DNA from: Vulcanimicrobiota bacterium
Lineage (GTDB): Bacteria; Vulcanimicrobiota; Xenobia; Xenobiales; JADMJV01
Reading direction: 5' to 3'
Assembly (NCBI GenBank): GCA_019637395.1
Contig: JAHBVR010000008.1
Span: 1-64,000, forward strand
DNA: 64,000 nucleotides
Shown here: positions 1 to 64,000 of the stretch, piece after piece
Layout of the letters: each line of letters opens with the position of its first letter
Position numbering within the stretch: the first letter of the stretch is position 1
Position numbers and translations under genes: made by a program
Notes under the pieces: model-generated
The model's database searches: none
Told to the model about the DNA's origin: nothing
Seen by the model: the letters and a program-made list of their open reading frames with translations, nothing else

Positions 1-288
1 CTAGAAGTCCACAACCGGAAGTCGCAGCCAGGGCGGCCAGAACCTCGGGGCCGTGTAACATTCGCCCAGGACCTGATTGGATGCGAAAATTTCCGCTCCC
101 TGGCGTATCACCAGGTCACTGAGTGGGCCACGCAACGGTCAAACTCGGACGTGTCAATCCCGAAGCGCAGGGTCATGGGCTTGTTCGCGAAATTGGGCCA
201 AGTCGAACCTGCCCTTTCCTTTACGCAGCCTGTCGCGCAGGGGGCCAGGGCGGTCAGGTCGACGCGACGGAGCTTGAGCAGACCCTGA
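1..288 (-). pseudogene. frame-broken 3' tail of the unknown gene at 289-960
   Basis: Read on the minus strand, this stretch gives protein-like text that jumps between frames. After the stop at 289 one frame continues KKIDQGLLKLRRVDLTALAP, another RDRLRKGKGRFDLAQFREQA, then a third IFASNQVLGECYTAPRFW, ending in TAG at 1-3. The joins fall at short homopolymers (an A run near 292, a C run near 240, GGG near 158). This suggests the neighbouring gene once continued here for about 95 codons and has three or four single-base indels. Function unknown. The alternative is chance open frames in GC-rich DNA. Confidence 0.4.
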
Positions 289-960
289 TCAATCTTTTTG
301 TGATAGGCTTTGTTTTTTCAGCTCGGCGTAGTAGGCTTTCAGTCCCCGGGCCACTCGTTTCCAAACGCTGGATTGAGAGTTCAAATGGGAACCGAAGAGA
401 TTGATCAGCTCGGTTTGGGTCACGAACTCGCGCTGATACAGGAAGAGCAGCACGTGCAGTAACTGAGCCACGTTCTTGTGGGGTTGGGGGCGGCGCAACG
501 GGGGCTCGTCCACTCCGCGGACCTTGGAGAGTTGGGCTGCTTCCGGCAGCGCTTCGACGAAACTACGGATAGCGAAAAAGGGATGGTTGTCGCCGGCACT
601 CCAGCCTTCCAGAATCTCCAGTAGTTGCTCCGCATCGGGTGTCTGGCCACGGGCGGCCACCACCGGAGACAGCAACGATTCCGTCACCAGTTCGAAGACG
701 GTGGGATCAAACCAGCATTCTCCGTCGAGCAGGCGCTGCAGACTGGCTCCCGGAAAGAGGCTTTTTTTGAGGCGCGCGGCGGCGCGTTTGGATAACCGGG
801 CCGGACGCTTGCGACGTTCGGCTTCAATCCAGACAAGCAAAGCCCAAATTCGGTCTATATCCTCTTGTTGGGACAAGATGCATAGAATTTGGCACAACCT
901 GGGTGTCGGTAAGGCCACCAGCAGATCCAGGCGGTCGCGCAGGGACAAAGAGATACTCAT
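289..960 (-). CDS. hypothetical protein, probably truncated
   Basis: I do not recognise this 223-residue protein. It is mostly helical, with Arg/Lys-rich stretches near residues 50-70 and at the C-terminus and no signal peptide or membrane segment. I chose the ATG at 960. A GTG at 1002 would add 14 residues, and neither start has a clear ribosome-binding site. The stop at 289 looks premature, because plausible coding text resumes in another frame just downstream (see 1-288). Transcription would run off the left edge of the window. Confidence 0.5.
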   Translation of the reverse strand: MSISLSLRDRLDLLVALPTPRLCQILCILSQQEDIDRIWALLVWIEAERRKRPARLSKRAAARLKKSLFPGASLQRLLDGECWFDPTVFELVTESLLSPVVAARGQTPDAEQLLEILEGWSAGDNHPFFAIRSFVEALPEAAQLSKVRGVDEPPLRRPQPHKNVAQLLHVLLFLYQREFVTQTELINLFGSHLNSQSSVWKRVARGLKAYYAELKKQSLSQKD

Positions 961-1062
961 ACCACCAGGGTAAGGCACGGGACTCTCTTTGGGCAGACAC
1001 ACTCATACCGGAAAGAAGGGGTATTGATGGTTACTTTTGACCAGGACTTTGGGCGGGTCGGG

Positions 1063-2247
1063 CTAGATGAAGACCATGGGGCAGTTGATCCCTTCCTCCA
1101 GGCGCCGCGTCAGGTTGCTGCGCAGCTTGCTAGACGGAATCGCTTTGCCTGAGTTCAGGTACTGCTGCCCGCCTTCGCAGAGCGCCCGTCCGAGGTCGTT
1201 TAAGATTCCGAGAGTTTTTTCATTCTTGATAAGCCTGGTCTCGGTCAAGTCGACCTCCAGATTTTTGGCGTCCAGGTACAGGATCGAGCCCGGCCCGTCC
1301 CAGGCTACCTTGAAGGGCTTGAGCGAGATGCCGTCGCGTACCGGCATGATTACGGTATCGTCGGCCAGGCGGGCGGGCACCACCAGAATGGCCGAATACA
1401 GGCCGTTCTTGGCGTAACCTCGCGGCCAGCGCGAGTGGGTCAGGCGCGGTCCGGTGATAGCCGAGGCGCCGGTTTGGGGCAGGTAGATTTCGAAGAGATG
1501 ATGCTTGGGGTCGACCGAGGAGCCGTCGTCGAAGAGGCGGGACCAGAGCGTGCCGAGCACTCCGGAATAGGCCGGCACCCCCAGGTCGTAACCGGGGCAG
1601 GGGCGCCCGTTGATCGAGATCGGCATGGGGCAGAAGGCGCCGTGATCATAAATCAGCGCTTGCTCGCGATCCATTCCCTTGCGATCACCGGAGAACATGG
1701 AGAACACGTCCCGGCTGCCAATCTTGGCTCCGATGTCGGAAAGCACGTCGGCGGCCGTGCGTTTGAGCAGCAGCCGGGTCTGGGCCAGCCTCTGGCCGGG
1801 AGCCCAGGCGGACGACCGCTGGCTTTTTTTGGTCCAGCGCACTTCCAGCCCTTCCTTGCCGTCGAAGGATTGCACGGTAATCTCAGAGGCCCGTGTGCTC
1901 ACAGCCGCGTTCAGGCCCATAGCGAAGTGGCGCAGGGCCGGAGTGGTTTCGCTGCTGTCCGCCATCAAGCTGTAGAGCACATTCTCCAACTGATAGGGTG
2001 TGAAGCCCAGGCCCAGGATGGTGACTTCCACCTCGGCCGTGCGGCTTTGCAAAGATAATCCGGAAGCGCCGCCGGCCACAGCTGCCTGCACCAGTTTGAG
2101 AATGTAGTAGAAGGCATCCTCAAATTGGAACTGGGCCAGCTTTTCCTTGGCTTTGGAGACGTCGACGGTAAAGCGACCGCTGGATTGCAGCTCTCCTTCG
2201 CTGGAGAGCTGCGTCAGCAGGTCGTCGACCTCCAGGAGGTTAGACAT
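1063..2247 (-). CDS. hypothetical protein, possible degenerate GHKL/Hsp90-like fold
   Basis: The 394-residue protein begins directly at the proS stop (TAA then ATG), so the two are probably cotranscribed and translationally coupled. Residues ~25-130 contain a helix with FEDAFYYILKLVQAAVAGGA, a short strand, LGLGFTPYQL and a later HFAMGLNAAVSTRA segment. This spacing recalls the N-box, G1 and G2 boxes of GHKL ATPases, but the usual Asn and Asp ligands are not evident. The rest has no motif I recognise. It is soluble, with no signal peptide. Treat the fold as a guess; the gene itself is secure from its length and context. Confidence 0.6.
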   Translation of the reverse strand: MSNLLEVDDLLTQLSSEGELQSSGRFTVDVSKAKEKLAQFQFEDAFYYILKLVQAAVAGGASGLSLQSRTAEVEVTILGLGFTPYQLENVLYSLMADSSETTPALRHFAMGLNAAVSTRASEITVQSFDGKEGLEVRWTKKSQRSSAWAPGQRLAQTRLLLKRTAADVLSDIGAKIGSRDVFSMFSGDRKGMDREQALIYDHGAFCPMPISINGRPCPGYDLGVPAYSGVLGTLWSRLFDDGSSVDPKHHLFEIYLPQTGASAITGPRLTHSRWPRGYAKNGLYSAILVVPARLADDTVIMPVRDGISLKPFKVAWDGPGSILYLDAKNLEVDLTETRLIKNEKTLGILNDLGRALCEGGQQYLNSGKAIPSSKLRSNLTRRLEEGINCPMVFI

Positions 2248-3786
2248 TTAGTAGGCGACGGAGAAAAGCACCTGCTCCGTGGTTGCCTCTCCACTGAAGA
2301 TACACTTGCCGCTGCCCCCCGTCTGCTGGAAGGGAATGCAGCGCACCGTGCCCTTAGTTTCTTCTTTGATCTTGGCTTCGGCGGTCGCGTCTTCTTTAAA
2401 CCAGCAGCGCACGAAGCCGCTTCTTTTTTCCAGAGCTTCTTTGAGTTCCGGGTAACTTGACGCCTCCACGATGTGCTCATCGCGGAATTTCAGGGCCTTG
2501 TCGAACATGGCTTGCTGGGTCTCGCGGGCTAAAGCCGCCAGCCACTCGGCGTCGGCGTTCTTTAGCTCCACGAAGCGTTTCTCGCCGGTGGCGCGGATCT
2601 TGAGTACGAAAGTGCCCTTCTCCACATCGCGCGGTCCGATTTCGAAGCGGAAAGGCACGCCGCGCTGCTCCCAGTGGAAATGTTTCTCTACCGGCCGATC
2701 GTCGCGTATGTCCAACACCACCGATTGATTCGAACTGGAATCGGTAAATACCGACATCAGCTCGCGCCCTTTTTGCCGCTCTTGAGCTGCCTTCAGGCGC
2801 TCCCCGCCGCATAACTGCTCTAGCAGTCTGGTGCAAAACTCCAGCACCGGTCCCTTTTCTTCTTCCTTGCGATAGATGGGCACCACCGCGCCCAGGGTGG
2901 GCGCAACTTTGGGCGGCAGCACCAGGCCTTCATCATCGGAATGAGTCATGATTAAGGCTCCGATGAGGCGGGTGCTCACGCCCCAGGAGGTGGTCACGGC
3001 CAGATGCTGCTGGTTGTCACGGCCCAGGAATTTGATGTCGAAAGCCTTGGAGAAGTTGGTGCCCAGGTTGTGCGAAGTACCGGCCTGCAGCGCTTTGCCG
3101 TCCTGCATTAAAGCCTCAATACAATAGGTGGCGTCGGCGCCGGGAAACTTCTCCGAGGCGGTTTTGCGACCCTTGACCACGGGCACGGCCAGGAACTCCT
3201 CGGCGAAGGCGGCGTAGACATCGAGCATCCGCAGGGTTTCCTCTTGAGCTTCCTGGTAGGTCTCGTGAGCCGTGTGGCCTTCCTGCCAGAGGAACTCGGC
3301 GGTGCGCAGAAACAGGCGGGTGCGCATTTCCCAGCGCATCACATTGGCCCACTGGTTGATCAGCACGGGCAGGTCGCGGTAACTCTGCACCCATTGAGAG
3401 TACATAGCGCCAAACAAGGTTTCCGAAGTGGGACGGATGAGCAAGGGTTCGGCCAGCTCGCCCTTGGGCTTGAGTCCGCCGTCGGCCGACTTCTCCAGTC
3501 CGCTGTGCGTAACCACCGCCACTTCCATGGCAAAGCCCTCGACGTGGTCCGCTTCTTTTTGCAGAAAGCTCATGGGAATCAACAACGGGAAATAAGCGTT
3601 GACGTGGCCGGTCTCCTTGAAGCGCCGGTCCAGGTCGCGCTGCATGGCTTCCCAGATGGCGTAGCCGGTGGGGCGAATGACCATGCAGCCTTTGACCGGC
3701 GAGTAGTCGGCCATCTGAGCCGCCTTGATCACGTCCAGATACCATTCGTTGTAGTTGTTGCTGCGAGTTACAATATTGCGTGCCAT
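2248..3786 (-). CDS. proS: prolyl-tRNA synthetase, archaeal/eukaryotic type
   Basis: A class II aminoacyl-tRNA synthetase that charges tRNA-Pro. The 512-residue product has class II motif 2 (RWEMRTRLFLRTAEFLWQEG), motif 3 (ALIMTHSDDEGLVLPP), the anticodon-binding domain after ~residue 280, and the zinc-binding-type C-terminal domain ending in the characteristic aromatic Tyr. It lacks the editing insertion of the E. coli type, so it is the shorter archaeal-like form also found in some bacteria. I chose the ATG at 3786 (MARNIVTRS). The frame is open upstream, but that part overlaps the next gene and does not look like a synthetase. Confidence 0.95.
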   Translation of the reverse strand: MARNIVTRSNNYNEWYLDVIKAAQMADYSPVKGCMVIRPTGYAIWEAMQRDLDRRFKETGHVNAYFPLLIPMSFLQKEADHVEGFAMEVAVVTHSGLEKSADGGLKPKGELAEPLLIRPTSETLFGAMYSQWVQSYRDLPVLINQWANVMRWEMRTRLFLRTAEFLWQEGHTAHETYQEAQEETLRMLDVYAAFAEEFLAVPVVKGRKTASEKFPGADATYCIEALMQDGKALQAGTSHNLGTNFSKAFDIKFLGRDNQQHLAVTTSWGVSTRLIGALIMTHSDDEGLVLPPKVAPTLGAVVPIYRKEEEKGPVLEFCTRLLEQLCGGERLKAAQERQKGRELMSVFTDSSSNQSVVLDIRDDRPVEKHFHWEQRGVPFRFEIGPRDVEKGTFVLKIRATGEKRFVELKNADAEWLAALARETQQAMFDKALKFRDEHIVEASSYPELKEALEKRSGFVRCWFKEDATAEAKIKEETKGTVRCIPFQQTGGSGKCIFSGEATTEQVLFSVAY

Positions 3787-3841
3787 AGGCGAGCGCCGTT
3801 CGACTCGATGTGCCCGGAGGCCTACCTCGCTGGCTGCGTTT

Positions 3842-4542
3842 TCAAGGCTCGAGACCAAGCTCCCGCAGTCTGGCTGCAAGTTTCTCCGCGCGTTCGTGTT
3901 CCTGGTCCGCACGCTGGCGCTCCTGGTCCGCCCTTTCCTTGCCGTCGAGCAAGATGTTGCCGTCAGAATCAATCCAGCGCAGCCAGTCCGCTTGCATGTC
4001 CTCGTAAACCCCGGGCACGATCTTGAGGCCCAGGGGTAGAGAGTTCAATTTTCGGAAATCAACGACCGGGACATAGTTTGTACCATGGAGTTCGTAGACT
4101 CGAAGCTTGCGCTGACTCAAAAACTGCCCGGGATCGTAGATCACATAGTAAGCGATGCCGAGGCGGGCATACCCTTGAATTTTTTCCTCTTCGCGGCGGT
4201 CTTTGTTGGAAACAACCTCGAGAACCAGTTCTGGCGGTTTCCCGTAAGTCAAAGAAAGTAGGAGCGATTTTTCTTCTCCCAAATGTCCCCTTCAGGCGGC
4301 AGTACCCCTAAACTCAAGAGCACATCCGGGACATAAGGAGTCTGGCCGGTAGCATAGAAAAGGCCGACGTTGGTCATGGCCACAAAGGGGCGCAATTCGG
4401 AGGCCGAAGCATACAGGGAGTCCACCAGGAGGCGGTTTTGCCTCTCCGAAAAGAGATTGTCCGCGGGCTCGTCGTCCTCCGTCACTACATCGGTAAGGTC
4501 GGGCAGGAGCTCCTCGTCCCATTCGGTAGCTGGTTCTGACAT
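3842..4542 (-). pseudogene. Uma2-family (DUF820) endonuclease, single frameshift
   Basis: Uma2 proteins are restriction-endonuclease-fold proteins, common in multiple copies in cyanobacteria and relatives. Here the N-terminal half (from MSEPATEWDEE at 4542) and the C-terminal half (GKPPELVLEVVSNKDRREEE) lie in different frames. The first frame runs into TGA right after KKNRSYFL. Restoring one G in TTTGACTTAC near 4250 gives YFLWTYGKPPELV, which fits the family's usual sequence. The repaired product is about 233 residues with a coiled, charged tail. It is either a recent pseudogene or an assembly indel. Confidence 0.75.
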
Positions 4543-4919
4543 TAAGGGGACATTCCCGGACCCTGCAATCTTCTCCTCGTCAGGCGGGGAAGGCAAAAGC
4601 CAGTTGATATGGGTTCGGGCGACCGTCCTGAATGATGTCGTGATGAAGGTCGCCACCGAGAGCACCGCTGTCGGAGAGCGACTGTGGGAAAAACTCGTCC
4701 GCCATCTTGGCCCGGGCTGTCCTCTCGCCGCGTTCGGACGTGCGCGGGATGCGGGAGCGGGCCGAAATGCCGGGTGGCGAGCTGCGGCTGCGGGAGTGCG
4801 GATCGAGTTCGAGTTACCGGGCCGGGAAGCTCTCCAGTACAGGAGACTTCTATCCGCTCGACGAATTGGGGAGCTTGCCGGAGGAAGTTGAGTCCTTGAA
4901 ACAGACCCCCAAGACAAGC
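4543..4919. promoter_or_regulatory. divergent intergenic region
   Basis: This 377-base gap separates the minus-strand Uma2 gene from the plus-strand patatin gene, so it must carry both promoters. Open frames cross it on both strands but are arginine/serine-rich and look like GC-rich noise. A GGAGGAAG at 4879-4886 lies upstream of a TTG at 4896 and could serve the patatin gene. I see no convincing promoter boxes or hairpins. Confidence 0.3.
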
Positions 4920-7697
4920 ATGTTCCGATTGTGCCTGGGAGTTTTCGAGGGAGGCGGAGTCAAGGGAGCGGCCCTGGCGGGAGCCTACGCTGAAGCCTAC
5001 CGGCGTGGGGTGCGCTTTAGCCGGGTGGCTGGAACCTCGGCCGGTTCGATTGTCGCTGCCCTTGTTGCCGCAGGCGCATCTCCCGAAGTCCTCAAAGAGG
5101 TTCTGCAGTCGAAGCCCTTTTCCAGCCTGCTGAGACCTGCGGGGCGCGAGGCATTCGCCTTTTCTAACTACTCCCCGTGGAAGACCCGCGCGCTCAATTT
5201 GTTTTCAAAGACGACAAGACAGGGTTCCTTAGAACGTAGATTGGTCAGCGCCATCTATTACGGCGGCAGTCATAGCGTCAGCGGCATTCAGGATTGGGTC
5301 GGCGAAATGTTGGTGGAACTGGTCGAGAGCCGCCGCCGAACGGGTGCGGCTCTGCTGCAGGTCAAGAGTGACGGCAGCGTGATCAGGAACAATCAGCACC
5401 GAGATCCTCACGTCAAGCCAGTTACCTTTGCGGAACTGGAACTGCCACTCTACGTGGTGGCCACCGATCTCAGGCAGAGCAAGGCAAAAGTTTTTAAAGC
5501 ACCCGACGACGGCGTGGCGGCCGCCGTGGCTTGTTCTTGCTCAATCCCCCTCTTTTTTCAGCCCAAACCTGCCTTGGATTCCTTTTATGTGGATGGTGGT
5601 TTGGTCAGCAACGTTCCCGGCTTTGCATTTTTTGAGGACGAGAACGAAACCCCCTCCGAGTTGATTCTGGCTTTTCGCTTATTGGGCCAAACTCAGACCC
5701 GGTGGAAAGAACAGAGGCCAAATTCGCTGGAAGACCTGATCGGAGCACTGGCTGAATCGCTCACTGTCGCCTGCGATATTCAGTTGAATCTGATGCCGAA
5801 CGTCTATGCTATTCCTATCGATACCAAGCATTATCTGGCCACGGATTTCAGCGTTGGCAGGAAGGAACTGGGCGAACTCTTCAACCTCGGTGAAAATTCG
5901 GCTAGAGATTTCTTTGAAAATGAGCGTAAACTGGTTCAGGCCAGCCAGCCCATGGTTTCCGGCTCCGATCTGGGTCCTTGGAACCTGCATCTGGTTCGAG
6001 CCATCCTGTTTGGTCAGGCCGAAACCTGCCTTGTCTGCCAATCGGCTCTGTGGGTGCGCCAGGCGTTGCCGGCCTTACTGTCGCTTAGAGTCAATGCGCC
6101 CCAGGGGCGTTTGCGCATTTTCCTGCCGGTGCGGAAAGAGGAAGACACGGAGGAAGTGTATTGGCGTTGGATGCTTTACCAACTTGGGGCTGAAGTGGCC
6201 GAGGTCGAGTGTTGCACACTGGAGGCATTCTATTGTAGATCAGCGGACGACCGAGTTTTCGCGGGGGCAGCCCAAGCCAAGAAGGCCAATCAATATGACT
6301 TGAAAAGTTGGGCCTGTGCTTGGGGCCAATCCGCCCTTTCCCTGGCAATCGAAGCCTATTTGGACTTGCTTTCAGTCCGCGAAATCGCCCGGCACCCGGC
6401 TGCTGACGCACCGGTGAAAGTTGAAATGGGAAGCTTTGACGAATGGGGGAAGCGTCTCATCCAAGCCAACCAGAGTCTGTACTCGACTCAGACGGCCGGT
6501 GGACGAAGGAGCCTGCCTGCTCAAGCAGTTTACATTCTGGGTGATTATCGTCGAGCACACTTGCTGGAGGCCTGGTCTGCATGGCGCCAATGCTGTGAGG
6601 AAAAGCTCGGGCTAAATTGTTTGGAACCTTTGGAGATCTCGCTTCCCGGGGGAGTAAAATTGAATTTGCCGCCGATCGTTTTCGAGAAACTGAATGATAG
6701 GGATTACGCAGCAGTGGATGAGCTCGCGGGAGTTCGGGCACATGTCGAAATCCTGGGGCGGAATGCGTCGAATTTGGATGTATTGGCTTTGCCGGAGGCA
6801 CGCTATAATCTTGGGCAGCCTTACAGGTTGTCCGAGAAACGCCAGGTGAAGGCGACGATGGAGCCTCCTGTCAGCCACGTTCAGTGGCATCGCAAAGTAG
6901 AGGAATACACGTCAACCGGGCGGGAGGCTGCCGGAGCTGAGTACACGGCAGCCCTCAGGTCGGTGGGTATGCGCATTCGGCAATCAGAAAGGACCTTTCT
7001 CGGAAACCTGCGACAAGCAACCCAGGTGTTGCTCGGCCATGAGAACGTCTGGGCCCGCGTGACCGATGCACTCTTTTTGCTTCGATATTGCCTGCTGCCG
7101 ATCACAGCAAGTCGATTGAAGGTTGATCCCAAGAGCCTGGAGCAGAAAATCAATGCCAACCTTATGGTTCGCACGAATGAACCCCCTGCGCAGACGGCCA
7201 TTCGATTTGCGTCCGGCTCTCCGCCCCGGGGGATCCACCTGACCTTAATCCGTTGGGCTTGTGAGCCTTCGGCCAGAGAGTCTCAGGAGCGGTTTGCTCT
7301 ACCAGCGGATCGGAGTATTGACGGTCTGACTCTCGGAGCTCCTTATGCGTTCTACGTCGGCGTCAGAGAGTTTATCGCCGATGTGAACCCGAGCCGGCTG
7401 CAAGAGTTACTGGCTCGTGAGAATATCACCCCGGAACGGCAATCTCAGGTGCTCGACTACTTCCAGAGCCATCCGGAATTGAGAGGCTTTGTATCGTGGC
7501 CCGTTCCCTTCGTGAACAATCGAGATAGGCGCTGGGGTGTCGTCAATATCCACTGGACCGAACCGGGTCTGGTTACCCAAGAGGACGTCCAGACTTTGGA
7601 AGAGTTCTCGGAGATCCAGCGTCTTTTCGATTCCCTGGGCCGAGACTGCGAAGTGATCGGGCGAATTTCCTCGAAAGGTTTGAGCGATGCAATCTAG
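4920..7697 (+). CDS. large patatin-like phospholipase with C-terminal GAF-like domain
   Basis: Patatin-like enzymes are Ser-Asp acyl hydrolases acting on membrane lipids. Counting from the ATG at 4920, the oxyanion loop GGGVKG is at residues 11-16, the nucleophile Ser40 lies in GTSAG, and the catalytic Asp225 lies in DGGL, all intact. The domain ends near residue 330. The remaining ~600 residues are unknown, except that the last ~110 (WPVPFVNNRD then WGVVNIHW and a final helix) resemble the end of a GAF sensor domain. A TTG at 4896 behind GGAGGAAG is an alternative start. The gene stands alone. A regulated lipase, possibly a defence-type effector, is inference only. Confidence 0.8.
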   Translation: MFRLCLGVFEGGGVKGAALAGAYAEAYRRGVRFSRVAGTSAGSIVAALVAAGASPEVLKEVLQSKPFSSLLRPAGREAFAFSNYSPWKTRALNLFSKTTRQGSLERRLVSAIYYGGSHSVSGIQDWVGEMLVELVESRRRTGAALLQVKSDGSVIRNNQHRDPHVKPVTFAELELPLYVVATDLRQSKAKVFKAPDDGVAAAVACSCSIPLFFQPKPALDSFYVDGGLVSNVPGFAFFEDENETPSELILAFRLLGQTQTRWKEQRPNSLEDLIGALAESLTVACDIQLNLMPNVYAIPIDTKHYLATDFSVGRKELGELFNLGENSARDFFENERKLVQASQPMVSGSDLGPWNLHLVRAILFGQAETCLVCQSALWVRQALPALLSLRVNAPQGRLRIFLPVRKEEDTEEVYWRWMLYQLGAEVAEVECCTLEAFYCRSADDRVFAGAAQAKKANQYDLKSWACAWGQSALSLAIEAYLDLLSVREIARHPAADAPVKVEMGSFDEWGKRLIQANQSLYSTQTAGGRRSLPAQAVYILGDYRRAHLLEAWSAWRQCCEEKLGLNCLEPLEISLPGGVKLNLPPIVFEKLNDRDYAAVDELAGVRAHVEILGRNASNLDVLALPEARYNLGQPYRLSEKRQVKATMEPPVSHVQWHRKVEEYTSTGREAAGAEYTAALRSVGMRIRQSERTFLGNLRQATQVLLGHENVWARVTDALFLLRYCLLPITASRLKVDPKSLEQKINANLMVRTNEPPAQTAIRFASGSPPRGIHLTLIRWACEPSARESQERFALPADRSIDGLTLGAPYAFYVGVREFIADVNPSRLQELLARENITPERQSQVLDYFQSHPELRGFVSWPVPFVNNRDRRWGVVNIHWTEPGLVTQEDVQTLEEFSEIQRLFDSLGRDCEVIGRISSKGLSDAI

Positions 7698-7944
7698 AAG
7701 TTTCAAAATGGTAACAACCGGCTCTTTAGCAGACGGTATTTTGAGGTGAAAGGGAGCAAAGAGATGCTAAGTCCATCAGGGTCCACGAACCCCTCACCTA
7801 CCACGCAAAAGTTCATCGACGCTGTACTGAACGGCGATGCACAGTTCCCCGTGAGCCTGGCTTGTAGCGTCTCACCAGCTTCCTCATCCCCGAGTCCGGA
7901 CGCCCCGAGCCAATAGTACCGGCCGTTTCGGGGGCAGACCTTCC

Positions 7945-10644
7945 TCAAGCCTCTGCGGTTATGTCCAGCATTCCCGCCGCCGCGAACAGGGCGGCCCCGG
8001 CTTCGGCCACGTTGGCATAGCGCTCGTCGGCTTCCTTGTGCAGCATGCGGGCCACCACCGCGTCCACTGCCTCGGGTACGTCGGGGCGCCGGCTGGTAAT
8101 GGTGGGGGGAGCCTGGCTGAGGTGCATGCGGATCAGCTTGGCGGGGTCGTCCCATTCAAAGGGACGGCTGCCGGTCAGCACTTCAAAGATCAGGATGCCC
8201 AACGCATACTGGTCGGTTTTGTCGGTCAGACCCGCCCGTTCGGGACCACGTAGAATTTGCTCGGGAGCCATGTACTCGGCCGTGCCGATAGCGCTGCCGA
8301 TCTTGGTCACGGTCTTCACTTCCTTGTCGCGAGCCAGTCCGAAGTCCATCAACTTGGCGTGGCCGCCGCGCGCGATCATCACGTTTTCCGGTTTCACGTC
8401 GCGGTGCACGATGCCCAGGCTGTGAGCATAGGACAGTCCTTCCACCACTCCCGCCAGAAAACGCATGGCTTCGGCGGTATCCATGCCTTGGGGACCGATA
8501 AATTTCTTCAGCGGGATGCCGTCCACCAGTTCCATGACCAGAAAGGTCACGTTTTCGTGCTGGCCCCAGTCCAGGGTGCGCACCACGCTGGGGTGGTCGA
8601 GCTTCATGCTGACCTTGATTTCGCGCTCGAATCGCTGCTGGAACTCGTGATTGATATGGTCGGAGCGGATCACTTTGAGGGCGACAAGCTGGCCTTCGCC
8701 GTTGCTGGCTTTATAGACCGAGGCCATGCCCCCCGATCCCAGTCCCTCCATAATATGGTAGCTTCCGATGGTCTGGCCTACCAGCGGATAGTCGGCTTCT
8801 TCAGCCTTGACGGATTCCTCGATCTGCCCCGGCATCACGTCGGTGCCTTGATAGGTCTGGTTCTCGAACTTCCAGGCCCGAATAGAACCGTCGCTACTGG
8901 CTGTCGCCACCATTGGGCGCAGGGGGTCTACCGACATGGCCCGGGTTCTTTCGTTATGAGCCTCGGAGCAGAAAACGCAGCGGCTGCTGTTGAGGTCAAA
9001 ACCACGCAGGGTATGGTCGCCGGAGATGCTGATGACCTGCTTTTCCTGGCAGCAAAATCGGGCTTCGAAAACGAAGGCCGTATGTCCCCGTAGTTCACGT
9101 ATCAAGGCATGGCCGGCGGTTAAATCCCAAAAGCGAATGGACTGATCGTTGGAGGCGCTGAGCAGAGCCGTCCCATCCGGGGTGAAATTCACCGATTGCA
9201 CTCCCTTATCGTGTGCTTTGTAGGAATCCACCATTTTCACGTCGGGCAGTTCCCAAAAGCGCACCAGTTGGTCCTCTCCGCCGGTCACCAGAAACAAGCC
9301 GTTGGGATGAAAATCGACGCAGTTGGCCGGCCCGGCGTGGGCCATCCAATGCATTGGTTCGGAAATGCCCGGTCCCATCAAGTAACACTGGCCGTCGCCC
9401 AGCGTGGCCGCCACCAGACTGCCCTTGAAGCGCAAGGAGGTCACCGTCACGCCGGTCTGAGCCAGCACCGCCCCCGGTCCGCTTAACTCGACGGCGTGCA
9501 ACTTGATTTCCCCGTGTTCGGAGCCGGTCACCAGATACTGGCCGTCCTCGGAAACCGCCAGGCGAGCCAGGGGACCTTCGTGGGCTTTCAGGCTGGCCAG
9601 CGGCTCCAGCTCCGGCCAGCTCCAGGATTTTACAAAGCCATCGCGCCCACCCGAGAAGATCCGCTGGGTCGGAGCGTGGATGGCCAGAGCGTTCAGCCCG
9701 GTCGGATGGGCGCGCGCGCTGCTCACTTCCTCGAATTGGGCCGGTTTGTAAGAAATCGCCTTGGGAGTGCTGTCCAGACCCAGTTGATAGAGGAATTCCC
9801 GGATTCCCGGGGTGCGCTTGTGCTGGTCCATGACCATGGCATTGTGCAAAGCCCGCTCCACCTTATCGCTGATGGTCGGGTTATGGGGCTTGATGGCTGG
9901 AATGGGTTGCCCCTTGCTGCGCAGATGGGCTCCCGGAGGCGCCAGCCCGGTCAACAGGCTGTATAGCGTAGCCGCGAAGCTATAGACATCGGTGGCCGGC
10001 GTGAGTTTGCTGCCGGGGATGTACTGCTCAGGGGGAGCAAAGCCCTCGGTCAGGCCGCGCCCGCCCAGCTGAGCCCCGGCTGCGCTCAGAAACCCTCGGG
10101 TTAACCCGAAGTCCAGCAGCACGTAACGGCCCTCTTGTGTGAGGAAAATGTTCTCCGGCTTAAGATCCGAGTGCACCAGGCCGGCCGCATGCACCATCAA
10201 GAGCGCCTGACCCACCTGCTGAGCTACCCGCAGCACGCGGAACTCCTTCATCTTGCCGGCCATGGTGAGGCCGTCGCTCAGGGTCAGGCCTTCCAGGATC
10301 TCCTGAACCATATAAAGCGTGTGGTTTTCTTCGAAAGTGCCGAGCACGCGCACGATGCCGGGGTGGTTGAAGCGAGCCAGCGAAGCCGCCTCGTCGCGAA
10401 AAGCCTGTAAGCCTTCTGCAAAGCGCCGCTGGAAGGTGTCATTGGCCGGCAGAATGCCGGCCGGGCCGCGCTCGCAGCCGAGAGGAAAGAACTCCTTGAT
10501 GCATACCTTGAAGTTCCAACGTCCCTGCCGGGCCTTGTAGGTCAGCGCGAAGCCGCCTTCCCCGAGCAGCCGGGAAATGTGATACATCCCCTGGCAGAGA
10601 GTCTCTCCTCGAGCCAGCGGCTGGCGGTCAGGGGTCACGGACAA
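7945..10644 (-). CDS. kinase-WD40-kinase Ser/Thr protein kinase
   Basis: An 899-residue cytosolic protein with two complete Hanks-type kinase domains flanking a WD40 propeller. Kinase 1 (residues ~15-290) has the glycine loop GEGGFA, Lys50, HSDLKPEN (158-165; Arg of HRD is Ser but the catalytic Asp is kept) and DFG 178-180. About seven WD40 blades follow (~320-600; for example FWELPD, RFWDLT, RAWKFE). Kinase 2 (~630-880) has GSGGMASVY, ALKV, HRDVKPENV and DFGLARD. No membrane segment is seen. It overlaps the upstream lipoprotein gene by 17 bases and is the last gene of a three-gene operon. Confidence 0.93.
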   Translation of the reverse strand: MSVTPDRQPLARGETLCQGMYHISRLLGEGGFALTYKARQGRWNFKVCIKEFFPLGCERGPAGILPANDTFQRRFAEGLQAFRDEAASLARFNHPGIVRVLGTFEENHTLYMVQEILEGLTLSDGLTMAGKMKEFRVLRVAQQVGQALLMVHAAGLVHSDLKPENIFLTQEGRYVLLDFGLTRGFLSAAGAQLGGRGLTEGFAPPEQYIPGSKLTPATDVYSFAATLYSLLTGLAPPGAHLRSKGQPIPAIKPHNPTISDKVERALHNAMVMDQHKRTPGIREFLYQLGLDSTPKAISYKPAQFEEVSSARAHPTGLNALAIHAPTQRIFSGGRDGFVKSWSWPELEPLASLKAHEGPLARLAVSEDGQYLVTGSEHGEIKLHAVELSGPGAVLAQTGVTVTSLRFKGSLVAATLGDGQCYLMGPGISEPMHWMAHAGPANCVDFHPNGLFLVTGGEDQLVRFWELPDVKMVDSYKAHDKGVQSVNFTPDGTALLSASNDQSIRFWDLTAGHALIRELRGHTAFVFEARFCCQEKQVISISGDHTLRGFDLNSSRCVFCSEAHNERTRAMSVDPLRPMVATASSDGSIRAWKFENQTYQGTDVMPGQIEESVKAEEADYPLVGQTIGSYHIMEGLGSGGMASVYKASNGEGQLVALKVIRSDHINHEFQQRFEREIKVSMKLDHPSVVRTLDWGQHENVTFLVMELVDGIPLKKFIGPQGMDTAEAMRFLAGVVEGLSYAHSLGIVHRDVKPENVMIARGGHAKLMDFGLARDKEVKTVTKIGSAIGTAEYMAPEQILRGPERAGLTDKTDQYALGILIFEVLTGSRPFEWDDPAKLIRMHLSQAPPTITSRRPDVPEAVDAVVARMLHKEADERYANVAEAGAALFAAAGMLDITAEA

Positions 10645-11281
10645 GGAAACCGAACTCTTGCAGACTCTGCTTGCACTCCGGGCTTTTCAGCCAGTGCGCG
10701 AAGGTACCCCCCTTGGAATCGCCGTTTTTCTGCAAAAAATAATAATCGATCGGGGAGCACTCCAGTTTCCGTGGTGTTCCCAGCGAGCGGCCCCGCAGGT
10801 CACTCGAATACACGACGGCCAGGTCCACGTGGCCGCTCTCCAGCAGAGTGAAGGCGGAACGATCGTCGCGTGTGAAAACCCATTCCGGCTCAAGCTGCAG
10901 ACGCTTCATCGCTTCCAGGGCGAATTTCCCAACCGGCGCCAGTTTGGGATCACCCACGGCCACCTTCTGTCCTGCTTTCAGTTCGGGACTTCCGTTACGC
11001 CCCACCAGCACCAGCTGGTTGGAAGCGAAGGCCACCGGTGCCGAAAAGCCGGCCACGGTGGCACGATAGGCGAGCAGCAGCAGGCTCACCGGGGCGCCTC
11101 GTTCGGCCTGTTGCACCAGGCCTTTGCTACCTCCAAAGGAACAAACCAGATGAAAAGCGGCGGCCCTGGCCTCGATCCAGGGTTGCAGGCTGGAAGCGAC
11201 CAGGGCCACGGCGCCTGCCTCGGGACGCGTACAGGCGCAGCCAAGCGCTGCCAGTCCGAGCAAGAACTGGCGGCGTTCCAC
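10628..11281 (-). CDS. ModA-like periplasmic binding lipoprotein, Tat-exported
   Basis: The 217-residue product starts with a twin-arginine motif (ERRQFLLGLA) followed at once by a lipobox (LAALGC), so it should be exported folded and lipid-anchored. The body resembles type II periplasmic binding proteins of the molybdate/tungstate (ModA) family, with VSLLLLAY, LVLVGRNGS, VAVGDPKLAPVG and VDLAVVYSSD. It is slightly shorter than typical ModA. No ABC permease or ATPase gene is nearby. It sits between an unknown protein and a kinase/WD40 protein, which points to sensing or signalling rather than transport. The ligand is unknown. Confidence 0.7.
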   Translation of the reverse strand: MERRQFLLGLAALGCACTRPEAGAVALVASSLQPWIEARAAAFHLVCSFGGSKGLVQQAERGAPVSLLLLAYRATVAGFSAPVAFASNQLVLVGRNGSPELKAGQKVAVGDPKLAPVGKFALEAMKRLQLEPEWVFTRDDRSAFTLLESGHVDLAVVYSSDLRGRSLGTPRKLECSPIDYYFLQKNGDSKGGTFAHWLKSPECKQSLQEFGFLVRDP

Positions 11282-11282
11282 C

Positions 11283-12830
11283 TTATTCGAGCGGCAGCTC
11301 GGTGGGACGATTGGCGCGCGGCGCCGCCCCCCCGCTCAATCCCGCGCGGCCGAAACTGCCCGGAAAATCATCCACCGGCAGCGGCACGGGCGGCATGCGA
11401 TCGGCCACCGGATAGCTGGGCAAATCCAGGTCGCCGGGCAGTCCGGGCTCGGGGAACTCGGCTTCGAACTTGGGCATCTCCGGCGAGAAGTCGAGCGGCG
11501 GTTCGGCCACGCGCTCCGTCTGCGGCGGCGGGCTGAAGGAAGGCTCGGGCAGGTCGTAGTCTTGCTGCAGGCTGGGGGGAGTGAACTCAGGCAGGGAATC
11601 ATTCAGGCCGGGCGGCGAGAAATCGCTGGCTTCGTCGACCGGGATGGGCACCAGCTTGCGCACGATCAGGTCGTGCAACTTGACCGGAGTCAGATCGCTG
11701 AGGCTTTCCAGCAGGTCCTTCAGGCAGTTGCGCTGCTTCTCGGTGAAGACTTCGTTGAGGCGGTCGGGCAACTGGCTGATGCCGTCGATAAAGTGGAAGT
11801 GAATGCCCGGGTTGGTGCTTTTGAGATGGCTGCGCATCAGGTTGGAAACGCGCTGGGTCGAAACCAGCACCACATCCTCGAGCTGGCAGGCGGCAATCTG
11901 GGCGCTGACCAGGTAACTCTCGTCAATGGTCAGTTTCTGGTGGGTGAGCACCAACAAGAAACGCTGCTGATGGATGCGCACGAACACCTGGGTGGGCACC
12001 ATTTCCTGTTGCACCACGTGGATGCGGGCCTGGTCCCCGCCGAAGCCGAGCTGGCGCAACTGGCCGAGTACCAGCACCAGCAGCCATTGGTCGTTGTCGA
12101 TCAGGCTGCGGCAGAAGGGCGTGGCGCTGAGTACTTCGTCCACGTTCTCGGCTGAGAAGAAGGTCGAGGTCTCCAGCGACTCGCGGCTGGCCACTTTGAG
12201 GATCTGTTGGCCGGTTTCTTTCGAGAGCAGGGCATAGTCTTTGCGCACCAGGTCGAGGTCTTCGAGGTGTTGCAGCACGCTGGCGAAATTGTTGCCCAGC
12301 TTGACCTTGGAAAGCGGCAGCGAGTCGTGGGTATAGAGCTGGTGAAGCAGTTCCTTGGAGGCCGGGTTCAGGAACTCACCGGCCGCCTCCAGTTCCTTTT
12401 CGGACACTTCCAGGCTGACCGGGCGGGCGTCTTCGGGTTCACCATGAGCCTGGTCTCCGTTGTTGGACCACTCGGTGCCGCGGCCGGTTACTTCCTGGGC
12501 GGCCCGCTGCACCACCTGGAAAAAGCGGCTCGAGTCGACATGCGTCTGGTTGGAAACCACGCCGGCGTCGATGCTGCCGTCTTCTTTGGAAATCTTGAGA
12601 TAGGCAACCGTGCCCGACTCCAGCGGGAATACCTCGCCGCCGAGCAGGCGGCTGTTTTCCTGCATTCCGAAGACGCGCGAGGGCTCGTCCTCCAGCCCCA
12701 GGCGGCGCAGGTACTCCAGACGGATACCGGCCAGCAGGGAGGGGAAGTGGGACTGAAGGCTGTGCTGCAACCTCTGCGCTTCCACGGCCGTGAGTTTGGC
12801 CGGCAATTGTCTATGTAGGATCTGCAGCAT
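11283..12830 (-). CDS. hypothetical protein with proline-rich C-terminus
   Basis: The 515-residue product begins at the ATG at 12830 (MLQILHRQLPAKL). Frame upstream of this is open but not protein-like, and AGGAAGGG lies about a dozen bases before the start. Residues 1-~400 are mixed alpha/beta with many Gln and Leu. The last ~130 residues are low-complexity, rich in Pro, Asp, Glu and Phe (for example EFTPPSLQQ and EPSFSPPPQ), typical of a disordered linker. No signal peptide or membrane span is seen. It is the first gene of the operon, one base from the ModA-like gene. Function unknown. Confidence 0.7.
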   Translation of the reverse strand: MLQILHRQLPAKLTAVEAQRLQHSLQSHFPSLLAGIRLEYLRRLGLEDEPSRVFGMQENSRLLGGEVFPLESGTVAYLKISKEDGSIDAGVVSNQTHVDSSRFFQVVQRAAQEVTGRGTEWSNNGDQAHGEPEDARPVSLEVSEKELEAAGEFLNPASKELLHQLYTHDSLPLSKVKLGNNFASVLQHLEDLDLVRKDYALLSKETGQQILKVASRESLETSTFFSAENVDEVLSATPFCRSLIDNDQWLLVLVLGQLRQLGFGGDQARIHVVQQEMVPTQVFVRIHQQRFLLVLTHQKLTIDESYLVSAQIAACQLEDVVLVSTQRVSNLMRSHLKSTNPGIHFHFIDGISQLPDRLNEVFTEKQRNCLKDLLESLSDLTPVKLHDLIVRKLVPIPVDEASDFSPPGLNDSLPEFTPPSLQQDYDLPEPSFSPPPQTERVAEPPLDFSPEMPKFEAEFPEPGLPGDLDLPSYPVADRMPPVPLPVDDFPGSFGRAGLSGGAAPRANRPTELPLE

Positions 12831-12912
12831 GTGATAAATAAGCCCTTCCTGGTTTTGACCGGCTTTGCGTTCTCGTAAAGGCCCGCACTTCCTTCCCAGC
12901 GAAGGGGCCCCG

Positions 12913-15771
12913 ATGCGCGCTGTGATTATGGCGGGCGGGCAGGGTTCCCGGCTTCGTCCGCTGACCTGTAATCGTCCCAAGCCTCTCGTGCCCGTGTGCA
13001 ACCGCCCGGTCATGGAGTACGCTATCGAGCTGCTGCGCCGGCATAAGATCCGTACCTGTCTGGTCACCCTTCACTATCTGGCTGACGAAGTCATGGCCTA
13101 TTTCGGCAACGGCAGCGAGTGGGAGATGCGCTTGCTCTACTCGGTGGAGGACGAGCCGCTGGGCACGGCCGGCAGCATCAAGCGCATCCAGGAGTACCTG
13201 AGTGAAACCTTTCTGGTCGTCAGCGGCGACGCCCTGACCGATTTTGATTTGGGTAAGGCCATTGAATTTCATAAGGCCAAGAAGGCGGACGTCACCATGG
13301 TGTTGACCCGGGTGCCCAATCCTCTCGAGTTCGGCATCGTGGTCACGGGCAGCGACGGTCGCATTCAGCGCTTTCTCGAGAAACCCAGTTGGGGCGAAGT
13401 GGTCAGCGACACCATTAACACCGGTATCTATATTCTGGAACCGCACGTGCTGGAACGCATGGAGCCGCGTAAGGCCTATGACTTCTCGGTGGATCTGTTC
13501 CCCCAGATGCTGGCCGACCAGGCCGGACTCTACGGCTATGTGGCCGAGGGCTACTGGTGCGATATCGGCAACCTGGAGCAGTACCGCCAGGCCCAATTGG
13601 ACATGCTGGAAGGACGGGTGGGCTTCTCGCCGCCCGGTCAGAAACTCGGTGAGGGCATCTGGGTGGGGCCCGGGACTCAGCTGGATCCGGGTGCTCGCCT
13701 CAAGGGGCCGGTCTTGCTGGGCCGCAACTGCCGCATTCGCCGCGAAGTGCGTCTGAGCGAGTCGACGGTGGTGGGCGATAACTGCATCGTGGAGGAAGGC
13801 GCCAGCCTGGAGCGGGCCGTGCTCTGGGGCAATACCTACGTGGGCCGCAAGTCTCGCGCCTTCGGCGCGGTGTTGTGCCGCAACGTCACTCTGCAAAGTC
13901 ACGCCAACGTGGCCGAGGGCGTGGTGGTCGGCGACAACGTCTTCGTGGGCCGGGGCGCCACTCTGCAGCCCGACGTGAAGGTCTGGCCCGACAAGAACGT
14001 GGAGCCGGGGGCGGCTGTTTCCATGTCGTTGATCTGGGGGCGCAAGTGGCCAGGGTCTTTATTCAGTGACGACGGCATCTGCGGTCTGGGCAACATCGAA
14101 ATTACCCCGGAATACGCTTTGAAACTGGGCGCCGCCTACGGGGCCGTGTTGCCCAAGGGAGCGGTGGTGGTGGCCAGCCGCGACAGCCATCCGGCCACGC
14201 GCATGATCAACCGCGCCTTGATTTGCGGGCTGGTCTCGGTGGGCGTGAGCGTACGCGACCTGCAGGCAGTGCCCACGCCGGTGGGGCGTAACGCGCTGCG
14301 CAACGCGGCCGACTGCTACGGCGGTATTCACGTGCGCGTCAGCAGTAAGGATTCGCGCCAGTTGCAGTTGGAGTTTCTGGATGCCTCGGGCGTCAGCATC
14401 GACCGCAGCTGGGAGCGCAAAATCGAGAACCGATTTTTTCGGGAAGATTTTCGCAGGACCCCGATGGACGAAGTCGGTATGATTGAGTTCCCCATCCGTA
14501 TCCTCGAACAATACCAGGAGGCTTTCCGCGCTCAACTGGACGTGGAGGCGATTCGCAAGCAGCAGTTCAAAGTGGTCATCGACTATGGGCACGGCCACGC
14601 CAGCACGGTGTTGCCGCCCATTCTGGGAAGGCTGGGCATCGAGGCGGTCAGTCTCAATGCCTATATTGATTCTTTGCGCGGGGGGCGGTCCGGAGCCGGC
14701 GCCCAGGTTCTGGAGCAGCTTTCCAGTATCGTCACCACCCTGAAAACCGATTTAGGCGTGGCCATCGACGCCACCGGCGAGCGCCTGATGGTGGTGGACG
14801 AAAAGGGAGGATTGTGGCAGGGTGCCAAGCTGCTGGTGCTGTTCGCCACGCTGGTGATGCAGAGTCACCCGGGCGCTATGATCGCCGTGCCCGTCAATGC
14901 TCCCTCGATGTTGTCCGACCTGGGCAAGAAGCACGGGGCCAAGGTGATCCTGGCGCGCACCGACAGTCGTTCCCTGACCTATACAGCTCTGCTCGGCGAC
15001 ACGCGTTTCCACCTGGCCGCCACTTCCCTGGGCGAATTCGCTTTCCCCAGTTTCAGCAGCGGCTTTGACGGCATGTTCGCCTTCGCCAAGCTGCTCGAGA
15101 TGCTCTCGGCCATGAAAAAACCGCTTTCCGACTACGACAGCGAGATTCCTGAAATTCATTTACGTCACTACCAGGTAGAGTGTGAAATCGCCGCTAAAGG
15201 ACGGGTCATGAGGGCCCTGTTGGAAAAGCTGGCCGACAAGCCGGTGGAGGTCATTGATGGCGTCAAGGTCCGCGAGATTGGAGGCTGGGTGCTGATCATT
15301 CCGCATCGCTCGCTGCCCGAGATGCAGATGTGGGTGGAGGCCGAGAGCGATGAGCATCTGGCGGAACTGGCCGATCAGTACCGCGGCCTGATTCGCACCC
15401 TGGCTCAGGATTCCCCGGTGGTCGCCCCCAACACGCCTCGCGAACAGGCCGCCAATCTGCCCACCATGGTCAGCGAGGACCGCGCCTTCCATTTTTGGAC
15501 TTCAGGACGCTACCTGGGAGTCAAAGCCCGCACGCTGCGCGAGTTTGTGGATACCCTCCACTATGTGGACGGCGACTCGCTGGTCTATCACCTGGAGCGC
15601 AACGACTTCGCCAACTGGCTGGAACTCGAGTTGGGGCAGGCGGCTATGTCTTCTCAGGTGCGCCAGTTGCGCACTCATAAATTGCGTGGCGAGGGTTTGC
15701 GCGCGGCTTTGTTGGCGTTGTTCTCGGTGGAGAATGAAGAGCGCTTGCTCAATCAAGGAGCCACTCACTGA
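12913..15771 (+). CDS. mannose-1-phosphate guanylyltransferase / phosphomannomutase fusion
   Basis: Two consecutive steps towards GDP-mannose in one 952-residue chain. The N-terminal nucleotidyltransferase (~1-240) has the signature MAGGQGSRLRPLT and the metal-binding Asp in VVSGDALTD. Left-handed beta-helix hexapeptide repeats follow (~250-370), then a phosphomannomutase/phosphoglucomutase region (~380-830) whose phosphoserine loop is SRDSHPATRM. The final ~95 residues (HFWTSGRYLG and later FANWLELELG) resemble DUF5752. I chose the ATG at 12913 because the usual family start is MRAVIMAGG. Its stop overlaps the next start (TGATG). Likely supplies sugar nucleotide for surface glycans. Confidence 0.92.
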   Translation: MRAVIMAGGQGSRLRPLTCNRPKPLVPVCNRPVMEYAIELLRRHKIRTCLVTLHYLADEVMAYFGNGSEWEMRLLYSVEDEPLGTAGSIKRIQEYLSETFLVVSGDALTDFDLGKAIEFHKAKKADVTMVLTRVPNPLEFGIVVTGSDGRIQRFLEKPSWGEVVSDTINTGIYILEPHVLERMEPRKAYDFSVDLFPQMLADQAGLYGYVAEGYWCDIGNLEQYRQAQLDMLEGRVGFSPPGQKLGEGIWVGPGTQLDPGARLKGPVLLGRNCRIRREVRLSESTVVGDNCIVEEGASLERAVLWGNTYVGRKSRAFGAVLCRNVTLQSHANVAEGVVVGDNVFVGRGATLQPDVKVWPDKNVEPGAAVSMSLIWGRKWPGSLFSDDGICGLGNIEITPEYALKLGAAYGAVLPKGAVVVASRDSHPATRMINRALICGLVSVGVSVRDLQAVPTPVGRNALRNAADCYGGIHVRVSSKDSRQLQLEFLDASGVSIDRSWERKIENRFFREDFRRTPMDEVGMIEFPIRILEQYQEAFRAQLDVEAIRKQQFKVVIDYGHGHASTVLPPILGRLGIEAVSLNAYIDSLRGGRSGAGAQVLEQLSSIVTTLKTDLGVAIDATGERLMVVDEKGGLWQGAKLLVLFATLVMQSHPGAMIAVPVNAPSMLSDLGKKHGAKVILARTDSRSLTYTALLGDTRFHLAATSLGEFAFPSFSSGFDGMFAFAKLLEMLSAMKKPLSDYDSEIPEIHLRHYQVECEIAAKGRVMRALLEKLADKPVEVIDGVKVREIGGWVLIIPHRSLPEMQMWVEAESDEHLAELADQYRGLIRTLAQDSPVVAPNTPREQAANLPTMVSEDRAFHFWTSGRYLGVKARTLREFVDTLHYVDGDSLVYHLERNDFANWLELELGQAAMSSQVRQLRTHKLRGEGLRAALLALFSVENEERLLNQGATH

Positions 15772-16295
15772 TGGCTCGGCGCCGTTCCCGCAAAGTCTCG
15801 ATCACGCGTGTGCTGCAGGTCTCCCTGCCGTTGCTCACCTTGCTGGGCGCCGGCTTCATCGCCATTCAGTTTCTCTGGCTGCGCAACGCTCCCTGGGGGG
15901 CACCCCACAAGAGCTATGAGGAGTTTGAGCGCGACATCCTCGACTTCAAGGTGAAGAAAGCGGTGGTGGACGGCAACATCATTCGGGCCGAGTATGACGG
16001 TTCGTTGCTGGCGGTGGTGGCCTCTCCCAGCGTTCAGCGTACCGTCGACATCATGATGAAAAAGGGCGTCCAGGTCGAGGCCGCCCAACCTGTGTCCGCC
16101 TCGGGACTGAGCCTGCCGGTGCTGCTGCTGGCGCTCATGCCTTATCCCATTCTGGCCTATTTCGCATTGGGACTGGTAAATTCATTGGGGTCTTCGGCCG
16201 ACTTTAGCGAGACCGAGAAGCTGCTGGAGCCGGCGCGAGAGAAGAAGCAGCGACACCGTTCGGAAGAAGAAGACGAGGATTCGGACGAGCGCTAG
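15771..16295 (+). CDS. membrane protein with FtsH-type extracytoplasmic domain, no AAA domain
   Basis: The 174-residue protein has one N-terminal membrane helix (VLQVSLPLLTLLGAGFIAIQ), a short domain (SYEEFERDILDFKVKKAVVD) whose pattern fits the FtsH extracellular domain, a second membrane helix near 120-140 and an acidic, charged tail. In FtsH this domain sits between two membrane helices ahead of an AAA+ ATPase and zinc protease; here both catalytic parts are absent. It is translationally coupled to the guanylyltransferase fusion. It may modulate a separate FtsH, but that is inference. Confidence 0.7.
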   Translation: MARRRSRKVSITRVLQVSLPLLTLLGAGFIAIQFLWLRNAPWGAPHKSYEEFERDILDFKVKKAVVDGNIIRAEYDGSLLAVVASPSVQRTVDIMMKKGVQVEAAQPVSASGLSLPVLLLALMPYPILAYFALGLVNSLGSSADFSETEKLLEPAREKKQRHRSEEEDEDSDER

Positions 16296-16333
16296 GTTCT
16301 GTTGCCGGATGGCTTGTCGCACCAGCCCGAAGA

Positions 16334-16864
16334 TCAGAACCCACCGCCGCGCATGCGGGGATCGATGTGGCCGATGCGACCCGAGTCGATCTTGAGGCCA
16401 CCGTCGTTATTGATGTTGACCTGCCTGGTTTTGCGCCGCGAAATGGTCTCGACCAGCAGATCGAAGTCGGGCATGAAAAGATCGTAGAAAACCATCTTGC
16501 GGTTGCGGTGGACCAACTGGATCGAGCGCATCATCTGCTGAGGGTTGCGCGTGGCTGCGAAGAGCAGATCGTTCCAAGGGAAATGCACGTTGAGATCATG
16601 ATCGCCAGGGTTGAACTCGATTCCAGAATCTAAAAGGTTGATCGAACCGCGGCAGAGTTTGCGCGGCGCAACGACCAGGAATCCGACCAGCGTGGCGGCG
16701 ATAATCAGCGGAGGCAGACCGAAAGTATAGCGGGAGGAATCGGCGGGGTGGAAGCTGCGGAAGGCGCTGATGCCGAGCCAGGCCATGTACAGGGCCAGTA
16801 ATGCGGGCAGGATTGCCAAGACCTTTGCCTTCTTGGTCAACGCCAGCGGATACTCGGTCTTCAT
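16334..16864 (-). CDS. hypothetical two-helix membrane protein
   Basis: The 176-residue product has two hydrophobic helices near residues 14-35 and 50-68 and a C-terminal soluble part (~75-176). That part has alternating strand-like segments (GIEFNPGDHD, VHFPWNDLLF) that recall a bacterial PH-like domain, though no family is certain. I chose the ATG at 16864; a TTG at 16966 would add 34 polar residues. It is convergent with the FtsH-domain gene, with stops 38 bases apart. Function unknown. Confidence 0.6.
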   Translation of the reverse strand: MKTEYPLALTKKAKVLAILPALLALYMAWLGISAFRSFHPADSSRYTFGLPPLIIAATLVGFLVVAPRKLCRGSINLLDSGIEFNPGDHDLNVHFPWNDLLFAATRNPQQMMRSIQLVHRNRKMVFYDLFMPDFDLLVETISRRKTRQVNINNDGGLKIDSGRIGHIDPRMRGGGF

Positions 16865-17080
16865 CCTGGCCGTAGGCCTGGCTCGCTGTTGCTTGGAACT
16901 CACGCTTAGTTCTATTTTACCCACCCCGAAAGTTTTAGGACCTTTGGACCAAACAGGATTAGTCAAAGCGAGCTACCGACCTTTTGGGAAAGGAGAAAAC
17001 TGCCTGAGGGCAGCCCATTGATCGGCGTGCTTCGGGCACATCGAGCTTTAGCGGGAGGGGGCTGGGGGTAGAAGTGGCGG

Positions 17081-17872
17081 GTGAGAAAATGGCTGTTCTT
17101 GATTCCCGCGGCGGCCTGGGCCGCGGGTTTTGCGCCCGACCAGCGGCACCTGGCGCCGAGCCGGGCTCCCTTCACGGCTCTGGCCCGCACCCACGCCCAC
17201 GGCGGCGTCGGATGCGGCGTGTTGATAGGACCCGATCTGTTGCTCACCTGTGCCCACTGCGTCAGCAATCCGCGGCGCGAAGTTTATGATGACGTGGAAA
17301 TCGAGCTGGGCCTTGGTTTCGAGCCGGTGAGCAGACGGGCTCGAATGAAGAGAGCCATCCTCGAGCAAGGCGGCAGTGGGGAGATCGAGGCGGGGCAGGA
17401 TTGGGCTATCGTTCAGCTTGACCGTCCCCTGGGGGCTTACTACGGCTGGCTCAACTGCCGCTACATTGCTGATTCCGAATGGGCTGACCAGGAGATCGAG
17501 CTACTCGGTTACTGCGCCTGCCCCGATGAGGCCCGGCCGCAGTTTGGACGAATGGATCGGCCGTATCGCTGCACCGGTGCGGTCAGTGACGTCGGCTCGG
17601 AGATTGTCTTCCACAACTGTGCCATGTGGGGCGGGACCTCGGGCGCCCCGCTGCTGGCTAAGCTCGGCGACTCCTACAGTCTGGTGGGTTTGAATTTTGC
17701 CGGCGTGGACATCGAAGGCGAGACCCTCAAACACGGATTCCGCGAGACCTATAAGAAAGAGTGGGCGAACCTGGCCATTCCGGGCCGCAATTGGCGAACC
17801 GCGCTGAGTGCTCTGCCCCGGTCACCAGCCCCGGTCAGGCGCTTTATCCCTACGCCTACAGCGGTGGAATGA
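17081..17872 (+). CDS. secreted trypsin-like serine protease
   Basis: A chymotrypsin-fold protease of 263 residues with an N-terminal signal sequence (RKWLFLIPAAAWAAGFA). The catalytic triad is visible: His in LLTCAHC, Asp in QDWAIVQLDRP and Ser in GGTSGAPLL. It starts with GTG at 17081. The last ~20 residues are Pro/Arg-rich and unlike the rest. The overlapping frame there (VTSPGQALYPYAYSGG) reads more naturally and leads straight into the next gene, so one G missing near 17815 could have split a single ~400-residue protein. Targets unknown. Confidence 0.85.
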   Translation: MRKWLFLIPAAAWAAGFAPDQRHLAPSRAPFTALARTHAHGGVGCGVLIGPDLLLTCAHCVSNPRREVYDDVEIELGLGFEPVSRRARMKRAILEQGGSGEIEAGQDWAIVQLDRPLGAYYGWLNCRYIADSEWADQEIELLGYCACPDEARPQFGRMDRPYRCTGAVSDVGSEIVFHNCAMWGGTSGAPLLAKLGDSYSLVGLNFAGVDIEGETLKHGFRETYKKEWANLAIPGRNWRTALSALPRSPAPVRRFIPTPTAVE

Positions 17873-18306
17873 CGGGAGTGCCCGTTTCCGGCGTGGGTAG
17901 TAGCGGGGCGGGAGCGGGATTGAATACCGGCGGCGCCAGTTCGACCATCCGTGAGGAATCCGATTCTCGCTTGATTTTGGGCGGCGGGTATAAGATTTTC
18001 AAGCTCGTCTACGCGGGCTTTGAGCTGAGCGAGTTTATCAACCTCGGTTCCAAGTCTCTTAAAAGCGTCAGGGTGCACAATGCAACCTCTCGTGCCGTGC
18101 TGGTAAAGACCAGTTACCACAGTGTCTTTTCGGCGCCAGAGGCTCCTCTCATCGAAGTTCAAGCGCGAGTTCCGGCGGGTAGTCGCAAGGAGCTTCTGAC
18201 CAGGCAGGAAGGCTGCCTGGACCAAGAGCTTACCCTTCAAGTGTCGCCCGGGAAAGCTCTGACCCAAAGGTTGAACTCGCCGGAAACCCAGGTGGTGATT
18301 CGTTAG
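17869..18306 (+). CDS. hypothetical protein, or C-terminal domain of the upstream protease
   Basis: The ATG at 17869 overlaps the protease stop as ATGA, the usual sign of translational coupling, giving 145 residues. The first ~35 are Gly/Ser/Val-rich and linker-like. The rest forms probable beta strands (SLKSVRVHNATSRAVLV, then LTLQVSPGKA) and may be a small beta-sandwich. There is no signal peptide, so if it is a separate protein it would stay inside the cell, which is odd next to a secreted protease. The frame is open 108 bases upstream of the ATG, supporting the alternative that it is the protease's own C-terminal domain. Confidence 0.6.
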   Translation: MTGVPVSGVGSSGAGAGLNTGGASSTIREESDSRLILGGGYKIFKLVYAGFELSEFINLGSKSLKSVRVHNATSRAVLVKTSYHSVFSAPEAPLIEVQARVPAGSRKELLTRQEGCLDQELTLQVSPGKALTQRLNSPETQVVIR

Positions 18307-18313
18307 CGCCAAC

Positions 18314-18346
18314 AAAAAAACGCTCCTGACACCCGTCAGGAGCGTT
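18314..18346 (-). terminator. intrinsic terminator
   Basis: A perfect 12-base stem (AACGCTCCTGAC / GTCAGGAGCGTT) with a four-base loop. On the minus strand it is followed by seven T residues, so it terminates the minus-strand gene at 18367-18945. There is no T run on the plus side. Confidence 0.9.
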
Positions 18347-18366
18347 GCAGTGAGGCGGGGGGCGTC

Positions 18367-18945
18367 TTAGAATCCGGTGGAGGGGTTGTTATTCCACTGG
18401 ACCGGACCGAAGTCTCGGACTTCCTTACCCTTGGCGCTGCTGTCGATACGCTCGGTTTTGGAGATGTCCCCGTTAGCGCGCGCCCAGATGGTGTATCTGC
18501 CGGAGCCGGTCTTGAACTCAAAACGAGTCTTTTCGCCTTCGGCCGTAACCGTGGGCTTATTGCCTGCCCCCACCTGGTCGAGGATCAAGGTGAAGACCGG
18601 TTTGATCAAAGCCGAATCTTTCACGTCCGCGTGATCCAGATTACGAGGGATAATGCCGCCACCGGTCTTGACGCGAACCTGCTTCCAGGAGGCGTCGTAT
18701 ACGACAACGGCGCCAACTTTGGCCTGGTCATCGGATTCTTTCAGTTCGGAGCGGATGTGGTCGGGCACCACCGTACGGTAGTCGATCTTCTGCTTGCCCT
18801 TCGGGCCGTCATACTTGTACTCCACGGAGTAGCTCTTGCCATCGGCAATCTTTTTTTTCACGGCATCCCAGGTCACCTCTGCGAAGGCGTGCACGCTGGT
18901 GGCCACCAGGGCGGTGGCGATGAACATCCGGTTCAAAGTCTTCAA
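18367..18945 (-). CDS. secreted hypothetical protein, LolA-like beta fold possible
   Basis: I chose a TTG start at 18945 because AGGAGA lies nine bases upstream and the product then begins with a clean signal peptide (MKTLNRMFIATALVATSVHA, cleavage after AFA). The mature part (~170 residues) is mostly beta strand with many Lys and Asp residues, for example SYSVEYKYDGPKGK. The pattern of residue reporting (WDAVKKKIADGK, then strands) recalls LolA/DUF1571-like outer-membrane lipoprotein carriers, but this is weak. A strong terminator follows it. Confidence 0.7.
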   Translation of the reverse strand: MKTLNRMFIATALVATSVHAFAEVTWDAVKKKIADGKSYSVEYKYDGPKGKQKIDYRTVVPDHIRSELKESDDQAKVGAVVVYDASWKQVRVKTGGGIIPRNLDHADVKDSALIKPVFTLILDQVGAGNKPTVTAEGEKTRFEFKTGSGRYTIWARANGDISKTERIDSSAKGKEVRDFGPVQWNNNPSTGF

Positions 18946-19039
18946 GGAACTGGTTCTCCTTTGGCGGCCCGAGTCGGGCCGTTTTTCGTAGGCGCCGGAG
19001 GTTCTCGATGAACCGGCCCGGTTCCTACATGCAAACAGT

Positions 19040-20059
19040 CTACTCGCGTACCGGGTCGGCGGGCGGACACTCTCTGACATCTTCGAGTTCATCGAGATAG
19101 TCGGCCATCAGGGTACGCAAAGCGGGCGGGACCAGGGGGACGAAGTTCGGCAGCGCTTGAATCTGCTCAAAACACATGCGCAGAACGGGTTGAGGATAGT
19201 TGTGGTACATATGGTAGTTCAGGATGTTGCTGGCGGTAAAACCCAGTCGGTGTTCAAAAGATAGTTCTCGGTCGAAGCGCACGGGCTTATTTACATAGGG
19301 GTCGACGTCCGCACTCTGAAGATAAACACCCGTGGCGATCCGGGGGCACTTGGCCCACTTGGAACTGTGTCCACCCCAGTGTTGGATATACTGATTCCAC
19401 GCCATGATCGAGCCGGCCCGAGCGGGCAAGGCCCGAATATCCTGGGGGTTGCGAAAGCCGGTCTTTTCCAACTGGTTGGGGATAAAGGGATCGCGATTTT
19501 GAGGTATCAGGTACATGCAGCCGTTCAGGGGATCGGTGTCGGTGAACGGTAGCCAGGCCGTGACCAGCATGGGGCGCCCGTCACCGCGCGTCGTGTTGGC
19601 TTTGAATTGATAGTCCCGGTGCGGCCCCCAGCCGGACGGAGCCGTTTCGGGAGAGATGCACCAGCACCAGAAATCCCCCAGGGCCAGGTAGTCTTTTCCC
19701 AGCACCGGCTCCATCACCGCCGAAAGGTTACGCAGCACCTGCCAGTATTCATCGTACAGGCTCAGGTAAATCGGGTGCAGGCCTACTTCGATGATGCGCG
19801 TCACTCCCAGGGCCAAAGCCTGGCAGATCTCGGTGGAAATGGCTGGAGGAATGTGCAGGTATCCCTCCACGCAAATCTGTTCCAGAGCCTGCTCCAAATC
19901 AGGTTCTCCGACCGGGTAAGATTGGATGGGCCGCGTAAAGGGATGGTGGGTAATGTTTAGATGGGGATTGACGCCCCGCCAGAAATCCAGTGAGCCCACC
20001 CGGACCAGGCCGGCCACCCAGTCAGGCTTGCGTGTGAAATAGGCCGCTTCTGCGAACAT
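19040..20059 (-). CDS. phytanoyl-CoA dioxygenase (PhyH) family protein
   Basis: PhyH-family enzymes are Fe(II)/2-oxoglutarate oxygenases that hydroxylate lipids or small molecules. This 339-residue protein has the facial triad: His and Asp in GPHRDYQ and a distal His in IQHWGGHS, with a plausible 2-oxoglutarate Arg further on (CPRIATGVYL). The double-stranded beta-helix core spans ~70-260. The extra C-terminal ~80 residues are helical. The substrate cannot be inferred. It is on the same strand as the TatD gene, 57 bases downstream of it, and may be cotranscribed. Confidence 0.85.
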   Translation of the reverse strand: MFAEAAYFTRKPDWVAGLVRVGSLDFWRGVNPHLNITHHPFTRPIQSYPVGEPDLEQALEQICVEGYLHIPPAISTEICQALALGVTRIIEVGLHPIYLSLYDEYWQVLRNLSAVMEPVLGKDYLALGDFWCWCISPETAPSGWGPHRDYQFKANTTRGDGRPMLVTAWLPFTDTDPLNGCMYLIPQNRDPFIPNQLEKTGFRNPQDIRALPARAGSIMAWNQYIQHWGGHSSKWAKCPRIATGVYLQSADVDPYVNKPVRFDRELSFEHRLGFTASNILNYHMYHNYPQPVLRMCFEQIQALPNFVPLVPPALRTLMADYLDELEDVRECPPADPVRE

Positions 20060-20116
20060 TTTAGGAATCTTCTCATCAAGCTACCAGGGCACCTTGGTAT
20101 TGGAATACCGGAACCG

Positions 20117-20929
20117 CTATAGGCGGAACAGACTAAACGCGTTCTCGGCAGTCTGACGGACCACTTCGGGCGCTGAGATTTTCCGCAGTGTGGCGATGCG
20201 CTCGACGACCAGGGGCAGCAGGCAAGACTCATTGCGAAATCCCCGGAAAGGAACCGGACTCAGATAGGGGCCGTCGGTTTCCAGCAGCCAGCGATCACCC
20301 GGAACTTTCTCGGCAACTTCGTGGACTTCTGCCGCCTTGGGTAGCGTGACCAGGCCGCCCACGCCTATGTAGAATCCCAGGTCCAGAAACTTGAGAGCCC
20401 ACTCCCATCCGCCGGTGAAGCAATGAACTACGCCCGAGACCTTGCCGGCCCAGGGCTGGAGCATTTCGTAGAGCGGTTCTTCGGCCAGCCGGCAGTGGAG
20501 TATCAGCGGTAGGCCGGTTTCCGCGGCCAGCTCGATTTGGGCCTGCAGGCTTTGTTTCTGTGTCTGCAGCGGGCAAAAATCATAGTGCAGTTCCAGCCCG
20601 GTCTCGCCGATAGCCGCCCACTTACTCTGTTGCAGGAAATCGCGCCACACCCGGGGACTGCGTTGTGGATCAAATTCGGCCGCCTGGTGCGGATGAATTC
20701 CCAGCCCCCCCGACAGTTGCGGATGCTGTTGGGTTAACTGTAAAATTCGGCGGCTTGAACTCTCGTCGGTGCTCGGCAAAAGCATGCGGGACACTCCCGC
20801 CCGGGCGGCTCGGCTCAGGCACTGGTCAAGGTCAGATGCAAAGGCCTGGCTATCCAGATGGATATGGCTGTCGATGATGCCGGGATAACTGGAGAGCTGG
20901 GCCAGCTTTTCAGGGGTGAGGTGTTTCAT
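20117..20929 (-). CDS. TatD-family metal-dependent hydrolase (DNase)
   Basis: TatD proteins are TIM-barrel metal-dependent 3'-5' exonucleases linked to DNA repair. The 270-residue product carries the full ligand set: DSHIHLD near the N-terminus, GETGLE, LHC, VHCF and LETDGPYL. Length is normal for the family. It begins at the ATG at 20929, just after the acyltransferase debris, and probably heads a short minus-strand unit with the PhyH gene. Confidence 0.95.
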   Translation of the reverse strand: MKHLTPEKLAQLSSYPGIIDSHIHLDSQAFASDLDQCLSRAARAGVSRMLLPSTDESSSRRILQLTQQHPQLSGGLGIHPHQAAEFDPQRSPRVWRDFLQQSKWAAIGETGLELHYDFCPLQTQKQSLQAQIELAAETGLPLILHCRLAEEPLYEMLQPWAGKVSGVVHCFTGGWEWALKFLDLGFYIGVGGLVTLPKAAEVHEVAEKVPGDRWLLETDGPYLSPVPFRGFRNESCLLPLVVERIATLRKISAPEVVRQTAENAFSLFRL

Positions 20930-20937
20930 AAAAGATG

Positions 20938-21640
20938 CTAGGTAGGAAGAGGTTCTTCATCCACTCTCGTTTCTCCGCTGTCTCGGGAAGAGCTCCTCAG
21001 CCCCCGCCACCAGGCCTCCTGGAGTTGCTGCAGGTATTCCTGAACTTGCCTTTTGACGCCGTTGGCGTGCAGCGGCAGCGGGGCCACAGGGGGAAGAAGG
21101 TAGTGGTACATAGGCGGCTTCGGCGTGGTCGGAAAGTTCCTAGAGGCAGGCAGCGGCGGCTCTCCCTCGATGACGACTGGAATAAGGGCGAGGTTGGCCA
21201 TCAGGGCTGCAGTCACAGCCGCCAGCCCGGCCGATTGATTGTCAGTCAGCCTTGCCCTGTTTTAGAGGAAATGCATCCATCCCATAAAGGTATTGCGCCA
21301 AGCCAGGGGTTTTGTAGAGATTGAGAGGCGCACTTGATCCAGGGATCGAGTAGACTAACGTGGTTAGGCGCCAGAATGACCGGACCTCGGTGGGGTAGAT
21401 GGTCCAGTCCCTTGACCTCGATACCGCCAAGTATGGCGAAAATGGCCGTTCTTGACCGTTAGCAGCGGCTCCCAGTTCTTCCATGGCCGCGTCCATGCGG
21501 TAAAGTTACTGCTGCTCCTGGTTGCGCAACTCCCATCGTGCGCCTTCGCTCCAATGTAAAAGGGGGAAGAGCCCGGGCCGAGCAGCAGGGGCAAGAGAAA
21601 GGCGGCCGCGAAGCGAATCCTATGCTGACAAACTGTCACC
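20938..21640 (-). pseudogene. decayed copy of the acyltransferase operon at 40690-41852
   Basis: Minus-strand fragments match the intact plus-strand pair at 40.7-41.9 kb. They run in order: a hydrophobic leader (RIRFAAAFLL), WSEGARWELRNQEQ then a stop, LYRMDAAMEELGAAANGQE, GLDHLPHRGPVILAPNHVSL, PGLAQYLYGMDAFPLKQG and IPVVIEG with a C-terminal coil. The pieces lie in several frames, contain stops, and the region corresponding to ~41490-41640 (including FPEGG) is largely deleted. So both the small exported protein and the 1-acylglycerol-phosphate-type acyltransferase are dead here. The segment is inverted relative to the intact copy. Confidence 0.8.
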
Positions 21641-22215
21641 ACTGGGAAGTTGGAAAAGAGCTTCCGCCCGTTACCCAGTTGAGGGAGCGTCTTGCAAAAC
21701 TTGGGCATACAGAGGCCATACTGGTTCTCTCGAAAACGTCCTTTCCGAACTCTTGGTCTGAAGGATGCTTTTGTTCTCTAGTGAGCGGGCCATCACGTTT
21801 TCTGCGCGTTTATTTTGGCAGTCCGACGGCTCCGCGGCCCCTTCAATTGGCCAGAGAGCGAAGCGCTGCTTGGTTGCGAGAGTTCCAGGAACTTAGGCGA
21901 CTTTCGCGGGCGGGAGAAGCTTGGCGTGGGCGAGCCGAACGGTTACGGTTGGCTATCCTGCATCAGTTGGATTGGGAGGAAGCGGAAATGTTTCCGATCC
22001 TAGCTGGCTTTTTGCATACTGACCGTCCCACTCGCGAGATGCTCTATGAGCATCAGGGGATCCGTAAATTTCTGCCGCAGTTGGAAGACTCTCTGGCTGA
22101 TACTGCCGACAATCGGGCGTGGGAGCGGTTCTCGCTAGACCTTATCCACTTATTGGAGCACCACATTGAACACGAAGAAGATGGACTTTACCTTGTTTTC
22201 GAAAGGCTCTTCTAA
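21622..22215 (+). CDS. fusion of a short conserved domain to a hemerythrin-like (HHE) domain
   Basis: 197 residues from the ATG at 21622. Residues 1-70 (starting MLTNCHHWEVGKELPP) are 50% or more identical to the minus-strand ORF at 40498-40707. Residues ~75-197 fit the hemerythrin HHE cation-binding domain: LHQLDWEEAEMFPIL, EHQGIRKFL and HHIEHEEDGLYLVF. The His expected in the first helix is absent (ERSAAWLREF). HHE proteins bind a di-iron centre and sense or carry oxygen or NO. The start overlaps the decayed minus-strand leader gene head-to-head, as in the other copy. Confidence 0.7.
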   Translation: MLTNCHHWEVGKELPPVTQLRERLAKLGHTEAILVLSKTSFPNSWSEGCFCSLVSGPSRFLRVYFGSPTAPRPLQLARERSAAWLREFQELRRLSRAGEAWRGRAERLRLAILHQLDWEEAEMFPILAGFLHTDRPTREMLYEHQGIRKFLPQLEDSLADTADNRAWERFSLDLIHLLEHHIEHEEDGLYLVFERLF

Positions 22216-22277
22216 GAAGGAAAGGATGTCTACTAGGTGCAATACGCCAAGCAGATTGGTCTTAGGAGGGCTTAGTA

Positions 22278-25200
22278 TTGGCGGTTGCAGGTCCAGCTAT
22301 GCCCAGTTCCGAGCTTGCACCCAGGCTGAACCTCAAGGCTCCTTCACATCTTCTCCACATCCTTGAGGATTTCGACGAGGGAGTCCGCCTGGATGCTCCC
22401 AATACCGCGCTCAGGGCTATGCGGCAGGCATTTGCTCTGCTCTTGAATTTGTCAGCTGATATTCTCGGGGCTGCGTGCGTGCAATTAGGGGCCTCTGCGG
22501 ATCTTTACACGTTAGAGAAAGGCCAGTCCGTAAAGCTCACAGACTCGGAAAATCGAGTGAAAGAGGCTCTGTATTTCCTCTCTCAAAACGACTCAGGAGA
22601 GCTGGGTAAAGAATGCGCAGGAATTTTCTTCGACGCTTCTGGCACTCCACGCCAGTTTTATTTGCTTACTCAGGGCGGCCGGGTAGAAGGCATAATGGGA
22701 GGGCTCTATCGCATTTCGGACTTCTGTAAGGAGCCGACGCGTGCCCCGGGAAGAAGTGAGAGTTTTAAGCTTCGTAACGCCTACCTGCCTCACCTCGAGG
22801 CCTGGATTCAAGCGATCAACGGATTCTTTGAAAAATGTGATCTTTTGTGGGAGCGAACCGACCTCGAGAAACAGCAACGCCTTCTCTACCGAATTTATGA
22901 AACCGAGCTCGAGGTGGGCCAACGAATCGAGTTACATGATTGCAAGGCCTGCATCCCGAGTCGGGTTCTTAATACCCCCATGAAATGGGTCAAGGGGGAA
23001 GGTTTCCTGGGGATCCCACAGGAGGTTCCCGAGCACGTGCTTCATCTGGTCGATCGTTATGCTGCGGCACTGGAAGGCGAGGATATCATCGACTCCACGC
23101 GTTTGCTTCGTGACACCCTTGAGTTTTTGCTAAGGTATTTTGCTGGTGTTGGCAAAATGCTTTGTAAAGAACTTGCCTGTTTGAGTGATAATGCGGAACG
23201 GTTCGCGCGCAATAGTGAGGAGGTGGATAACTGCGAGCGATTGCTGCAAGATTGCGTGGAATCTCTCAAGTCGCATCAGGATGACATCGCCGCCAAAGAT
23301 TTCGTCGGCGTATTTTATCGTCGAGATGCGCACTTGGAACTTCAGCCCCGCTCTCATACGAATATTCTTCTTTTAGAGGGGGTCCTCTCATCGTGGTTCA
23401 AGCAGGAACGCGGACAGACTCCTAGCGCCGAGCGCTACGCCAAAGACTATGAGCGTTTTTTCCCGCTTTTTCGTGATTGGGTCCGGTCGATGGGCCCATA
23501 CTTCAGTCACGCAGAGCACTTTGCCGAGGCCCCCTCCAGTCAGGGCTTTCTGCCATTGACGGTACGTTGTGGTGAGCATCTTCTAGAGTTAGTGGAGCCA
23601 GACTATTTACTACGCATCCGTCAATGCCCGGTTTGCCTGCCAAACCCGATCTGGGTCCAGCAAGCGGCTGCGGAGGCTTCGGTAAAGGCCAAACCGGCAG
23701 CCCCTTCTCTTTCGGCTGAACAGCTTTTGCGTCGGGCTAATACCAAGATGGTTGAACCTGAGAAAGCCCCGGAATTGCTTGAGGCCCCCATCGCGGAGTT
23801 GGGAATACCCAAAACCTATCCTGGCGAATTTCGACCAATCGATATCCCTAGCGACTCTCCTAAATTTTTGGGGCGCGTGCTTCGTCGCCTGGATGTGCGC
23901 CTGCGCCGTGGCGAGCTTTCGCATTCGCGAGATGCATTGCGTGATGCTCTGGACTATCTGTTGCGCTATTGGGCTGGAGCCAGCTTCGTGTGTGCGCGGG
24001 ATTCTGCCAGGCTGAGTATCGACGAAGAGGAAAGGGCTGCCCGAGGAATGGGCATTCAGGAGTGTGAGAAGCTCCTTTATTTCTGCCTCCAGAAGCTCTC
24101 CGAAAGTCCTAATGAACTTGGCGAGGAAATCGTGCAGGTTTTTTACGAACGAGATCTTTTCACTGATCAGCTAAAGCCTGTCGGCAGTCATACCCGCATA
24201 TTGATCACCGACGCAGACTCAGATACTCAAATGCAGTTGTTGGCCGAATTTTGCGAAATGACTGATCCGTGCGACCTGCACCGCTCACGCCGGGATTTAA
24301 AGACCTTTTTGCCGGTCTTGCGAGATTGGCTCACGCGCAGCCAGGCTTTCTTTGAGCAATGTCAGCACCATGAGGAAGATGCCGACGCGAAGGGGCGCAT
24401 GGAGCTTGTTATTCAATGGGACAAGACTTACCTCGAGTTGGTGGCCCCAGATTTCGCCTTTTATGTTCTGCCCGGAAGCGATCTCGTGCCTGACCTGGAA
24501 GTGCCGGAATGGAATGAGCCTGAAGCGGCCAAAGAGGAAGCGACTGTATCCAAGCCCAAGGTGATTACCACCGAGGAACTAGCACTGTCCGAACCATTCC
24601 TCATTCACAAGGTGCAATATGTGGGCATTCAGCCAAACAGTCAGGGAGTGGCCTGTAAGTCAGGAATTATCAGTATCCAGAACGCGGGAGGCGGGTCGTT
24701 GACCGGACGAGCCTATTCGAACCATCCTTGTATTGAGGTGAATCCGAACCGATTCAGAGAGAAAAGTCAATTACAGTATTGGCTGAATGAAACTGCAATC
24801 CCCAAGGACTTTGTGCCTGTCCTTTGGCTTAGGTCGGGGGGGGACGAGCGGCAAATTACGCTCGCTGAGTTGCGTCCTTTGAGTAAGTTCAATACGATGC
24901 CCAAAGCACAGGCCCTGGTGATTACCTACGGTCCCGCAATAATCGGATTCTTGATAACCGACCTTGTGATTATTTTGAAGGCAAAGTCTATCCGAGATGT
25001 GGTCGGAGGAGCTTTAGCTCTAGGGGAGCTGCCGGCTGAAATCGTTTCCCTGGCTCAAACGCATGGAGCTTATATTGGCGGCTTGTTTCTCCTATATGCA
25101 GCAATCTCCCCTGTTGTGACAATGATCGTTTATCGCAAGTTCTCGCATAGTCTGCAAGACCTCCTCACCAAGCATTTTCATCGAGCTCTGGTTTCGCCAG

Positions 25201-25454
25201 CGATCTTTGTGGTAATTATGGCAGCCTTGAACTCTCTGGTCTTTCCTGTTTTGCGGATCGAGAAAATCACTAGTGCCAACCTCTTTCATCTGACTCCATG
25301 GGCGCTGGCGTTTGTTGTTGGTTCCGCGATTTACTGCAATCTGGAATACGAAAGGAAGTTCGCGGAATGGATTCAAGAGCCAGCCTTGCGTAAGATCGTG
25401 CCGTTGAGTCTGATCGCTCTATTCTTTATTCTGTGGACGTTGGCGCTCTCTTAG
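22278..25454 (+). CDS. large triple-repeat membrane protein, unknown
   Basis: The TTG start at 22278 is supported by AGGAGGG seven bases upstream. The 1058-residue protein contains three diverged ~190-residue helical repeats. Their cores are ALRAMRQAFALLLNLSADIL, LLRDTLEFLLRYFAGVGKML and ALRDALDYLLRYWAGASFVC, and their ends are AWIQAINGFFEKC, DWVRSMGPYFSHA and DWLTRSQAFFEQC. A beta-rich segment follows (~760-870), then four or five membrane helices in the last ~200 residues. It lacks a signal peptide, so the repeats should lie in the cytoplasm. Codon use looks less GC-biased than the flanking genes. I do not recognise the family. Confidence 0.75.
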   Translation: MAVAGPAMPSSELAPRLNLKAPSHLLHILEDFDEGVRLDAPNTALRAMRQAFALLLNLSADILGAACVQLGASADLYTLEKGQSVKLTDSENRVKEALYFLSQNDSGELGKECAGIFFDASGTPRQFYLLTQGGRVEGIMGGLYRISDFCKEPTRAPGRSESFKLRNAYLPHLEAWIQAINGFFEKCDLLWERTDLEKQQRLLYRIYETELEVGQRIELHDCKACIPSRVLNTPMKWVKGEGFLGIPQEVPEHVLHLVDRYAAALEGEDIIDSTRLLRDTLEFLLRYFAGVGKMLCKELACLSDNAERFARNSEEVDNCERLLQDCVESLKSHQDDIAAKDFVGVFYRRDAHLELQPRSHTNILLLEGVLSSWFKQERGQTPSAERYAKDYERFFPLFRDWVRSMGPYFSHAEHFAEAPSSQGFLPLTVRCGEHLLELVEPDYLLRIRQCPVCLPNPIWVQQAAAEASVKAKPAAPSLSAEQLLRRANTKMVEPEKAPELLEAPIAELGIPKTYPGEFRPIDIPSDSPKFLGRVLRRLDVRLRRGELSHSRDALRDALDYLLRYWAGASFVCARDSARLSIDEEERAARGMGIQECEKLLYFCLQKLSESPNELGEEIVQVFYERDLFTDQLKPVGSHTRILITDADSDTQMQLLAEFCEMTDPCDLHRSRRDLKTFLPVLRDWLTRSQAFFEQCQHHEEDADAKGRMELVIQWDKTYLELVAPDFAFYVLPGSDLVPDLEVPEWNEPEAAKEEATVSKPKVITTEELALSEPFLIHKVQYVGIQPNSQGVACKSGIISIQNAGGGSLTGRAYSNHPCIEVNPNRFREKSQLQYWLNETAIPKDFVPVLWLRSGGDERQITLAELRPLSKFNTMPKAQALVITYGPAIIGFLITDLVIILKAKSIRDVVGGALALGELPAEIVSLAQTHGAYIGGLFLLYAAISPVVTMIVYRKFSHSLQDLLTKHFHRALVSPAIFVVIMAALNSLVFPVLRIEKITSANLFHLTPWALAFVVGSAIYCNLEYERKFAEWIQEPALRKIVPLSLIALFFILWTLALS

Positions 25455-25464
25455 ATATCAAGCC

Positions 25465-26301
25465 CTAGTAGATGTCGAAATCAAGGGCGCAGAAAGCAAC
25501 CTTTGCGGGGTCTAGTATCCGTTGCTGAGCAGTTAAGTCCAAAAAGACGAGATTTAATGGTGCTGGGCGGAGCCGTAAAGGAATTTCCCAGTAGAAAGTA
25601 CCTCTCCAATTGAGGGTCGGGTCCAGTCCGATCCATAAATAGATTGGTAGGCGCTCAAGCCAGTTCGCAAGTGAACAGAACCGAGCATCCTCCCTCGGAG
25701 TATAGCTCAGCAAGGCGCGTAGACCGGCCATCCCTGTGTTGCCTAAGATCCAGCGCTGCCAAGAGGAGTATCGGCGGCCCGGCCAGCTTAATCTCCACTT
25801 TAGTTGCTCAGTAGGCCATATCCGTTGGTATTCCAGATTTACAGGTTGAAAGTGCGGTTTGCCTAGCACAATTCGCGCAGAAAGACTGCCAACAAACTGG
25901 CACTTTAGGCTCCTGACAAATCCTGGCGTGCTGTTGGAGTTGGGAACCGCAAGCATATGGGTGCACCCTTGAGTCCGTGCGCTTTCGAAACACTTGTGTA
26001 GGAGCTTTTTGAATATTCCCTTTCCCTGGAATTCCGGTCGAGTGGCAACATTGTGCAACAGAATTCCCGGTTCGAACTGTGAGCCCAGGGAGGAATAGAG
26101 TCTGTGGGCTGCAACATGGGCTACCAATTGGTTATCGCAGTAAGCGTTGTAGCCAATTGCTGGACCTGCCGGATTGCATGTGTACATCCAGTGCATGTAG
26201 TCGGGGGTAAACTGCTTGCTGCGAGGAAACACCTCTTGCAGCAGCTGACGAGCTTCTTCCAGTCCCGCCAAGCATACTGCTAGCGGGCGATATTCAATCA
26301 C
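25465..26301 (-). CDS. GNAT-family N-acetyltransferase
   Basis: An acetyl-CoA-dependent acyl transferase. The GNAT core (~1-140) has strand-helix pattern, VATRPEFQGKGIFKKLL as the acetyl-CoA pyrophosphate loop (motif A) and THMLAVPNSNS after it. The C-terminal ~130 residues are extra. Its ATG overlaps the stop of the upstream deacetylase as a four-base overlap (26298-26301), so the pair is coupled. This points to modification of the same glycan or cell-surface amino sugar. Confidence 0.85.
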   Translation of the reverse strand: MIEYRPLAVCLAGLEEARQLLQEVFPRSKQFTPDYMHWMYTCNPAGPAIGYNAYCDNQLVAHVAAHRLYSSLGSQFEPGILLHNVATRPEFQGKGIFKKLLHKCFESARTQGCTHMLAVPNSNSTPGFVRSLKCQFVGSLSARIVLGKPHFQPVNLEYQRIWPTEQLKWRLSWPGRRYSSWQRWILGNTGMAGLRALLSYTPREDARFCSLANWLERLPIYLWIGLDPTLNWRGTFYWEIPLRLRPAPLNLVFLDLTAQQRILDPAKVAFCALDFDIY

Positions 26302-27128
26302 GTGAGCTCCTGAATGAAGCTTCGGTAAGTCGTCACCCGTTCTTTGGGACCGGCCAGACGTTCCAGCCTGCTGATCAAGCCCGCCCGATTATAGTAGAAT
26401 AACCAATTATGTAGCTTATTGCCGTTGAGTTCAGGCACTTCTACTCGCTCCTCTTCGTGGTCTACGTCGTAAGGATGGAAGTAGCTCGTTACAAAACCCT
26501 GGCTATTCATGGACCTATGAAAGAAGAATCGTATTAAAAATTCTGGCAGGACACGAAAGTACACACCACCAGTATGAGGAACACGAAAGCCCGGGATGTC
26601 TGTCAAGCTGATGGGGATCTCCCAAATAGTTCCCATTCTGCGAGGCTTTTGGCCAAACCCAGGCCAACCTGATATCGGATTGGGCGCCGGAAGGACCGAG
26701 CTCGAGTAAGTTAGCCCAAATTCTTCCATGATGCCATAGGCCCACGATGTTGCACGAGTCAGAGAGAATCGCGGCGCCCGATAGCCGCTTACTCTAGGCA
26801 CACCAATCCGTTCCAGAGAGGTCAGATTTCGCTCAAGATCTCGGCGAAAGTTGTCGGGTCCGAGTTCCTGCAGGCTAGCGTGGCTGTGGGAATGGCCGGC
26901 GATTTCGTGACCCTGGTCAATCAGAAGGCGAACTAGTTCTGGCTCTTGCTCAGCTAGTTCACCGACTACAAAAAATGTACAGTAGGCCCCGCGGGCTTGC
27001 AGAAAGCGCAGAAAGCGTTCTGTGTTGACGACCACTCTGGAAGGTTTCTGCATACCCCCTGGTATTCTGGATCGGATGTCTTCCAGATCCACGCTGAAGA
27101 GAAATTTTCGTCCACGTGCATCAAGCAT
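26298..27128 (-). CDS. polysaccharide deacetylase (NodB-type)
   Basis: Carbohydrate esterase family 4-like enzyme that removes N-acetyl groups from glycans. In 276 residues the motifs are FSVDLED (motif 1, a variant of TFDD), HEIAGHSHSH (metal-binding His pair) and YRAPRFS (motif 3). No signal peptide is seen, so it likely acts on cytoplasmic or membrane-proximal glycan precursors. It belongs with the coupled GNAT gene and is divergent from the GT2 gene; 68 bases separate the two starts. Confidence 0.9.
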   Translation of the reverse strand: MLDARGRKFLFSVDLEDIRSRIPGGMQKPSRVVVNTERFLRFLQARGAYCTFFVVGELAEQEPELVRLLIDQGHEIAGHSHSHASLQELGPDNFRRDLERNLTSLERIGVPRVSGYRAPRFSLTRATSWAYGIMEEFGLTYSSSVLPAPNPISGWPGFGQKPRRMGTIWEIPISLTDIPGFRVPHTGGVYFRVLPEFLIRFFFHRSMNSQGFVTSYFHPYDVDHEEERVEVPELNGNKLHNWLFYYNRAGLISRLERLAGPKERVTTYRSFIQELT

Positions 27129-27196
27129 CCATGGTGTTTTCTGAATGTATCAGCCAGGGACCTGTAGGGATTGTTGTTCACCTTCCGAACAGTTTT

Positions 27197-28198
27197 ATGG
27201 TGAATAATCACCGCATCGCGGTAGTAATCCCCTGCTTTCGTGTGAAGTCCCACATCATGGCAGTCTTAGCCGGTATCGGGCCGGAAGTTTGGCGTGTCTA
27301 TGTCGTCGATGACTGTTGCCCTGAAGATTCAGGTGCCTTCGTGAAGGAGGCCCAGTGCGATAGCCGTGTAGTCGTTCTGCGTAACCCTCGCAATTTGGGG
27401 GTGGGGGGGGCCACCGTGACTGGCTATAGACAGGCTTTGGCAGACGGTGCGACGATCTTGGTCAAGATGGACGGTGACGGCCAGATGAGCGGGGCTGACG
27501 TCACGGCTCTGGTGCATCCCATACAACGCGGCGTGGCTGATTATGCCAAGGGAAATCGGTTTTATGACTTTCGATATTTGAAGAGTATGCCAGCCATCAG
27601 GGTTTTTGGGAATGGATGCCTTTCTCTTATTTCCAAGCTTTCCAGTGGCTACTGGAATCTAATGGACCCGACGAACGGGTTCACCGCGATTCATGCAAGA
27701 GTTCTTGAGGCTTTAGATTTGGATAAAATCGAAAGAAGATATTTTTTTGAGAGCGATATGCTCTATCGCTTGTATCTGGTTCGCGCGGTCATTTGGGATG
27801 TTCCTATCGCCGCAAGGTATCAGAATGAGATCTCGAATCTAAAGATTTCCTTGGCGGTTATCGAGTTCTCTTTTAAGCATTTTTGGAGGATCGTTGCTCG
27901 GGTTTTTTACACCTATTATTTGAGGGATTTTCAGCTGGGGTCGCTTCTCTTGATAGCAGGGGGCATTCTGAGCTCATTTGGTATAAGCTTTGGAGCTTAT
28001 CATTGGCATCGTAGTGCCGTAGTGGGCGTTCCTAATACAGGAGGTACTGTTATGCTGGCGGCTCTGCCCTGTCTGATTGGTCTTCAGCTCCTATTGACAT
28101 TTTTGGGGGGAGATATAAATAACGTCCCAAATCGTGTGATTCATCCGTTGCTTCCTACTCCCCCGAGGAGCGGCGTCCAGCTTGAGCCCGATGAGTAG
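27197..28198 (+). CDS. family 2 glycosyltransferase, polyprenyl-phosphate sugar type
   Basis: From the ATG at 27197, 333 residues. The GT-A domain has IAVVIPCFR, VDDCCPEDSG, the metal-binding KMDGDGQ and DPTNGFTA, matching dolichol/polyprenyl-phosphate hexose synthases (DPM1/GtrB-like). Two or more membrane helices follow in the C-terminal 100 residues (GSLLLIAGGILSSFGISFG). It probably makes a lipid-linked sugar for a GT-C transferase. The overlapping downstream gene, a multi-span TPR protein, is a plausible acceptor-side partner. The frame is open to 27116 but that start lacks support. Confidence 0.88.
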   Translation: MVNNHRIAVVIPCFRVKSHIMAVLAGIGPEVWRVYVVDDCCPEDSGAFVKEAQCDSRVVVLRNPRNLGVGGATVTGYRQALADGATILVKMDGDGQMSGADVTALVHPIQRGVADYAKGNRFYDFRYLKSMPAIRVFGNGCLSLISKLSSGYWNLMDPTNGFTAIHARVLEALDLDKIERRYFFESDMLYRLYLVRAVIWDVPIAARYQNEISNLKISLAVIEFSFKHFWRIVARVFYTYYLRDFQLGSLLLIAGGILSSFGISFGAYHWHRSAVVGVPNTGGTVMLAALPCLIGLQLLLTFLGGDINNVPNRVIHPLLPTPPRSGVQLEPDE

Positions 28199-29966
28199 AA
28201 AAGAGTTGGCACTGCCTCTAATTGTGCTGACGTTAGTGTCGCTAACTTACCTGAATCATTTTCAGGGGGAATTCCAGTTCGATGATTTACACGCAGTGGT
28301 GGACAATCCCGCCATTAGAACCCTATCGAATATTCCCAGGTTTTTCACCAATAGCAGACTGTTTAGTCCCTATGCTACTAATCAGGCTTATCGACCACTG
28401 ACCTCGGTTACCTTGACAATTGATTATTGGATGGGAGGCGGCCTGGTCCCGTTCTACTTTCATCTCAGCACATTTCTTGCTTACTTGATTCTATTGCTGT
28501 CTCTTGCCGCCTTACTGAAGCAGTTGTGCGGGGATTCCAGGCGTGCCTGGCTTGTGACGGCCCTATTCGGGGTGCATCCGGTGTGCGCACAGACTGTGAA
28601 TTATATATGTCAACGTTCGGAGGTCTATGTCGCCCTCGGACTCGTATTGGCGACCCTGTTTTACGCCCGTGGCCGCCCCTGGCTTAGTATGGTTCCATAC
28701 TTCTTCGCTTGTCTAGCTAAGCAGAATGGTATCGTGTTCCCTGCCTTGATTGTGATGTATGAATTGTTTCTGGGGAAGAAAAGGTTTGGTCGCGTTTTAC
28801 CTTTTGTCGCGGTGGCAGGTCTTTATCTGGCAATCATGTTCCAAGCGACTTCTGAAAACTTTGCTGTAGGTTCGTCCGAACCTCAACGTTATATACTCTC
28901 GCAACCCTATGTGTTGATGACCTATTTGAGGAACTGCTTTTGGGCAGGCAGTTTGGTTGGAGATAGTGACATGGTTGCCTTGCATCCGCTTGAGGCTCGA
29001 GCCGTCATCGGCTATTTTGGACTGTTGGTCTACTTTGTTTGTATGGCCTTGGCTCGGGGAACTGTCGGATTCGGCATGAGTTGGTTTCTTGTTGCACAGG
29101 CTCCTACTCTATTGGTTCCACTCGACGACGTTACCAATGACCACAGGATGTTTGTTCCTTATATCGGCTTAGCCATCGTACTTTGTCATATGGCAAGCAG
29201 TAAAGTTAGTCAGTATTTGCTTATTCTGACCACCCCTTTACTTGTTTGGGCAACAATCGGACGCAATGAAGTCTGGAGAACCCAGGAAAGCTTTTGGCGA
29301 GAAGTTACGATTAAGTGTCCTCGAAGTGGCCGAGGTTGGATGAATTATGGCTTGAGTCAATATTGGCTTGATCGCAACGAGGCCGCTCTTCAGGCCTTTC
29401 GCAGGGCAGAGCCGTTACTGCCTTCGGACTACTCTCCGATTTTTCTGAATTATGGGGAGGCATTGGCTGCGCTTGGTCGCCATAAGGAGGCCGAAGCCTA
29501 CTTCCGCCATGGCGTTGAAGTGGATCCTGGAGCGACCCCACTCTATGTCTACGGGAGCTATCTTGCTGACCAGGAGCGGATAGTAGATGCTTATCGAGTC
29601 TTGAAGCGAGCCCAGGAAGTGGGGCCGACAGACACAAGATCTCAAGAGCGCCTGAAGCAGTTTTTTCATCAATTGAATAGCCGCGCCTACGCGTCCCAAA
29701 CTTCTACGGCTTACCTAAAGGTGGCACTGCTGTGTTACTTGGACCAAGACTACAAGTCAGCCTTGAAGGCTATTGACTATGCCATCAAGCTTAACCCAAA
29801 TGATGCTACTGCCTACAGTGACGCGGCTGCCTGTTACCTTGCTCTCGGTGATTGGGGGCAAGCGCTGCAAGCGGCTGAGAAAGCGGTTCAGTTGGATCCA
29901 GCTTCCCTGATTGCCCAGGAAAATCTCAAGAAAGCTCGATATCATGGGAGTGGAAAAAAACTTTGA
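28182..29966 (+). CDS. multi-span membrane protein with C-terminal TPR repeats (TMTC/PMT-like)
   Basis: 594 residues with about ten membrane helices (residues ~10-370) and TPR repeats (~390-585; for example WMNYGLSQYWLDRNEAALQA, YSDAAACYLALGDWGQALQA). The first loop has GEFQFDDLHAVVDNP, typical of TMTC/PMT-like GT-C glycosyltransferases, where the acidic pair is catalytic. GAGGAG lies 11 bases before the TTG at 28182; an ATG at 28191 is an alternative. It overlaps the GT2 gene and probably transfers sugar from polyprenyl phosphate to an exported protein, with the pilins next door as possible targets (inference). Confidence 0.82.
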   Translation: MSPMSRKELALPLIVLTLVSLTYLNHFQGEFQFDDLHAVVDNPAIRTLSNIPRFFTNSRLFSPYATNQAYRPLTSVTLTIDYWMGGGLVPFYFHLSTFLAYLILLLSLAALLKQLCGDSRRAWLVTALFGVHPVCAQTVNYICQRSEVYVALGLVLATLFYARGRPWLSMVPYFFACLAKQNGIVFPALIVMYELFLGKKRFGRVLPFVAVAGLYLAIMFQATSENFAVGSSEPQRYILSQPYVLMTYLRNCFWAGSLVGDSDMVALHPLEARAVIGYFGLLVYFVCMALARGTVGFGMSWFLVAQAPTLLVPLDDVTNDHRMFVPYIGLAIVLCHMASSKVSQYLLILTTPLLVWATIGRNEVWRTQESFWREVTIKCPRSGRGWMNYGLSQYWLDRNEAALQAFRRAEPLLPSDYSPIFLNYGEALAALGRHKEAEAYFRHGVEVDPGATPLYVYGSYLADQERIVDAYRVLKRAQEVGPTDTRSQERLKQFFHQLNSRAYASQTSTAYLKVALLCYLDQDYKSALKAIDYAIKLNPNDATAYSDAAACYLALGDWGQALQAAEKAVQLDPASLIAQENLKKARYHGSGKKL

Positions 29967-30019
29967 GGCTAGCCTGCAGAACCCGAAAACTGCTGCTACA
30001 CTAACTACAAGGAGGTGCA

Positions 30020-30568
30020 ATGAAGCGTAGAAAGGTCGGCTTCACTCTAGCTGAGGTGCTCGTTTCGATAGCCGTACTGACCATAGCCATCAGTGGGGTC
30101 TTGGCTGCTTTGGCTTACGATGCCTTTAGTGCTGAGCAAGGTGGTAACTACACCTATGCCCTGAATTATTCACGAAGAGTGTTAGATCTACTGCAGTCAA
30201 ATCAGTTGGATCCTCTTACTCCAGGGTTTATGGGTACAACTTTGGCCGATCCTAACACTCCAGGGCCTAACGACAACGTTAATTGGCGCGATTTGGATAA
30301 CGGTCTGCTGCAAGGCGGGGCGGTGATAAATCTGTGGGGAGCTCCTGGTAGCGTTGAGCGTCAGCGTTTCGATATCGAGAAGAACCGCTACGGAGTTAAT
30401 TTGGTCGCCCGTAGACTGAAGAAGACTGTTACTGTTGGCGATGTCGCAACGAACTATCAAAATCAACTAGTCGAGTTGACTGTCACCACACGCTGGAAGG
30501 CCCGGAGAGGTTTTCGTTTCGTGAGATTAAGGGGTTTCTATGTTACGAGTCCTAAAGATGAACCGTAG
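30020..30568 (+). CDS. PilV-like type IV prepilin-type minor pilin
   Basis: 182 residues with a class III signal: short basic leader MKRRKVG, cleavage before FTLAE, then a hydrophobic helix. The Glu at +5 required for assembly is present. AAGGAGGTGCA directly before ATG is a strong ribosome-binding site. It heads a pilin operon and its end overlaps the next gene. Minor pilins of this kind prime pilus or pseudopilus assembly in the inner membrane. Confidence 0.92.
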   Translation: MKRRKVGFTLAEVLVSIAVLTIAISGVLAALAYDAFSAEQGGNYTYALNYSRRVLDLLQSNQLDPLTPGFMGTTLADPNTPGPNDNVNWRDLDNGLLQGGAVINLWGAPGSVERQRFDIEKNRYGVNLVARRLKKTVTVGDVATNYQNQLVELTVTTRWKARRGFRFVRLRGFYVTSPKDEP

Positions 30569-31310
30569 ACGGCGGCGCAAGGGCTACAGTCTTCTTGAGG
30601 TCATGGTAGTGACGGCCCTCTTTGCGGCAGTTAGTGCTTTTACGATGGTGCTGTACACCACGGCTCTGGGCGACTTTGAATCAGCAAACATGAAGTATTC
30701 TATGAGTATCTATGCCAGGCGTTGCTCGGGGAAGATGGCGACGATTCTATCCACTGCCGCTTCTCGGCGTCCCAATGTAGCCGTGGCCGAAGCTTTCTAT
30801 TGGCCACAGAACAATGACTCTGACGAGACTTACTACTGTGATTTCATTACGGCTTCCAATTTCATTAAGACCACCAATGATGAGTGCGCCTACGCATTCG
30901 ACGATGGTACAACGGCTCAGGTCGGCTATACCCCACTGTTTCGTTATCGGCTAGCTTGGACCCCCGTAGCCGTAGGAAACGTGCCTGCTAAGTCGGTATA
31001 TTTGGAGCGACTCCAGTTAAATCCAGCTCTTCCAACCGTTCTTTCGGGGGCAGGGGCCTTTCGCCAGGTCTTGTCGCCGAATATAAGCCGGTGCACTTTT
31101 CGACGCACGGCTGCGGGAACGATGCAAGTGCGATTGCTCGTCTATGCTTTCGACCCGGATACGGGACGGTCGTTGGATGGCCAAACCATGCGGTTGATGA
31201 CCAAACGCAGGCGGAGGGATGCTACCTCCAACTCCGGAGATGAGAAGAACGCTGTCAAGTCGTTTGAACTGTTGACTTCAATCCCGCTCCCGACTTTGAA
31301 TATCAAGTAG
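30540..31310 (+). CDS. PilW-like type IV prepilin-type minor pilin
   Basis: 256 residues with a longer basic leader (MNRRRRRKG), cleavage before YSLLEVMVV and a hydrophobic helix. The +5 Glu is present. The ATG at 30540 has AAGGGG five bases upstream and overlaps pilV by 29 bases. The globular part has four or more Cys residues that may form disulphides. Together with the preceding and following genes it makes a PilV-PilW-PilX-like set. Confidence 0.9.
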   Translation: MLRVLKMNRRRRRKGYSLLEVMVVTALFAAVSAFTMVLYTTALGDFESANMKYSMSIYARRCSGKMATILSTAASRRPNVAVAEAFYWPQNNDSDETYYCDFITASNFIKTTNDECAYAFDDGTTAQVGYTPLFRYRLAWTPVAVGNVPAKSVYLERLQLNPALPTVLSGAGAFRQVLSPNISRCTFRRTAAGTMQVRLLVYAFDPDTGRSLDGQTMRLMTKRRRRDATSNSGDEKNAVKSFELLTSIPLPTLNIK

Positions 31311-31330
31311 CCAAGGAGGGCAAGAAAGGA

Positions 31331-34300
31331 ATGTCTATGACTAGGCGCGGAAAGTTCGGCGGAAAACGAGGGGTAATCCTCGTAACCACGCTGTTCTTCA
31401 TGATTATGTTCGCGCTTCTGTCTTTTGCGCTTTATCAGTTGAGCCCAAATGATGCTCGAACTGCTTTGCGCGACAAGACAATGACGGAAGCGCATTTCGC
31501 TTGCACCGCTTCCATCCGCGACATCAAGGAGTGGATTAGTGCGGTAAGCAAGCCCGAGAGCAACAAGGCCAGGATCGAATATCTAGGTGACGACTTCGCT
31601 GCCAGAACGGTAAAAGCTGGCGTCACTAGTTATTCTTCGCTACACAATGACCCGTTCAGTGTTCCGGACGACCCGAAGTATACCTACGTCCAAGGATCGC
31701 TTGGCGCACTGAAGTGTCCCTATGGTCATTTTGGCGGAAAAACTGGCGTAGACTTCTTGGGTTTGAAGGCTGGCGTCAATTTGACGCCGGATGACTTCGC
31801 CTATATGTCTGCCCAACAGGACAACTGGCTGGCTTTGTCGAGTCGGGCTCCGTTAAAGCTGGGGGATTATGAGGTCTACGCTTATGTTCTTCCTTCGGCT
31901 AATACACTCGGGATGCTCACTGGTAAGTCACCTCCAGGCCTGCGTACTTACCTCGTAACCACGATTGCGTATCGCGATGGGCAACCTGTTATGCGGGCCC
32001 GCTGTCTTCTCAAAGAGAAAAGTGCTGCAGACTATGCCTACCGAGCCAATGTCGGCGGTAAGGATATTCTTGGTAAGCCTGTGTCTTGGAACGTCAAGAA
32101 TGCCGACACGGTGCTGTTTGACGGACCAGTGCACACCAATGAGGTCCCTTATGTGACAGTTCCGCCCAGTTATTGGAACGCGGCGCTCAGTTACTACTCT
32201 TGGGATACAGTAGACAGAAAACATCCCAAGCGTGCCTTCATGGGAACGCTTACTTTCTCTGGCAACGATCCTACACTGACGACGAATTTTGATGGTGTAG
32301 GTTGGTTCGGAGGCAATATCCAGGGAAGCAGTTATGACTACTTACCCTATGATAGCACCGGTGCTCCTGTAGCCTCGACGGCTCAAGGAAGTAATCCGAA
32401 CCCTGAGTCCGGTAAAATCAACAACCGCTATGACCGTATCATTGAGGGTGGGCGTGCCTCCATCAGTAAGGTCGCGTCGGTTCCGCTGCCAGCCGAACTT
32501 TCCTCGCTTGAGGAAGGCGCCTTTGGATCGGATACGGTTACTGGACTTAACCATCTAAATGCGGAAGTCAGCCCCACACAAAAGAACGGCTCCCTTCAGC
32601 AAGTCGATGTTGAGGTTCCCGCCTATCTTGATAAGAACGGGAAGACCGTCAAGGCCAAGACTTATAAGAATAGTTCGGATTACGGCATCTTTGTGAATCC
32701 CAAGAGCGGCAGCACAGAGGCGGCTGGCGGAGTTGTTGTCAAAGGCGACGTCCGCAACATGTATCTCGAAGTCACCGACAAAGACGGGAAGCTAGTGACG
32801 GATACGGGTCTGCTAACTGGTAGCGACACGACGATTGGGAACCCGACGGTACGTGTTCAGGCCACTACTACCAGTTATGACTTTGATTCCGGAACTCCCA
32901 TCAAGAGTTATAAGCAGGGCCCAGACAAGGTTGCTCCTGATGAATGGAAGCCGGGCACACCTGATACTTGGGACCCCGGTAGTCCGGCCGTTCCAGGATT
33001 TACGACCCCTGGTACCCCCGCACATACCCAATATGGCACTCCGGGGAAAACCATTAAGGGAACCCCTGGGAAGACGATTAAAGGAACTGCGGGCAAAACG
33101 ATTAAGGGTAAGTCGCCTTCCCATTCGATTCCGGGTTGCCCGAACCCCACCTATCATCCTCCCTCTGGCTCTGGTTCGTCGGAAGGAACCTACACTTGTC
33201 CCCACTCCGACCCGGATACGTGGCAGGAAGGCACTCCCGACAAGTGGGACCCCGGAACTCCAGATACCTGGGATCCAGGCACCCCTGACAAGTGGATTGC
33301 AGCGACCCCGGATACATGGACTCCCCCCAAGCCCGCTGTCCCAGGAAAGACGATTCCGGGAACCCCCGGCAAAACGATTCCGGGGAAGGTGACCAAGACC
33401 TGGGAAGAGGATACCAGTGCTAACCTTAAGACTCCCTATGAGTATAAGGCACAAGATTGGGTCGTTGACGTCAAGAACGTTGCTACAAAAATCCCTTCAA
33501 AAATCGACCTCACTGCCGCGCCCGACCAGGCTTCTGCCTGGAAAAACGGAGTAGGAACCGAGATCAGCTCCTCAAATAACTATACCAAAACTGCCGTCCT
33601 TCCAGGCGACAATGGCGACGGCGGAGTAACCAGGATCTACAGGCATGATTCGCCGAACGATACGGTGGGCACTCTCGTAACGGATCCTAACGGCGAGGAG
33701 ATTGATGTAGGCCACATTCTGGTCTACAAGCAGAGCCGTTCGGATGCTAACCGTGTCGACGTGTTCGTTCTGAAGCGCCCTGACGTTCCGCTTACCCAGC
33801 AGGCTGGCGGTCTCAATGGCGCTGTCTATGGAACCGGTGACATCTCTGGTCTCCGTGGTGTGAACATGGATCCGAAAACCATCGGCGTCAGCTATGGTAA
33901 AGACAAGAATGGCAAGCTGGATCCGACCACTCAAAAAGGCATCAGTATTGCCGACAATGTGTGGCAGTTCGGTACGAATAAAAACACTAAGCCTGTGACG
34001 GCAAACCACGGACTTGGGCTGGTTGCGCCTAAGATGAACGTTCAAACAGACGAGTCCGTGTTTAAAAACAAGAATCTCTTCATCTATGCAACGATTATCG
34101 CAGGTTCTTCCAAGCAGGAAGGCACCAGCTCGAATCCTTACGCTGGACTTGAAGTGTCCCGCGGAAACAATGAAGACACGACCGACTGGACTAAAGTTGC
34201 GACCAGCACGGATGACAATGCTGCCTCTCGAGTGGTCCAGATCTTCGGTGGATTGACCGAACAGCAGACCAAGGCTCGCTTGAGCGGCAACAAAGGCTGG

Positions 34301-34414
34301 AGCCAAACGATGAGCTTCGATGTGGAACTCTCCAAAAAGCCCCCGCCATTCTTCCCCTCGTCCAACTTGCTAATCCCTCTGGCCTATACCCAGGAATCGG
34401 TGCTGGGTCAGTAG
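31331..34414 (+). CDS. large PilX-like pilus-associated protein with low-complexity repeat block
   Basis: 1027 residues. A PilX-type N-terminus has a basic start and one membrane helix (GVILVTTLFFMIMFALLSFA) without a prepilin cleavage motif. The ectodomain (~50-510) is followed by a Gly/Pro/Thr/Trp-rich block (~545-700) built from TPDTWDPG-like and GTPGKTIKG-like repeats. The C-terminal ~300 residues include GAVYGTGDISGLRG, similar to the beta-helical end of DUF7305 proteins. It lies in the PilV/PilW operon and has AGGAGGG upstream. Likely a very large pilus-tip or adhesin-like component. A terminator follows. Confidence 0.82.
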   Translation: MSMTRRGKFGGKRGVILVTTLFFMIMFALLSFALYQLSPNDARTALRDKTMTEAHFACTASIRDIKEWISAVSKPESNKARIEYLGDDFAARTVKAGVTSYSSLHNDPFSVPDDPKYTYVQGSLGALKCPYGHFGGKTGVDFLGLKAGVNLTPDDFAYMSAQQDNWLALSSRAPLKLGDYEVYAYVLPSANTLGMLTGKSPPGLRTYLVTTIAYRDGQPVMRARCLLKEKSAADYAYRANVGGKDILGKPVSWNVKNADTVLFDGPVHTNEVPYVTVPPSYWNAALSYYSWDTVDRKHPKRAFMGTLTFSGNDPTLTTNFDGVGWFGGNIQGSSYDYLPYDSTGAPVASTAQGSNPNPESGKINNRYDRIIEGGRASISKVASVPLPAELSSLEEGAFGSDTVTGLNHLNAEVSPTQKNGSLQQVDVEVPAYLDKNGKTVKAKTYKNSSDYGIFVNPKSGSTEAAGGVVVKGDVRNMYLEVTDKDGKLVTDTGLLTGSDTTIGNPTVRVQATTTSYDFDSGTPIKSYKQGPDKVAPDEWKPGTPDTWDPGSPAVPGFTTPGTPAHTQYGTPGKTIKGTPGKTIKGTAGKTIKGKSPSHSIPGCPNPTYHPPSGSGSSEGTYTCPHSDPDTWQEGTPDKWDPGTPDTWDPGTPDKWIAATPDTWTPPKPAVPGKTIPGTPGKTIPGKVTKTWEEDTSANLKTPYEYKAQDWVVDVKNVATKIPSKIDLTAAPDQASAWKNGVGTEISSSNNYTKTAVLPGDNGDGGVTRIYRHDSPNDTVGTLVTDPNGEEIDVGHILVYKQSRSDANRVDVFVLKRPDVPLTQQAGGLNGAVYGTGDISGLRGVNMDPKTIGVSYGKDKNGKLDPTTQKGISIADNVWQFGTNKNTKPVTANHGLGLVAPKMNVQTDESVFKNKNLFIYATIIAGSSKQEGTSSNPYAGLEVSRGNNEDTTDWTKVATSTDDNAASRVVQIFGGLTEQQTKARLSGNKGWSQTMSFDVELSKKPPPFFPSSNLLIPLAYTQESVLGQ

Positions 34415-34435
34415 AGACTAGCTCTATCTGAAAAG

Positions 34436-34473
34436 AAGAGGCCCGCCGATAACCGGCGGGCCTCTTTATTTTA
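34436..34473 (+). terminator. intrinsic terminator of the pilin operon
   Basis: A GC-rich stem of about 13 pairs (AAGAGGCCCGCCG / CGGCGGGCCTCTT), a five-base loop and then TATTTTAT. It ends plus-strand transcription just after the PilX-like gene. Confidence 0.9.
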
Positions 34474-34513
34474 TCCCCAGATGGGATGGCAAAAAAAAAG
34501 AGCCTGGCGATAT

Positions 34514-34588
34514 TGGCTCCGACGGTAGGGTTCGAACCTACGACCAACCGGTTAACAGCCGGTTGCTCTACCACTGAGCTACATCGGA
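34514..34588 (-). tRNA. tRNA-Asn (anticodon GTT)
   Basis: On the minus strand, a seven-pair acceptor stem (TCCGATG / CGTCGGA), a D arm with AGCTCAGTGGTAGAGC, an anticodon loop with GTT between an ACCGG stem pair, a T arm with GGTTCGAACC, discriminator G and an encoded CCA (34514-34516). All arms pair. It lies between the pilin operon and a methyltransferase gene and could have served as an integration site, though no direct repeat was found. Confidence 0.96.
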
Positions 34589-34704
34589 ATATCCAGGCTC
34601 TGGGCCGCATTATAACGAAAGACAGAGCCCTTGTCTAGCCGTTAGCTCGATTTCTTCCTCGGAGCAAGAAAAGACTGCGTCACTCGAGAAACCCCTTGAT
34701 CGTC

Positions 34705-35505
34705 ATGGACCCCCTCATCTTCCTTCGAAATTTTGTCCGAGAGCCACGCCTGGCGGGAGTTGACCTGGAGGGGGCGGAGCTATTGTCTCTCCATCGACAG
34801 GTGTTGATGGAAAAGCCTATGATGCGTACGGTGTTTGCAGAGTTTTATCGATTATGTCGTTCTCTAGACGATGAGTATTTCTCGGGGACCGGATTTCGTG
34901 TGGAGCTCGGGGCGGGCAGCTCATTCATGAAGACTCTTTATCCAGAGGTGGTCGCCACGGACTTTAAGCAGGCTTGTCACTTGGATAAGTGCATTGATGC
35001 ACAGAATATGGATCTTGAGAATGACTCGGTTCGAGCATTCTACGGACTGAACTGTTTTCACCATTTCAGTGCCCCCCGGTCCTTTTTTTCTGAACTCTGT
35101 CGAGTGCTGCAGCCAGGCGGAGGCTGTGTTCTAATTGAGCCATATCACAGCTGGTTGGGGAAATTGCTTTACCGGCGGCTGTTCGATAGCGAAAGTTTCG
35201 ATATGGATCAGGCCCAGTGGGAGTCTCCAGGGCAGGGCGTAATGGAGAGAGCCAATCAGGCGCTTTCTTACATTGTCTTTGAGCGAGATTACCGTCAGTT
35301 TGGCTCTGAGTTTCCGGAGTTGTCTATTGTTGCTAAGCGGCTCATCCCTAACTATCCGCGCTATCTACTATCTGGGGGCTTGAACTTCAGGCAATTGGTG
35401 CCACAGAGGGCTGAGGGGTTGGTATGTGTTGTGGAAAGATTCATGCGTCCCTTTCTTCCGATGTTCGCACTTCACTACGTAGTGGTACTGAGGAAGAATG
35501 CCTGA
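34705..35505 (+). CDS. SAM-dependent methyltransferase
   Basis: 266 residues with a class I Rossmann methyltransferase core: VELGAGSS as the SAM-binding loop, an acidic residue at the end of strand 2 (VVATDFKQ) and LQPGGGCVLIEP for the late strand. The substrate is unknown. A TTG nine bases upstream is an alternative start; neither has a clear ribosome-binding site. It is first in an overlapping operon with an unknown small membrane protein, a GMC oxidoreductase and an epimerase, which suggests a small-molecule or cell-surface lipid/sugar pathway. Confidence 0.85.
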   Translation: MDPLIFLRNFVREPRLAGVDLEGAELLSLHRQVLMEKPMMRTVFAEFYRLCRSLDDEYFSGTGFRVELGAGSSFMKTLYPEVVATDFKQACHLDKCIDAQNMDLENDSVRAFYGLNCFHHFSAPRSFFSELCRVLQPGGGCVLIEPYHSWLGKLLYRRLFDSESFDMDQAQWESPGQGVMERANQALSYIVFERDYRQFGSEFPELSIVAKRLIPNYPRYLLSGGLNFRQLVPQRAEGLVCVVERFMRPFLPMFALHYVVVLRKNA

Positions 35506-35923
35506 AGCTCCGACTAGAACGCGTCTGGCAGAGGAGGCGGCATATTTGCACCGCCTTCTATTTGATTGCAAGTTACCCGGACAGGTGAACGAGCAGTATA
35601 TCCTTGCGGAGTTAGACTACTGGCGGAAGCATGGTTCAGGAGCTGTCTCCGGTCCGCGGTTGTTCGATCTTATTACGCGAGGGTTAGATGTTGAAGCCAT
35701 AGAGCTTTACCTCAGGTTGTTCAAGATTCCCAACGAAGTCAGCCGGAAAACCGGAACGATACTGTATCTTTGTGAAGTGAAAGCGAGTCATGTCGAGAGA
35801 TTCGTCGCCTTCCATGACACCCCCCCGCTTTTCAGCCTGCTTCGGTTACTTGTAATCGCTCTGCGCAGCCTTTTCAAGCTCGTGATTGGTGGATTTTTAG
35901 TGAGAAGGCATCACCTTGTTTGA
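35498..35923 (+). CDS. small hypothetical membrane-associated protein
   Basis: 141 residues; starts inside the methyltransferase end (eight-base overlap) and its own end overlaps the oxidoreductase start. The N-terminal two-thirds are helical and polar; a hydrophobic helix near residues 108-132 (LFSLLRLLVIALRSLFKLVI) could anchor it. The placement suggests it serves the same pathway as its neighbours. No family recognised. Confidence 0.7.
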   Translation: MPEAPTRTRLAEEAAYLHRLLFDCKLPGQVNEQYILAELDYWRKHGSGAVSGPRLFDLITRGLDVEAIELYLRLFKIPNEVSRKTGTILYLCEVKASHVERFVAFHDTPPLFSLLRLLVIALRSLFKLVIGGFLVRRHHLV

Positions 35924-37490
35924 CGTCCTGATTGTGGGTTCAGGAGCGGCTGCTGCGGCAGCAGCCTTGGGTTTGCGAGGGTTGAGAGTAGCAGTCCTGG
36001 ATGTGGGTTATGAGCCGGACTATGAAGGCCTGCCACCAGGTAGGCTCTACGATATCCGGCGAACCTCAAGCGACCTGTTCGCTTCTCTGATTGGCCGGAA
36101 CTTCGAGGCGTTCGAAACTCTCCACGGACAGAGAGTCAGTCCCAAGCTTAAGACGCCCGGAATGGCTTGCGTTACCAAGAATTGGCGGTCCTTTTATGCA
36201 CTGGAGTCTTGCAACTTCGACCCCGCCCTCAGTTTGGCAAAAGGCGGCTTCGCCAACGCGTGGGGGGCTGGATGTTTTCGTTTCAGTCATGAGGAATTGC
36301 GAAGCTTTCCGTTCCACCCGACGGAGCTTGACCCCCATTATGACGCTCTTACTGCCGAACTGGGTATCTCGGGATGTAAGGATGATCTTTCTGAGTTTTG
36401 GGGCACTACGGATGGCTTGTTACCGCCCCTGGAGCTCAGCCCCTGGGCCTTGCAATTCTTGTCCAGGTACACAAAGCAGCGGCCCGCATTCAGAAAGGCT
36501 GGCATTTTTGTCGGCCGTCCGAGGGTAGCGGTTTTAACCCGAAATCTGGGAGAAAGGAGAGCTTATGGGTATCAAACTCGCGACTTTTTTGAGCCGCATC
36601 AACCTTCCATCTACACGCCTGTATTTACGATTGACAGGCTAATCAGAGAGGGGTGCATCACTTATTTGCCTGGACACTTCGTCGAGCGCATCGAGGAGCG
36701 CCGTGGTCATCTAGAGGTCCGCACGACCTGTCTTAAAACCAATGACTCGTCCATTTTTTCAGCCAAGAAGTGCATCCTGGCGGCAGGAGCCATCGGCTCC
36801 GCCAGGATCGCTCTAAACAGTTTTGCTCAAGCCCGAGAGCGGATTCCGCTTCGCGAGAATCCTCTTTCTTTTATGGTCCTGTTCGATCCTCGGCGTCTTG
36901 GTAAGGGTCAAGAGAGTATGGGATTCGGAGGAGCGCAAATTTCTATCGTGTACAGGTCCCCGGCTGCTGAACCCGTCCAGGCCAGTGTCTACGATTTATC
37001 GGCAGTCTTGCGCAATGACATCCTTTTTGACCTGCCTTTTTCGGTTAAGTCACTTCCTGAACTGGCCCGGTTGCTCGTGCCTTCTTTTCTGGTTGTCCAA
37101 GTCTTTTATCCGGACGACAGTCCCTTAGGGCAGGGCAGTATCTGTTGGCCGGGAGATGGTAGTATGCGCATTGACTTCCGAGAGAACCTGACCAGGGGAA
37201 AGCTGGAGTGGTTATTGGCTCGGAAGTTGCTAAAGTTGGGGTATTTCACAGCTCCCCCGATGTGGAGATATCCAGTCTCCGGCCTGTGCTATCATTATGC
37301 GGGCACTCTCCCAATGCATCGCCAGGCAGAAGGTTTCCAGTGTCATCCAGATGGGAGGCTTGCGGTATCCCGCCACACCTATGTGGCCGACGCTGCGAAC
37401 TTTCCAACCTTGCCAAGCAAGAATCTGACTTTTACAGCTATGGCAAACGCGATGCGGATTGCCACGTTATTGAAGGTTAGTAGCTTTTGA
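35916..37490 (+). CDS. GMC-type FAD-dependent oxidoreductase
   Basis: 524 residues starting at TTG (35916). The FAD-binding Rossmann motif is VGSGAAAAAAALGL. The GMC pattern continues with GGFANAWGAGCFRF and a C-terminal LCYHYAGTLPMH followed by YVADAANFPTLPSKN, which carries the conserved His and Asn region of the active site. Likely an alcohol or sugar dehydrogenase in the cytoplasm. Overlaps both neighbours, so cotranscribed. Confidence 0.87.
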   Translation: MFDVLIVGSGAAAAAAALGLRGLRVAVLDVGYEPDYEGLPPGRLYDIRRTSSDLFASLIGRNFEAFETLHGQRVSPKLKTPGMACVTKNWRSFYALESCNFDPALSLAKGGFANAWGAGCFRFSHEELRSFPFHPTELDPHYDALTAELGISGCKDDLSEFWGTTDGLLPPLELSPWALQFLSRYTKQRPAFRKAGIFVGRPRVAVLTRNLGERRAYGYQTRDFFEPHQPSIYTPVFTIDRLIREGCITYLPGHFVERIEERRGHLEVRTTCLKTNDSSIFSAKKCILAAGAIGSARIALNSFAQARERIPLRENPLSFMVLFDPRRLGKGQESMGFGGAQISIVYRSPAAEPVQASVYDLSAVLRNDILFDLPFSVKSLPELARLLVPSFLVVQVFYPDDSPLGQGSICWPGDGSMRIDFRENLTRGKLEWLLARKLLKLGYFTAPPMWRYPVSGLCYHYAGTLPMHRQAEGFQCHPDGRLAVSRHTYVADAANFPTLPSKNLTFTAMANAMRIATLLKVSSF

Positions 37491-38353
37491 GAGTATTGAT
37501 TACGGGAGTGTCGGGCTTTATTGGGCAGGCTCTTGCCCAGCATTTTCTTAAACTTGGACATGAGGTTCTTGGGACGAGTACTCGAGAGGGCTGGGGGGGC
37601 ATTTCTGTAGGGGTCTGGAAGCTGGGGGAATCCTTGCCCCCCGAGCTTCTCGAGAATGTCGATCTTGTGGTACACGCTGTCTACGATCCAACTATTCCTG
37701 AGGAGTTGGCGGTGGCTGGTGGAGCTGAGGTGATCAGGCAGGCTCACGCGGCTGGAGTTAGATGTCAGTTACTTATTAGTACGTTGACGGCGAAAGCTGA
37801 CTCCGCGTCGCCGTACGGGCGACAAAAGCACCGCTTGGAGCAATATATCTTGGCATACCGTGGCATCGTGGTGCGTCCGGGCTTGGTCGTTGGCTCAGGT
37901 GGGCTCTTTGGCCGGTTAGATCGCCTTGTGCGAAGATGCTTCGTCGTCCCTGTCGTCGGTGACGGACGGCATTCGGTTTACTTCATCGGCCTGGATGAAT
38001 TGGTTGAGGCCATTTCTATGCTTGCATCGAGGCCTCAGACCGGAGTATTTAATCTGTTTCATTCAGGAGGTATTGGTTTCAGTACGATGCTTCGCGAGAT
38101 CGCCAGGATGCATGGCCTGAGACGCTGGCTACTTCCAATGCCAATATGGTTGATTGACGCTTGTTTGCTGACAATTGAGCTATTGAAGTTCCCGCTGGGA
38201 GTCCGCAGAGAGAATCTCCTCGGCCTGAAGCAGAACAGTGCCATGGTCTTGGACTCAGATTTAGGGTCGCTTGGTATTCCACCGAGGAGTTTTGTGGAGG
38301 CTTACTTCGCTAACCAACGGAATGAACGAGCCACTAAATTGGCGAAAAGTTGA
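37487..38353 (+). CDS. NAD-dependent epimerase/dehydratase family protein
   Basis: 288 residues of extended SDR type. Motifs are GVSGFIG (NAD-binding) and YGRQK (catalytic Tyr and Lys). The TTG start overlaps the oxidoreductase stop as TTGA. Substrate specificity is not evident, but position after a methyltransferase and GMC oxidoreductase suggests nucleotide-sugar or polyketide-like modification. Its 3' end overlaps the convergent gene by 52 bases. Confidence 0.85.
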   Translation: MRVLITGVSGFIGQALAQHFLKLGHEVLGTSTREGWGGISVGVWKLGESLPPELLENVDLVVHAVYDPTIPEELAVAGGAEVIRQAHAAGVRCQLLISTLTAKADSASPYGRQKHRLEQYILAYRGIVVRPGLVVGSGGLFGRLDRLVRRCFVVPVVGDGRHSVYFIGLDELVEAISMLASRPQTGVFNLFHSGGIGFSTMLREIARMHGLRRWLLPMPIWLIDACLLTIELLKFPLGVRRENLLGLKQNSAMVLDSDLGSLGIPPRSFVEAYFANQRNERATKLAKS

Positions 38354-38766
38354 GGGCTGGCTTGAATAGGCATGTCGAAGTGTAAAACGACGACCGCCAT
38401 ACCGCGGTCGCTCAAGGTGAGTAGAGAAATTTCCTGGTTGTGTTTCGAATCCTCTGTTTGTACGGCCAGAGCGTCTGTTCCCCCCAGTTTTAGTTTGCCG
38501 GCATCAACAACAGCTTTGCCCATCTGGCGCTGATTTGTCATAAACGCTCGGGCTATGTCCTCGAGTTTCTGCCCTTTCTTCTTGGGCGGGAAGAGAGAGG
38601 AGCTGACCTTTACCTTTTTGTCTGGGCTGCGGGCATCTGCTCCAGAAGAAACAACGAAAGAATCCGGTACTTCGAATTGAAAGGCTCCAGATTTGTCAGT
38701 GAGAACCTTGCCGTAAGCGGCCAAGCTCAGCGAGACTATAAGTAACAACCGTTTGCAATACTGCAT
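38302..38766 (-). CDS. secreted hypothetical protein
   Basis: 154 residues with a signal peptide (MQYCKRLLLIVSLSLAAYG). The mature part has AFQFEVPDSFVVSS and a lysine-rich loop, resembling PsbP/DcrB-like small secreted proteins, but no clear family. It lies 15 bases downstream of pilC and is probably cotranscribed with it. The last 52 bases overlap the end of the convergent epimerase gene. Confidence 0.65.
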   Translation of the reverse strand: MQYCKRLLLIVSLSLAAYGKVLTDKSGAFQFEVPDSFVVSSGADARSPDKKVKVSSSLFPPKKKGQKLEDIARAFMTNQRQMGKAVVDAGKLKLGGTDALAVQTEDSKHNQEISLLTLSDRGMAVVVLHFDMPIQASPQLFANLVARSFRWLAK

Positions 38767-38781
38767 ATGAGCTGAGCCTTT

Positions 38782-40008
38782 CTAGAGATTGGCGAGCAAT
38801 TCCACCATAGGCATAAAAGCAGCAATTGCTACGAAGCCGACCAGCGTGCCCATGAAGGCCATAATCATGGGTTCGAGCATAGAGGCCAAGTTGTCGAGCT
38901 GGATCTCGACATCTTCTTCGTAAAGTTTGCCAATACGCCGCACCATGTCTGATAGATTACCGGTTTCTTCGCCAACTTTGATCATCTGAAGGCATGTTTG
39001 CGGAAAGGCATCATGCATTTCGAATGCTCGAAAGACGCTTGCGCCGTCGAGCATTGAGCGACGGGCCCAGCCTAGTTTTTGGGTGAGCACCTGGTTTCCG
39101 GCTATGAGTTCAAGAGTGGCGAGCACATCAGTGAGAGAAACGCCTGCGTCCAGAAGAGTTGCCATTGTGTATAGAACTCTCGATTGGTCATTAAGCATCA
39201 AAAGTTTTCCTGCGACAGGAATCTTGAGGATGTTTAAATCGATCATATACTTGAGTTGCGGCGTATTCTTCGAGTTCCGCATCACAGTGATTAAAATGTA
39301 TATACCGATGGCGAGTACAATGCCGATCGGAACCATGATTCGCGGGTCTCGAGCGGTATTGACGACAAAGACCAGGAGACGGGTCGGCCATGGTAGGGAG
39401 ACGCCCATCGATAGAAATACCGGCAACATCATTGGGAGGATGTAAAAAACGAACAGCGCAATAACTGCGCAACAGACTACGAAAATCACGGCTGGATAGG
39501 CGAAAGTCGACTGGATGCGTTTCTTCATCGTTACGACTTTTTCCATCAAGTCGGCGAGCTTTTTCAATGCAACATCCAGGCCGCCAGATGTTTCTCCGGC
39601 TTTGACCATTGCGATATAGGTGTCATTGAAAACTCGCGGCTGCTCAGCCATGGATTTGGACAGGGACTTGCCCTGTTCCACACCTTCCGCAACTCGGGCC
39701 AGCACAAGGTTCAAGTTTTGGCTCTCGCCTTGAGTAAGGAAGCGAAGACAGCGGTTGATGCTGATGCCTGCTTCAATCATGGTGGCCAACTGCCGAGTAT
39801 ACACAGCCAGCGCTTCATATGAAACTTTAGGGCTGCTTTGAAAAACCGTGGTCCCCGTCGAGGCCGTAACTTGTTCCTCGCGTAGTACCAAGACATTTTT
39901 GTAGACTTTCTTTAGGCGCAGCATGGCGAGGTTCTCGCTCGGTGCGTTAAGGGTCCCCTGGATTACTCGGTCGTTCTCGTCTACAGCTTTAAATGTAAAG
40001 GTTGCCAT
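38782..40008 (-). CDS. pilC: type IV pilus inner-membrane platform protein PilC/GspF
   Basis: The integral membrane platform of type IV pili or type II secretion, which contacts the extension and retraction ATPases. From the ATG at 40008 (GGAG seven bases upstream), 408 residues contain two GspF domains. The first has YTRQLATMIEAGISINRCL and MVKAGETSGGLD; the second repeats them as LYTMATLLDAGVSL and MIKVGEETGNLSD. Three membrane helices separate and follow them. No pilB, pilT or pilD gene is in the window. Confidence 0.95.
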   Translation of the reverse strand: MATFTFKAVDENDRVIQGTLNAPSENLAMLRLKKVYKNVLVLREEQVTASTGTTVFQSSPKVSYEALAVYTRQLATMIEAGISINRCLRFLTQGESQNLNLVLARVAEGVEQGKSLSKSMAEQPRVFNDTYIAMVKAGETSGGLDVALKKLADLMEKVVTMKKRIQSTFAYPAVIFVVCCAVIALFVFYILPMMLPVFLSMGVSLPWPTRLLVFVVNTARDPRIMVPIGIVLAIGIYILITVMRNSKNTPQLKYMIDLNILKIPVAGKLLMLNDQSRVLYTMATLLDAGVSLTDVLATLELIAGNQVLTQKLGWARRSMLDGASVFRAFEMHDAFPQTCLQMIKVGEETGNLSDMVRRIGKLYEEDVEIQLDNLASMLEPMIMAFMGTLVGFVAIAAFMPMVELLANL

Positions 40009-40164
40009 TCTCGTCTCCGGTCCATTGACTCCGTGGCATTCTGGCAAGACGGGGAAAGCCCCTGCTCAAAACAGGCACGCCATTTCATTTCGCCTTTGTA
40101 CGACCACTATCCCTGGCATGCTGTTCCGCTGTCTTGATACGGGTGTTCATTCAATGACAATTTA

Positions 40165-40510
40165 GCAGACCGTGACCGATCCCGTCAGGTTCCAGGCTTG
40201 GTGGAAGCTCCATTTGCGCCGGTAGAGGACGACGGGCGCCTTCTCGCGGTCCGTCAGTGAAGGCTGGGCTGGAGGGACGCGGGCGGGGCGGGAGTCCAGA
40301 TAGAGGATGGAGTTGCCGGTCGGGAGATCAGCTGGGCTGGTGGCGGAGCCGCTGATTCCCGGGAAGTAGGAGGTCTCCCGGGTGTCCAGGTTGAGCGCGC
40401 CGACCTGGCCCTGGCGATAGCGGGGCGGGTTGTCTGAAAGAGAATTTTATCGCCGGCCGGAGACCAGGGCGGGTCACGTTCTGGTCCTGGTCCCAGGTCA
40501 GGCGTAGAGG
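40165..40510 (-). pseudogene. fragment copy of the TolB-like gene at 42211-43122
   Basis: This stretch matches the 3' part of the intact TolB-like gene base for base over long runs (for example GTAGAGGACGAC, GGAAGTAGGAGGTCTCCCGG and AGAGAATTTTATCGCC). It has small indels that break the reading frame and an internal deletion joining the repeat near GACCAGCGCGG to the earlier WDQ repeat. It has no start. It marks a partial duplication of the 42 kb locus. Confidence 0.85.
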
Positions 40511-40707
40511 CTCCAATAGACTCGCATGAACATCGAAGGGCCATTGATCAGCAAGTGAGAGTACGATTGCTCCCAGTCTGGCGGGAAGGACGTTTGGGAG
40601 CTAACCAGTATGGCCTCACGATGGCTTATTTCTTGAAGTCGTTCCGTCAGTTGTTGAGCGGGGGGCAGGCTGCGGCCCAGGTCCCAGTGATGGCAACGAG
40701 TCAACAT
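40498..40707 (-). CDS. short conserved protein, paralogue of 21622-22215 N-terminus
   Basis: 69 residues starting MLTRCHHWDLGRSLPP. About half the residues match the first 70 residues of the hemerythrin fusion, including CHHW, LPP, EAILV, TSFP, GPS and RVY. Between the two DNA copies many differences are at third codon positions in this frame, which argues that this strand is, or recently was, protein-coding. It overlaps the divergent plus-strand gene start by 18 bases. The HHE domain is missing. Function unknown; it could also be a relic. Confidence 0.5.
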   Translation of the reverse strand: MLTRCHHWDLGRSLPPAQQLTERLQEISHREAILVSSQTSFPPDWEQSYSHLLINGPSMFMRVYWSLYA

Positions 40708-41199
40708 CTGCGCAGGTTCGTGCTGGTCCTGTTGGCGCTCCTGTCGTTGGGGGCGACTTTCGATTGGAGCGAGGATGCTCGCTGGGAGCTGCGCTCCCAG
40801 GATCAAACCCTCTATCGTCTCGATGAAACGATGGCTGAGTTGGGCGCTCCCCCGACCGAGCAGGAAATGTTCGTGATGGACAAGATCGGCCTGTTGGTTC
40901 GCCAGCGCAATCAGCGAGCTGTCAATCTGACCGTGCTGAATGGCAGTTGGGAAGTGCTGCGTAACGGTCAGGTGATGGGACGAGTGAATCAGCCGCTGAC
41001 GGAATGGCAGGCTCAACTGGGAGATCCCCTTACAGTCTTTATCAATCCTCAGAAAGTCGGCGTGATTTACTATTACAGAGGCTCCTTGATCGACATGGGG
41101 TTGATGGTGGCCGAGGACAAGGTGCTGTCGGTCATGTTTGTGGAACCCGGTTACCTGCGCGGTGCCCTGGAGCGTTCGGGTTACACGCCCAAGCAGTGA
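40690..41199 (+). CDS. small exported protein upstream of an acyltransferase
   Basis: 169 residues from the ATG at 40690, beginning with a basic stretch and a hydrophobic signal (LRRFVLVLLALLSLGATF). The rest is soluble with no known motif; DETMAELGAPPTEQE is also found in the decayed copy near 21490, so the pair is an old linked unit. The frame is open to 40555, but that part is antisense to the conserved minus ORF. Its stop overlaps the acyltransferase GTG start. Confidence 0.65.
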   Translation: MATSQHLRRFVLVLLALLSLGATFDWSEDARWELRSQDQTLYRLDETMAELGAPPTEQEMFVMDKIGLLVRQRNQRAVNLTVLNGSWEVLRNGQVMGRVNQPLTEWQAQLGDPLTVFINPQKVGVIYYYRGSLIDMGLMVAEDKVLSVMFVEPGYLRGALERSGYTPKQ

Positions 41200-41852
41200 G
41201 CCCGTCGACTCTTTCCTGGCCGCATTGGGCCTTTTACGTGACCGGTCGCTGGTGGTGGAAGTTTTTCTTTCGGATGTTTGGTGGGATCCGCATCGAGGGT
41301 CTGGAGTATCTGCCCTGCCGCGGCCCCGTCATTCTGGCTCCCAACCATGTGAGTCTGGCCGACCCCTGGATTATGTGTGCGGCTGTGCCGAATCCGATGC
41401 GCTCGATGGCTGCCGAGTATCTTTATAAGATTCCTGGCCTGGCGCAGTACCTTTACGGTATGGGCGCTTTCCCGCTCAAGCAGGGCGCCAGTGACCTGCA
41501 GGCAATGGGCAAGGCCCGGGATTTTCTCAAGCGGGGAGCGACCGTGATGATCTTTCCTGAGGGAGGTTGCAGTCCGGACGGCGCTCCTCGTCCGTGGCAG
41601 CCTGGAGTGGCGGTTCTGGCATTGCGGACCGGCGCTCCGGTCATCCCGGTGGTGATTGAGGGGAGTCGGGGCTGTTTGCCCCTGGGTTCCTTTCGTCCGC
41701 GTTACAGTCCCATGCGGGTGACTTTTCTGGAGCCGGTTCCGGCTCCGCCGATGCAGTCCGGTGGTATGCGCCATCAGGTGAAAGAACACCTGAAGCGATT
41801 GGAGGAGGCCTGGCGGAGAGCTGTGCCGACAAAAGTCTCTTCGGACGGTTGA
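41196..41852 (+). CDS. 1-acyl-glycerol-phosphate acyltransferase (PlsC-like)
   Basis: 218 residues starting at GTG within the upstream stop (GTGA). Acyltransferase box NHVSLADPW (NHxxxxD) and FPEGG are present, followed by PVIPVVIEG. Such enzymes add the second acyl chain in phosphatidic acid synthesis or acylate other lipids. A frame open to 41004 is out of phase with the family. A dead copy lies at 20938-21640. Confidence 0.9.
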   Translation: MSPSTLSWPHWAFYVTGRWWWKFFFRMFGGIRIEGLEYLPCRGPVILAPNHVSLADPWIMCAAVPNPMRSMAAEYLYKIPGLAQYLYGMGAFPLKQGASDLQAMGKARDFLKRGATVMIFPEGGCSPDGAPRPWQPGVAVLALRTGAPVIPVVIEGSRGCLPLGSFRPRYSPMRVTFLEPVPAPPMQSGGMRHQVKEHLKRLEEAWRRAVPTKVSSDG

Positions 41853-42210
41853 CAGGCCGACTGGGGGGAGGCTTGCACTTCAGGTAATCATTACTGCTCG
41901 GCGAGGTATCACGTGAAGCGAACTATCGAAACCAGTTGCCATTCCGGTTGAGATTCGCCGGAAACGACGGGGTTGCTACCCTTCGACCCGCCCTGGAGGC
42001 AGGTTGCGTCAGGGGTTTGGCGCGGTTTTCTTTCGCCGGTCGCCGGATTATTTTGCGTCCGTTCGCGATGAGGTGAAAAGCGAAATCGCTCGCGAAGTCT
42101 TGGGCTAGTTGAAGTTTTCGTCCTGCTTCGATACTTCACGCGGGACGATCCCGTCAAGGCTCTGGCTACTCTCGCTTTGGATTTTGAATGACCCGGCTCG
42201 AGCCCTGAGT
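41853..42210. other. intergenic region, nothing recognised
   Basis: These 358 bases between the acyltransferase and the convergent TolB-like gene have one open frame on the minus strand (to 41909), but its composition is not protein-like. I see no RNA gene or T-tailed hairpin. A ten-base palindrome GGCTCGAGCC lies near 42194-42203. Confidence 0.3.
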
Positions 42211-43122
42211 TTACGGGCCGGTCAGGTTCCAGGAGGCCTGGCGGAAACTCCATTGGGTGAGTTCGAATTCGCGCCGGTAGAGGACGACCGGCGCCGTCTC
42301 GCGGTCCGTAAGGGAGAACATGGTAAGGGCCGGGCTGGAGGGGGCGCGGGCGGAGCGGTAGTCCAGGTAGAGGATGGAGTTGCCGTCGGGAGACCAGCTG
42401 GGTTGGTGGGCGGAGCCGCCGATTTCAGGGAAGTAGGAGGTCTCCCGGGTGTCCAGGTTGAGCACGCCGATCTGGCCCTGGCGATAGCGGGTGCGGGTCG
42501 TCTGAAAGAGAATTTTATCGCCGCCCGGAGACCAGCGCGGGTCGACTTCGTCCTGGTTGCTGTTGGTAAGACGGGTTTCCTCGCCAGTAGCGATATCGAC
42601 CGAATAGAGGTCGCTCTGGCCGTTGCGCCGGCTGGCGAAGACCAGGCTTTGGCCGTCCGGCGACCAGCTCGGGGTGGCGTTCTGGCCCTGGTCCCAGGTC
42701 AGGCGTAGCGGTTCCGCTTCGGGCTTGTCCAGCGGCAGCAGCATGATCTCGTCGTTGCCGAAGCGATTGCTGGTAAAGGCCAGCCAGTTGCCGTCCGGAG
42801 AAGGCGCCGGCTGCCGATCCAGAGCGAGGTGACGATGTAGAACCCGCTCTTCCTGGCGCTCCAGGTTCCAGGCGGCCAGTTCCCAGTTGCCGCGTAGCAG
42901 CTTGCGGTAATAGACTTCGCCGCGAGCCGGGCAATAGGCGGCATCGGCCTCGCTGCCCACCTGGTTGGTGAGGCGATGCCAATCCCGTCCGTCACGCCGG
43001 ACCACGAAGATCTTGCTCAGCGGTCCGCTCTGGGCGGTGATCAGGAAGCGCTCAGACAAAGGGCCGGCGGTCGCTTGGACCACCAGCCCCAGTGTCAGGA
43101 CCGTTCGAAGGGCTCGAACCAA
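42211..43122 (-). CDS. secreted TolB-like WD40/PD40 beta-propeller protein
   Basis: 303 residues with a signal peptide (MVRALRTVLTLGLVVQATAG). Four or five PD40-type blades are visible (APSPDGNWLAFTSNR, SWSPDGQSLVFASRR, RWSPGGDKILFQTT, SWSPDGNSILYLD). TolB itself links outer-membrane and periplasmic proteins in the Tol-Pal system, but here no tol genes are nearby, so it may be an independent periplasmic propeller. Six bases from the next gene, it is probably cotranscribed with it. A degraded partial copy lies at 40165-40510. Confidence 0.85.
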   Translation of the reverse strand: MVRALRTVLTLGLVVQATAGPLSERFLITAQSGPLSKIFVVRRDGRDWHRLTNQVGSEADAAYCPARGEVYYRKLLRGNWELAAWNLERQEERVLHRHLALDRQPAPSPDGNWLAFTSNRFGNDEIMLLPLDKPEAEPLRLTWDQGQNATPSWSPDGQSLVFASRRNGQSDLYSVDIATGEETRLTNSNQDEVDPRWSPGGDKILFQTTRTRYRQGQIGVLNLDTRETSYFPEIGGSAHQPSWSPDGNSILYLDYRSARAPSSPALTMFSLTDRETAPVVLYRREFELTQWSFRQASWNLTGP

Positions 43123-43128
43123 CGCCGG

Positions 43129-43740
43129 TTAGCGGCGCTCTTGGCGTTTGAGCTGGCGCTTCACGGCCATCGTGCTGAGGTGGCTGTCGGTGATGATATA
43201 GGTCATGTCTTCATCGAGAGCGCGGTTCCAGCGGTGCTCGTACGGAATACGAGTGACGATGGCGTAGTTCTGGCCGAATTTGGTGTAGGCCACTACGCGG
43301 TAGGCATAGTTGCCGAACGCGTCCACGCCCCACGATTGAACCACCGGGTTGCCGGCGATGGTGGTGGCTTTCGGGGCCTGCCAGTCGCCACCGGTGATCT
43401 GCTTGATGTTGCCGATCCATTCGCTGACGACGGCGCGGGGCTGCTTGCCGGCGAGGCTGGAGCCGGCCCAGATGCCCATGCGGGCGCCGATGATTTCGTT
43501 GTAGTATTCTTTGTCAGCGCCCATGGCGCCGGCGTAGTTCAGCACCCAGGTGTCGTTCGGCATCTCGATGATGATGTCGCCACCGGAGTGAGGGTTATGG
43601 ATGGGCCGCTCATGATTAAAGCCCTGTCCTTCAAAATCGCGCGGAGCGTCGGTCAACGTCTTCCAGTTGGGGTCCGACCAGGCAGCCAGGCTGAGGGCGA
43701 TGCCAACTCCAGCCACCAGCAATCCTCGTAAACGCACCAT
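43129..43740 (-). CDS. secreted hypothetical protein
   Basis: 203 residues from the ATG at 43740, which has GGAGG six bases upstream; an ATG six codons earlier is not needed. A signal peptide (MVRLRGLLVAGVGIALSLAA) is followed by a mature domain with GGDIIIEMPNDTWVLNYAG and a basic C-terminus. No family recognised. First gene of a pair with the secreted TolB-like propeller, so both probably act in the periplasm or outside the cell. Confidence 0.7.
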   Translation of the reverse strand: MVRLRGLLVAGVGIALSLAAWSDPNWKTLTDAPRDFEGQGFNHERPIHNPHSGGDIIIEMPNDTWVLNYAGAMGADKEYYNEIIGARMGIWAGSSLAGKQPRAVVSEWIGNIKQITGGDWQAPKATTIAGNPVVQSWGVDAFGNYAYRVVAYTKFGQNYAIVTRIPYEHRWNRALDEDMTYIITDSHLSTMAVKRQLKRQERR

Positions 43741-43883
43741 GAATTCCTCCCAAGTCACTTGTGTGGCTCGACACTATTTGCCCGCGTTGAGCCACTGGTT
43801 GTCTAAGTCCCCGGCGGGTACGGGTGCACTTGTTCGGGCTGCGCTTCGGTGGTGGATCTGGGAGTCCTGTCTAAGGAGGTAAA

Positions 43884-43919
43884 ATGTCCAACCGAGGAAA
43901 GGTATGGCCCCATGTTTGA
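43884..43919 (+). CDS. possible 11-codon leader peptide before pcnB
   Basis: AAGGAGGTAAAATG is the strongest ribosome-binding site in the region. The ATG at 43884 opens MSNRGKVWPHV and then TGA at 43917-43919, overlapping the pcnB start at 43912. This could couple pcnB translation to a leader. It may also be chance, with the site serving as a standby element. Confidence 0.3.
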   Translation: MSNRGKVWPHV

Positions 43920-45288
43920 TGAGGAACTTGATTCTTCGCCGGCGCCGGCCGACGGCGCCTTGCGCATCTCGCGATCCGGGCATTCGATTTCACGGCGCAA
44001 CATCGACGCCGATGCTATCAAAGTGTTGTATCGACTTTACCGAGCCGGGCATACCGCCTACCTGGTAGGGGGCGGGGTGCGCGACCTGCTGCTGGGCCGG
44101 CGTCCCAAAGACTTCGATATCGTAACCTCCGCCCGGCCCGCCCAGGTCAAGCGCCTTTTTCGCAACTGCCGCTTGATTGGACGCCGCTTTCGTCTGGCTC
44201 ATCTGCACTATCCGGACGGCAAGATCATCGAACTCTCGACTTTTCGGGCGAATCCGGACCTGGAGAGCCGGGGGGTGGAGGATGAAGCCGATCTGCTGGT
44301 GGTCGACGACAATCGCTTCGGCTCGCCCCGCCAGGACGCCGAGCGCCGCGACTTTACCATCAACAGTCTCTTCTATGACATCGCCGGTTTTTCGTTGATC
44401 GATTACGTGGGCGGTCTGGAAGACATTCAGGCGCAGATGGTGCGCACCATCGGCGACCCGATGCAACGCTTTCAGGAAGACCCGGTGCGCATGGTCCGCG
44501 CCATCAAGTTCTCGGCCCGGCTGGGGTTCGCCATCGAGGCCGAAACCTGGCGGGCCATGATTCGCCTGGCTCCGATGATCACACGCAGTGCCCCGGCTCG
44601 TGTTTCTGAGGAACTCGGCCGCCTGTTGGATGAGGGAGCGGCGGCGCGTTCTTTGGAATTGATGGACGAGTCCGGCCTGCTGGAAGCCATGGATTTCCAT
44701 CTGGAAGCTTATCTGCGCATCGCCGCCCGCGGCGGGTTGGAGTTCGACCCCGACGGCAAGTTGATCTATCGTTTGCTGCGCCGCTGCGATCAGCAACGCG
44801 GCCAGGGCAAGTTGAGCCGCCCCTTGTTGTTTTGCTTCTGGGTGCTGCCCATCGCGCTCATGGAGGGGTTGCTCAGCGGCGATGACGAGGGAGATCGTTG
44901 GAACACGGCGGTTTTTGACTGCGTGACCCGTCTGGGCCTGGCCCGCCGCGAAGCGGAAATGATGAGCCTGACGCTCAGTCTTTTCCGCCGCCTGGCTTTG
45001 AAGCGCAAGCGCAAGCGCGGCCAGGGCCGTCCTCTGGAGGAGCGCGAGGGCTTTGCCGAGGCCCTGCGCCTGCTCGAATTTTTCTCGGCCGAGGTACCCG
45101 CTTTTCGGGATGAGTATGAATTCTGGAGCCAGCGCCTGGAGGACAGGCGCCGCGCGGCCGGTCCTCCGCGTCCCTCCACCGGCCTGCGTCAGGATGTGGT
45201 GCGCAGGCCTGTGGAAACGGCGGAGCGCAGTCGTCGCCGGGTGCGCCGCCGGCGCCTGCCGGGGCAGGAGCATACCGATGAGTTTTGA
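43912..45288 (+). CDS. pcnB: poly(A) polymerase / tRNA nucleotidyltransferase family
   Basis: Adds poly(A) tails that mark RNA for decay (class II nucleotidyltransferase). Motifs are LVGGGVRDLLLGRRP with the metal-binding DFD after it, RRDFTINSLFYD and EDPVRMVRAIKFSARLGF. The GDPMQRFQEDP form matches PcnB more than CCA enzymes, though in lineages lacking other copies it could do CCA addition. 458 residues from the ATG at 43912 (AGGAAAGG nine bases upstream). The last ~30 residues are Arg-rich, suited to RNA binding. It overlaps rpiA by 11 bases. Confidence 0.9.
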   Translation: MFDEELDSSPAPADGALRISRSGHSISRRNIDADAIKVLYRLYRAGHTAYLVGGGVRDLLLGRRPKDFDIVTSARPAQVKRLFRNCRLIGRRFRLAHLHYPDGKIIELSTFRANPDLESRGVEDEADLLVVDDNRFGSPRQDAERRDFTINSLFYDIAGFSLIDYVGGLEDIQAQMVRTIGDPMQRFQEDPVRMVRAIKFSARLGFAIEAETWRAMIRLAPMITRSAPARVSEELGRLLDEGAAARSLELMDESGLLEAMDFHLEAYLRIAARGGLEFDPDGKLIYRLLRRCDQQRGQGKLSRPLLFCFWVLPIALMEGLLSGDDEGDRWNTAVFDCVTRLGLARREAEMMSLTLSLFRRLALKRKRKRGQGRPLEEREGFAEALRLLEFFSAEVPAFRDEYEFWSQRLEDRRRAAGPPRPSTGLRQDVVRRPVETAERSRRRVRRRRLPGQEHTDEF

Positions 45289-45979
45289 GATTTCCAAGCA
45301 AGCCGCGGCCCGGGCTGCCGTCGATTTGGTGGAGGATGGGATGATCGTGGGTCTGGGGACGGGCTCGACTTCCCTGATCATGGTGGGATTGCTGGCGGAA
45401 AGAGGTTTGAAAATCCAGGCGGTGGCCACTTCCGAGGCGATGGCCGCCGAAGCGCGCCGTCAAGGGATTGCCCTGGTGGACGAGTACCCCAACTTTCAAA
45501 GGGTGGACCTGACCCTGGACGGCGCCGACGAAGCCGACGGGGAAGGTCGCTTGATCAAGGGCGGCGGCGGGGCTCTGCTGCGCGAGAAGCTGGTGGCCAT
45601 CGCCAGCACCCGGCTGATCATTATGATCGACGAGAGCAAGCGGGTTTCAAAGTTGGGGGAAAATTGGCCGGTGCCGGTGGAGGTCGTACCTTTCGGCTGG
45701 GCCCGGCTGCACAAGCGCATCGAGGAGCTGGGCGCTGAGGTGAAGTTGCGTGAAAGGGGCGGTAAGCCGTTTCGCACTGATCAAGGAAACTATATCTTTG
45801 ACTGCCGCTTCGGGCCCATGGAGCAGCCGGAGAAAATTCACGCCGCCTTGATTCAATTGACTGGAGTGGTGGAGACCGGCCTGTTCCTGGGTCTGACCAA
45901 CACGCTGGTGACCGGGACCGAGTCAGGGGAAGCGCACATGCAGCACTTCTACCCGACGCCGCCCGACTACCTCCGCTAA
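45278..45979 (+). CDS. rpiA: ribose-5-phosphate isomerase A
   Basis: Interconverts ribose-5-phosphate and ribulose-5-phosphate in the pentose phosphate pathway. 233 residues from ATG 45278 with AGGAG seven bases upstream. The family motifs are present: GLGTGST, LDGADEAD, KGGGGALLREK and DESKRVSKLG. The catalytic Glu and Lys environment (EVVPFGW) is intact. Starts inside the pcnB end; cotranscribed. Its stop overlaps the stop of the convergent gene by three bases. Confidence 0.97.
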   Translation: MSFEISKQAAARAAVDLVEDGMIVGLGTGSTSLIMVGLLAERGLKIQAVATSEAMAAEARRQGIALVDEYPNFQRVDLTLDGADEADGEGRLIKGGGGALLREKLVAIASTRLIIMIDESKRVSKLGENWPVPVEVVPFGWARLHKRIEELGAEVKLRERGGKPFRTDQGNYIFDCRFGPMEQPEKIHAALIQLTGVVETGLFLGLTNTLVTGTESGEAHMQHFYPTPPDYLR

Positions 45980-46527
45980 TCAGCTTCTTCGACGAGTTGT
46001 TCGAACTGACCTGATAGTTCGGGGGCATGGGCGGCCAGGTAAGCAGCTATGCGCCGAGAATCCGCTCCGGCCTTCAGAAGCTCGACAACGTCCAGCAAGT
46101 CCTGGCGCCTGTGGGCCACCAACTTCATGAAGACCAGGGGCTCTATGCCGAGAACATTCACTCCCGCGCTTTGCGTTACGGCCTCGAAGGCTTCTTCCAA
46201 ATGTTCGCCAAAAGCCGACGGGGACAGGTAGTCAATGCGAATCCCATCGACTTCGATGGGAATTCCCGGCTTGAAGGTGACCAGCAAGCCGTGGTGTTCA
46301 AAGGCTTCCTCTCCCACCAGAAAATGGACATCCTTGGTGGCTCGAAGATAGCCATGAGCACCCACCGCCAGTCCGCCGACCAGGGCGTGGCGGACTCCGA
46401 GGTGGGAAAGCTGGCCTGACGCTTTGAGCGCCGCATCCCGCACCTTGGCGGAGACAAACTCAAACACCGAATTCAAATCCGCTTGGTTACGCCTCCGCCG
46501 AGATACTTGAGCAAACGAAAGCTGCAT
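45976..46527 (-). CDS. nucleotidyltransferase-fold protein, possible inactive antitoxin/toxin relative
   Basis: 183 residues from the ATG at 46527. ALVGGLAVGAHGYLRATKDV followed by HFLV fits the minimal nucleotidyltransferase (DUF6036/AbiEii-like) fold, but the second metal-binding Asp of the DxD pair is His (KDVHF). A third acidic residue is present (GIRIDYL). Such proteins occur in toxin-antitoxin and abortive-infection pairs. A small HTH-type gene on the same strand is upstream, but a 59-base repeat array lies between them. Confidence 0.65.
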   Translation of the reverse strand: MQLSFAQVSRRRRNQADLNSVFEFVSAKVRDAALKASGQLSHLGVRHALVGGLAVGAHGYLRATKDVHFLVGEEAFEHHGLLVTFKPGIPIEVDGIRIDYLSPSAFGEHLEEAFEAVTQSAGVNVLGIEPLVFMKLVAHRRQDLLDVVELLKAGADSRRIAAYLAAHAPELSGQFEQLVEEAD

Positions 46528-46590
46528 GCTGTCATGTTCTTCCGGGTTCGAGAGGCACCCTCTCGCGCACCTGATTGGACTGCCGCGCTC

Positions 46591-47095
46591 ACCGGTGCAC
46601 GCATTGCCGGAACCGGGTGCACGCATGCCGGGCAAGGGCGGGTCGCGCTCACCGGTGCACGCATTGCCGGAACTGGTGCACGCAGGCCGGGCAAGGGTGG
46701 GTCGCGCTCACCGGTGCACGCATTGCCGGAACCGGTGCACGCAGGCCGGGCAAGGGCGGGTCGCGCTCACCGGTGCACGCATTGCCGGAACCGGGTGCAC
46801 GCACACAGGGCAGAGCGGGTCGCGCTTACCGGTGCACGCATTGCCGGAACGGGTGCACGCCGCCGGGCACAGCGGGTCGCGCTCACCGGTGCACGCATTG
46901 CCGGAACTGGTGCACGCAGGCCGGACAGAGCGGGTCGCGCTTACCGGTGCACGCATTGCCGGAACGGGTGCACGCCGCCGGGCACAGCGGGTCGCGCTCA
47001 CTGGTGCACGCATTGCCGGGAAACCGGGGTGCACGCACGCAGGGCAGGGGGGTCGCGCTTACCGGTGCACGCATTGCCGGCACCCGGTGCACGCC
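46591..47095. repeat. nine-unit tandem array of a ~59-base repeat
   Basis: The 20-base core ACCGGTGCACGCATTGCCGG starts at 46591, 46651, 46710, 46769, 46828, 46884, 46943, 47000 (one mismatch) and 47061, at 56-61-base spacing. Each core is followed by a second GTGCACGC and a variable GC-rich linker ending GGGTCGCGCT. The core contains the palindromes ACCGGT and GTGCAC. The related array at 59808-59940 carries it in opposite orientation. Unit length is not a multiple of three and the linkers differ, so it is not coding and not CRISPR. Confidence 0.93.
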
Positions 47096-47134
47096 ACCCC
47101 GACCCGAAAAGCCCGCGCGCACCGAGTGAGGGCG

Positions 47135-47446
47135 CTATTTAGCGCTTTGAGCGTAGATCAGCGAGAGACTGGCGGGAGGACGAACTTCGCCGCTCTCCCA
47201 GGACATGACGATGACCGGAGTTACGTTCAGTCTTTCGGCTGCTTGAGCCACGGTGAAGCCGGCGGACTGGCGCAGAGCCGCCAGGTCCTTGGCGTAGAAG
47301 TCGCAAACCCGGGTTTCCACTCGGGGTAACGACTCGGCCAGTAGTCGATCCCCGAGTCTTTTCAGTTGCTCGGGACGGTTTCGGCTCCAGAAATCACGCA
47401 GTTCGTCATCCGACATGGCGACCAGATCGGGGCAGATTTTCTTCAT
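47135..47446 (-). CDS. HTH (XRE-type) DNA-binding protein
   Basis: 103 residues. The C-terminal half, LAALRQSAGFTVAQAAERLN followed by VMSWESGEVRPP, is a helix-turn-helix of the Cro/C1 or MqsA-like type; the N-terminal ~50 residues are helical and acidic (MSDDELRDFW). Such proteins often act as autoregulating antitoxins. It faces the repeat array and the nucleotidyltransferase-like gene downstream, suggesting a former two-gene module. Confidence 0.75.
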   Translation of the reverse strand: MKKICPDLVAMSDDELRDFWSRNRPEQLKRLGDRLLAESLPRVETRVCDFYAKDLAALRQSAGFTVAQAAERLNVTPVIVMSWESGEVRPPASLSLIYAQSAK

Positions 47447-47599
47447 GGTTGTTCACTTCTGGGTGTGGCCGCTCGGTTCCCTGCGGGGAACAAGATTCAA
47501 ACTTGAATGAATTTGATTCTGGATTTCGGCTCCGGCTGGAGGAAGTTGTAACAAAAAGCAGAACGGTCGACCAACCGTAGGGGAAGGGATCACCTGTAG

Positions 47600-48295
47600 A
47601 TGCCCAAGGAAAGAATTCTTGTCGTGGATGATGAGCGCAACATTGTTGAGCTCATCAAATACAACCTGGAGAAGGAAGGCTACGAGGTCATTTGCGCCTA
47701 CGACGGCGTGGAAGCCGTCAACGTGGCCAAGCAAGACCGTCCGGATCTGATCATCCTGGATGTCATGCTGCCTGGCCAGGGTGGCCTGGAGGTCACGCGT
47801 ATTTTGCGCCGCGAGATGAAGACTCCAATTATCATGGCCACCGCCAAGGGCGAGGAGATCGACAAGATCCTCGGCCTGGAGTTAGGCGCGGACGATTACG
47901 TTCCCAAGCCCTTCTCGCCGCGCGAACTGGTGGCTCGCGTCAAAGCCGTGTTGCGCCGCACCAGCGGCAAGGCCGAGGAGAAGGACGAGCTGGTCTTCGG
48001 CAACCTCTCGCTCAACCTGGTCAAGCACGAAGTGCGCAAGTACGGCAAAGAAGTCGAACTCAAGCCAAAAGAGTTCGACCTGCTCAAGCTGATGGCCACC
48101 AACCCCGGCAAGGTCTTTACCCGCGACTTCCTGCTCGAGCAACTGTGGGGCTATGACTACCTGGGCGATACCCGCACGGTGGACGTGCACATGCGCCGTC
48201 TGCGCCAGAAGATCGAGGACGAGCCGTCGTCCCCGAAGTTGCTCAAGACGGTGCACGGCATCGGCTATAAGTTCCAGTATGAGGATTCTGAATAA
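47600..48295 (+). CDS. OmpR/PhoB-family response regulator
   Basis: 231 residues: a receiver domain with acidic pocket Asp10-Asp11, phospho-acceptor Asp54 (LIILDVMLPG), Thr in MATAKG and Lys in YVPKPF. A winged-helix DNA-binding domain (~130-225) has the usual RLRQKIEDEP and TVHGIGYKF ends. It precedes a histidine kinase by six bases, so they form an operon. The kinase lacks its phospho-acceptor His, so the phosphoryl donor for Asp54 is uncertain. Confidence 0.95.
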   Translation: MPKERILVVDDERNIVELIKYNLEKEGYEVICAYDGVEAVNVAKQDRPDLIILDVMLPGQGGLEVTRILRREMKTPIIMATAKGEEIDKILGLELGADDYVPKPFSPRELVARVKAVLRRTSGKAEEKDELVFGNLSLNLVKHEVRKYGKEVELKPKEFDLLKLMATNPGKVFTRDFLLEQLWGYDYLGDTRTVDVHMRRLRQKIEDEPSSPKLLKTVHGIGYKFQYEDSE

Positions 48296-48301
48296 CGCCA
48301 C

Positions 48302-49351
48302 GTGGCTCGCCGCGTCCGAGGGCAACTGCTGGACGCGCTGCTGGAAAGCCTGCCCGACGCCTGTCTGGGGGTAGACCGTAGCGGCCGAATTCGCTTTGTC
48401 AACCATAAAGCTCTCCAGCTGCTGGCTCCTAACCCACAGGCGGAATGGGTGGATCAGTCCATTTGGGATGTTTTGCCCACTTCGGATTTCCTCAAGCTGT
48501 TGGGGCAGACCGTCAAGTCGTCCGTGGATACCGCCGTCGAACAGGTCGTGCTCATTCCGCCCCAGTCGTTGTGTCTGTGCCAGCTCTCGCCGGTTCACAA
48601 CGAGGAAAACCGCCTCCAGGGTTGGGTTGCCTACCTGCGAGACATGACGCCGGTGCAGCAAATTGAAAAGGGCCTGGACGATCTGCTGCGCGACGTCAAT
48701 CAGCAGTTGCGCACTCCGATTACGGCCATTAAGGGTTACGTCGAAACCCTGCTCGAGGGGGCTTACCAGAGTCCCGAAGTGACCAGGCGCTTCCTGCAGG
48801 TGATTAACGAGGAAACCAACCGCGTCACTCGTCTGGTGCTCAGTCTGGAAGAAGCGGCTAATCCCAACGCCAAACCGGCCGATCCGACCCAGCTCGATCT
48901 GACGCCGATGTTGCGGCGGGCCGCCACCATGTTCGAGGGAGTGGCCCGTGAGAAGAACCTGTTGCTGGTTTGCGATTTGCCCGAGCGACTGCCGGCGGTC
49001 GAAGTGCGCGAAGACGAAATTCACAAGGTAGTCGTCAATTTGCTCGATAACGCCGTGAAGTGCACCGGCTTGAAGGGTCACGGTCAGGTCAAATTGCAGG
49101 CGGAAGCGCGTCGGGCCGGTCTGGAAATTCATGTCAGCGATACCGGCGTCGGCATCGCCGAACACGAGCTTCCCAAGATTTTCGAGAAATTCTACCGGGT
49201 TCAAGACGGCCCCGCCGCCGAGTTGGGCGGTACCGGCCTGGGTCTGGCGGTTTCCAAGCAGATCACCGAGGAGCACGGTGGACAACTGGAAGTGCGCTCG
49301 CAGGTCACTCAGGGCTCAACTTTCACCATTCGCCTGCCCTTCAAGCGCTGA
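48302..49351 (+). CDS. soluble PAS-type histidine kinase with Gln in place of the phospho-acceptor His
   Basis: 349 residues, no membrane segment. A PAS-like sensor domain (~1-115) is followed by HisKA, whose H-box reads VNQQLRTPIT where VSHELRTPLT is usual, so the His is Gln134 (CAG at 48701). The ATPase domain is intact: NLLDNAVKC (N box), DTGVGI (G1), FEKFYR (F box), GGTGLGLAV (G2). ATP binding should remain but not autophosphorylation on His. It may act as a phosphatase of, or allosteric partner for, the regulator, or trans-phosphorylate. Start is GTG at 48302. Confidence 0.92.
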   Translation: MARRVRGQLLDALLESLPDACLGVDRSGRIRFVNHKALQLLAPNPQAEWVDQSIWDVLPTSDFLKLLGQTVKSSVDTAVEQVVLIPPQSLCLCQLSPVHNEENRLQGWVAYLRDMTPVQQIEKGLDDLLRDVNQQLRTPITAIKGYVETLLEGAYQSPEVTRRFLQVINEETNRVTRLVLSLEEAANPNAKPADPTQLDLTPMLRRAATMFEGVAREKNLLLVCDLPERLPAVEVREDEIHKVVVNLLDNAVKCTGLKGHGQVKLQAEARRAGLEIHVSDTGVGIAEHELPKIFEKFYRVQDGPAAELGGTGLGLAVSKQITEEHGGQLEVRSQVTQGSTFTIRLPFKR

Positions 49352-50047
49352 GTGGAGCGCTCGGTCCTTTGGGAGGGGCTGCACAACGCTCGTGACCTCG
49401 GCGGTCTGCCGGTCGGGCAGGCCGCAACCGCCTTTGGAAAATTCTATCGCGCGCCGCGTCTGGACGTCTTGACCGACACCGGCTGGGGGCAACTGGTGGC
49501 GGCCGGAGTGCGGACCCTGGTGGATCTCCGCAATCTCGATGAAGTGAAGCCGCTCCCGGTTCCCGCAGGGGTGATGCGCCACCACCGGCCGGTGGAGGAT
49601 CAATCGGACGCCGAGTTTATGGCCGCCTGGGCCGAACATCTGAATTCCCCCGTTTACTATGCCGACGTGTTGGCCCGTTGGCCGGATAAAGTCGCCGGCG
49701 TCTTCCGCTGTTTTCTTGACGCACCTGAGGGAGGCATCGTCTTTCATTGTTCGGCCGGACGCGATCGGACCGGAATGATCACGGCGCTGCTGTTGGACCT
49801 GGCCGGAGTGCCGGTGGACTCGATTGTGGAAGATTATCTGGTCAGTGTGGTGATCATGAATGACTATCACGGCCGGCACCAACCGGATGTCGAGCCGATT
49901 TTGCAGGGCGAGGCTTTGCAGGCCTGGATGCTGAAGGTGGGCGACCATTTGCGCCAATTTCTTAGAGAACGGCCATGCGCCGAGTTTCTGACTCAATGTG
50001 GCTTTAGCCCGGGAGAATTGGAAACGGTGAAGGGTCGCTTGATTTAA
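49352..50047 (+). CDS. tyrosine/serine protein phosphatase
   Basis: 231 residues starting at GTG directly after the kinase stop. The active-site loop is FHCSAGRDRTGM (HCxxGxxRT form, Cys nucleophile and Arg), with LHNARDLGGLP at the N-terminus, as in the bacterial Y_phosphatase3 family. Probably coupled to the signalling operon; it may act on phosphoproteins made by Hanks-type kinases or on phosphoinositides. Its end overlaps the Hsp70-like gene by four bases. Confidence 0.9.
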   Translation: MERSVLWEGLHNARDLGGLPVGQAATAFGKFYRAPRLDVLTDTGWGQLVAAGVRTLVDLRNLDEVKPLPVPAGVMRHHRPVEDQSDAEFMAAWAEHLNSPVYYADVLARWPDKVAGVFRCFLDAPEGGIVFHCSAGRDRTGMITALLLDLAGVPVDSIVEDYLVSVVIMNDYHGRHQPDVEPILQGEALQAWMLKVGDHLRQFLRERPCAEFLTQCGFSPGELETVKGRLI

Positions 50048-53000
50048 TACTGTTTGCCTAATTGAGAGCCATCCAGTTGGGCGATCTGGGCGCCTTCCCA
50101 TTCCGGAGCGGAGAGAAAGACCGTCAGGTGGCCCTGCACGCTCAGTTGGAAGCGCAGGCTGAATTGTTCCATCTGGGCCGGGCCGAGAGCCGGGACTTCG
50201 AAATGGATCTTGGCGAGCTTCTGAATGTCCGGATTGTCTTTGAGAGAATCGACGTGGCCGGCATTTTCCAAGAGCACCAGCGTATTCTCGCCGGCTTCCA
50301 GGTAGAGCCCGTCCAGCGACTGACTCAGGCCCTCGGCCGGGATGGGCGCGCCTTCGGGCAGCACTTCCTGGAACCAGGTCTCGCCCGAATCCACCACCTG
50401 GATGCCTAGCCGGGAGGTGGTGGCCAGGTAGCTGTCCTGAGGCTTCCAACGGAAGCGCACGCCGGGGCGGCGTTGGCCACGGGACAACTGCACTCCACTG
50501 GGCAGACCCGGTAGGGGAGGTACGCAGGCGCCCTCCACCACGCAGCCTTTGAGCAATTCCGGAGCCAGCAACAGACTTTGTGGGAAAGCCTGTTGCAGGG
50601 CTTCCTGCACACAGGGGAGCTGGCTGGCTTTACCCACCCGCAAGACCACCTGCGGAGAGTCCAGTTGGTGGCGTTGGAGCATTTCCTGAACCCGCTTGAG
50701 ACTGCGTTGCAGCAGGGGCTGCACGGCTTCTTCCAGCTCGGCCAGAGTGGGCAGTTGCACCGACTGCCGCCAGTGGGAGACGGTTACCAGACGTTCGCGA
50801 CCGCCTTCCACGACGGTCAAACTGGGAAAGCTCTGCCATGGATCCCTTCTCTCAGGAGTTCTAGGGGGGACTGCGTCTCCCCCTAGGACCCCCCTCTCGT
50901 TTTGGACCAGATCAAGCTTAAAACGCTCACACCAATGCATCAGTAGATTGCGGTTGCGCTGCCAGGCGACGCGGCCGGAGCCGCCCCCTTCGGGGTCGGG
51001 CCAGCTCCAGTCGCCCAGAGCCGCCTGTAGTTGCTGGCTGACTTTGGCGTAGAGAATCTCGGTGACGTCCTGACCGCCAAACCAGCGCTCTCCGGTGGCC
51101 CCTACCACGGAGGGAACCACCTGGTAAGCAAACTGGTCGGCTTCTCCGGCGATGGGTTGCTGCACGGATTCGAGCTTGAGCAAGGTGACGTCCAGCGTGC
51201 CGCCCCCCAGGTCATAGACCAGCAAGTGCCAGTCCAGTTGCTCCGCCTCCAGCCTGGCATGCACCTGGGCCAGGTTGCGCCAGTCCTTGAGGTAGTGAAA
51301 GGCGGCGCCGGTGGGTTCGTGCAGGGTGATAGGCGCCGGCAGGTCGTTGCGTTCCTGGCCCGTCCAGTAGAACCAGTGGTCGTGCAGAGCGCGCCGGGCG
51401 GCTTGCTTGAGCAGCTCGATCTGGCGTAGCGAAAAGCGCGAGGGGTGAGTGATGAGCATGCGCTCCACCAGCACTTCCGAAGTTCCCTGAGCCAGACGCT
51501 GGCGCAGGGCCTGGTCGAGCACCTCGCGGTAGAGGTGGGAAAGGGCGTCGCTGGCCGTGAGGGTGACGGTTTCCCCCGGTTCATCCAGGGGGACCACTTC
51601 GAACGGATTGTCATCGTCACCGATGCGCCGTTTGGCCTGGGTGATGACGGCGCGTTGGGCGGCCGGTTCCAGGCGCCGGCGCAAAGCCTTCTGGCCGACT
51701 TCCCACTTGGGTTCGTTGCTCCAGCGCAGATAACAGATGGCCGAGGGCAACTCGAGCTGGCCGTCCAGCACCACCCGTTCCACCAGCTTGGTTTCGCTGA
51801 CCAGCGCGGCGCAAGTAGCGGTGGTGCCCAGGTCTACCGCCAGGTAGCCGGGAAACACCTCGGCCGCTTCGGCTTGAAAGCGCAGGTGAAAGAGGCGTTG
51901 CACCGGGTCATTGCTGACCGGGATAAGCTGGAGACGGCGTTGCACGGCCTGGGCTCCATTGAGGATTCTCCGCATGCCGATAGGCAGACGCAGCTTTAAG
52001 ATGCGCGGATTTTCCGATTGGACTTTCCAGGGCGGCGGATCGGAGCTTTCCACGGGAAACTCCTCGTTGGCGTCCAGGTCGCGCACCTTGAGTTGTTGCA
52101 CCACCAGCTCCTGGCGGGCGGCCGAGCCGGGCGGTCCGTTGAAGACGGTCAGGGCGAACGAACTCGGATGGCGTAATCCCAGCACCGCGAACCAGTCGCG
52201 CCGCTGTTCGTAGCCGAAGGGCTCGATGTAGAGTTCGGGAGCCAGAATAAACTGCAAGGAGAGGCTGAGTTCACCGGTCAGACTCTCCTTACCGGTGGAG
52301 CCTTTCTGGCCGCGGTCCAGGTAAGTAAACTTGATTTTTCCATGGCGCTGGAGCGGGGCTACCTGATCGGCGCTGCGCTGGCGCAGTTGTACCAGTTCTT
52401 CCGCGGCAAAGCGGAAACGAAAGGGAAAGCGCGGGCGCTCCAGCGAGTCCAGTTCGAGATCGGGTTCTTCGCCGGGAATTTCCAGACGCGCCCAGGCCGG
52501 CTCCAGCACCGGCAGGCTTTCCAGCCAGATGCGCCCACGCCGCAGCACCACCGCTCCCTCCAGATAGGGTTCGCTATCCGAGCTGAGCACCACCTCGGAG
52601 GCACTCAGCTCCAGGTGGAACTCCGGGGCCGGCACGAAGGTCAGCGAGGTGCTGGCGCGCACCTCCTGCTGCCCCACGGTGACGCGGATTTCGTGGGGCA
52701 GGTCCTCGGGGCCGGGCACCTTGAGTTTGCGCACCGGGAACTGGACGGCGTCCCCCGGCTTGAGAGGCGCCTCGCCCAGCGAGGAATAATCCAGTTCCAG
52801 CCAGGGCGCGCTCAGGCGGAAATCCTGCGGTTTCAGCCGCAGGTGGCCGGCTTCACCGCAGTGGGCCACGCGCAGGCGCAGCGAGGGTGGCCGCTCGCGG
52901 TTGAGCACCGGTGGGTCGAGCATGACCCAGGCATCGCCCAGCTTGGATTCAAAGCCGGCTTCCACCTCGACCAGGCGGCGGCCACACCAACTGCAGTATT

Positions 53001-53055
53001 GATCGCTCGACTGCAACGGCCAGGCGATGCAACTGGGCTCTCGACAACTGCGCAT
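50044..53055 (-). CDS. Hsp70-like protein with zinc-finger and ~400-residue N-terminal extension
   Basis: 1003 residues. Residues 1-30 have CREPSC and CSWCG, a likely zinc finger. Residues ~40-400 are beta-rich with repeated domain-like segments and no known family. The Hsp70 ATPase domain begins at ~402 (YLAVDLGTTATCAALV), with EPTGAAF and DLGGGTLDVTLL (~612). The C-terminal ~150 residues are unlike the DnaK peptide-binding domain. It may be an ATP-driven scaffold. The only GrpE-like gene nearby is at 62842-63363. Confidence 0.85.
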   Translation of the reverse strand: MRSCREPSCIAWPLQSSDQYCSWCGRRLVEVEAGFESKLGDAWVMLDPPVLNRERPPSLRLRVAHCGEAGHLRLKPQDFRLSAPWLELDYSSLGEAPLKPGDAVQFPVRKLKVPGPEDLPHEIRVTVGQQEVRASTSLTFVPAPEFHLELSASEVVLSSDSEPYLEGAVVLRRGRIWLESLPVLEPAWARLEIPGEEPDLELDSLERPRFPFRFRFAAEELVQLRQRSADQVAPLQRHGKIKFTYLDRGQKGSTGKESLTGELSLSLQFILAPELYIEPFGYEQRRDWFAVLGLRHPSSFALTVFNGPPGSAARQELVVQQLKVRDLDANEEFPVESSDPPPWKVQSENPRILKLRLPIGMRRILNGAQAVQRRLQLIPVSNDPVQRLFHLRFQAEAAEVFPGYLAVDLGTTATCAALVSETKLVERVVLDGQLELPSAICYLRWSNEPKWEVGQKALRRRLEPAAQRAVITQAKRRIGDDDNPFEVVPLDEPGETVTLTASDALSHLYREVLDQALRQRLAQGTSEVLVERMLITHPSRFSLRQIELLKQAARRALHDHWFYWTGQERNDLPAPITLHEPTGAAFHYLKDWRNLAQVHARLEAEQLDWHLLVYDLGGGTLDVTLLKLESVQQPIAGEADQFAYQVVPSVVGATGERWFGGQDVTEILYAKVSQQLQAALGDWSWPDPEGGGSGRVAWQRNRNLLMHWCERFKLDLVQNERGVLGGDAVPPRTPERRDPWQSFPSLTVVEGGRERLVTVSHWRQSVQLPTLAELEEAVQPLLQRSLKRVQEMLQRHQLDSPQVVLRVGKASQLPCVQEALQQAFPQSLLLAPELLKGCVVEGACVPPLPGLPSGVQLSRGQRRPGVRFRWKPQDSYLATTSRLGIQVVDSGETWFQEVLPEGAPIPAEGLSQSLDGLYLEAGENTLVLLENAGHVDSLKDNPDIQKLAKIHFEVPALGPAQMEQFSLRFQLSVQGHLTVFLSAPEWEGAQIAQLDGSQLGKQY

Positions 53056-53060
53056 GGAGG

Positions 53061-54983
53061 TCAGCGTTTGCTGATCGCGGCGATAACCCCTGGTATGGCG
53101 TCTTTCAAGGCGATGCCGACTCCCGTCAGCGATTCGCCGGCGATGATGCCCGATGAAACCACCACCATGTATTTCTCGGCATTCTGCGGGTTGCGTTTCT
53201 GCCAGATGCGTCCGATGAGGGCCCCGATGAAGAACGAAAGCGCATTGCTGAAAGGGATCACGAACGACAGGCCCAGGCCGGTGGCCGAGGGAAAGTAGGC
53301 CCGCAGGTTCTTGGGCAGGTTCATCTCGATGAGGGGCAGCACGATGCCCAACAAGCCGCCCACAACCAGTCCCACCTGAGCGGTGGGATGCAGCGCGGAA
53401 ACGCCGGCCGAGAGCAACTCGGCCACTTTCTTCCAGACCATGGCGGCCGGAGCCGGCCAGACCTCGCCGCCCAGCGCTTCGGCGTTGGGAACGAGGATGT
53501 AAAAGGCGGGCACCACCATCAGTGTGCCGGCGAAGACACCCAGAAATTGGGCGATGAACTGGCGCCTGGGGTTGGCACCGAGAACATAGCCGCTTTTCAG
53601 ATCGGTGAGCAGGTCGGCTGAGGCTGAGGCGGCCCCGGCGGTGACGGAGGCCGTCATCAAGTTGGTAATCATATTGGTGGGCACCAGCACGCCAAAGCTG
53701 AGCTGGGCCACTTTGCCCATGGCGCCCATGGGGGTGATATCGGACTCACCGGTGGCCCGGCAGGCCACCAGGCACAGCACAAAGCTGAGCAAGACCGCGA
53801 TGATGCCGGCCCAGACGGCCGTGCCGAAAGCGTGGCTGAGCACCCACACGCAGCCGGCGCCGGCGATGATGGAGCCGACCACGAACCAGCTGTTGGGGAC
53901 CTGGATGGCTTCTACTTCCGGGTTGTCTCCGGCGGCGGCGGCTGTGCCGAAGATGGAGGTGATGCCGGAGAGAGCGCGCAAGACGGTACGCCACTGCAGA
54001 GCGAAGCCAAAGAGGCTGGAGGTCACCATCAGGGAGGCGCCCGTCCAGGTGCTCCAGGAGACGATTTCGCGGAATCCCAGCTTTTCACCATGGATGGCTC
54101 CCTGGGCCACCATAGCTGGAGCCAGCACGGCATAGTTGATGAAGGAACCCAGCAGCATCGACCAGCACATTTTCCAACCTACGATGGCTCCCGCGGCGAC
54201 CAACACCAGGCTGAGATCCAGGCCGATGGTCCACTTGCTGAATTCGTAACCGAAATAATTGATCTTGGGGGCCAGGGTGGTATTGAAGCCGCTCTTCTCG
54301 GCGATTTCCAGGCAAATTTTCCAGATGGCCGAAAGCACGCCGGCTTTGGCCAGGGCGCCCGCCTTGTCCTTGGCTTCACCGCCCTCGGCGTGCAGGCTTT
54401 TGAGGGTCTCGGCGGCGGCGATACCGGAGGGAAAGCGCAGTTGATCGACGTCGATCATCTGGCGTTTCATGGGAATGGCCAGAAAGACGCCCAGCATGGC
54501 CAGGAAGAAGGTCCAGATGGCCAGGGTTTGCCACTCCATGTGGTGGCCGGTGAGCATCAGGTAGGCGGCCACGGCACTGACCATGGTGCCGCCGGTGGAG
54601 TAGCCGGCCGAACTGGCGCAGCTCTGCATACAGTTATTCTCGAGCACCGACATCCGCAGATTGAGCGCCTTGCCGATCGAGTAGGAGAGAATGCAGGCGG
54701 TGATACCGATACCCAGCGCCCAGCCGGTCTTCAAGCCGATATAGAGATTGGACAGGGACATAATCATGCCCAGGATGGAGCCGATCAGAATGGCCCTGAG
54801 GGTCAACTGGGGAGCGTTGTCCCCCTGGTAATAGTGCTTATACCAATAGGCTTCGCGCTCGGCGACCGGGAGTTCGCCCAGTTCGTCCAGGCTCAGGATG
54901 CGGTCGGCGGAGGGCTGACCCGAACGGTCAAAGCCAACCGAGCCAAGGCCCTGGGATTCTTCGTCGTGATCAAATTCAGACAA
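53061..54983 (-). CDS. OPT-family oligopeptide transporter
   Basis: 640 residues with roughly 15 membrane helices, matching proton-coupled oligopeptide transporters of the OPT family (which also move metal chelates). ENNCMQSCASSAGYSTGGTM and GMIMSLSNLYIGLKTGWALG are typical. TTG start with GGAG seven bases before. It ends five bases before the Hsp70-like gene and is probably in the same transcript. Confidence 0.95.
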   Translation of the reverse strand: MSEFDHDEESQGLGSVGFDRSGQPSADRILSLDELGELPVAEREAYWYKHYYQGDNAPQLTLRAILIGSILGMIMSLSNLYIGLKTGWALGIGITACILSYSIGKALNLRMSVLENNCMQSCASSAGYSTGGTMVSAVAAYLMLTGHHMEWQTLAIWTFFLAMLGVFLAIPMKRQMIDVDQLRFPSGIAAAETLKSLHAEGGEAKDKAGALAKAGVLSAIWKICLEIAEKSGFNTTLAPKINYFGYEFSKWTIGLDLSLVLVAAGAIVGWKMCWSMLLGSFINYAVLAPAMVAQGAIHGEKLGFREIVSWSTWTGASLMVTSSLFGFALQWRTVLRALSGITSIFGTAAAAGDNPEVEAIQVPNSWFVVGSIIAGAGCVWVLSHAFGTAVWAGIIAVLLSFVLCLVACRATGESDITPMGAMGKVAQLSFGVLVPTNMITNLMTASVTAGAASASADLLTDLKSGYVLGANPRRQFIAQFLGVFAGTLMVVPAFYILVPNAEALGGEVWPAPAAMVWKKVAELLSAGVSALHPTAQVGLVVGGLLGIVLPLIEMNLPKNLRAYFPSATGLGLSFVIPFSNALSFFIGALIGRIWQKRNPQNAEKYMVVVSSGIIAGESLTGVGIALKDAIPGVIAAISKR

Positions 54984-55064
54984 GGGGCACTCCAGTCAAA
55001 AAGTCGTTCGCACCACTTTATGCAAAGGCGACTCGACGGATGTTGCCAGGCTATTACCAAGTTA

Positions 55065-55478
55065 CTAAGGTCCCAGGTGCTGTAGCTCGACCTGCAGTTT
55101 ATCCAGGTGGTCGGCCCACTGCTTGGAGAGTTGGCCCACGCGGGGGTCCTTGGCGTCACCGCGTCCGCTGAGGGTGGCCTTGATGAAGTCCTCCAAAGTT
55201 GTGTAGAGCGTGTCCAATTCTTTGTGGACCGGCATGACCTTGGCGCTGGGGGTCAGTTCGCCGAGTTTCTTGTGATCGGCCTCCACCTCGGCCAGCAGGG
55301 CCTTGGCGGCCGCGCCGCGTTGCTCTAAGGGGACCGCCGACACTTCCTTCAGTTTGGTCTGGTAACTCTGCAGTTTGGTCTGGAAGGGCTGCGACTGGCG
55401 CAGGTAGTGCACGCTCTGGCCGTCCAGCCCACCGCAACCGGCCAATAACAGGGCCACCATCAGGATTAGAACCTTCAT
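55065..55478 (-). CDS. small lipoprotein, unknown
   Basis: 137 residues from the ATG at 55478, with GGTGGAG just upstream. Signal MKVLILMVALLLAGC has a lipobox (LLAGC). The mature part is helical with KLQSYQTKLKEV and KQWADHLDKLQVELQ, so probably a helical bundle. Its start overlaps the receiver gene end, placing a lipoprotein last in an operon of cytosolic ATPases. Function unknown. Confidence 0.75.
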   Translation of the reverse strand: MKVLILMVALLLAGCGGLDGQSVHYLRQSQPFQTKLQSYQTKLKEVSAVPLEQRGAAAKALLAEVEADHKKLGELTPSAKVMPVHKELDTLYTTLEDFIKATLSGRGDAKDPRVGQLSKQWADHLDKLQVELQHLGP

Positions 55479-55813
55479 GCACTCCACCATCCTTGCATCA
55501 TGACTTTCAAGCTATCCAACGAGGACGGCTTACGGGCGAATTGGCAGGGGCGCAGCCGCTCCAGGTCTTCCGACCAACTACTATGGCTTAACAACAGGAC
55601 CGGCTGCTGAAAACCCTCCGACCTTTGTTGTTCTACCCAGATCGGACCCAATCCGTCCGGCAAATTGACGTCGACCACCCAAAAATCCGCCCGGGCCCGC
55701 TGAGTCCGAGCTTCCGCCAGATCAGCGCACAGTACCAGGCCCTGCCGGCGGCCGAGTTGTTCGGCCACGCGCTTGACCAGCATGCGGAAGATCGGGTCGT
55801 CGTCCACCACCAT
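55475..55813 (-). CDS. stand-alone receiver-domain protein
   Basis: 112 residues forming one response-regulator receiver domain: VVDDD acidic pocket near residues 2-6, phospho-acceptor Asp in FWVVDVNLPDG, Ser in LLLSHSS and Lys in FARKPSS. No output domain. Starts at the stop of the ATPase gene, so coupled to it; it may gate the ATPase by phosphorylation. Confidence 0.85.
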   Translation of the reverse strand: MVVDDDPIFRMLVKRVAEQLGRRQGLVLCADLAEARTQRARADFWVVDVNLPDGLGPIWVEQQRSEGFQQPVLLLSHSSWSEDLERLRPCQFARKPSSLDSLKVMMQGWWSA

Positions 55814-57027
55814 TACGAGCTGCGCAATAACTCCATCACCTCGGCCACGAATTCACCTACCTCGGGGCGGCGTAATCGACTGAAATCCAGCATCTCCATC
55901 ACGAACTTGAGAACCTGGCGGGGATTGCCCAGCACGCCCCGCTCCACTCCGCGGTAAACCACCTGGCCCATCGGGTTCTGAACTTCGGCGCCGACTTTGC
56001 AGTCGGGATAGGTCTGGCGGTAGAGTTCCACCACCTTGAGGCAAAGCGCCTGATAGTCGCGCAGCTTGAGTGGAGTCAAGCGATGCAAGCGCTCTTCTCC
56101 CACCACGTTGCGCAGAGTTCCCACTCCCCAGGGGTCTTCGGTCAAGGCGAAGACACAGTAAAGTGGTTGATTGGGCTGGTAGATGGGCGGAAAACTGCGG
56201 TGAATGGCCTGGCCGCCCCGTTTGGCGCGCTCCAGACTGAAGCGGCTGCGCTTTTCTCCCAGCGCGGCCGTGCAATAGTAACCGAAGACCAAGTCGGCAA
56301 ACTCCTTACCGGTGCTGCTCAACAGCGCATAAAACTCGGCCTCGTCAAAAAGTACCACCAGGCCTTTGTAGCCGGCTTTCTGAGCCATGCAGGCCAGCCC
56401 GCCAACCAGGTAACCGTAGATATGGGCCCAGGGCCGGTAGTCCTTGAGGGCAAAAAGGCGCTGGCCGCGGATCCGGGTGCGTTGGCGCAGGCGGGCTTCC
56501 AGCTCCTGGCTGGATTGAGAAGGCTGCCCCTCAATCCATTCCTGTAACTCCTCGCGCAGCCCGTCTTCGGGATCCAGGGCCTGCCAGTATTTTAGCACCG
56601 GACTGAAGTAGTGATGGTAGGCGGGAAGTTGAACTTTGTCGAGCAACAATTCCAGACCCTGTCCGTCCGCGTTCGGATAGCGCAAGCCGCGGCACAGAGC
56701 CCGGTAGACGCGCTGAGGATGGCTGGGGGGGACTTCTTCTTCATCCAGCACCACCCGGCTGCATAGAAAGCCCTGGGCCAGCGCCTGGTGCTCCAGCAGC
56801 TCGAGCAAGTGAGTCTTACCGGTGCCGTAGTCTCCCAAGAAGACGCGGGCCGCCCCCTGCTGGGGGGTTTCGTGCAGGTCCTGAGCGATCAACTCCAGTT
56901 CGGCTTCACGGGCCACCGTCAACTGCTCGGGCTCCTGACGCGGTACCACGCCCAGGCGCAACGCCTCCAAAGTTTGCAGGTGAGGATTTTTGGCGGCTCG
57001 TCGCCGCCTGGTCAGCACACTAGACAT
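55813..57027 (-). CDS. BREX/BrxD-like P-loop ATPase (paired, second)
   Basis: 404 residues. Walker A GDYGTGKTHLLELL, Walker B GLVVLFDEAEFYAL and a later sensor-like region (VFALTEDPWG) fit the BREX ATP-binding (DUF2791) family of AAA-type ATPases. Some relatives belong to phage-defence systems; others pair with helicases. It overlaps the first ATPase gene by eight bases and the receiver gene by one. Not membrane associated. Role here unknown. Confidence 0.8.
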   Translation of the reverse strand: MSSVLTRRRRAAKNPHLQTLEALRLGVVPRQEPEQLTVAREAELELIAQDLHETPQQGAARVFLGDYGTGKTHLLELLEHQALAQGFLCSRVVLDEEEVPPSHPQRVYRALCRGLRYPNADGQGLELLLDKVQLPAYHHYFSPVLKYWQALDPEDGLREELQEWIEGQPSQSSQELEARLRQRTRIRGQRLFALKDYRPWAHIYGYLVGGLACMAQKAGYKGLVVLFDEAEFYALLSSTGKEFADLVFGYYCTAALGEKRSRFSLERAKRGGQAIHRSFPPIYQPNQPLYCVFALTEDPWGVGTLRNVVGEERLHRLTPLKLRDYQALCLKVVELYRQTYPDCKVGAEVQNPMGQVVYRGVERGVLGNPRQVLKFVMEMLDFSRLRRPEVGEFVAEVMELLRSS

Positions 57028-58285
57028 CCAGGAAGTCGTGGCTCTGGTCGCTGGTGGTTACCCCGTGGGTGAGCAGGTTCTCGGCCATTTCCTGGCTCAT
57101 CCAGGACTCGCCGTTCTGCTTTTGCTGGTGCAGAAAGGCGATCCAGGATTTGACGAACGTACGCCGGTGACCGACTTCAAAGCTATACTGCGCGCAGGCC
57201 CGGGCCAGGGCCTGCAAATTGCCCTGCTGAATGGCCTCGGTGGCAGTCCAGTTTTCGGCTACCTGGAAAATCTTGAGCAGCTTTTGCCCGATGGCGGTAA
57301 GCAATTCCTCCGGTTCCAACTGGAGCTTTTCCAGGTCGATCAGAGTCGACTGCGGGCTGATCCGAGACAAGGGCAGCGGACTGCGCAGGCGTTGATCGAG
57401 AGCCGGATATTCGGGCACCACCAGGCGCAAAAATTCCGGCGGCACCGCATACAGGAAAAGCACTCCCGGTAGTTGGGCGCTGCCGCACAGATCGATGACC
57501 TGGCGCAGGTTATCGCCCAGCGCGGCGATACGCTTGGTGCTCAAGGACAGGTTGCGATCCACCTCGTCGAACATCAGCACCAGGCCGGGGTAGCCGAAGC
57601 CGGTCAGGGTCTGGCACAGGCTGCGCAGACTGGCGAAGGCGCTGTTGTGATCGATGACTTCGTAGACGCCGTAGGCCTTGAGCTCCTGGCGCGGCACCGG
57701 ATCGGCGCGCAGCCAGCTCTCCAGCAGAGCCTCGCCGGCCGCGTCGTTGTCCCAGCAGGCCTGCAAAAAGGCGAAGACGGCCCGGCGGAAGGTGACCGAG
57801 TCGACCTGCACTTTGCGGGCCGTGCGTTTCACCCAGGCGGCCCGCTCCTCGGCGTTCATGCGCTGCGCCAGTCCGTCGGCAAAATCCCTGAGAATATCCC
57901 CCAGACCGCGGCTGGGAGCTTCTCCATCCTGCGGGGGACTGGCCAGCTGGCTGACCACGGCCTTGTAGACCTTGAGGGGATCCTCATAGGGACACTCCTG
58001 AGGCGAGAGCTGTACCAGCGAGCAAAGAAACCCGCGCATCCAGGCCAGATCGCGCAGGCAGTGCAAAAAATGGGTCTTGCCGCCACCATAATAGCCTTGC
58101 ACCAGTTTGAAAGCCGAACCTCGGTTGCCGTCCAGCAGACGATCGAGATATTCGCTGGCCAGAATGTCCAGATAGTGTTGATTACCGACGTTCAAGAAGC
58201 TCAGGCCCCATTCGGGGGGCTGGCCGGCCTCGCCGACCCTTTGCAAAATGTGCTGGGCCAATCGGGGGGTAAGGGAACTTGTCAA
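57020..58285 (-). CDS. BREX/BrxD-like P-loop ATPase (paired, first)
   Basis: 421 residues. Walker A QGYYGGGKTHFLHCL and Walker B LVLMFDEVDRNLSL; the N-terminal SFLNVGNQHYLDILASEYLD region is typical of the BREX ATP-binding (DUF2791) family. It differs substantially from the following ATPase, so the pair are likely hetero-partners. Overlaps both neighbours by a few bases. No helicase gene is nearby, unlike the better-known BrxD-helicase pairs. Confidence 0.82.
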   Translation of the reverse strand: MTSSLTPRLAQHILQRVGEAGQPPEWGLSFLNVGNQHYLDILASEYLDRLLDGNRGSAFKLVQGYYGGGKTHFLHCLRDLAWMRGFLCSLVQLSPQECPYEDPLKVYKAVVSQLASPPQDGEAPSRGLGDILRDFADGLAQRMNAEERAAWVKRTARKVQVDSVTFRRAVFAFLQACWDNDAAGEALLESWLRADPVPRQELKAYGVYEVIDHNSAFASLRSLCQTLTGFGYPGLVLMFDEVDRNLSLSTKRIAALGDNLRQVIDLCGSAQLPGVLFLYAVPPEFLRLVVPEYPALDQRLRSPLPLSRISPQSTLIDLEKLQLEPEELLTAIGQKLLKIFQVAENWTATEAIQQGNLQALARACAQYSFEVGHRRTFVKSWIAFLHQQKQNGESWMSQEMAENLLTHGVTTSDQSHDFLDV

Positions 58286-59133
58286 CGAGTGGAGCCTCCT
58301 TGAAAGGCGATGCTTAAGTAATATTGACCCTGCCCGGCCTCTTCCAGGAAGAGCACCCGGTCTTTGTGGCGGGTGCTGCCCAGAGTAGCGGTGCCGAGCG
58401 TGAGTCGTGCCCCCTGATGCTCCAACTGCCGGGCCCGGCGCAGGCGGGCCAGATCGTAGGCAAAGCGGACTTTACCATACGGTTTGAAGGCCTCGCGCAC
58501 AGGATCCTTGCGGAAGCGCTCGCTTTGCTGCAGAAAAGCGAGTTCTGGTAAGACTTCGACGAGATCGACCCGTTCCCCCCATTTGAGGTTCTGAGCGGCC
58601 AGGGTGCGCCGGTAGGCTTCGAAAACTCGGCCCAGATATTCGGCCGGTTCGAAATCGGCGCTCTCCAGGCTGGCCAGCAGGCGCGCGCGCTCGCGCAAGA
58701 TCTGGTCGCAGTCGAGCGGGACGGTGGCCAGCTCCAGGCGGGAGAAACTGATCTCCGCTTCGCCTTTCTTGAAGTCGAGTTCCACGGTAAAGGGTTCGAG
58801 GCGCACCGTGGGCGGGCTGGCCCCCAATTGCTGAAAAGCCACTCCGGCCGCCTCGGCGGCTTCGCGGAGCTGTTTGCCGAACTTCAGGGGTCGCTGGCGC
58901 TCTTCGGTCTCGCACCAGGACTTGACGGCGGCAGCCGCCTCACCACTGGGAGCGGGCGGGTTCTGGACGCTTTGTAGCTGGTTGAGCAGCTTGTTGGCCT
59001 TGACCAGGTCGGCCTTTTGAATCAGCTCGCTCAGCTCGCGCCAGAGCTTGCCCTGTTGCTTGCTGTGCTTCTCCCAGGCTTCCCATTGCTGGACCTGCTG
59101 GGTCAGGCTCTCGAGGTAGGTTTCTGTTTCCAC
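58282..59133 (-). CDS. hypothetical partner protein of the paired ATPases
   Basis: 283 residues from a GTG at 59133 (METETYLESL, after a GGCGGGGGC). The N-terminal ~90 residues are coiled (QQVQQWEAWEKHSKQQGKL), the rest mixed alpha/beta with a beta-rich end (RLTLGTATLGSTRHKDRVLF). The open frame upstream to 59244 is a shadow of the damaged vapC. Overlaps the first ATPase gene by four bases. I do not recognise the family; a coiled adaptor between ATPases and other components is a guess. Confidence 0.7.
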   Translation of the reverse strand: METETYLESLTQQVQQWEAWEKHSKQQGKLWRELSELIQKADLVKANKLLNQLQSVQNPPAPSGEAAAAVKSWCETEERQRPLKFGKQLREAAEAAGVAFQQLGASPPTVRLEPFTVELDFKKGEAEISFSRLELATVPLDCDQILRERARLLASLESADFEPAEYLGRVFEAYRRTLAAQNLKWGERVDLVEVLPELAFLQQSERFRKDPVREAFKPYGKVRFAYDLARLRRARQLEHQGARLTLGTATLGSTRHKDRVLFLEEAGQGQYYLSIAFQGGSTR

Positions 59134-59143
59134 GCCCCCGCCT

Positions 59144-59604
59144 TCAACGGCCGGGCAACTCTGGCCTCCGGTCAGCCGCTGAGCACCTCCAGAATATCCC
59201 CGGAGACATCGTGGAAGGAAGTAAACGCGAAATCTCCCGGTCAAAGGTCGCCAGCCGGGCTAAATGGGAATGAGCCAGTGTCAGCAGATGAGCCTCGGTA
59301 ACCTGTTGGTGATGAATAATGAGCGGTCGGAATGGGCTGTTCGCGAGGCTGACCTGGTCCGGCAGAAAGCTGTGACCGGGAGAGCCCGTATAGACTGGAG
59401 TGTTAGCAGAGCTTGAGCAACGCTCGCGGCCGAGGTAAAGACCCGGGGATTGGAGGAAATCCGTACGAAGGCCGCCTCGGTGAACGAGCAAGTCGCCCAG
59501 CGCTGGTCTCGGTTCAGGATGAACCAGTCCCGCGCGGCCTGGTGATGGATATGAACCGGCCCTGCGAGGGCGATCAGGACGTTTGCGTCCAATGGTTTTA
59601 CCAC
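59144..59604 (-). pseudogene. vapC: VapC-type PIN toxin, single frameshift
   Basis: PIN-domain ribonuclease toxin. N-terminal part (PLDANVLIALAG, FTEAAFVRISSNP) is in one frame; after RALP the family-like GHSFLPDQVSLANS, VTEAHLLTLAHSH and LATFDREISRLL lie in another. Adding one C to the CCC run near 59378 restores the frame. Catalytic Asp residues (LDAN, TEAH region) are kept. It overlaps the antitoxin's stop by seven bases. Confidence 0.75.
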
Positions 59605-59807
59605 TCTTCCAGGGCATCCCTAACTTGTTCGGCGGTAACCAACGGATCATCCGGGCGACAGGGAAAACTGGGGAAGAGCGAGTTGCCCGATGCTAGCGCG
59701 GCTGGCTGCAGGCCTTTCCGCGCCAGTTGCGACAAAGCTTGACCCAAGGAAATCCGTCTGGACTTAGCCAGGCTTCTGGCAATCTGCAAGACGTCGTCAT
59801 CGAGCGC
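59598..59807 (-). CDS. vapB: VapB-type antitoxin, N-terminus lost into repeat array
   Basis: About 69 residues, ALDDDVLQIARSLAKSRRIS then SLGQALSQLARKGL, match ribbon-helix-helix VapB antitoxins. The usual start (M-x-T-T-hydrophobic) is missing: immediately upstream lies the 57-base repeat, with no ATG or GTG in frame close by. Expression would need a remote start or is lost. Start position is therefore approximate. Confidence 0.6.
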   Translation of the reverse strand, partial: ALDDDVLQIARSLAKSRRISLGQALSQLARKGLQPAALASGNSLFPSFPCRPDDPLVTAEQVRDALEEW

Positions 59808-59940
59808 GGGCCGCTCGGGTCGGGGGCGTGCACTGGTGCCGGCAATGCGTGCACGGGTGCGCGGGCTGCTCGGGTTGGGGGTGCGTGCACCGGTGCCGGC
59901 AATGCGTGCACGGGTGAGCGCGGGCTGCTCGGGTTGGGGG
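59808..59940. repeat. second, inverted array of the GTGCAC repeat family
   Basis: Two cores (GGTGCCGGCAATGCGTGCAC, near 59835 and 59892) spaced 57 bases, with three copies of a GCTCGGGTTGGGGG-like linker near 59812, 59866 and 59926. The core is the reverse complement of that in the 46.6-47.1 kb array, with one extra difference. It sits between the vapB remnant and the zinc-ribbon/propeller gene end. Confidence 0.85.
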
Positions 59941-59944
59941 GCGT

Positions 59945-61195
59945 TCAGCGGCTGATGAAGAGCTGGCCGTCCTGGTCGAGGATGTACCACTCGCGGCCGT
60001 TCCAGAATGGGGGCAGCAGGCTGCCGGCGAAAGGAGCGGGTAGTTTGTCGCCGCTTTGCACGTGGAAGGTGTGGCTGCCCAGCGAGAGCAGGTAGAGCTG
60101 GCCTTCTTGAGACAGGGCCAGGGCCGCGTCCGGGCCGACCCAAGGCGAAGTGGTGCAGTAATGTGGGAGCTCAAGCTGCTCCACCCGGCTGGTTTCCAAT
60201 TGGACGCGCACCAGATTGCGGCCGAAGCTGGCAATCAGGTCGTGGGCTCCGCCGCTCAGAGCCAGAATGGTGGAACTCTGGCTGCCGCTCAGTTGGTGGA
60301 GTTGCACTTCGGGATGAGTCTTCAGCCACCACAGCGAGCCATCCTGACCGGCCCAGTACGCGTTAGGGCCACTGGTCCAGGGGGCCAGCGCGGCTGGCGG
60401 GCAGGGACACTGGCGCTGAAATACTTCGCCGCCGCTGACCGCTTCAAAGCCGCGCAGGTCCCCGAGTTCGCTAAGATAGACCAGAGTATGATCACACCAG
60501 AACAGGCGGGGAAAGCGCTGCCGATCCTGAGCGGACCCTTCTAATACCTGATTCCAGGCCAGTTGCAGCCTGTTTTGTTGCAGGCGGAAGAGCTGCAGAC
60601 TGCGATTCTCTCCATCCATGACCAGCGCCGCCAGCCACTGCCCCCCGTCGGCCGCGATCGGACACAGCAGCGGGCCGCGCAGGCGCTGGATTTTGCGGGC
60701 GCTGTTGCGGATGTCCAGCAGATCGATGAGCGTCACCTGGTCCGGACCGGGCAGGATGAGAAATCCGTGCAGGTAGGCGGGCGGCGAAGAGGGTGCCCGG
60801 GCTGCCGGCTGAGGAGTTTCCAGGCGAAGCGGCGGCCGGGAGAGTTGGCGCAAGTCACCCTGCCGGCTGAGCATAAAGAAACGCCCGTCCAACAGTCCGG
60901 CCCAGGCCGGAGCCAGGTCCGAAGCGATGGGTTCGTGCCAGTCGCCCGGCCAGCTCAAGGGCAGCCGGTGCAGTGGGGTATCGGCTTGTTCCGGGAGCCA
61001 GTCCAGAGCTTGTAGCGAATGCCCACAATTGCGACAAAACCTCGACAACCAGCGATTGGCCGCCTGACAGTCGGGACAGCGCCGGAAATAGCGCTGACAT
61101 TGGGCACACTGGCCTTCGTTGGAGCTGCTTCCCAAAGGATGACTGGCCGGGTTTTCCGGATTGGTCTCTGGATAGGGACATTCGCTGGGCAGCAT
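59945..61195 (-). CDS. double zinc-ribbon plus beta-propeller protein
   Basis: 416 residues. N-terminal CAQCQRYFRRCPDC and FCRNCGHSL form two zinc ribbons (residues ~30-60), the rest (~80-416) looks like a beta-propeller (LLDGRFFMLSRQGDLRQL, AYWAGQDGSLWWLKTH, EWYILDQDGQLFISR). No membrane segment. Probably a scaffold binding RNA, DNA or the Hsp70-like protein, which also has an N-terminal zinc finger. First gene of the minus-strand group; starts near the divergent coiled-coil gene. Confidence 0.75.
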   Translation of the reverse strand: MLPSECPYPETNPENPASHPLGSSSNEGQCAQCQRYFRRCPDCQAANRWLSRFCRNCGHSLQALDWLPEQADTPLHRLPLSWPGDWHEPIASDLAPAWAGLLDGRFFMLSRQGDLRQLSRPPLRLETPQPAARAPSSPPAYLHGFLILPGPDQVTLIDLLDIRNSARKIQRLRGPLLCPIAADGGQWLAALVMDGENRSLQLFRLQQNRLQLAWNQVLEGSAQDRQRFPRLFWCDHTLVYLSELGDLRGFEAVSGGEVFQRQCPCPPAALAPWTSGPNAYWAGQDGSLWWLKTHPEVQLHQLSGSQSSTILALSGGAHDLIASFGRNLVRVQLETSRVEQLELPHYCTTSPWVGPDAALALSQEGQLYLLSLGSHTFHVQSGDKLPAPFAGSLLPPFWNGREWYILDQDGQLFISR

Positions 61196-61239
61196 GGCGG
61201 CCTGTTCGCAGCTTGGCCAGCGGGACCCTGGTGGCCTAG

Positions 61240-61290
61240 TATGCTTTGACTAGTATAAAACTATACAATTGTTAAAAATTTTCGATAATG
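61240..61290. promoter_or_regulatory. AT-rich divergent regulatory region
   Basis: A sharp AT-rich island in GC-rich surroundings, between divergent genes. It contains TTGACT (61246-61251) and an inverted repeat GTATA-AAAC-TATAC (61253-61266) followed by GATAAT (61284-61289). The boxes do not show standard 17-base spacing for one another, so I do not assign a specific promoter. Confidence 0.4.
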
Positions 61291-61325
61291 CGGGAGACCC
61301 TATAGCCAGGGCGAATGGCCGCCCC

Positions 61326-62837
61326 GTGACGGAGTCTGATTCAGAGACCAGGCCAGCCAACTTGAAAGAACTTGTAAAGGCTTGGAAAGTCTCGGGAAGA
61401 AAAGCACAGGTCCTGGAAACTCGGCTGCAGCAGGCGGTCGAGGTGGCCCGTCGTTACCGCCGCGATTTGTTGCGGCTGGCCGAACAGAATCGCTCGCGTA
61501 AGCTGCGCGCCGACGAACTGCAGGAGAAGCTTTTGCAGTTGCTGGAGCAGCGTAGTTCGGAGCCTGCTCCACCGGCCGAACTTCCACCCGTTCCCGCTGA
61601 TGGCGAGACCGTTCCCGCCGAGACCGTTCGTCAGTTGTTTGTGCGTCTGCGGGAGGCTCATGACTTGGTGGCCGAATTCGAGACGCTGCTGGAATTCCGC
61701 GAGAAGCAAGTGCACGAATTGCTCACGCGCCAGGCCCAAGGACCGGTCTCCGAGGACTGGCGAGTGCAGACGTTACAGCGGGAGCTTTCTGAGGCCCGCC
61801 ACCGCATTCGCTTGCTCACTCAAGAGCTTTCTCAGCAACAGGTGACCGGTGCCGCCGGCGCCCGCGTGGCGGAACTCGAGCAACAGTTGGCCGAACTGGT
61901 AGCCCGGGGCGACAGCGCTCTGCAGAGCCAACTGCAACAGCGCGATGCCCAGATTGCTCAGTTGCAAGACCAGGTCAACGTTCGCCTGGAAGAGCTGAAG
62001 AAGGCTGTCTCCACCATTCACGCCGCCCGCGATCGCATCAAGAACCTGGAACAGGAGCTCGAGACGGCCCGCCAGGCTGCCGCGCAGGTCGACAGCGGCG
62101 CCGAAGAAGCGGCCGACTTACTGCGTGAAGTCACCAATCTGCAGGATGAACTGGCTCGCGTTCAGGACGAGAATGAGGATATGTCGGCGCGCAAGAGCGA
62201 GGCCGAGCGCGGAGCCAGGGAGCTGGAAAAGCGACTTCACATGCTGGAGGAGGAGAACACGGCGCTTAAAGCCCGGCCTTACAGCGATCCTGCTCAACTG
62301 GAGGCGGCCGAGAAACGTTTGCTGGCGCTGGAGCAAGAGAATGCCACGCTCAGGGCTCAGCCTCCCGGCGGCGATCCGGAACGAACCGCCAGGCTGGAAG
62401 CGGCGGTGGTCGATTTGCGCCAGAAATTGCAATTGGCCGGTTCTAAATACCAGGAAGTCAAGGCTGCCTTGATCGAGAAGCACCAACAGTTGGTGGCGCT
62501 CCAAAACCGAAGCCTGGAATTGGAAAAAAGCACCGAAGCCATCCAGCATGGCGGCCGTACCCTGGAGGCCGCCCTGGCCGAAAGCCGTAAGCAGAACACG
62601 GTCCTTCAGGCGCAGTTGGAAGCCTTGCGCAAAGCCGGACCTCCGGCGGCGGCCGCCACTCCGGCTGGAGAGCCGTCGGAGGCGCTGGCTTCCATGGAAA
62701 CCAAGCTTAAAGAAGCGCGGCGGAGCGCCGTGCGAGCTCAAGCCGAAGCCGGCCTCAAGCGCAAAGAGATGGCCAGGCTCCAGGAAGAAGTCGAGAGCCT
62801 CAAGGCCAAGGTGGTGGCTCTGGGCGGCACGCTCTAA
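61326..62837 (+). CDS. long coiled-coil protein
   Basis: About 503 residues, nearly all coiled coil from ~35 to the end (heptad pattern; EELKKAVSTIHAARDRIKNL, ELEKRLHMLEEENTALKA), with Ala/Glu/Gln/Leu richness. I prefer the GTG at 61326 because the TTG at 61269 falls within the AT-rich promoter region. No membrane segment. It precedes the GrpE-like gene by four bases, so the two are cotranscribed; possible scaffold or adaptor. Confidence 0.75.
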   Translation: MTESDSETRPANLKELVKAWKVSGRKAQVLETRLQQAVEVARRYRRDLLRLAEQNRSRKLRADELQEKLLQLLEQRSSEPAPPAELPPVPADGETVPAETVRQLFVRLREAHDLVAEFETLLEFREKQVHELLTRQAQGPVSEDWRVQTLQRELSEARHRIRLLTQELSQQQVTGAAGARVAELEQQLAELVARGDSALQSQLQQRDAQIAQLQDQVNVRLEELKKAVSTIHAARDRIKNLEQELETARQAAAQVDSGAEEAADLLREVTNLQDELARVQDENEDMSARKSEAERGARELEKRLHMLEEENTALKARPYSDPAQLEAAEKRLLALEQENATLRAQPPGGDPERTARLEAAVVDLRQKLQLAGSKYQEVKAALIEKHQQLVALQNRSLELEKSTEAIQHGGRTLEAALAESRKQNTVLQAQLEALRKAGPPAAAATPAGEPSEALASMETKLKEARRSAVRAQAEAGLKRKEMARLQEEVESLKAKVVALGGTL

Positions 62838-62841
62838 GCAA

Positions 62842-63363
62842 GTGGAGTTCGAGCAGGAGTTTACCGCCTTCCGTCTGACCGTGTTGCGGGAGCTGGCCGG
62901 CCTGCGCCAGGAAGTGCGGGAGTTGCGCCTGGCCTTGCAGGGGCAAACGCCGCCCGCGGAACCCCGGTCCGAAGCACCCTGGCGAGATGTTTTCCGCGGG
63001 CTGCCGGCCTCACTGGAAAAAAGACTGGAGCCTCTACTGGCCCAGAACCCACCCGACCAGCCGAAGCTGCGGGCCCAGTGGTTGCTCGAGATCAGTGAAA
63101 ACGTCGAAGACTTTTTACGCTACGAAGGTGACGATTGGAGCGAATCGGCGCCTTTCCTCGAGCGCCTGCGCGAGTTGGAAGAGAGGTGCGGGTTGGAACG
63201 CCTCACTCCCCAGGAAGGGGATGCGGTCGACCACCAGTTGCACCTGATCCTGCAGAGTGTTCCCAATCCGGAACGGCGCGACCAGGTGGCGCGCTGTGCT
63301 CGCCCCGGGTTCATCTATGCCGGCGAAATGTTGCGCCGGGCCGAAGTGGTGGTTTTCCTTTAG
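62842..63363 (+). CDS. GrpE-like nucleotide-exchange protein
   Basis: 173 residues from GTG 62842. An N-terminal coiled coil (EFTAFRLTVLRELAGLRQEV) is followed by a C-terminal region (DHQLHLILQSV, ARPGFIYAGEMLRRAEVVV) that fits the GrpE beta domain, in which GY..g..LRpA.V is conserved. GrpE releases ADP from DnaK. The Hsp70-like protein at 50044-53055 is the natural candidate partner. Distant from true GrpE, so call it GrpE-like. Confidence 0.7.
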   Translation: MEFEQEFTAFRLTVLRELAGLRQEVRELRLALQGQTPPAEPRSEAPWRDVFRGLPASLEKRLEPLLAQNPPDQPKLRAQWLLEISENVEDFLRYEGDDWSESAPFLERLRELEERCGLERLTPQEGDAVDHQLHLILQSVPNPERRDQVARCARPGFIYAGEMLRRAEVVVFL

Positions 63364-63364
63364 G

Positions 63365-64000
63365 TTAGCGGCCGACGGTCTCGTAGACGCCCTGGAGGCG
63401 CCAGGGAGAGGAGCCGGCCATCTGACGGTCGGCAAGATTGGTGTCATATTCGATGGTGGAGCCGTTCTTGAGCCAAACTGCTTCACCGGAGACCGAACCG
63501 AGCAGGCGGGCCTTGTCCAACTTGGCGATCAAGTTATTCCCCTGAGCCACCATGGTCGCTTTGGCATCCGGAGCCATGGTCAGACGCGAGTAGCCGGCGG
63601 CTTTGGCGCTGACCCCGCTAACCGGTAGTCCCGTTTCGGGATCGATGGTGGTGGTGGCGGTACTGGTAGTGGTCTCCGTTTCTCCGGTGTCTTCGTCGGT
63701 GAAATAGACCTGCACCTGGGCCGGGTCTCCCTGGAAGTTGACCCGGCCACCCGAGCCCACCAGCATTTTCTTGCCGACGTAGATGACCACGTCACCGCGA
63801 TCCCAATCGTCCACTTCGATCTCGCCGTTGATCTCGAAGGTGTCGGCAAAATAGTAGCGTCCGGGTTTGAGTTTGAGCTTCTGGCCGGAGGGCACGCTCA
63901 CCGATTTATAAGCTTTGGGCTCTAAGATGGCGGTGTCCCAAACATCGTTGCCCCACTCATCTTTCCTCTTCTTGGCGGGGAAATCGCTCAGCACGGTGGT
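63365..64000 (-). CDS. DUF7305-type pilus-associated protein, 5' end beyond window
   Basis: The last 211 residues of a longer protein; the frame stays open to the right edge. VVIYVGKKMLVGSGGRVNFQ, LTMAPDAKATMVAQGNNLIA and LLGSVSGEAVWLKNGSTIEY then YDTNL match the beta-helical end of DUF7305 proteins that accompany type IV pilin clusters, like the 31331-34414 protein. Likely exported and pilus-associated. Ends two bases from the convergent GrpE-like gene. Confidence 0.75.
   Translation of the reverse strand, partial: TTVLSDFPAKKRKDEWGNDVWDTAILEPKAYKSVSVPSGQKLKLKPGRYYFADTFEINGEIEVDDWDRGDVVIYVGKKMLVGSGGRVNFQGDPAQVQVYFTDEDTGETETTTSTATTTIDPETGLPVSGVSAKAAGYSRLTMAPDAKATMVAQGNNLIAKLDKARLLGSVSGEAVWLKNGSTIEYDTNLADRQMAGSSPWRLQGVYETVGR

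Follow-up and report, generated by a model that had tools for sequence, protein, structure and literature searches.

The 69-residue open reading frame (ORF) at 40498-40707 is the N-terminal domain of a hemerythrin-like (HHE) fusion protein without its HHE part. In the explanation that we consider probable, a pair of overlapping genes was duplicated, complementary halves were lost from the two copies, and the solo ORF was left behind as the 5' control region of its neighbours. The stretch of DNA analysed (the window, 64,000 nucleotides) corresponds to contig 35 in a genome of 7.66 Mb from the Eremiobacterota, here called G000, and the features on which the argument turns are the following.

20938..21640, minus strand: pseudogene remnant of another leader-plsC pair, oriented head-to-head with the fusion gene
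21622..22215, plus strand: fusion gene, with the N-terminal domain in residues 1-65 and the HHE four-helix bundle in residues ~70-197
22278..25454, plus strand: 1058-residue membrane protein, downstream of the fusion gene in G000, G003 and G004
40180..40515, minus strand: decayed partial TolB-like copy in two pieces, joined beside the solo ORF in the place of HHE
40498-40707, minus strand: solo copy
40586..40595, minus strand (also 21734-21743, plus strand): AAACGTCCTT, candidate embedded control site for leader-plsC
40690..41199, plus strand: leader gene with signal peptide MATSQHLRRFVLVLLALLSLGA; likely start ATG 40690 or GTG 40687
41196..41852, plus strand: plsC-like 1-acylglycerol-3-phosphate acyltransferase (PF01553, 9e-23), overlapping the leader stop (GTGA)
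42211..43122, minus strand: parent TolB-like gene (WD40/PD40 repeat), the old neighbour of leader-plsC

As the initial annotation had proposed, the minus-strand ORF at 40498-40707 and the plus-strand ORF at 21622 encode matching proteins of about 70 residues. The former translates to MLTRCHHWDLGRSLPPAQQLTERLQEISHREAILVSSQTSFPPDWEQSYSHLLINGPSMFMRVYWSLYA followed by a stop; the latter gives MLTNCHHWEVGKELPPVTQLRERLAKLGHTEAILVLSKTSFPNSWSEGCFCSLVSGPSRFLRVYFGSPTA, after which the HHE domain continues in frame. In a search of the whole genome, the solo segment matched 21622-21831 (+) at E 1.5e-21 (1.9e-21 when the search was reversed), 55% of 65-66 residues being identical; consequently, the likeness is not a matter of chance. 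It had also been claimed that the codon differences fall largely at third positions, and this was borne out: between the two copies, differences are distributed 23/20/37 over the codon positions of the MLTxCHHW frame, and pN/pS is 0.45 in that frame versus 1.25 in the codon-aligned antisense (leader) frame. Furthermore, of the six frames, only MLTxCHHW is open throughout the five sequences, which come from four species of a single Eremiobacterota genus, and the pN/pS of this frame lies between 0.31 and 0.66 in 10 of 10 pairwise comparisons. Other frames give values mostly near or above 1, except for the antisense frame that mirrors MLTxCHHW by phase, which is closed by stops. A five-taxon codon likelihood analysis put M0 omega at about 0.24; under both trees tried, a fully neutral model was worse than M0 by about 25 lnL. 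Thus, with pN/pS compared on both strands, the substitution pattern favours this frame, and the MLTxCHHW segment is a real protein-coding family, conserved at the genus level.

Genome searches with the 70-residue segment found relatives in G002, G003 and G004 (E 1e-18 to 3e-30), that is, in three of the four congeneric species; it was absent elsewhere among 58 relatives, and a scan of 84,980 species genomes returned only three matches (JALHOV010000207, JAFEBA010000043 and JADMJV010000142). In all three of these species, the segment forms the N-terminal part of an HHE fusion of 201-217 residues, and the relative of the solo copy in G002, with 71% identity, is a full fusion. G005, which belongs to the same family, encodes, directly after a TolB-like gene, a 209-residue HHE protein whose N-terminal part is much diverged. 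In these searches, the combination of this N-terminal domain with HHE is restricted to one Eremiobacterota genus. The initial annotation saw a short protein family, once alone and once fused to hemerythrin. Both forms do occur, but not as a free-standing family to which HHE was added once, since the fusion is older; an independent, widespread small-protein family was likewise rejected, because outside the fusion just two truncated copies were found.

Comparison of the loci shows how the two forms are related. G002 and G003 each have a single fusion gene, which faces an intact leader-plsC pair head-to-head. In G003, the 1059-residue gene, the fusion, the leader and plsC lie in one block, and the TolB gene is elsewhere, reading directly into pilC; in G002, the order is TolB, plsC, leader, fusion, pilC. 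Genomes outside the family but within the same order have leader-plsC convergent to TolB and lack an HHE gene there. The window carries the block twice, at 21.6 kb and at 40.5 kb. At 21.6 kb, the fusion and the 1058-residue gene are intact, and leader-plsC is a pseudogene with an internal deletion of ~550 bp, a frameshift and further gaps, and a TAA stop interrupts even the leader match. The 40.5-kb copy has an intact leader-plsC pair and an intact TolB gene; pieces of TolB lie where G002 has the HHE part, so that TolB-plsC-leader-solo-TolB fragment-pilC in G000 stands against TolB-plsC-leader-HHE-pilC in G002. These pieces (40180..40515) match 42267-42557 (87%) and 42652-42715 (84%) of the parent gene. 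The fragment carries about seven indels, as read from the alignment, and 24 private substitutions spread 9/7/8 by codon position, and is therefore decaying neutrally. Its copying postdates the split of G000 and G002 and covers roughly the last third of the solo branch.

The 1058-residue protein itself is C-terminally membrane-anchored and has two repeated halves; within the genus, identity over its first 300 residues is 73-85%, and it has no Pfam or NCBIfam match.

The fusion is thus the older state, because it is intact in G002, G003 and G004 and because G005 has a distant HHE protein with an N-terminal domain. The solo ORF is what remained after HHE was deleted at one of two duplicated loci. 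Of the suggestion that one copy had either gained or kept an HHE domain, only the second part holds, the other copy having lost it; a gain by the 21.6-kb copy is ruled out by the intact single-copy fusions in G002 and G003. In G004, the pair was split independently and in another way than in G000. The order there is TolB, plsC, leader, truncated fusion N-terminus, insertion, full fusion and a 1091-residue gene, and a 363-bp direct repeat of the overlap region, with 98.9% identity between its copies, stands on either side of the insertion, so that both genes kept their 5' ends. The insertion spans ~1 kb (G004:C173, L016 9241-10059) and contains a PemK/MazF-like gene and, upstream, a small ORF.

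Taken together, these arrangements suggest the following course of events. An ancestral HHE fusion gene would have stood head-to-head with the leader and plsC, their 5' ends overlapping by 18-21 bp, and, to judge from this geometry, the start signals of each transcription unit would have lain inside the coding sequence of the other gene. The locus would then have been duplicated, most likely ahead of the G000/G002 split. One copy (21.6 kb) would have kept the fusion and its neighbour and left leader-plsC to decay; the other (40.5 kb) would have kept leader-plsC and lost its HHE part to the rearrangement that brought in the TolB fragment. The solo ORF would remain because its N-terminal codons hold the 5' control region of leader-plsC. 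The order of duplication and losses is uncertain, however, since the paralog tree places both paralogs poorly (the sequences are too short and too diverged to be dated against G003 and G004) and no second locus was found in the 82% complete assembly of G002.

The 5' ends of the two genes need closer attention. The initial annotation described an acyltransferase leader that overlaps both copies head-to-head. Both places do show an overlap, though the partner at 21 kb is a pseudogene rather than an intact gene; nor is the leader part of the acyltransferase, since a signal-peptide gene of its own, upstream of plsC, encodes it. The leader protein has no Pfam family. It contains two 'LGxP' style repeats, which may resemble BamE/SmpA- or BLIP-like domains, and its gene adjoins plsC and TolB across the order. 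Orthologs are found in G002, G003 and G004 and also in genomes of the same order, where no HHE gene lies upstream; these last begin directly with a short signal peptide and have a different gene upstream. A start codon (ATG, GTG or TTG) is present at the short-leader position in all species, G003 having to use TTG, and by-eye reading of the short form gives a textbook signal peptide. Thus, ATG 40690 or GTG 40687 is the most likely start. With such starts, the head-to-head overlap of leader and fusion is 18-21 bp in G000, G002, G003 and G004 and, at 40.5 kb, involves the solo ORF; most of the apparent 90-bp overlap is therefore non-coding for the leader. The pair resembles other divergent (head-to-head) overlapping prokaryotic pairs in that two genes have overlapping 5' ends, conserved here in four species. 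It differs in that the actual overlap is short, and the apparent 87-90 bp are an artefact of start choice; overlaps of this kind above 60 bp have all been judged to be start misannotations (PMC2478687).

A long leader would nevertheless offer another explanation for the conservation of the segment: it could be the 5' coding region of the leader, with the MLTxCHHW frame as its mirror image. In all species, the leader frame can indeed open at a conserved ATG that lies 87-90 bp inside the segment and is the complement of the invariant CAT codon of H29, and from there the frame stays open. However, within the 90-bp stretch shared with the long leader ORF, pN/pS is mostly 0.8-1.4 in the leader frame compared with 0.37-0.81 in the fusion frame, so that the leader frame puts no amino-acid constraint on the segment in the overlap. 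In addition, homology runs well beyond the upstream ATG, where the leader frame has stops in G002, G003 and G004, and carries on into HHE. No extension of this kind is present in leader homologs elsewhere, and the published record of overlaps above 60 bp points the same way (PMC2478687). Leader-frame coding was consequently rejected as the cause of conservation, and we regard it as highly improbable.

AAACGTCCTT is identical in all five sequences, third codon positions included, and is tentatively put forward as a candidate for the embedded control site of leader-plsC. The whole fusion has eight degenerate codons that are fully invariant, and five of these, AAA ACG TCC among them, lie in codons 29-40; this excess of invariant synonymous codons has p 0.007-0.02 by shuffle for a window of codons chosen after looking. 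A scan for sigma-70-type promoters found no recognisable site in any of the five loci, and thus the proposal of a promoter draws solely on geometry and synonymous conservation. As a regulatory motif throughout the window, AAACGTCCTT was discarded, being not enriched (4 one-mismatch matches versus 3.2 expected).

The solo piece probably persists, then, by carrying the 5' signals of leader-plsC, and it is possibly still a one-domain protein. The alternative that it is first of all a working protein of this kind, for instance one that regulates or partners the full fusion made from the other locus, is plausible, though we do not favour it. The stop lies four residues past the predicted end of the domain, and the ORF has no indels in 195 bp where about 4.9 would be expected at the rate of the neighbouring fragment (p 0.008); a constrained promoter, however, would resist indels too. 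Changes on the solo branch are spread 3/3/9 by codon position, with 9 synonymous to 6 nonsynonymous, and omega is 0.14-0.16 when left free. Nevertheless, neutrality of the solo branch cannot be rejected at the 5% level (2 delta lnL 3.1-3.5, p 0.06-0.08), so that the codon test on this branch alone is suggestive, not significant; only about a third of the branch postdates the loss of HHE, and most of the signal may be older. Moreover, K38, which is invariant in the fusions, is changed in the solo ORF, and the solo copy of G004 is too recent to tell. Given the result of the neutral-branch test, a retained control region with a frame that is possibly coding was ranked above a proven small protein. 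That both splits left stand-alone N-terminal domains that are still made as protein and act as regulator-like partners of the HHE protein seems unlikely. If true, it would mean that a short gene was born from an embedded promoter region after duplication had freed an overlapping pair, twice in one genus.

The protein from which the solo piece derives is a cytoplasmic, degenerate HHE protein. Its start is most likely 21622 rather than GTG 21538, because the alignment holds only from MLT onward. Residues 86-190 match PF01814 (2e-10), and all four fusions score 38.7-41.7 bits against a curated cutoff of 25.3; the solo ORF, in which the HHE part is missing, has no PF01814 match. Two AlphaFold models agree on the strands and helices through residue 47 and then on a four-helix bundle (helices 70-96, 102-131, 135-159 and 163-197; pLDDT about 90). 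The fusion shares conserved EHxG and HLLEHHIEHEE stretches with other HHE proteins and differs from them in its additional N-terminal domain, which has no assigned family. Sequence alignments of the fusions do not give the full di-iron ligand set (H, HxxxE, H, HxxxE): helix 1 has no conserved His, and the His of HxxxE in helix 2 is Gln in three of the four (QxxxE/Q) and His in G004 only; H144 of helix 3 and H181xxxE185 of helix 4 are kept. The di-iron site thus looks incomplete, and a role as a simple oxygen carrier is unlikely. From the pair of domains and the incomplete metal site, one may guess at a cytoplasmic switch that responds to small molecules, redox state or metals; a sensor or structural role is likewise a guess.

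For the N-terminal domain, both models predict beta 4-9, alpha 17-26, beta 31-37 and alpha 43-47, and beta 50-55 and 60-65 are clear in the second model only; the element order predicted from five sequences is beta-alpha-beta-alpha-beta-beta. This is the order of TusA/DUF2249 domains, and a combined architecture of DUF2249 (PF10006) and hemerythrin (PF01814) has been reported (PMC6282519). It is therefore conceivable, if rather doubtful, that the domain is a diverged DUF2249 with a TusA/SirA-like fold, in which case the architecture would already be known. The likeness is that of an alpha/beta domain of ~70 residues joined to HHE, and TusA/YhhP structures are among the weak matches in a PDB fold search with the two models. 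However, no fold match is significant (E 1.5 or worse), the D-x-R and PRPL motifs of DUF2249 are absent, and no sequence relationship is detectable: the domain has no Pfam match to PF10006, profile-profile comparison gives a probability below 1% (hhalign 0.2-0.5%), and membership by sequence was accordingly rejected. A search of whole genomes with PF10006 found nothing in the genus, and a PDB sequence search gave nothing credible.

For a phylum whose members are mostly uncultured, this locus contributes an alpha/beta domain that is restricted to one lineage and joined to a metal-poor hemerythrin-like bundle. More generally, a divergent overlap ties two genes together, since a clean deletion of either damages the 5' end of the other; duplication resolves the tie by complementary loss and leaves a short ORF, which annotation pipelines would miss or call a small-protein family. 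Elsewhere in the window, at 46575-47300 and 59598-60143, tandem-like 'ALTGARIAGTG' / 'HRCTHCRN' repeats appear in several frames and may represent a mobile or recombination-prone element.
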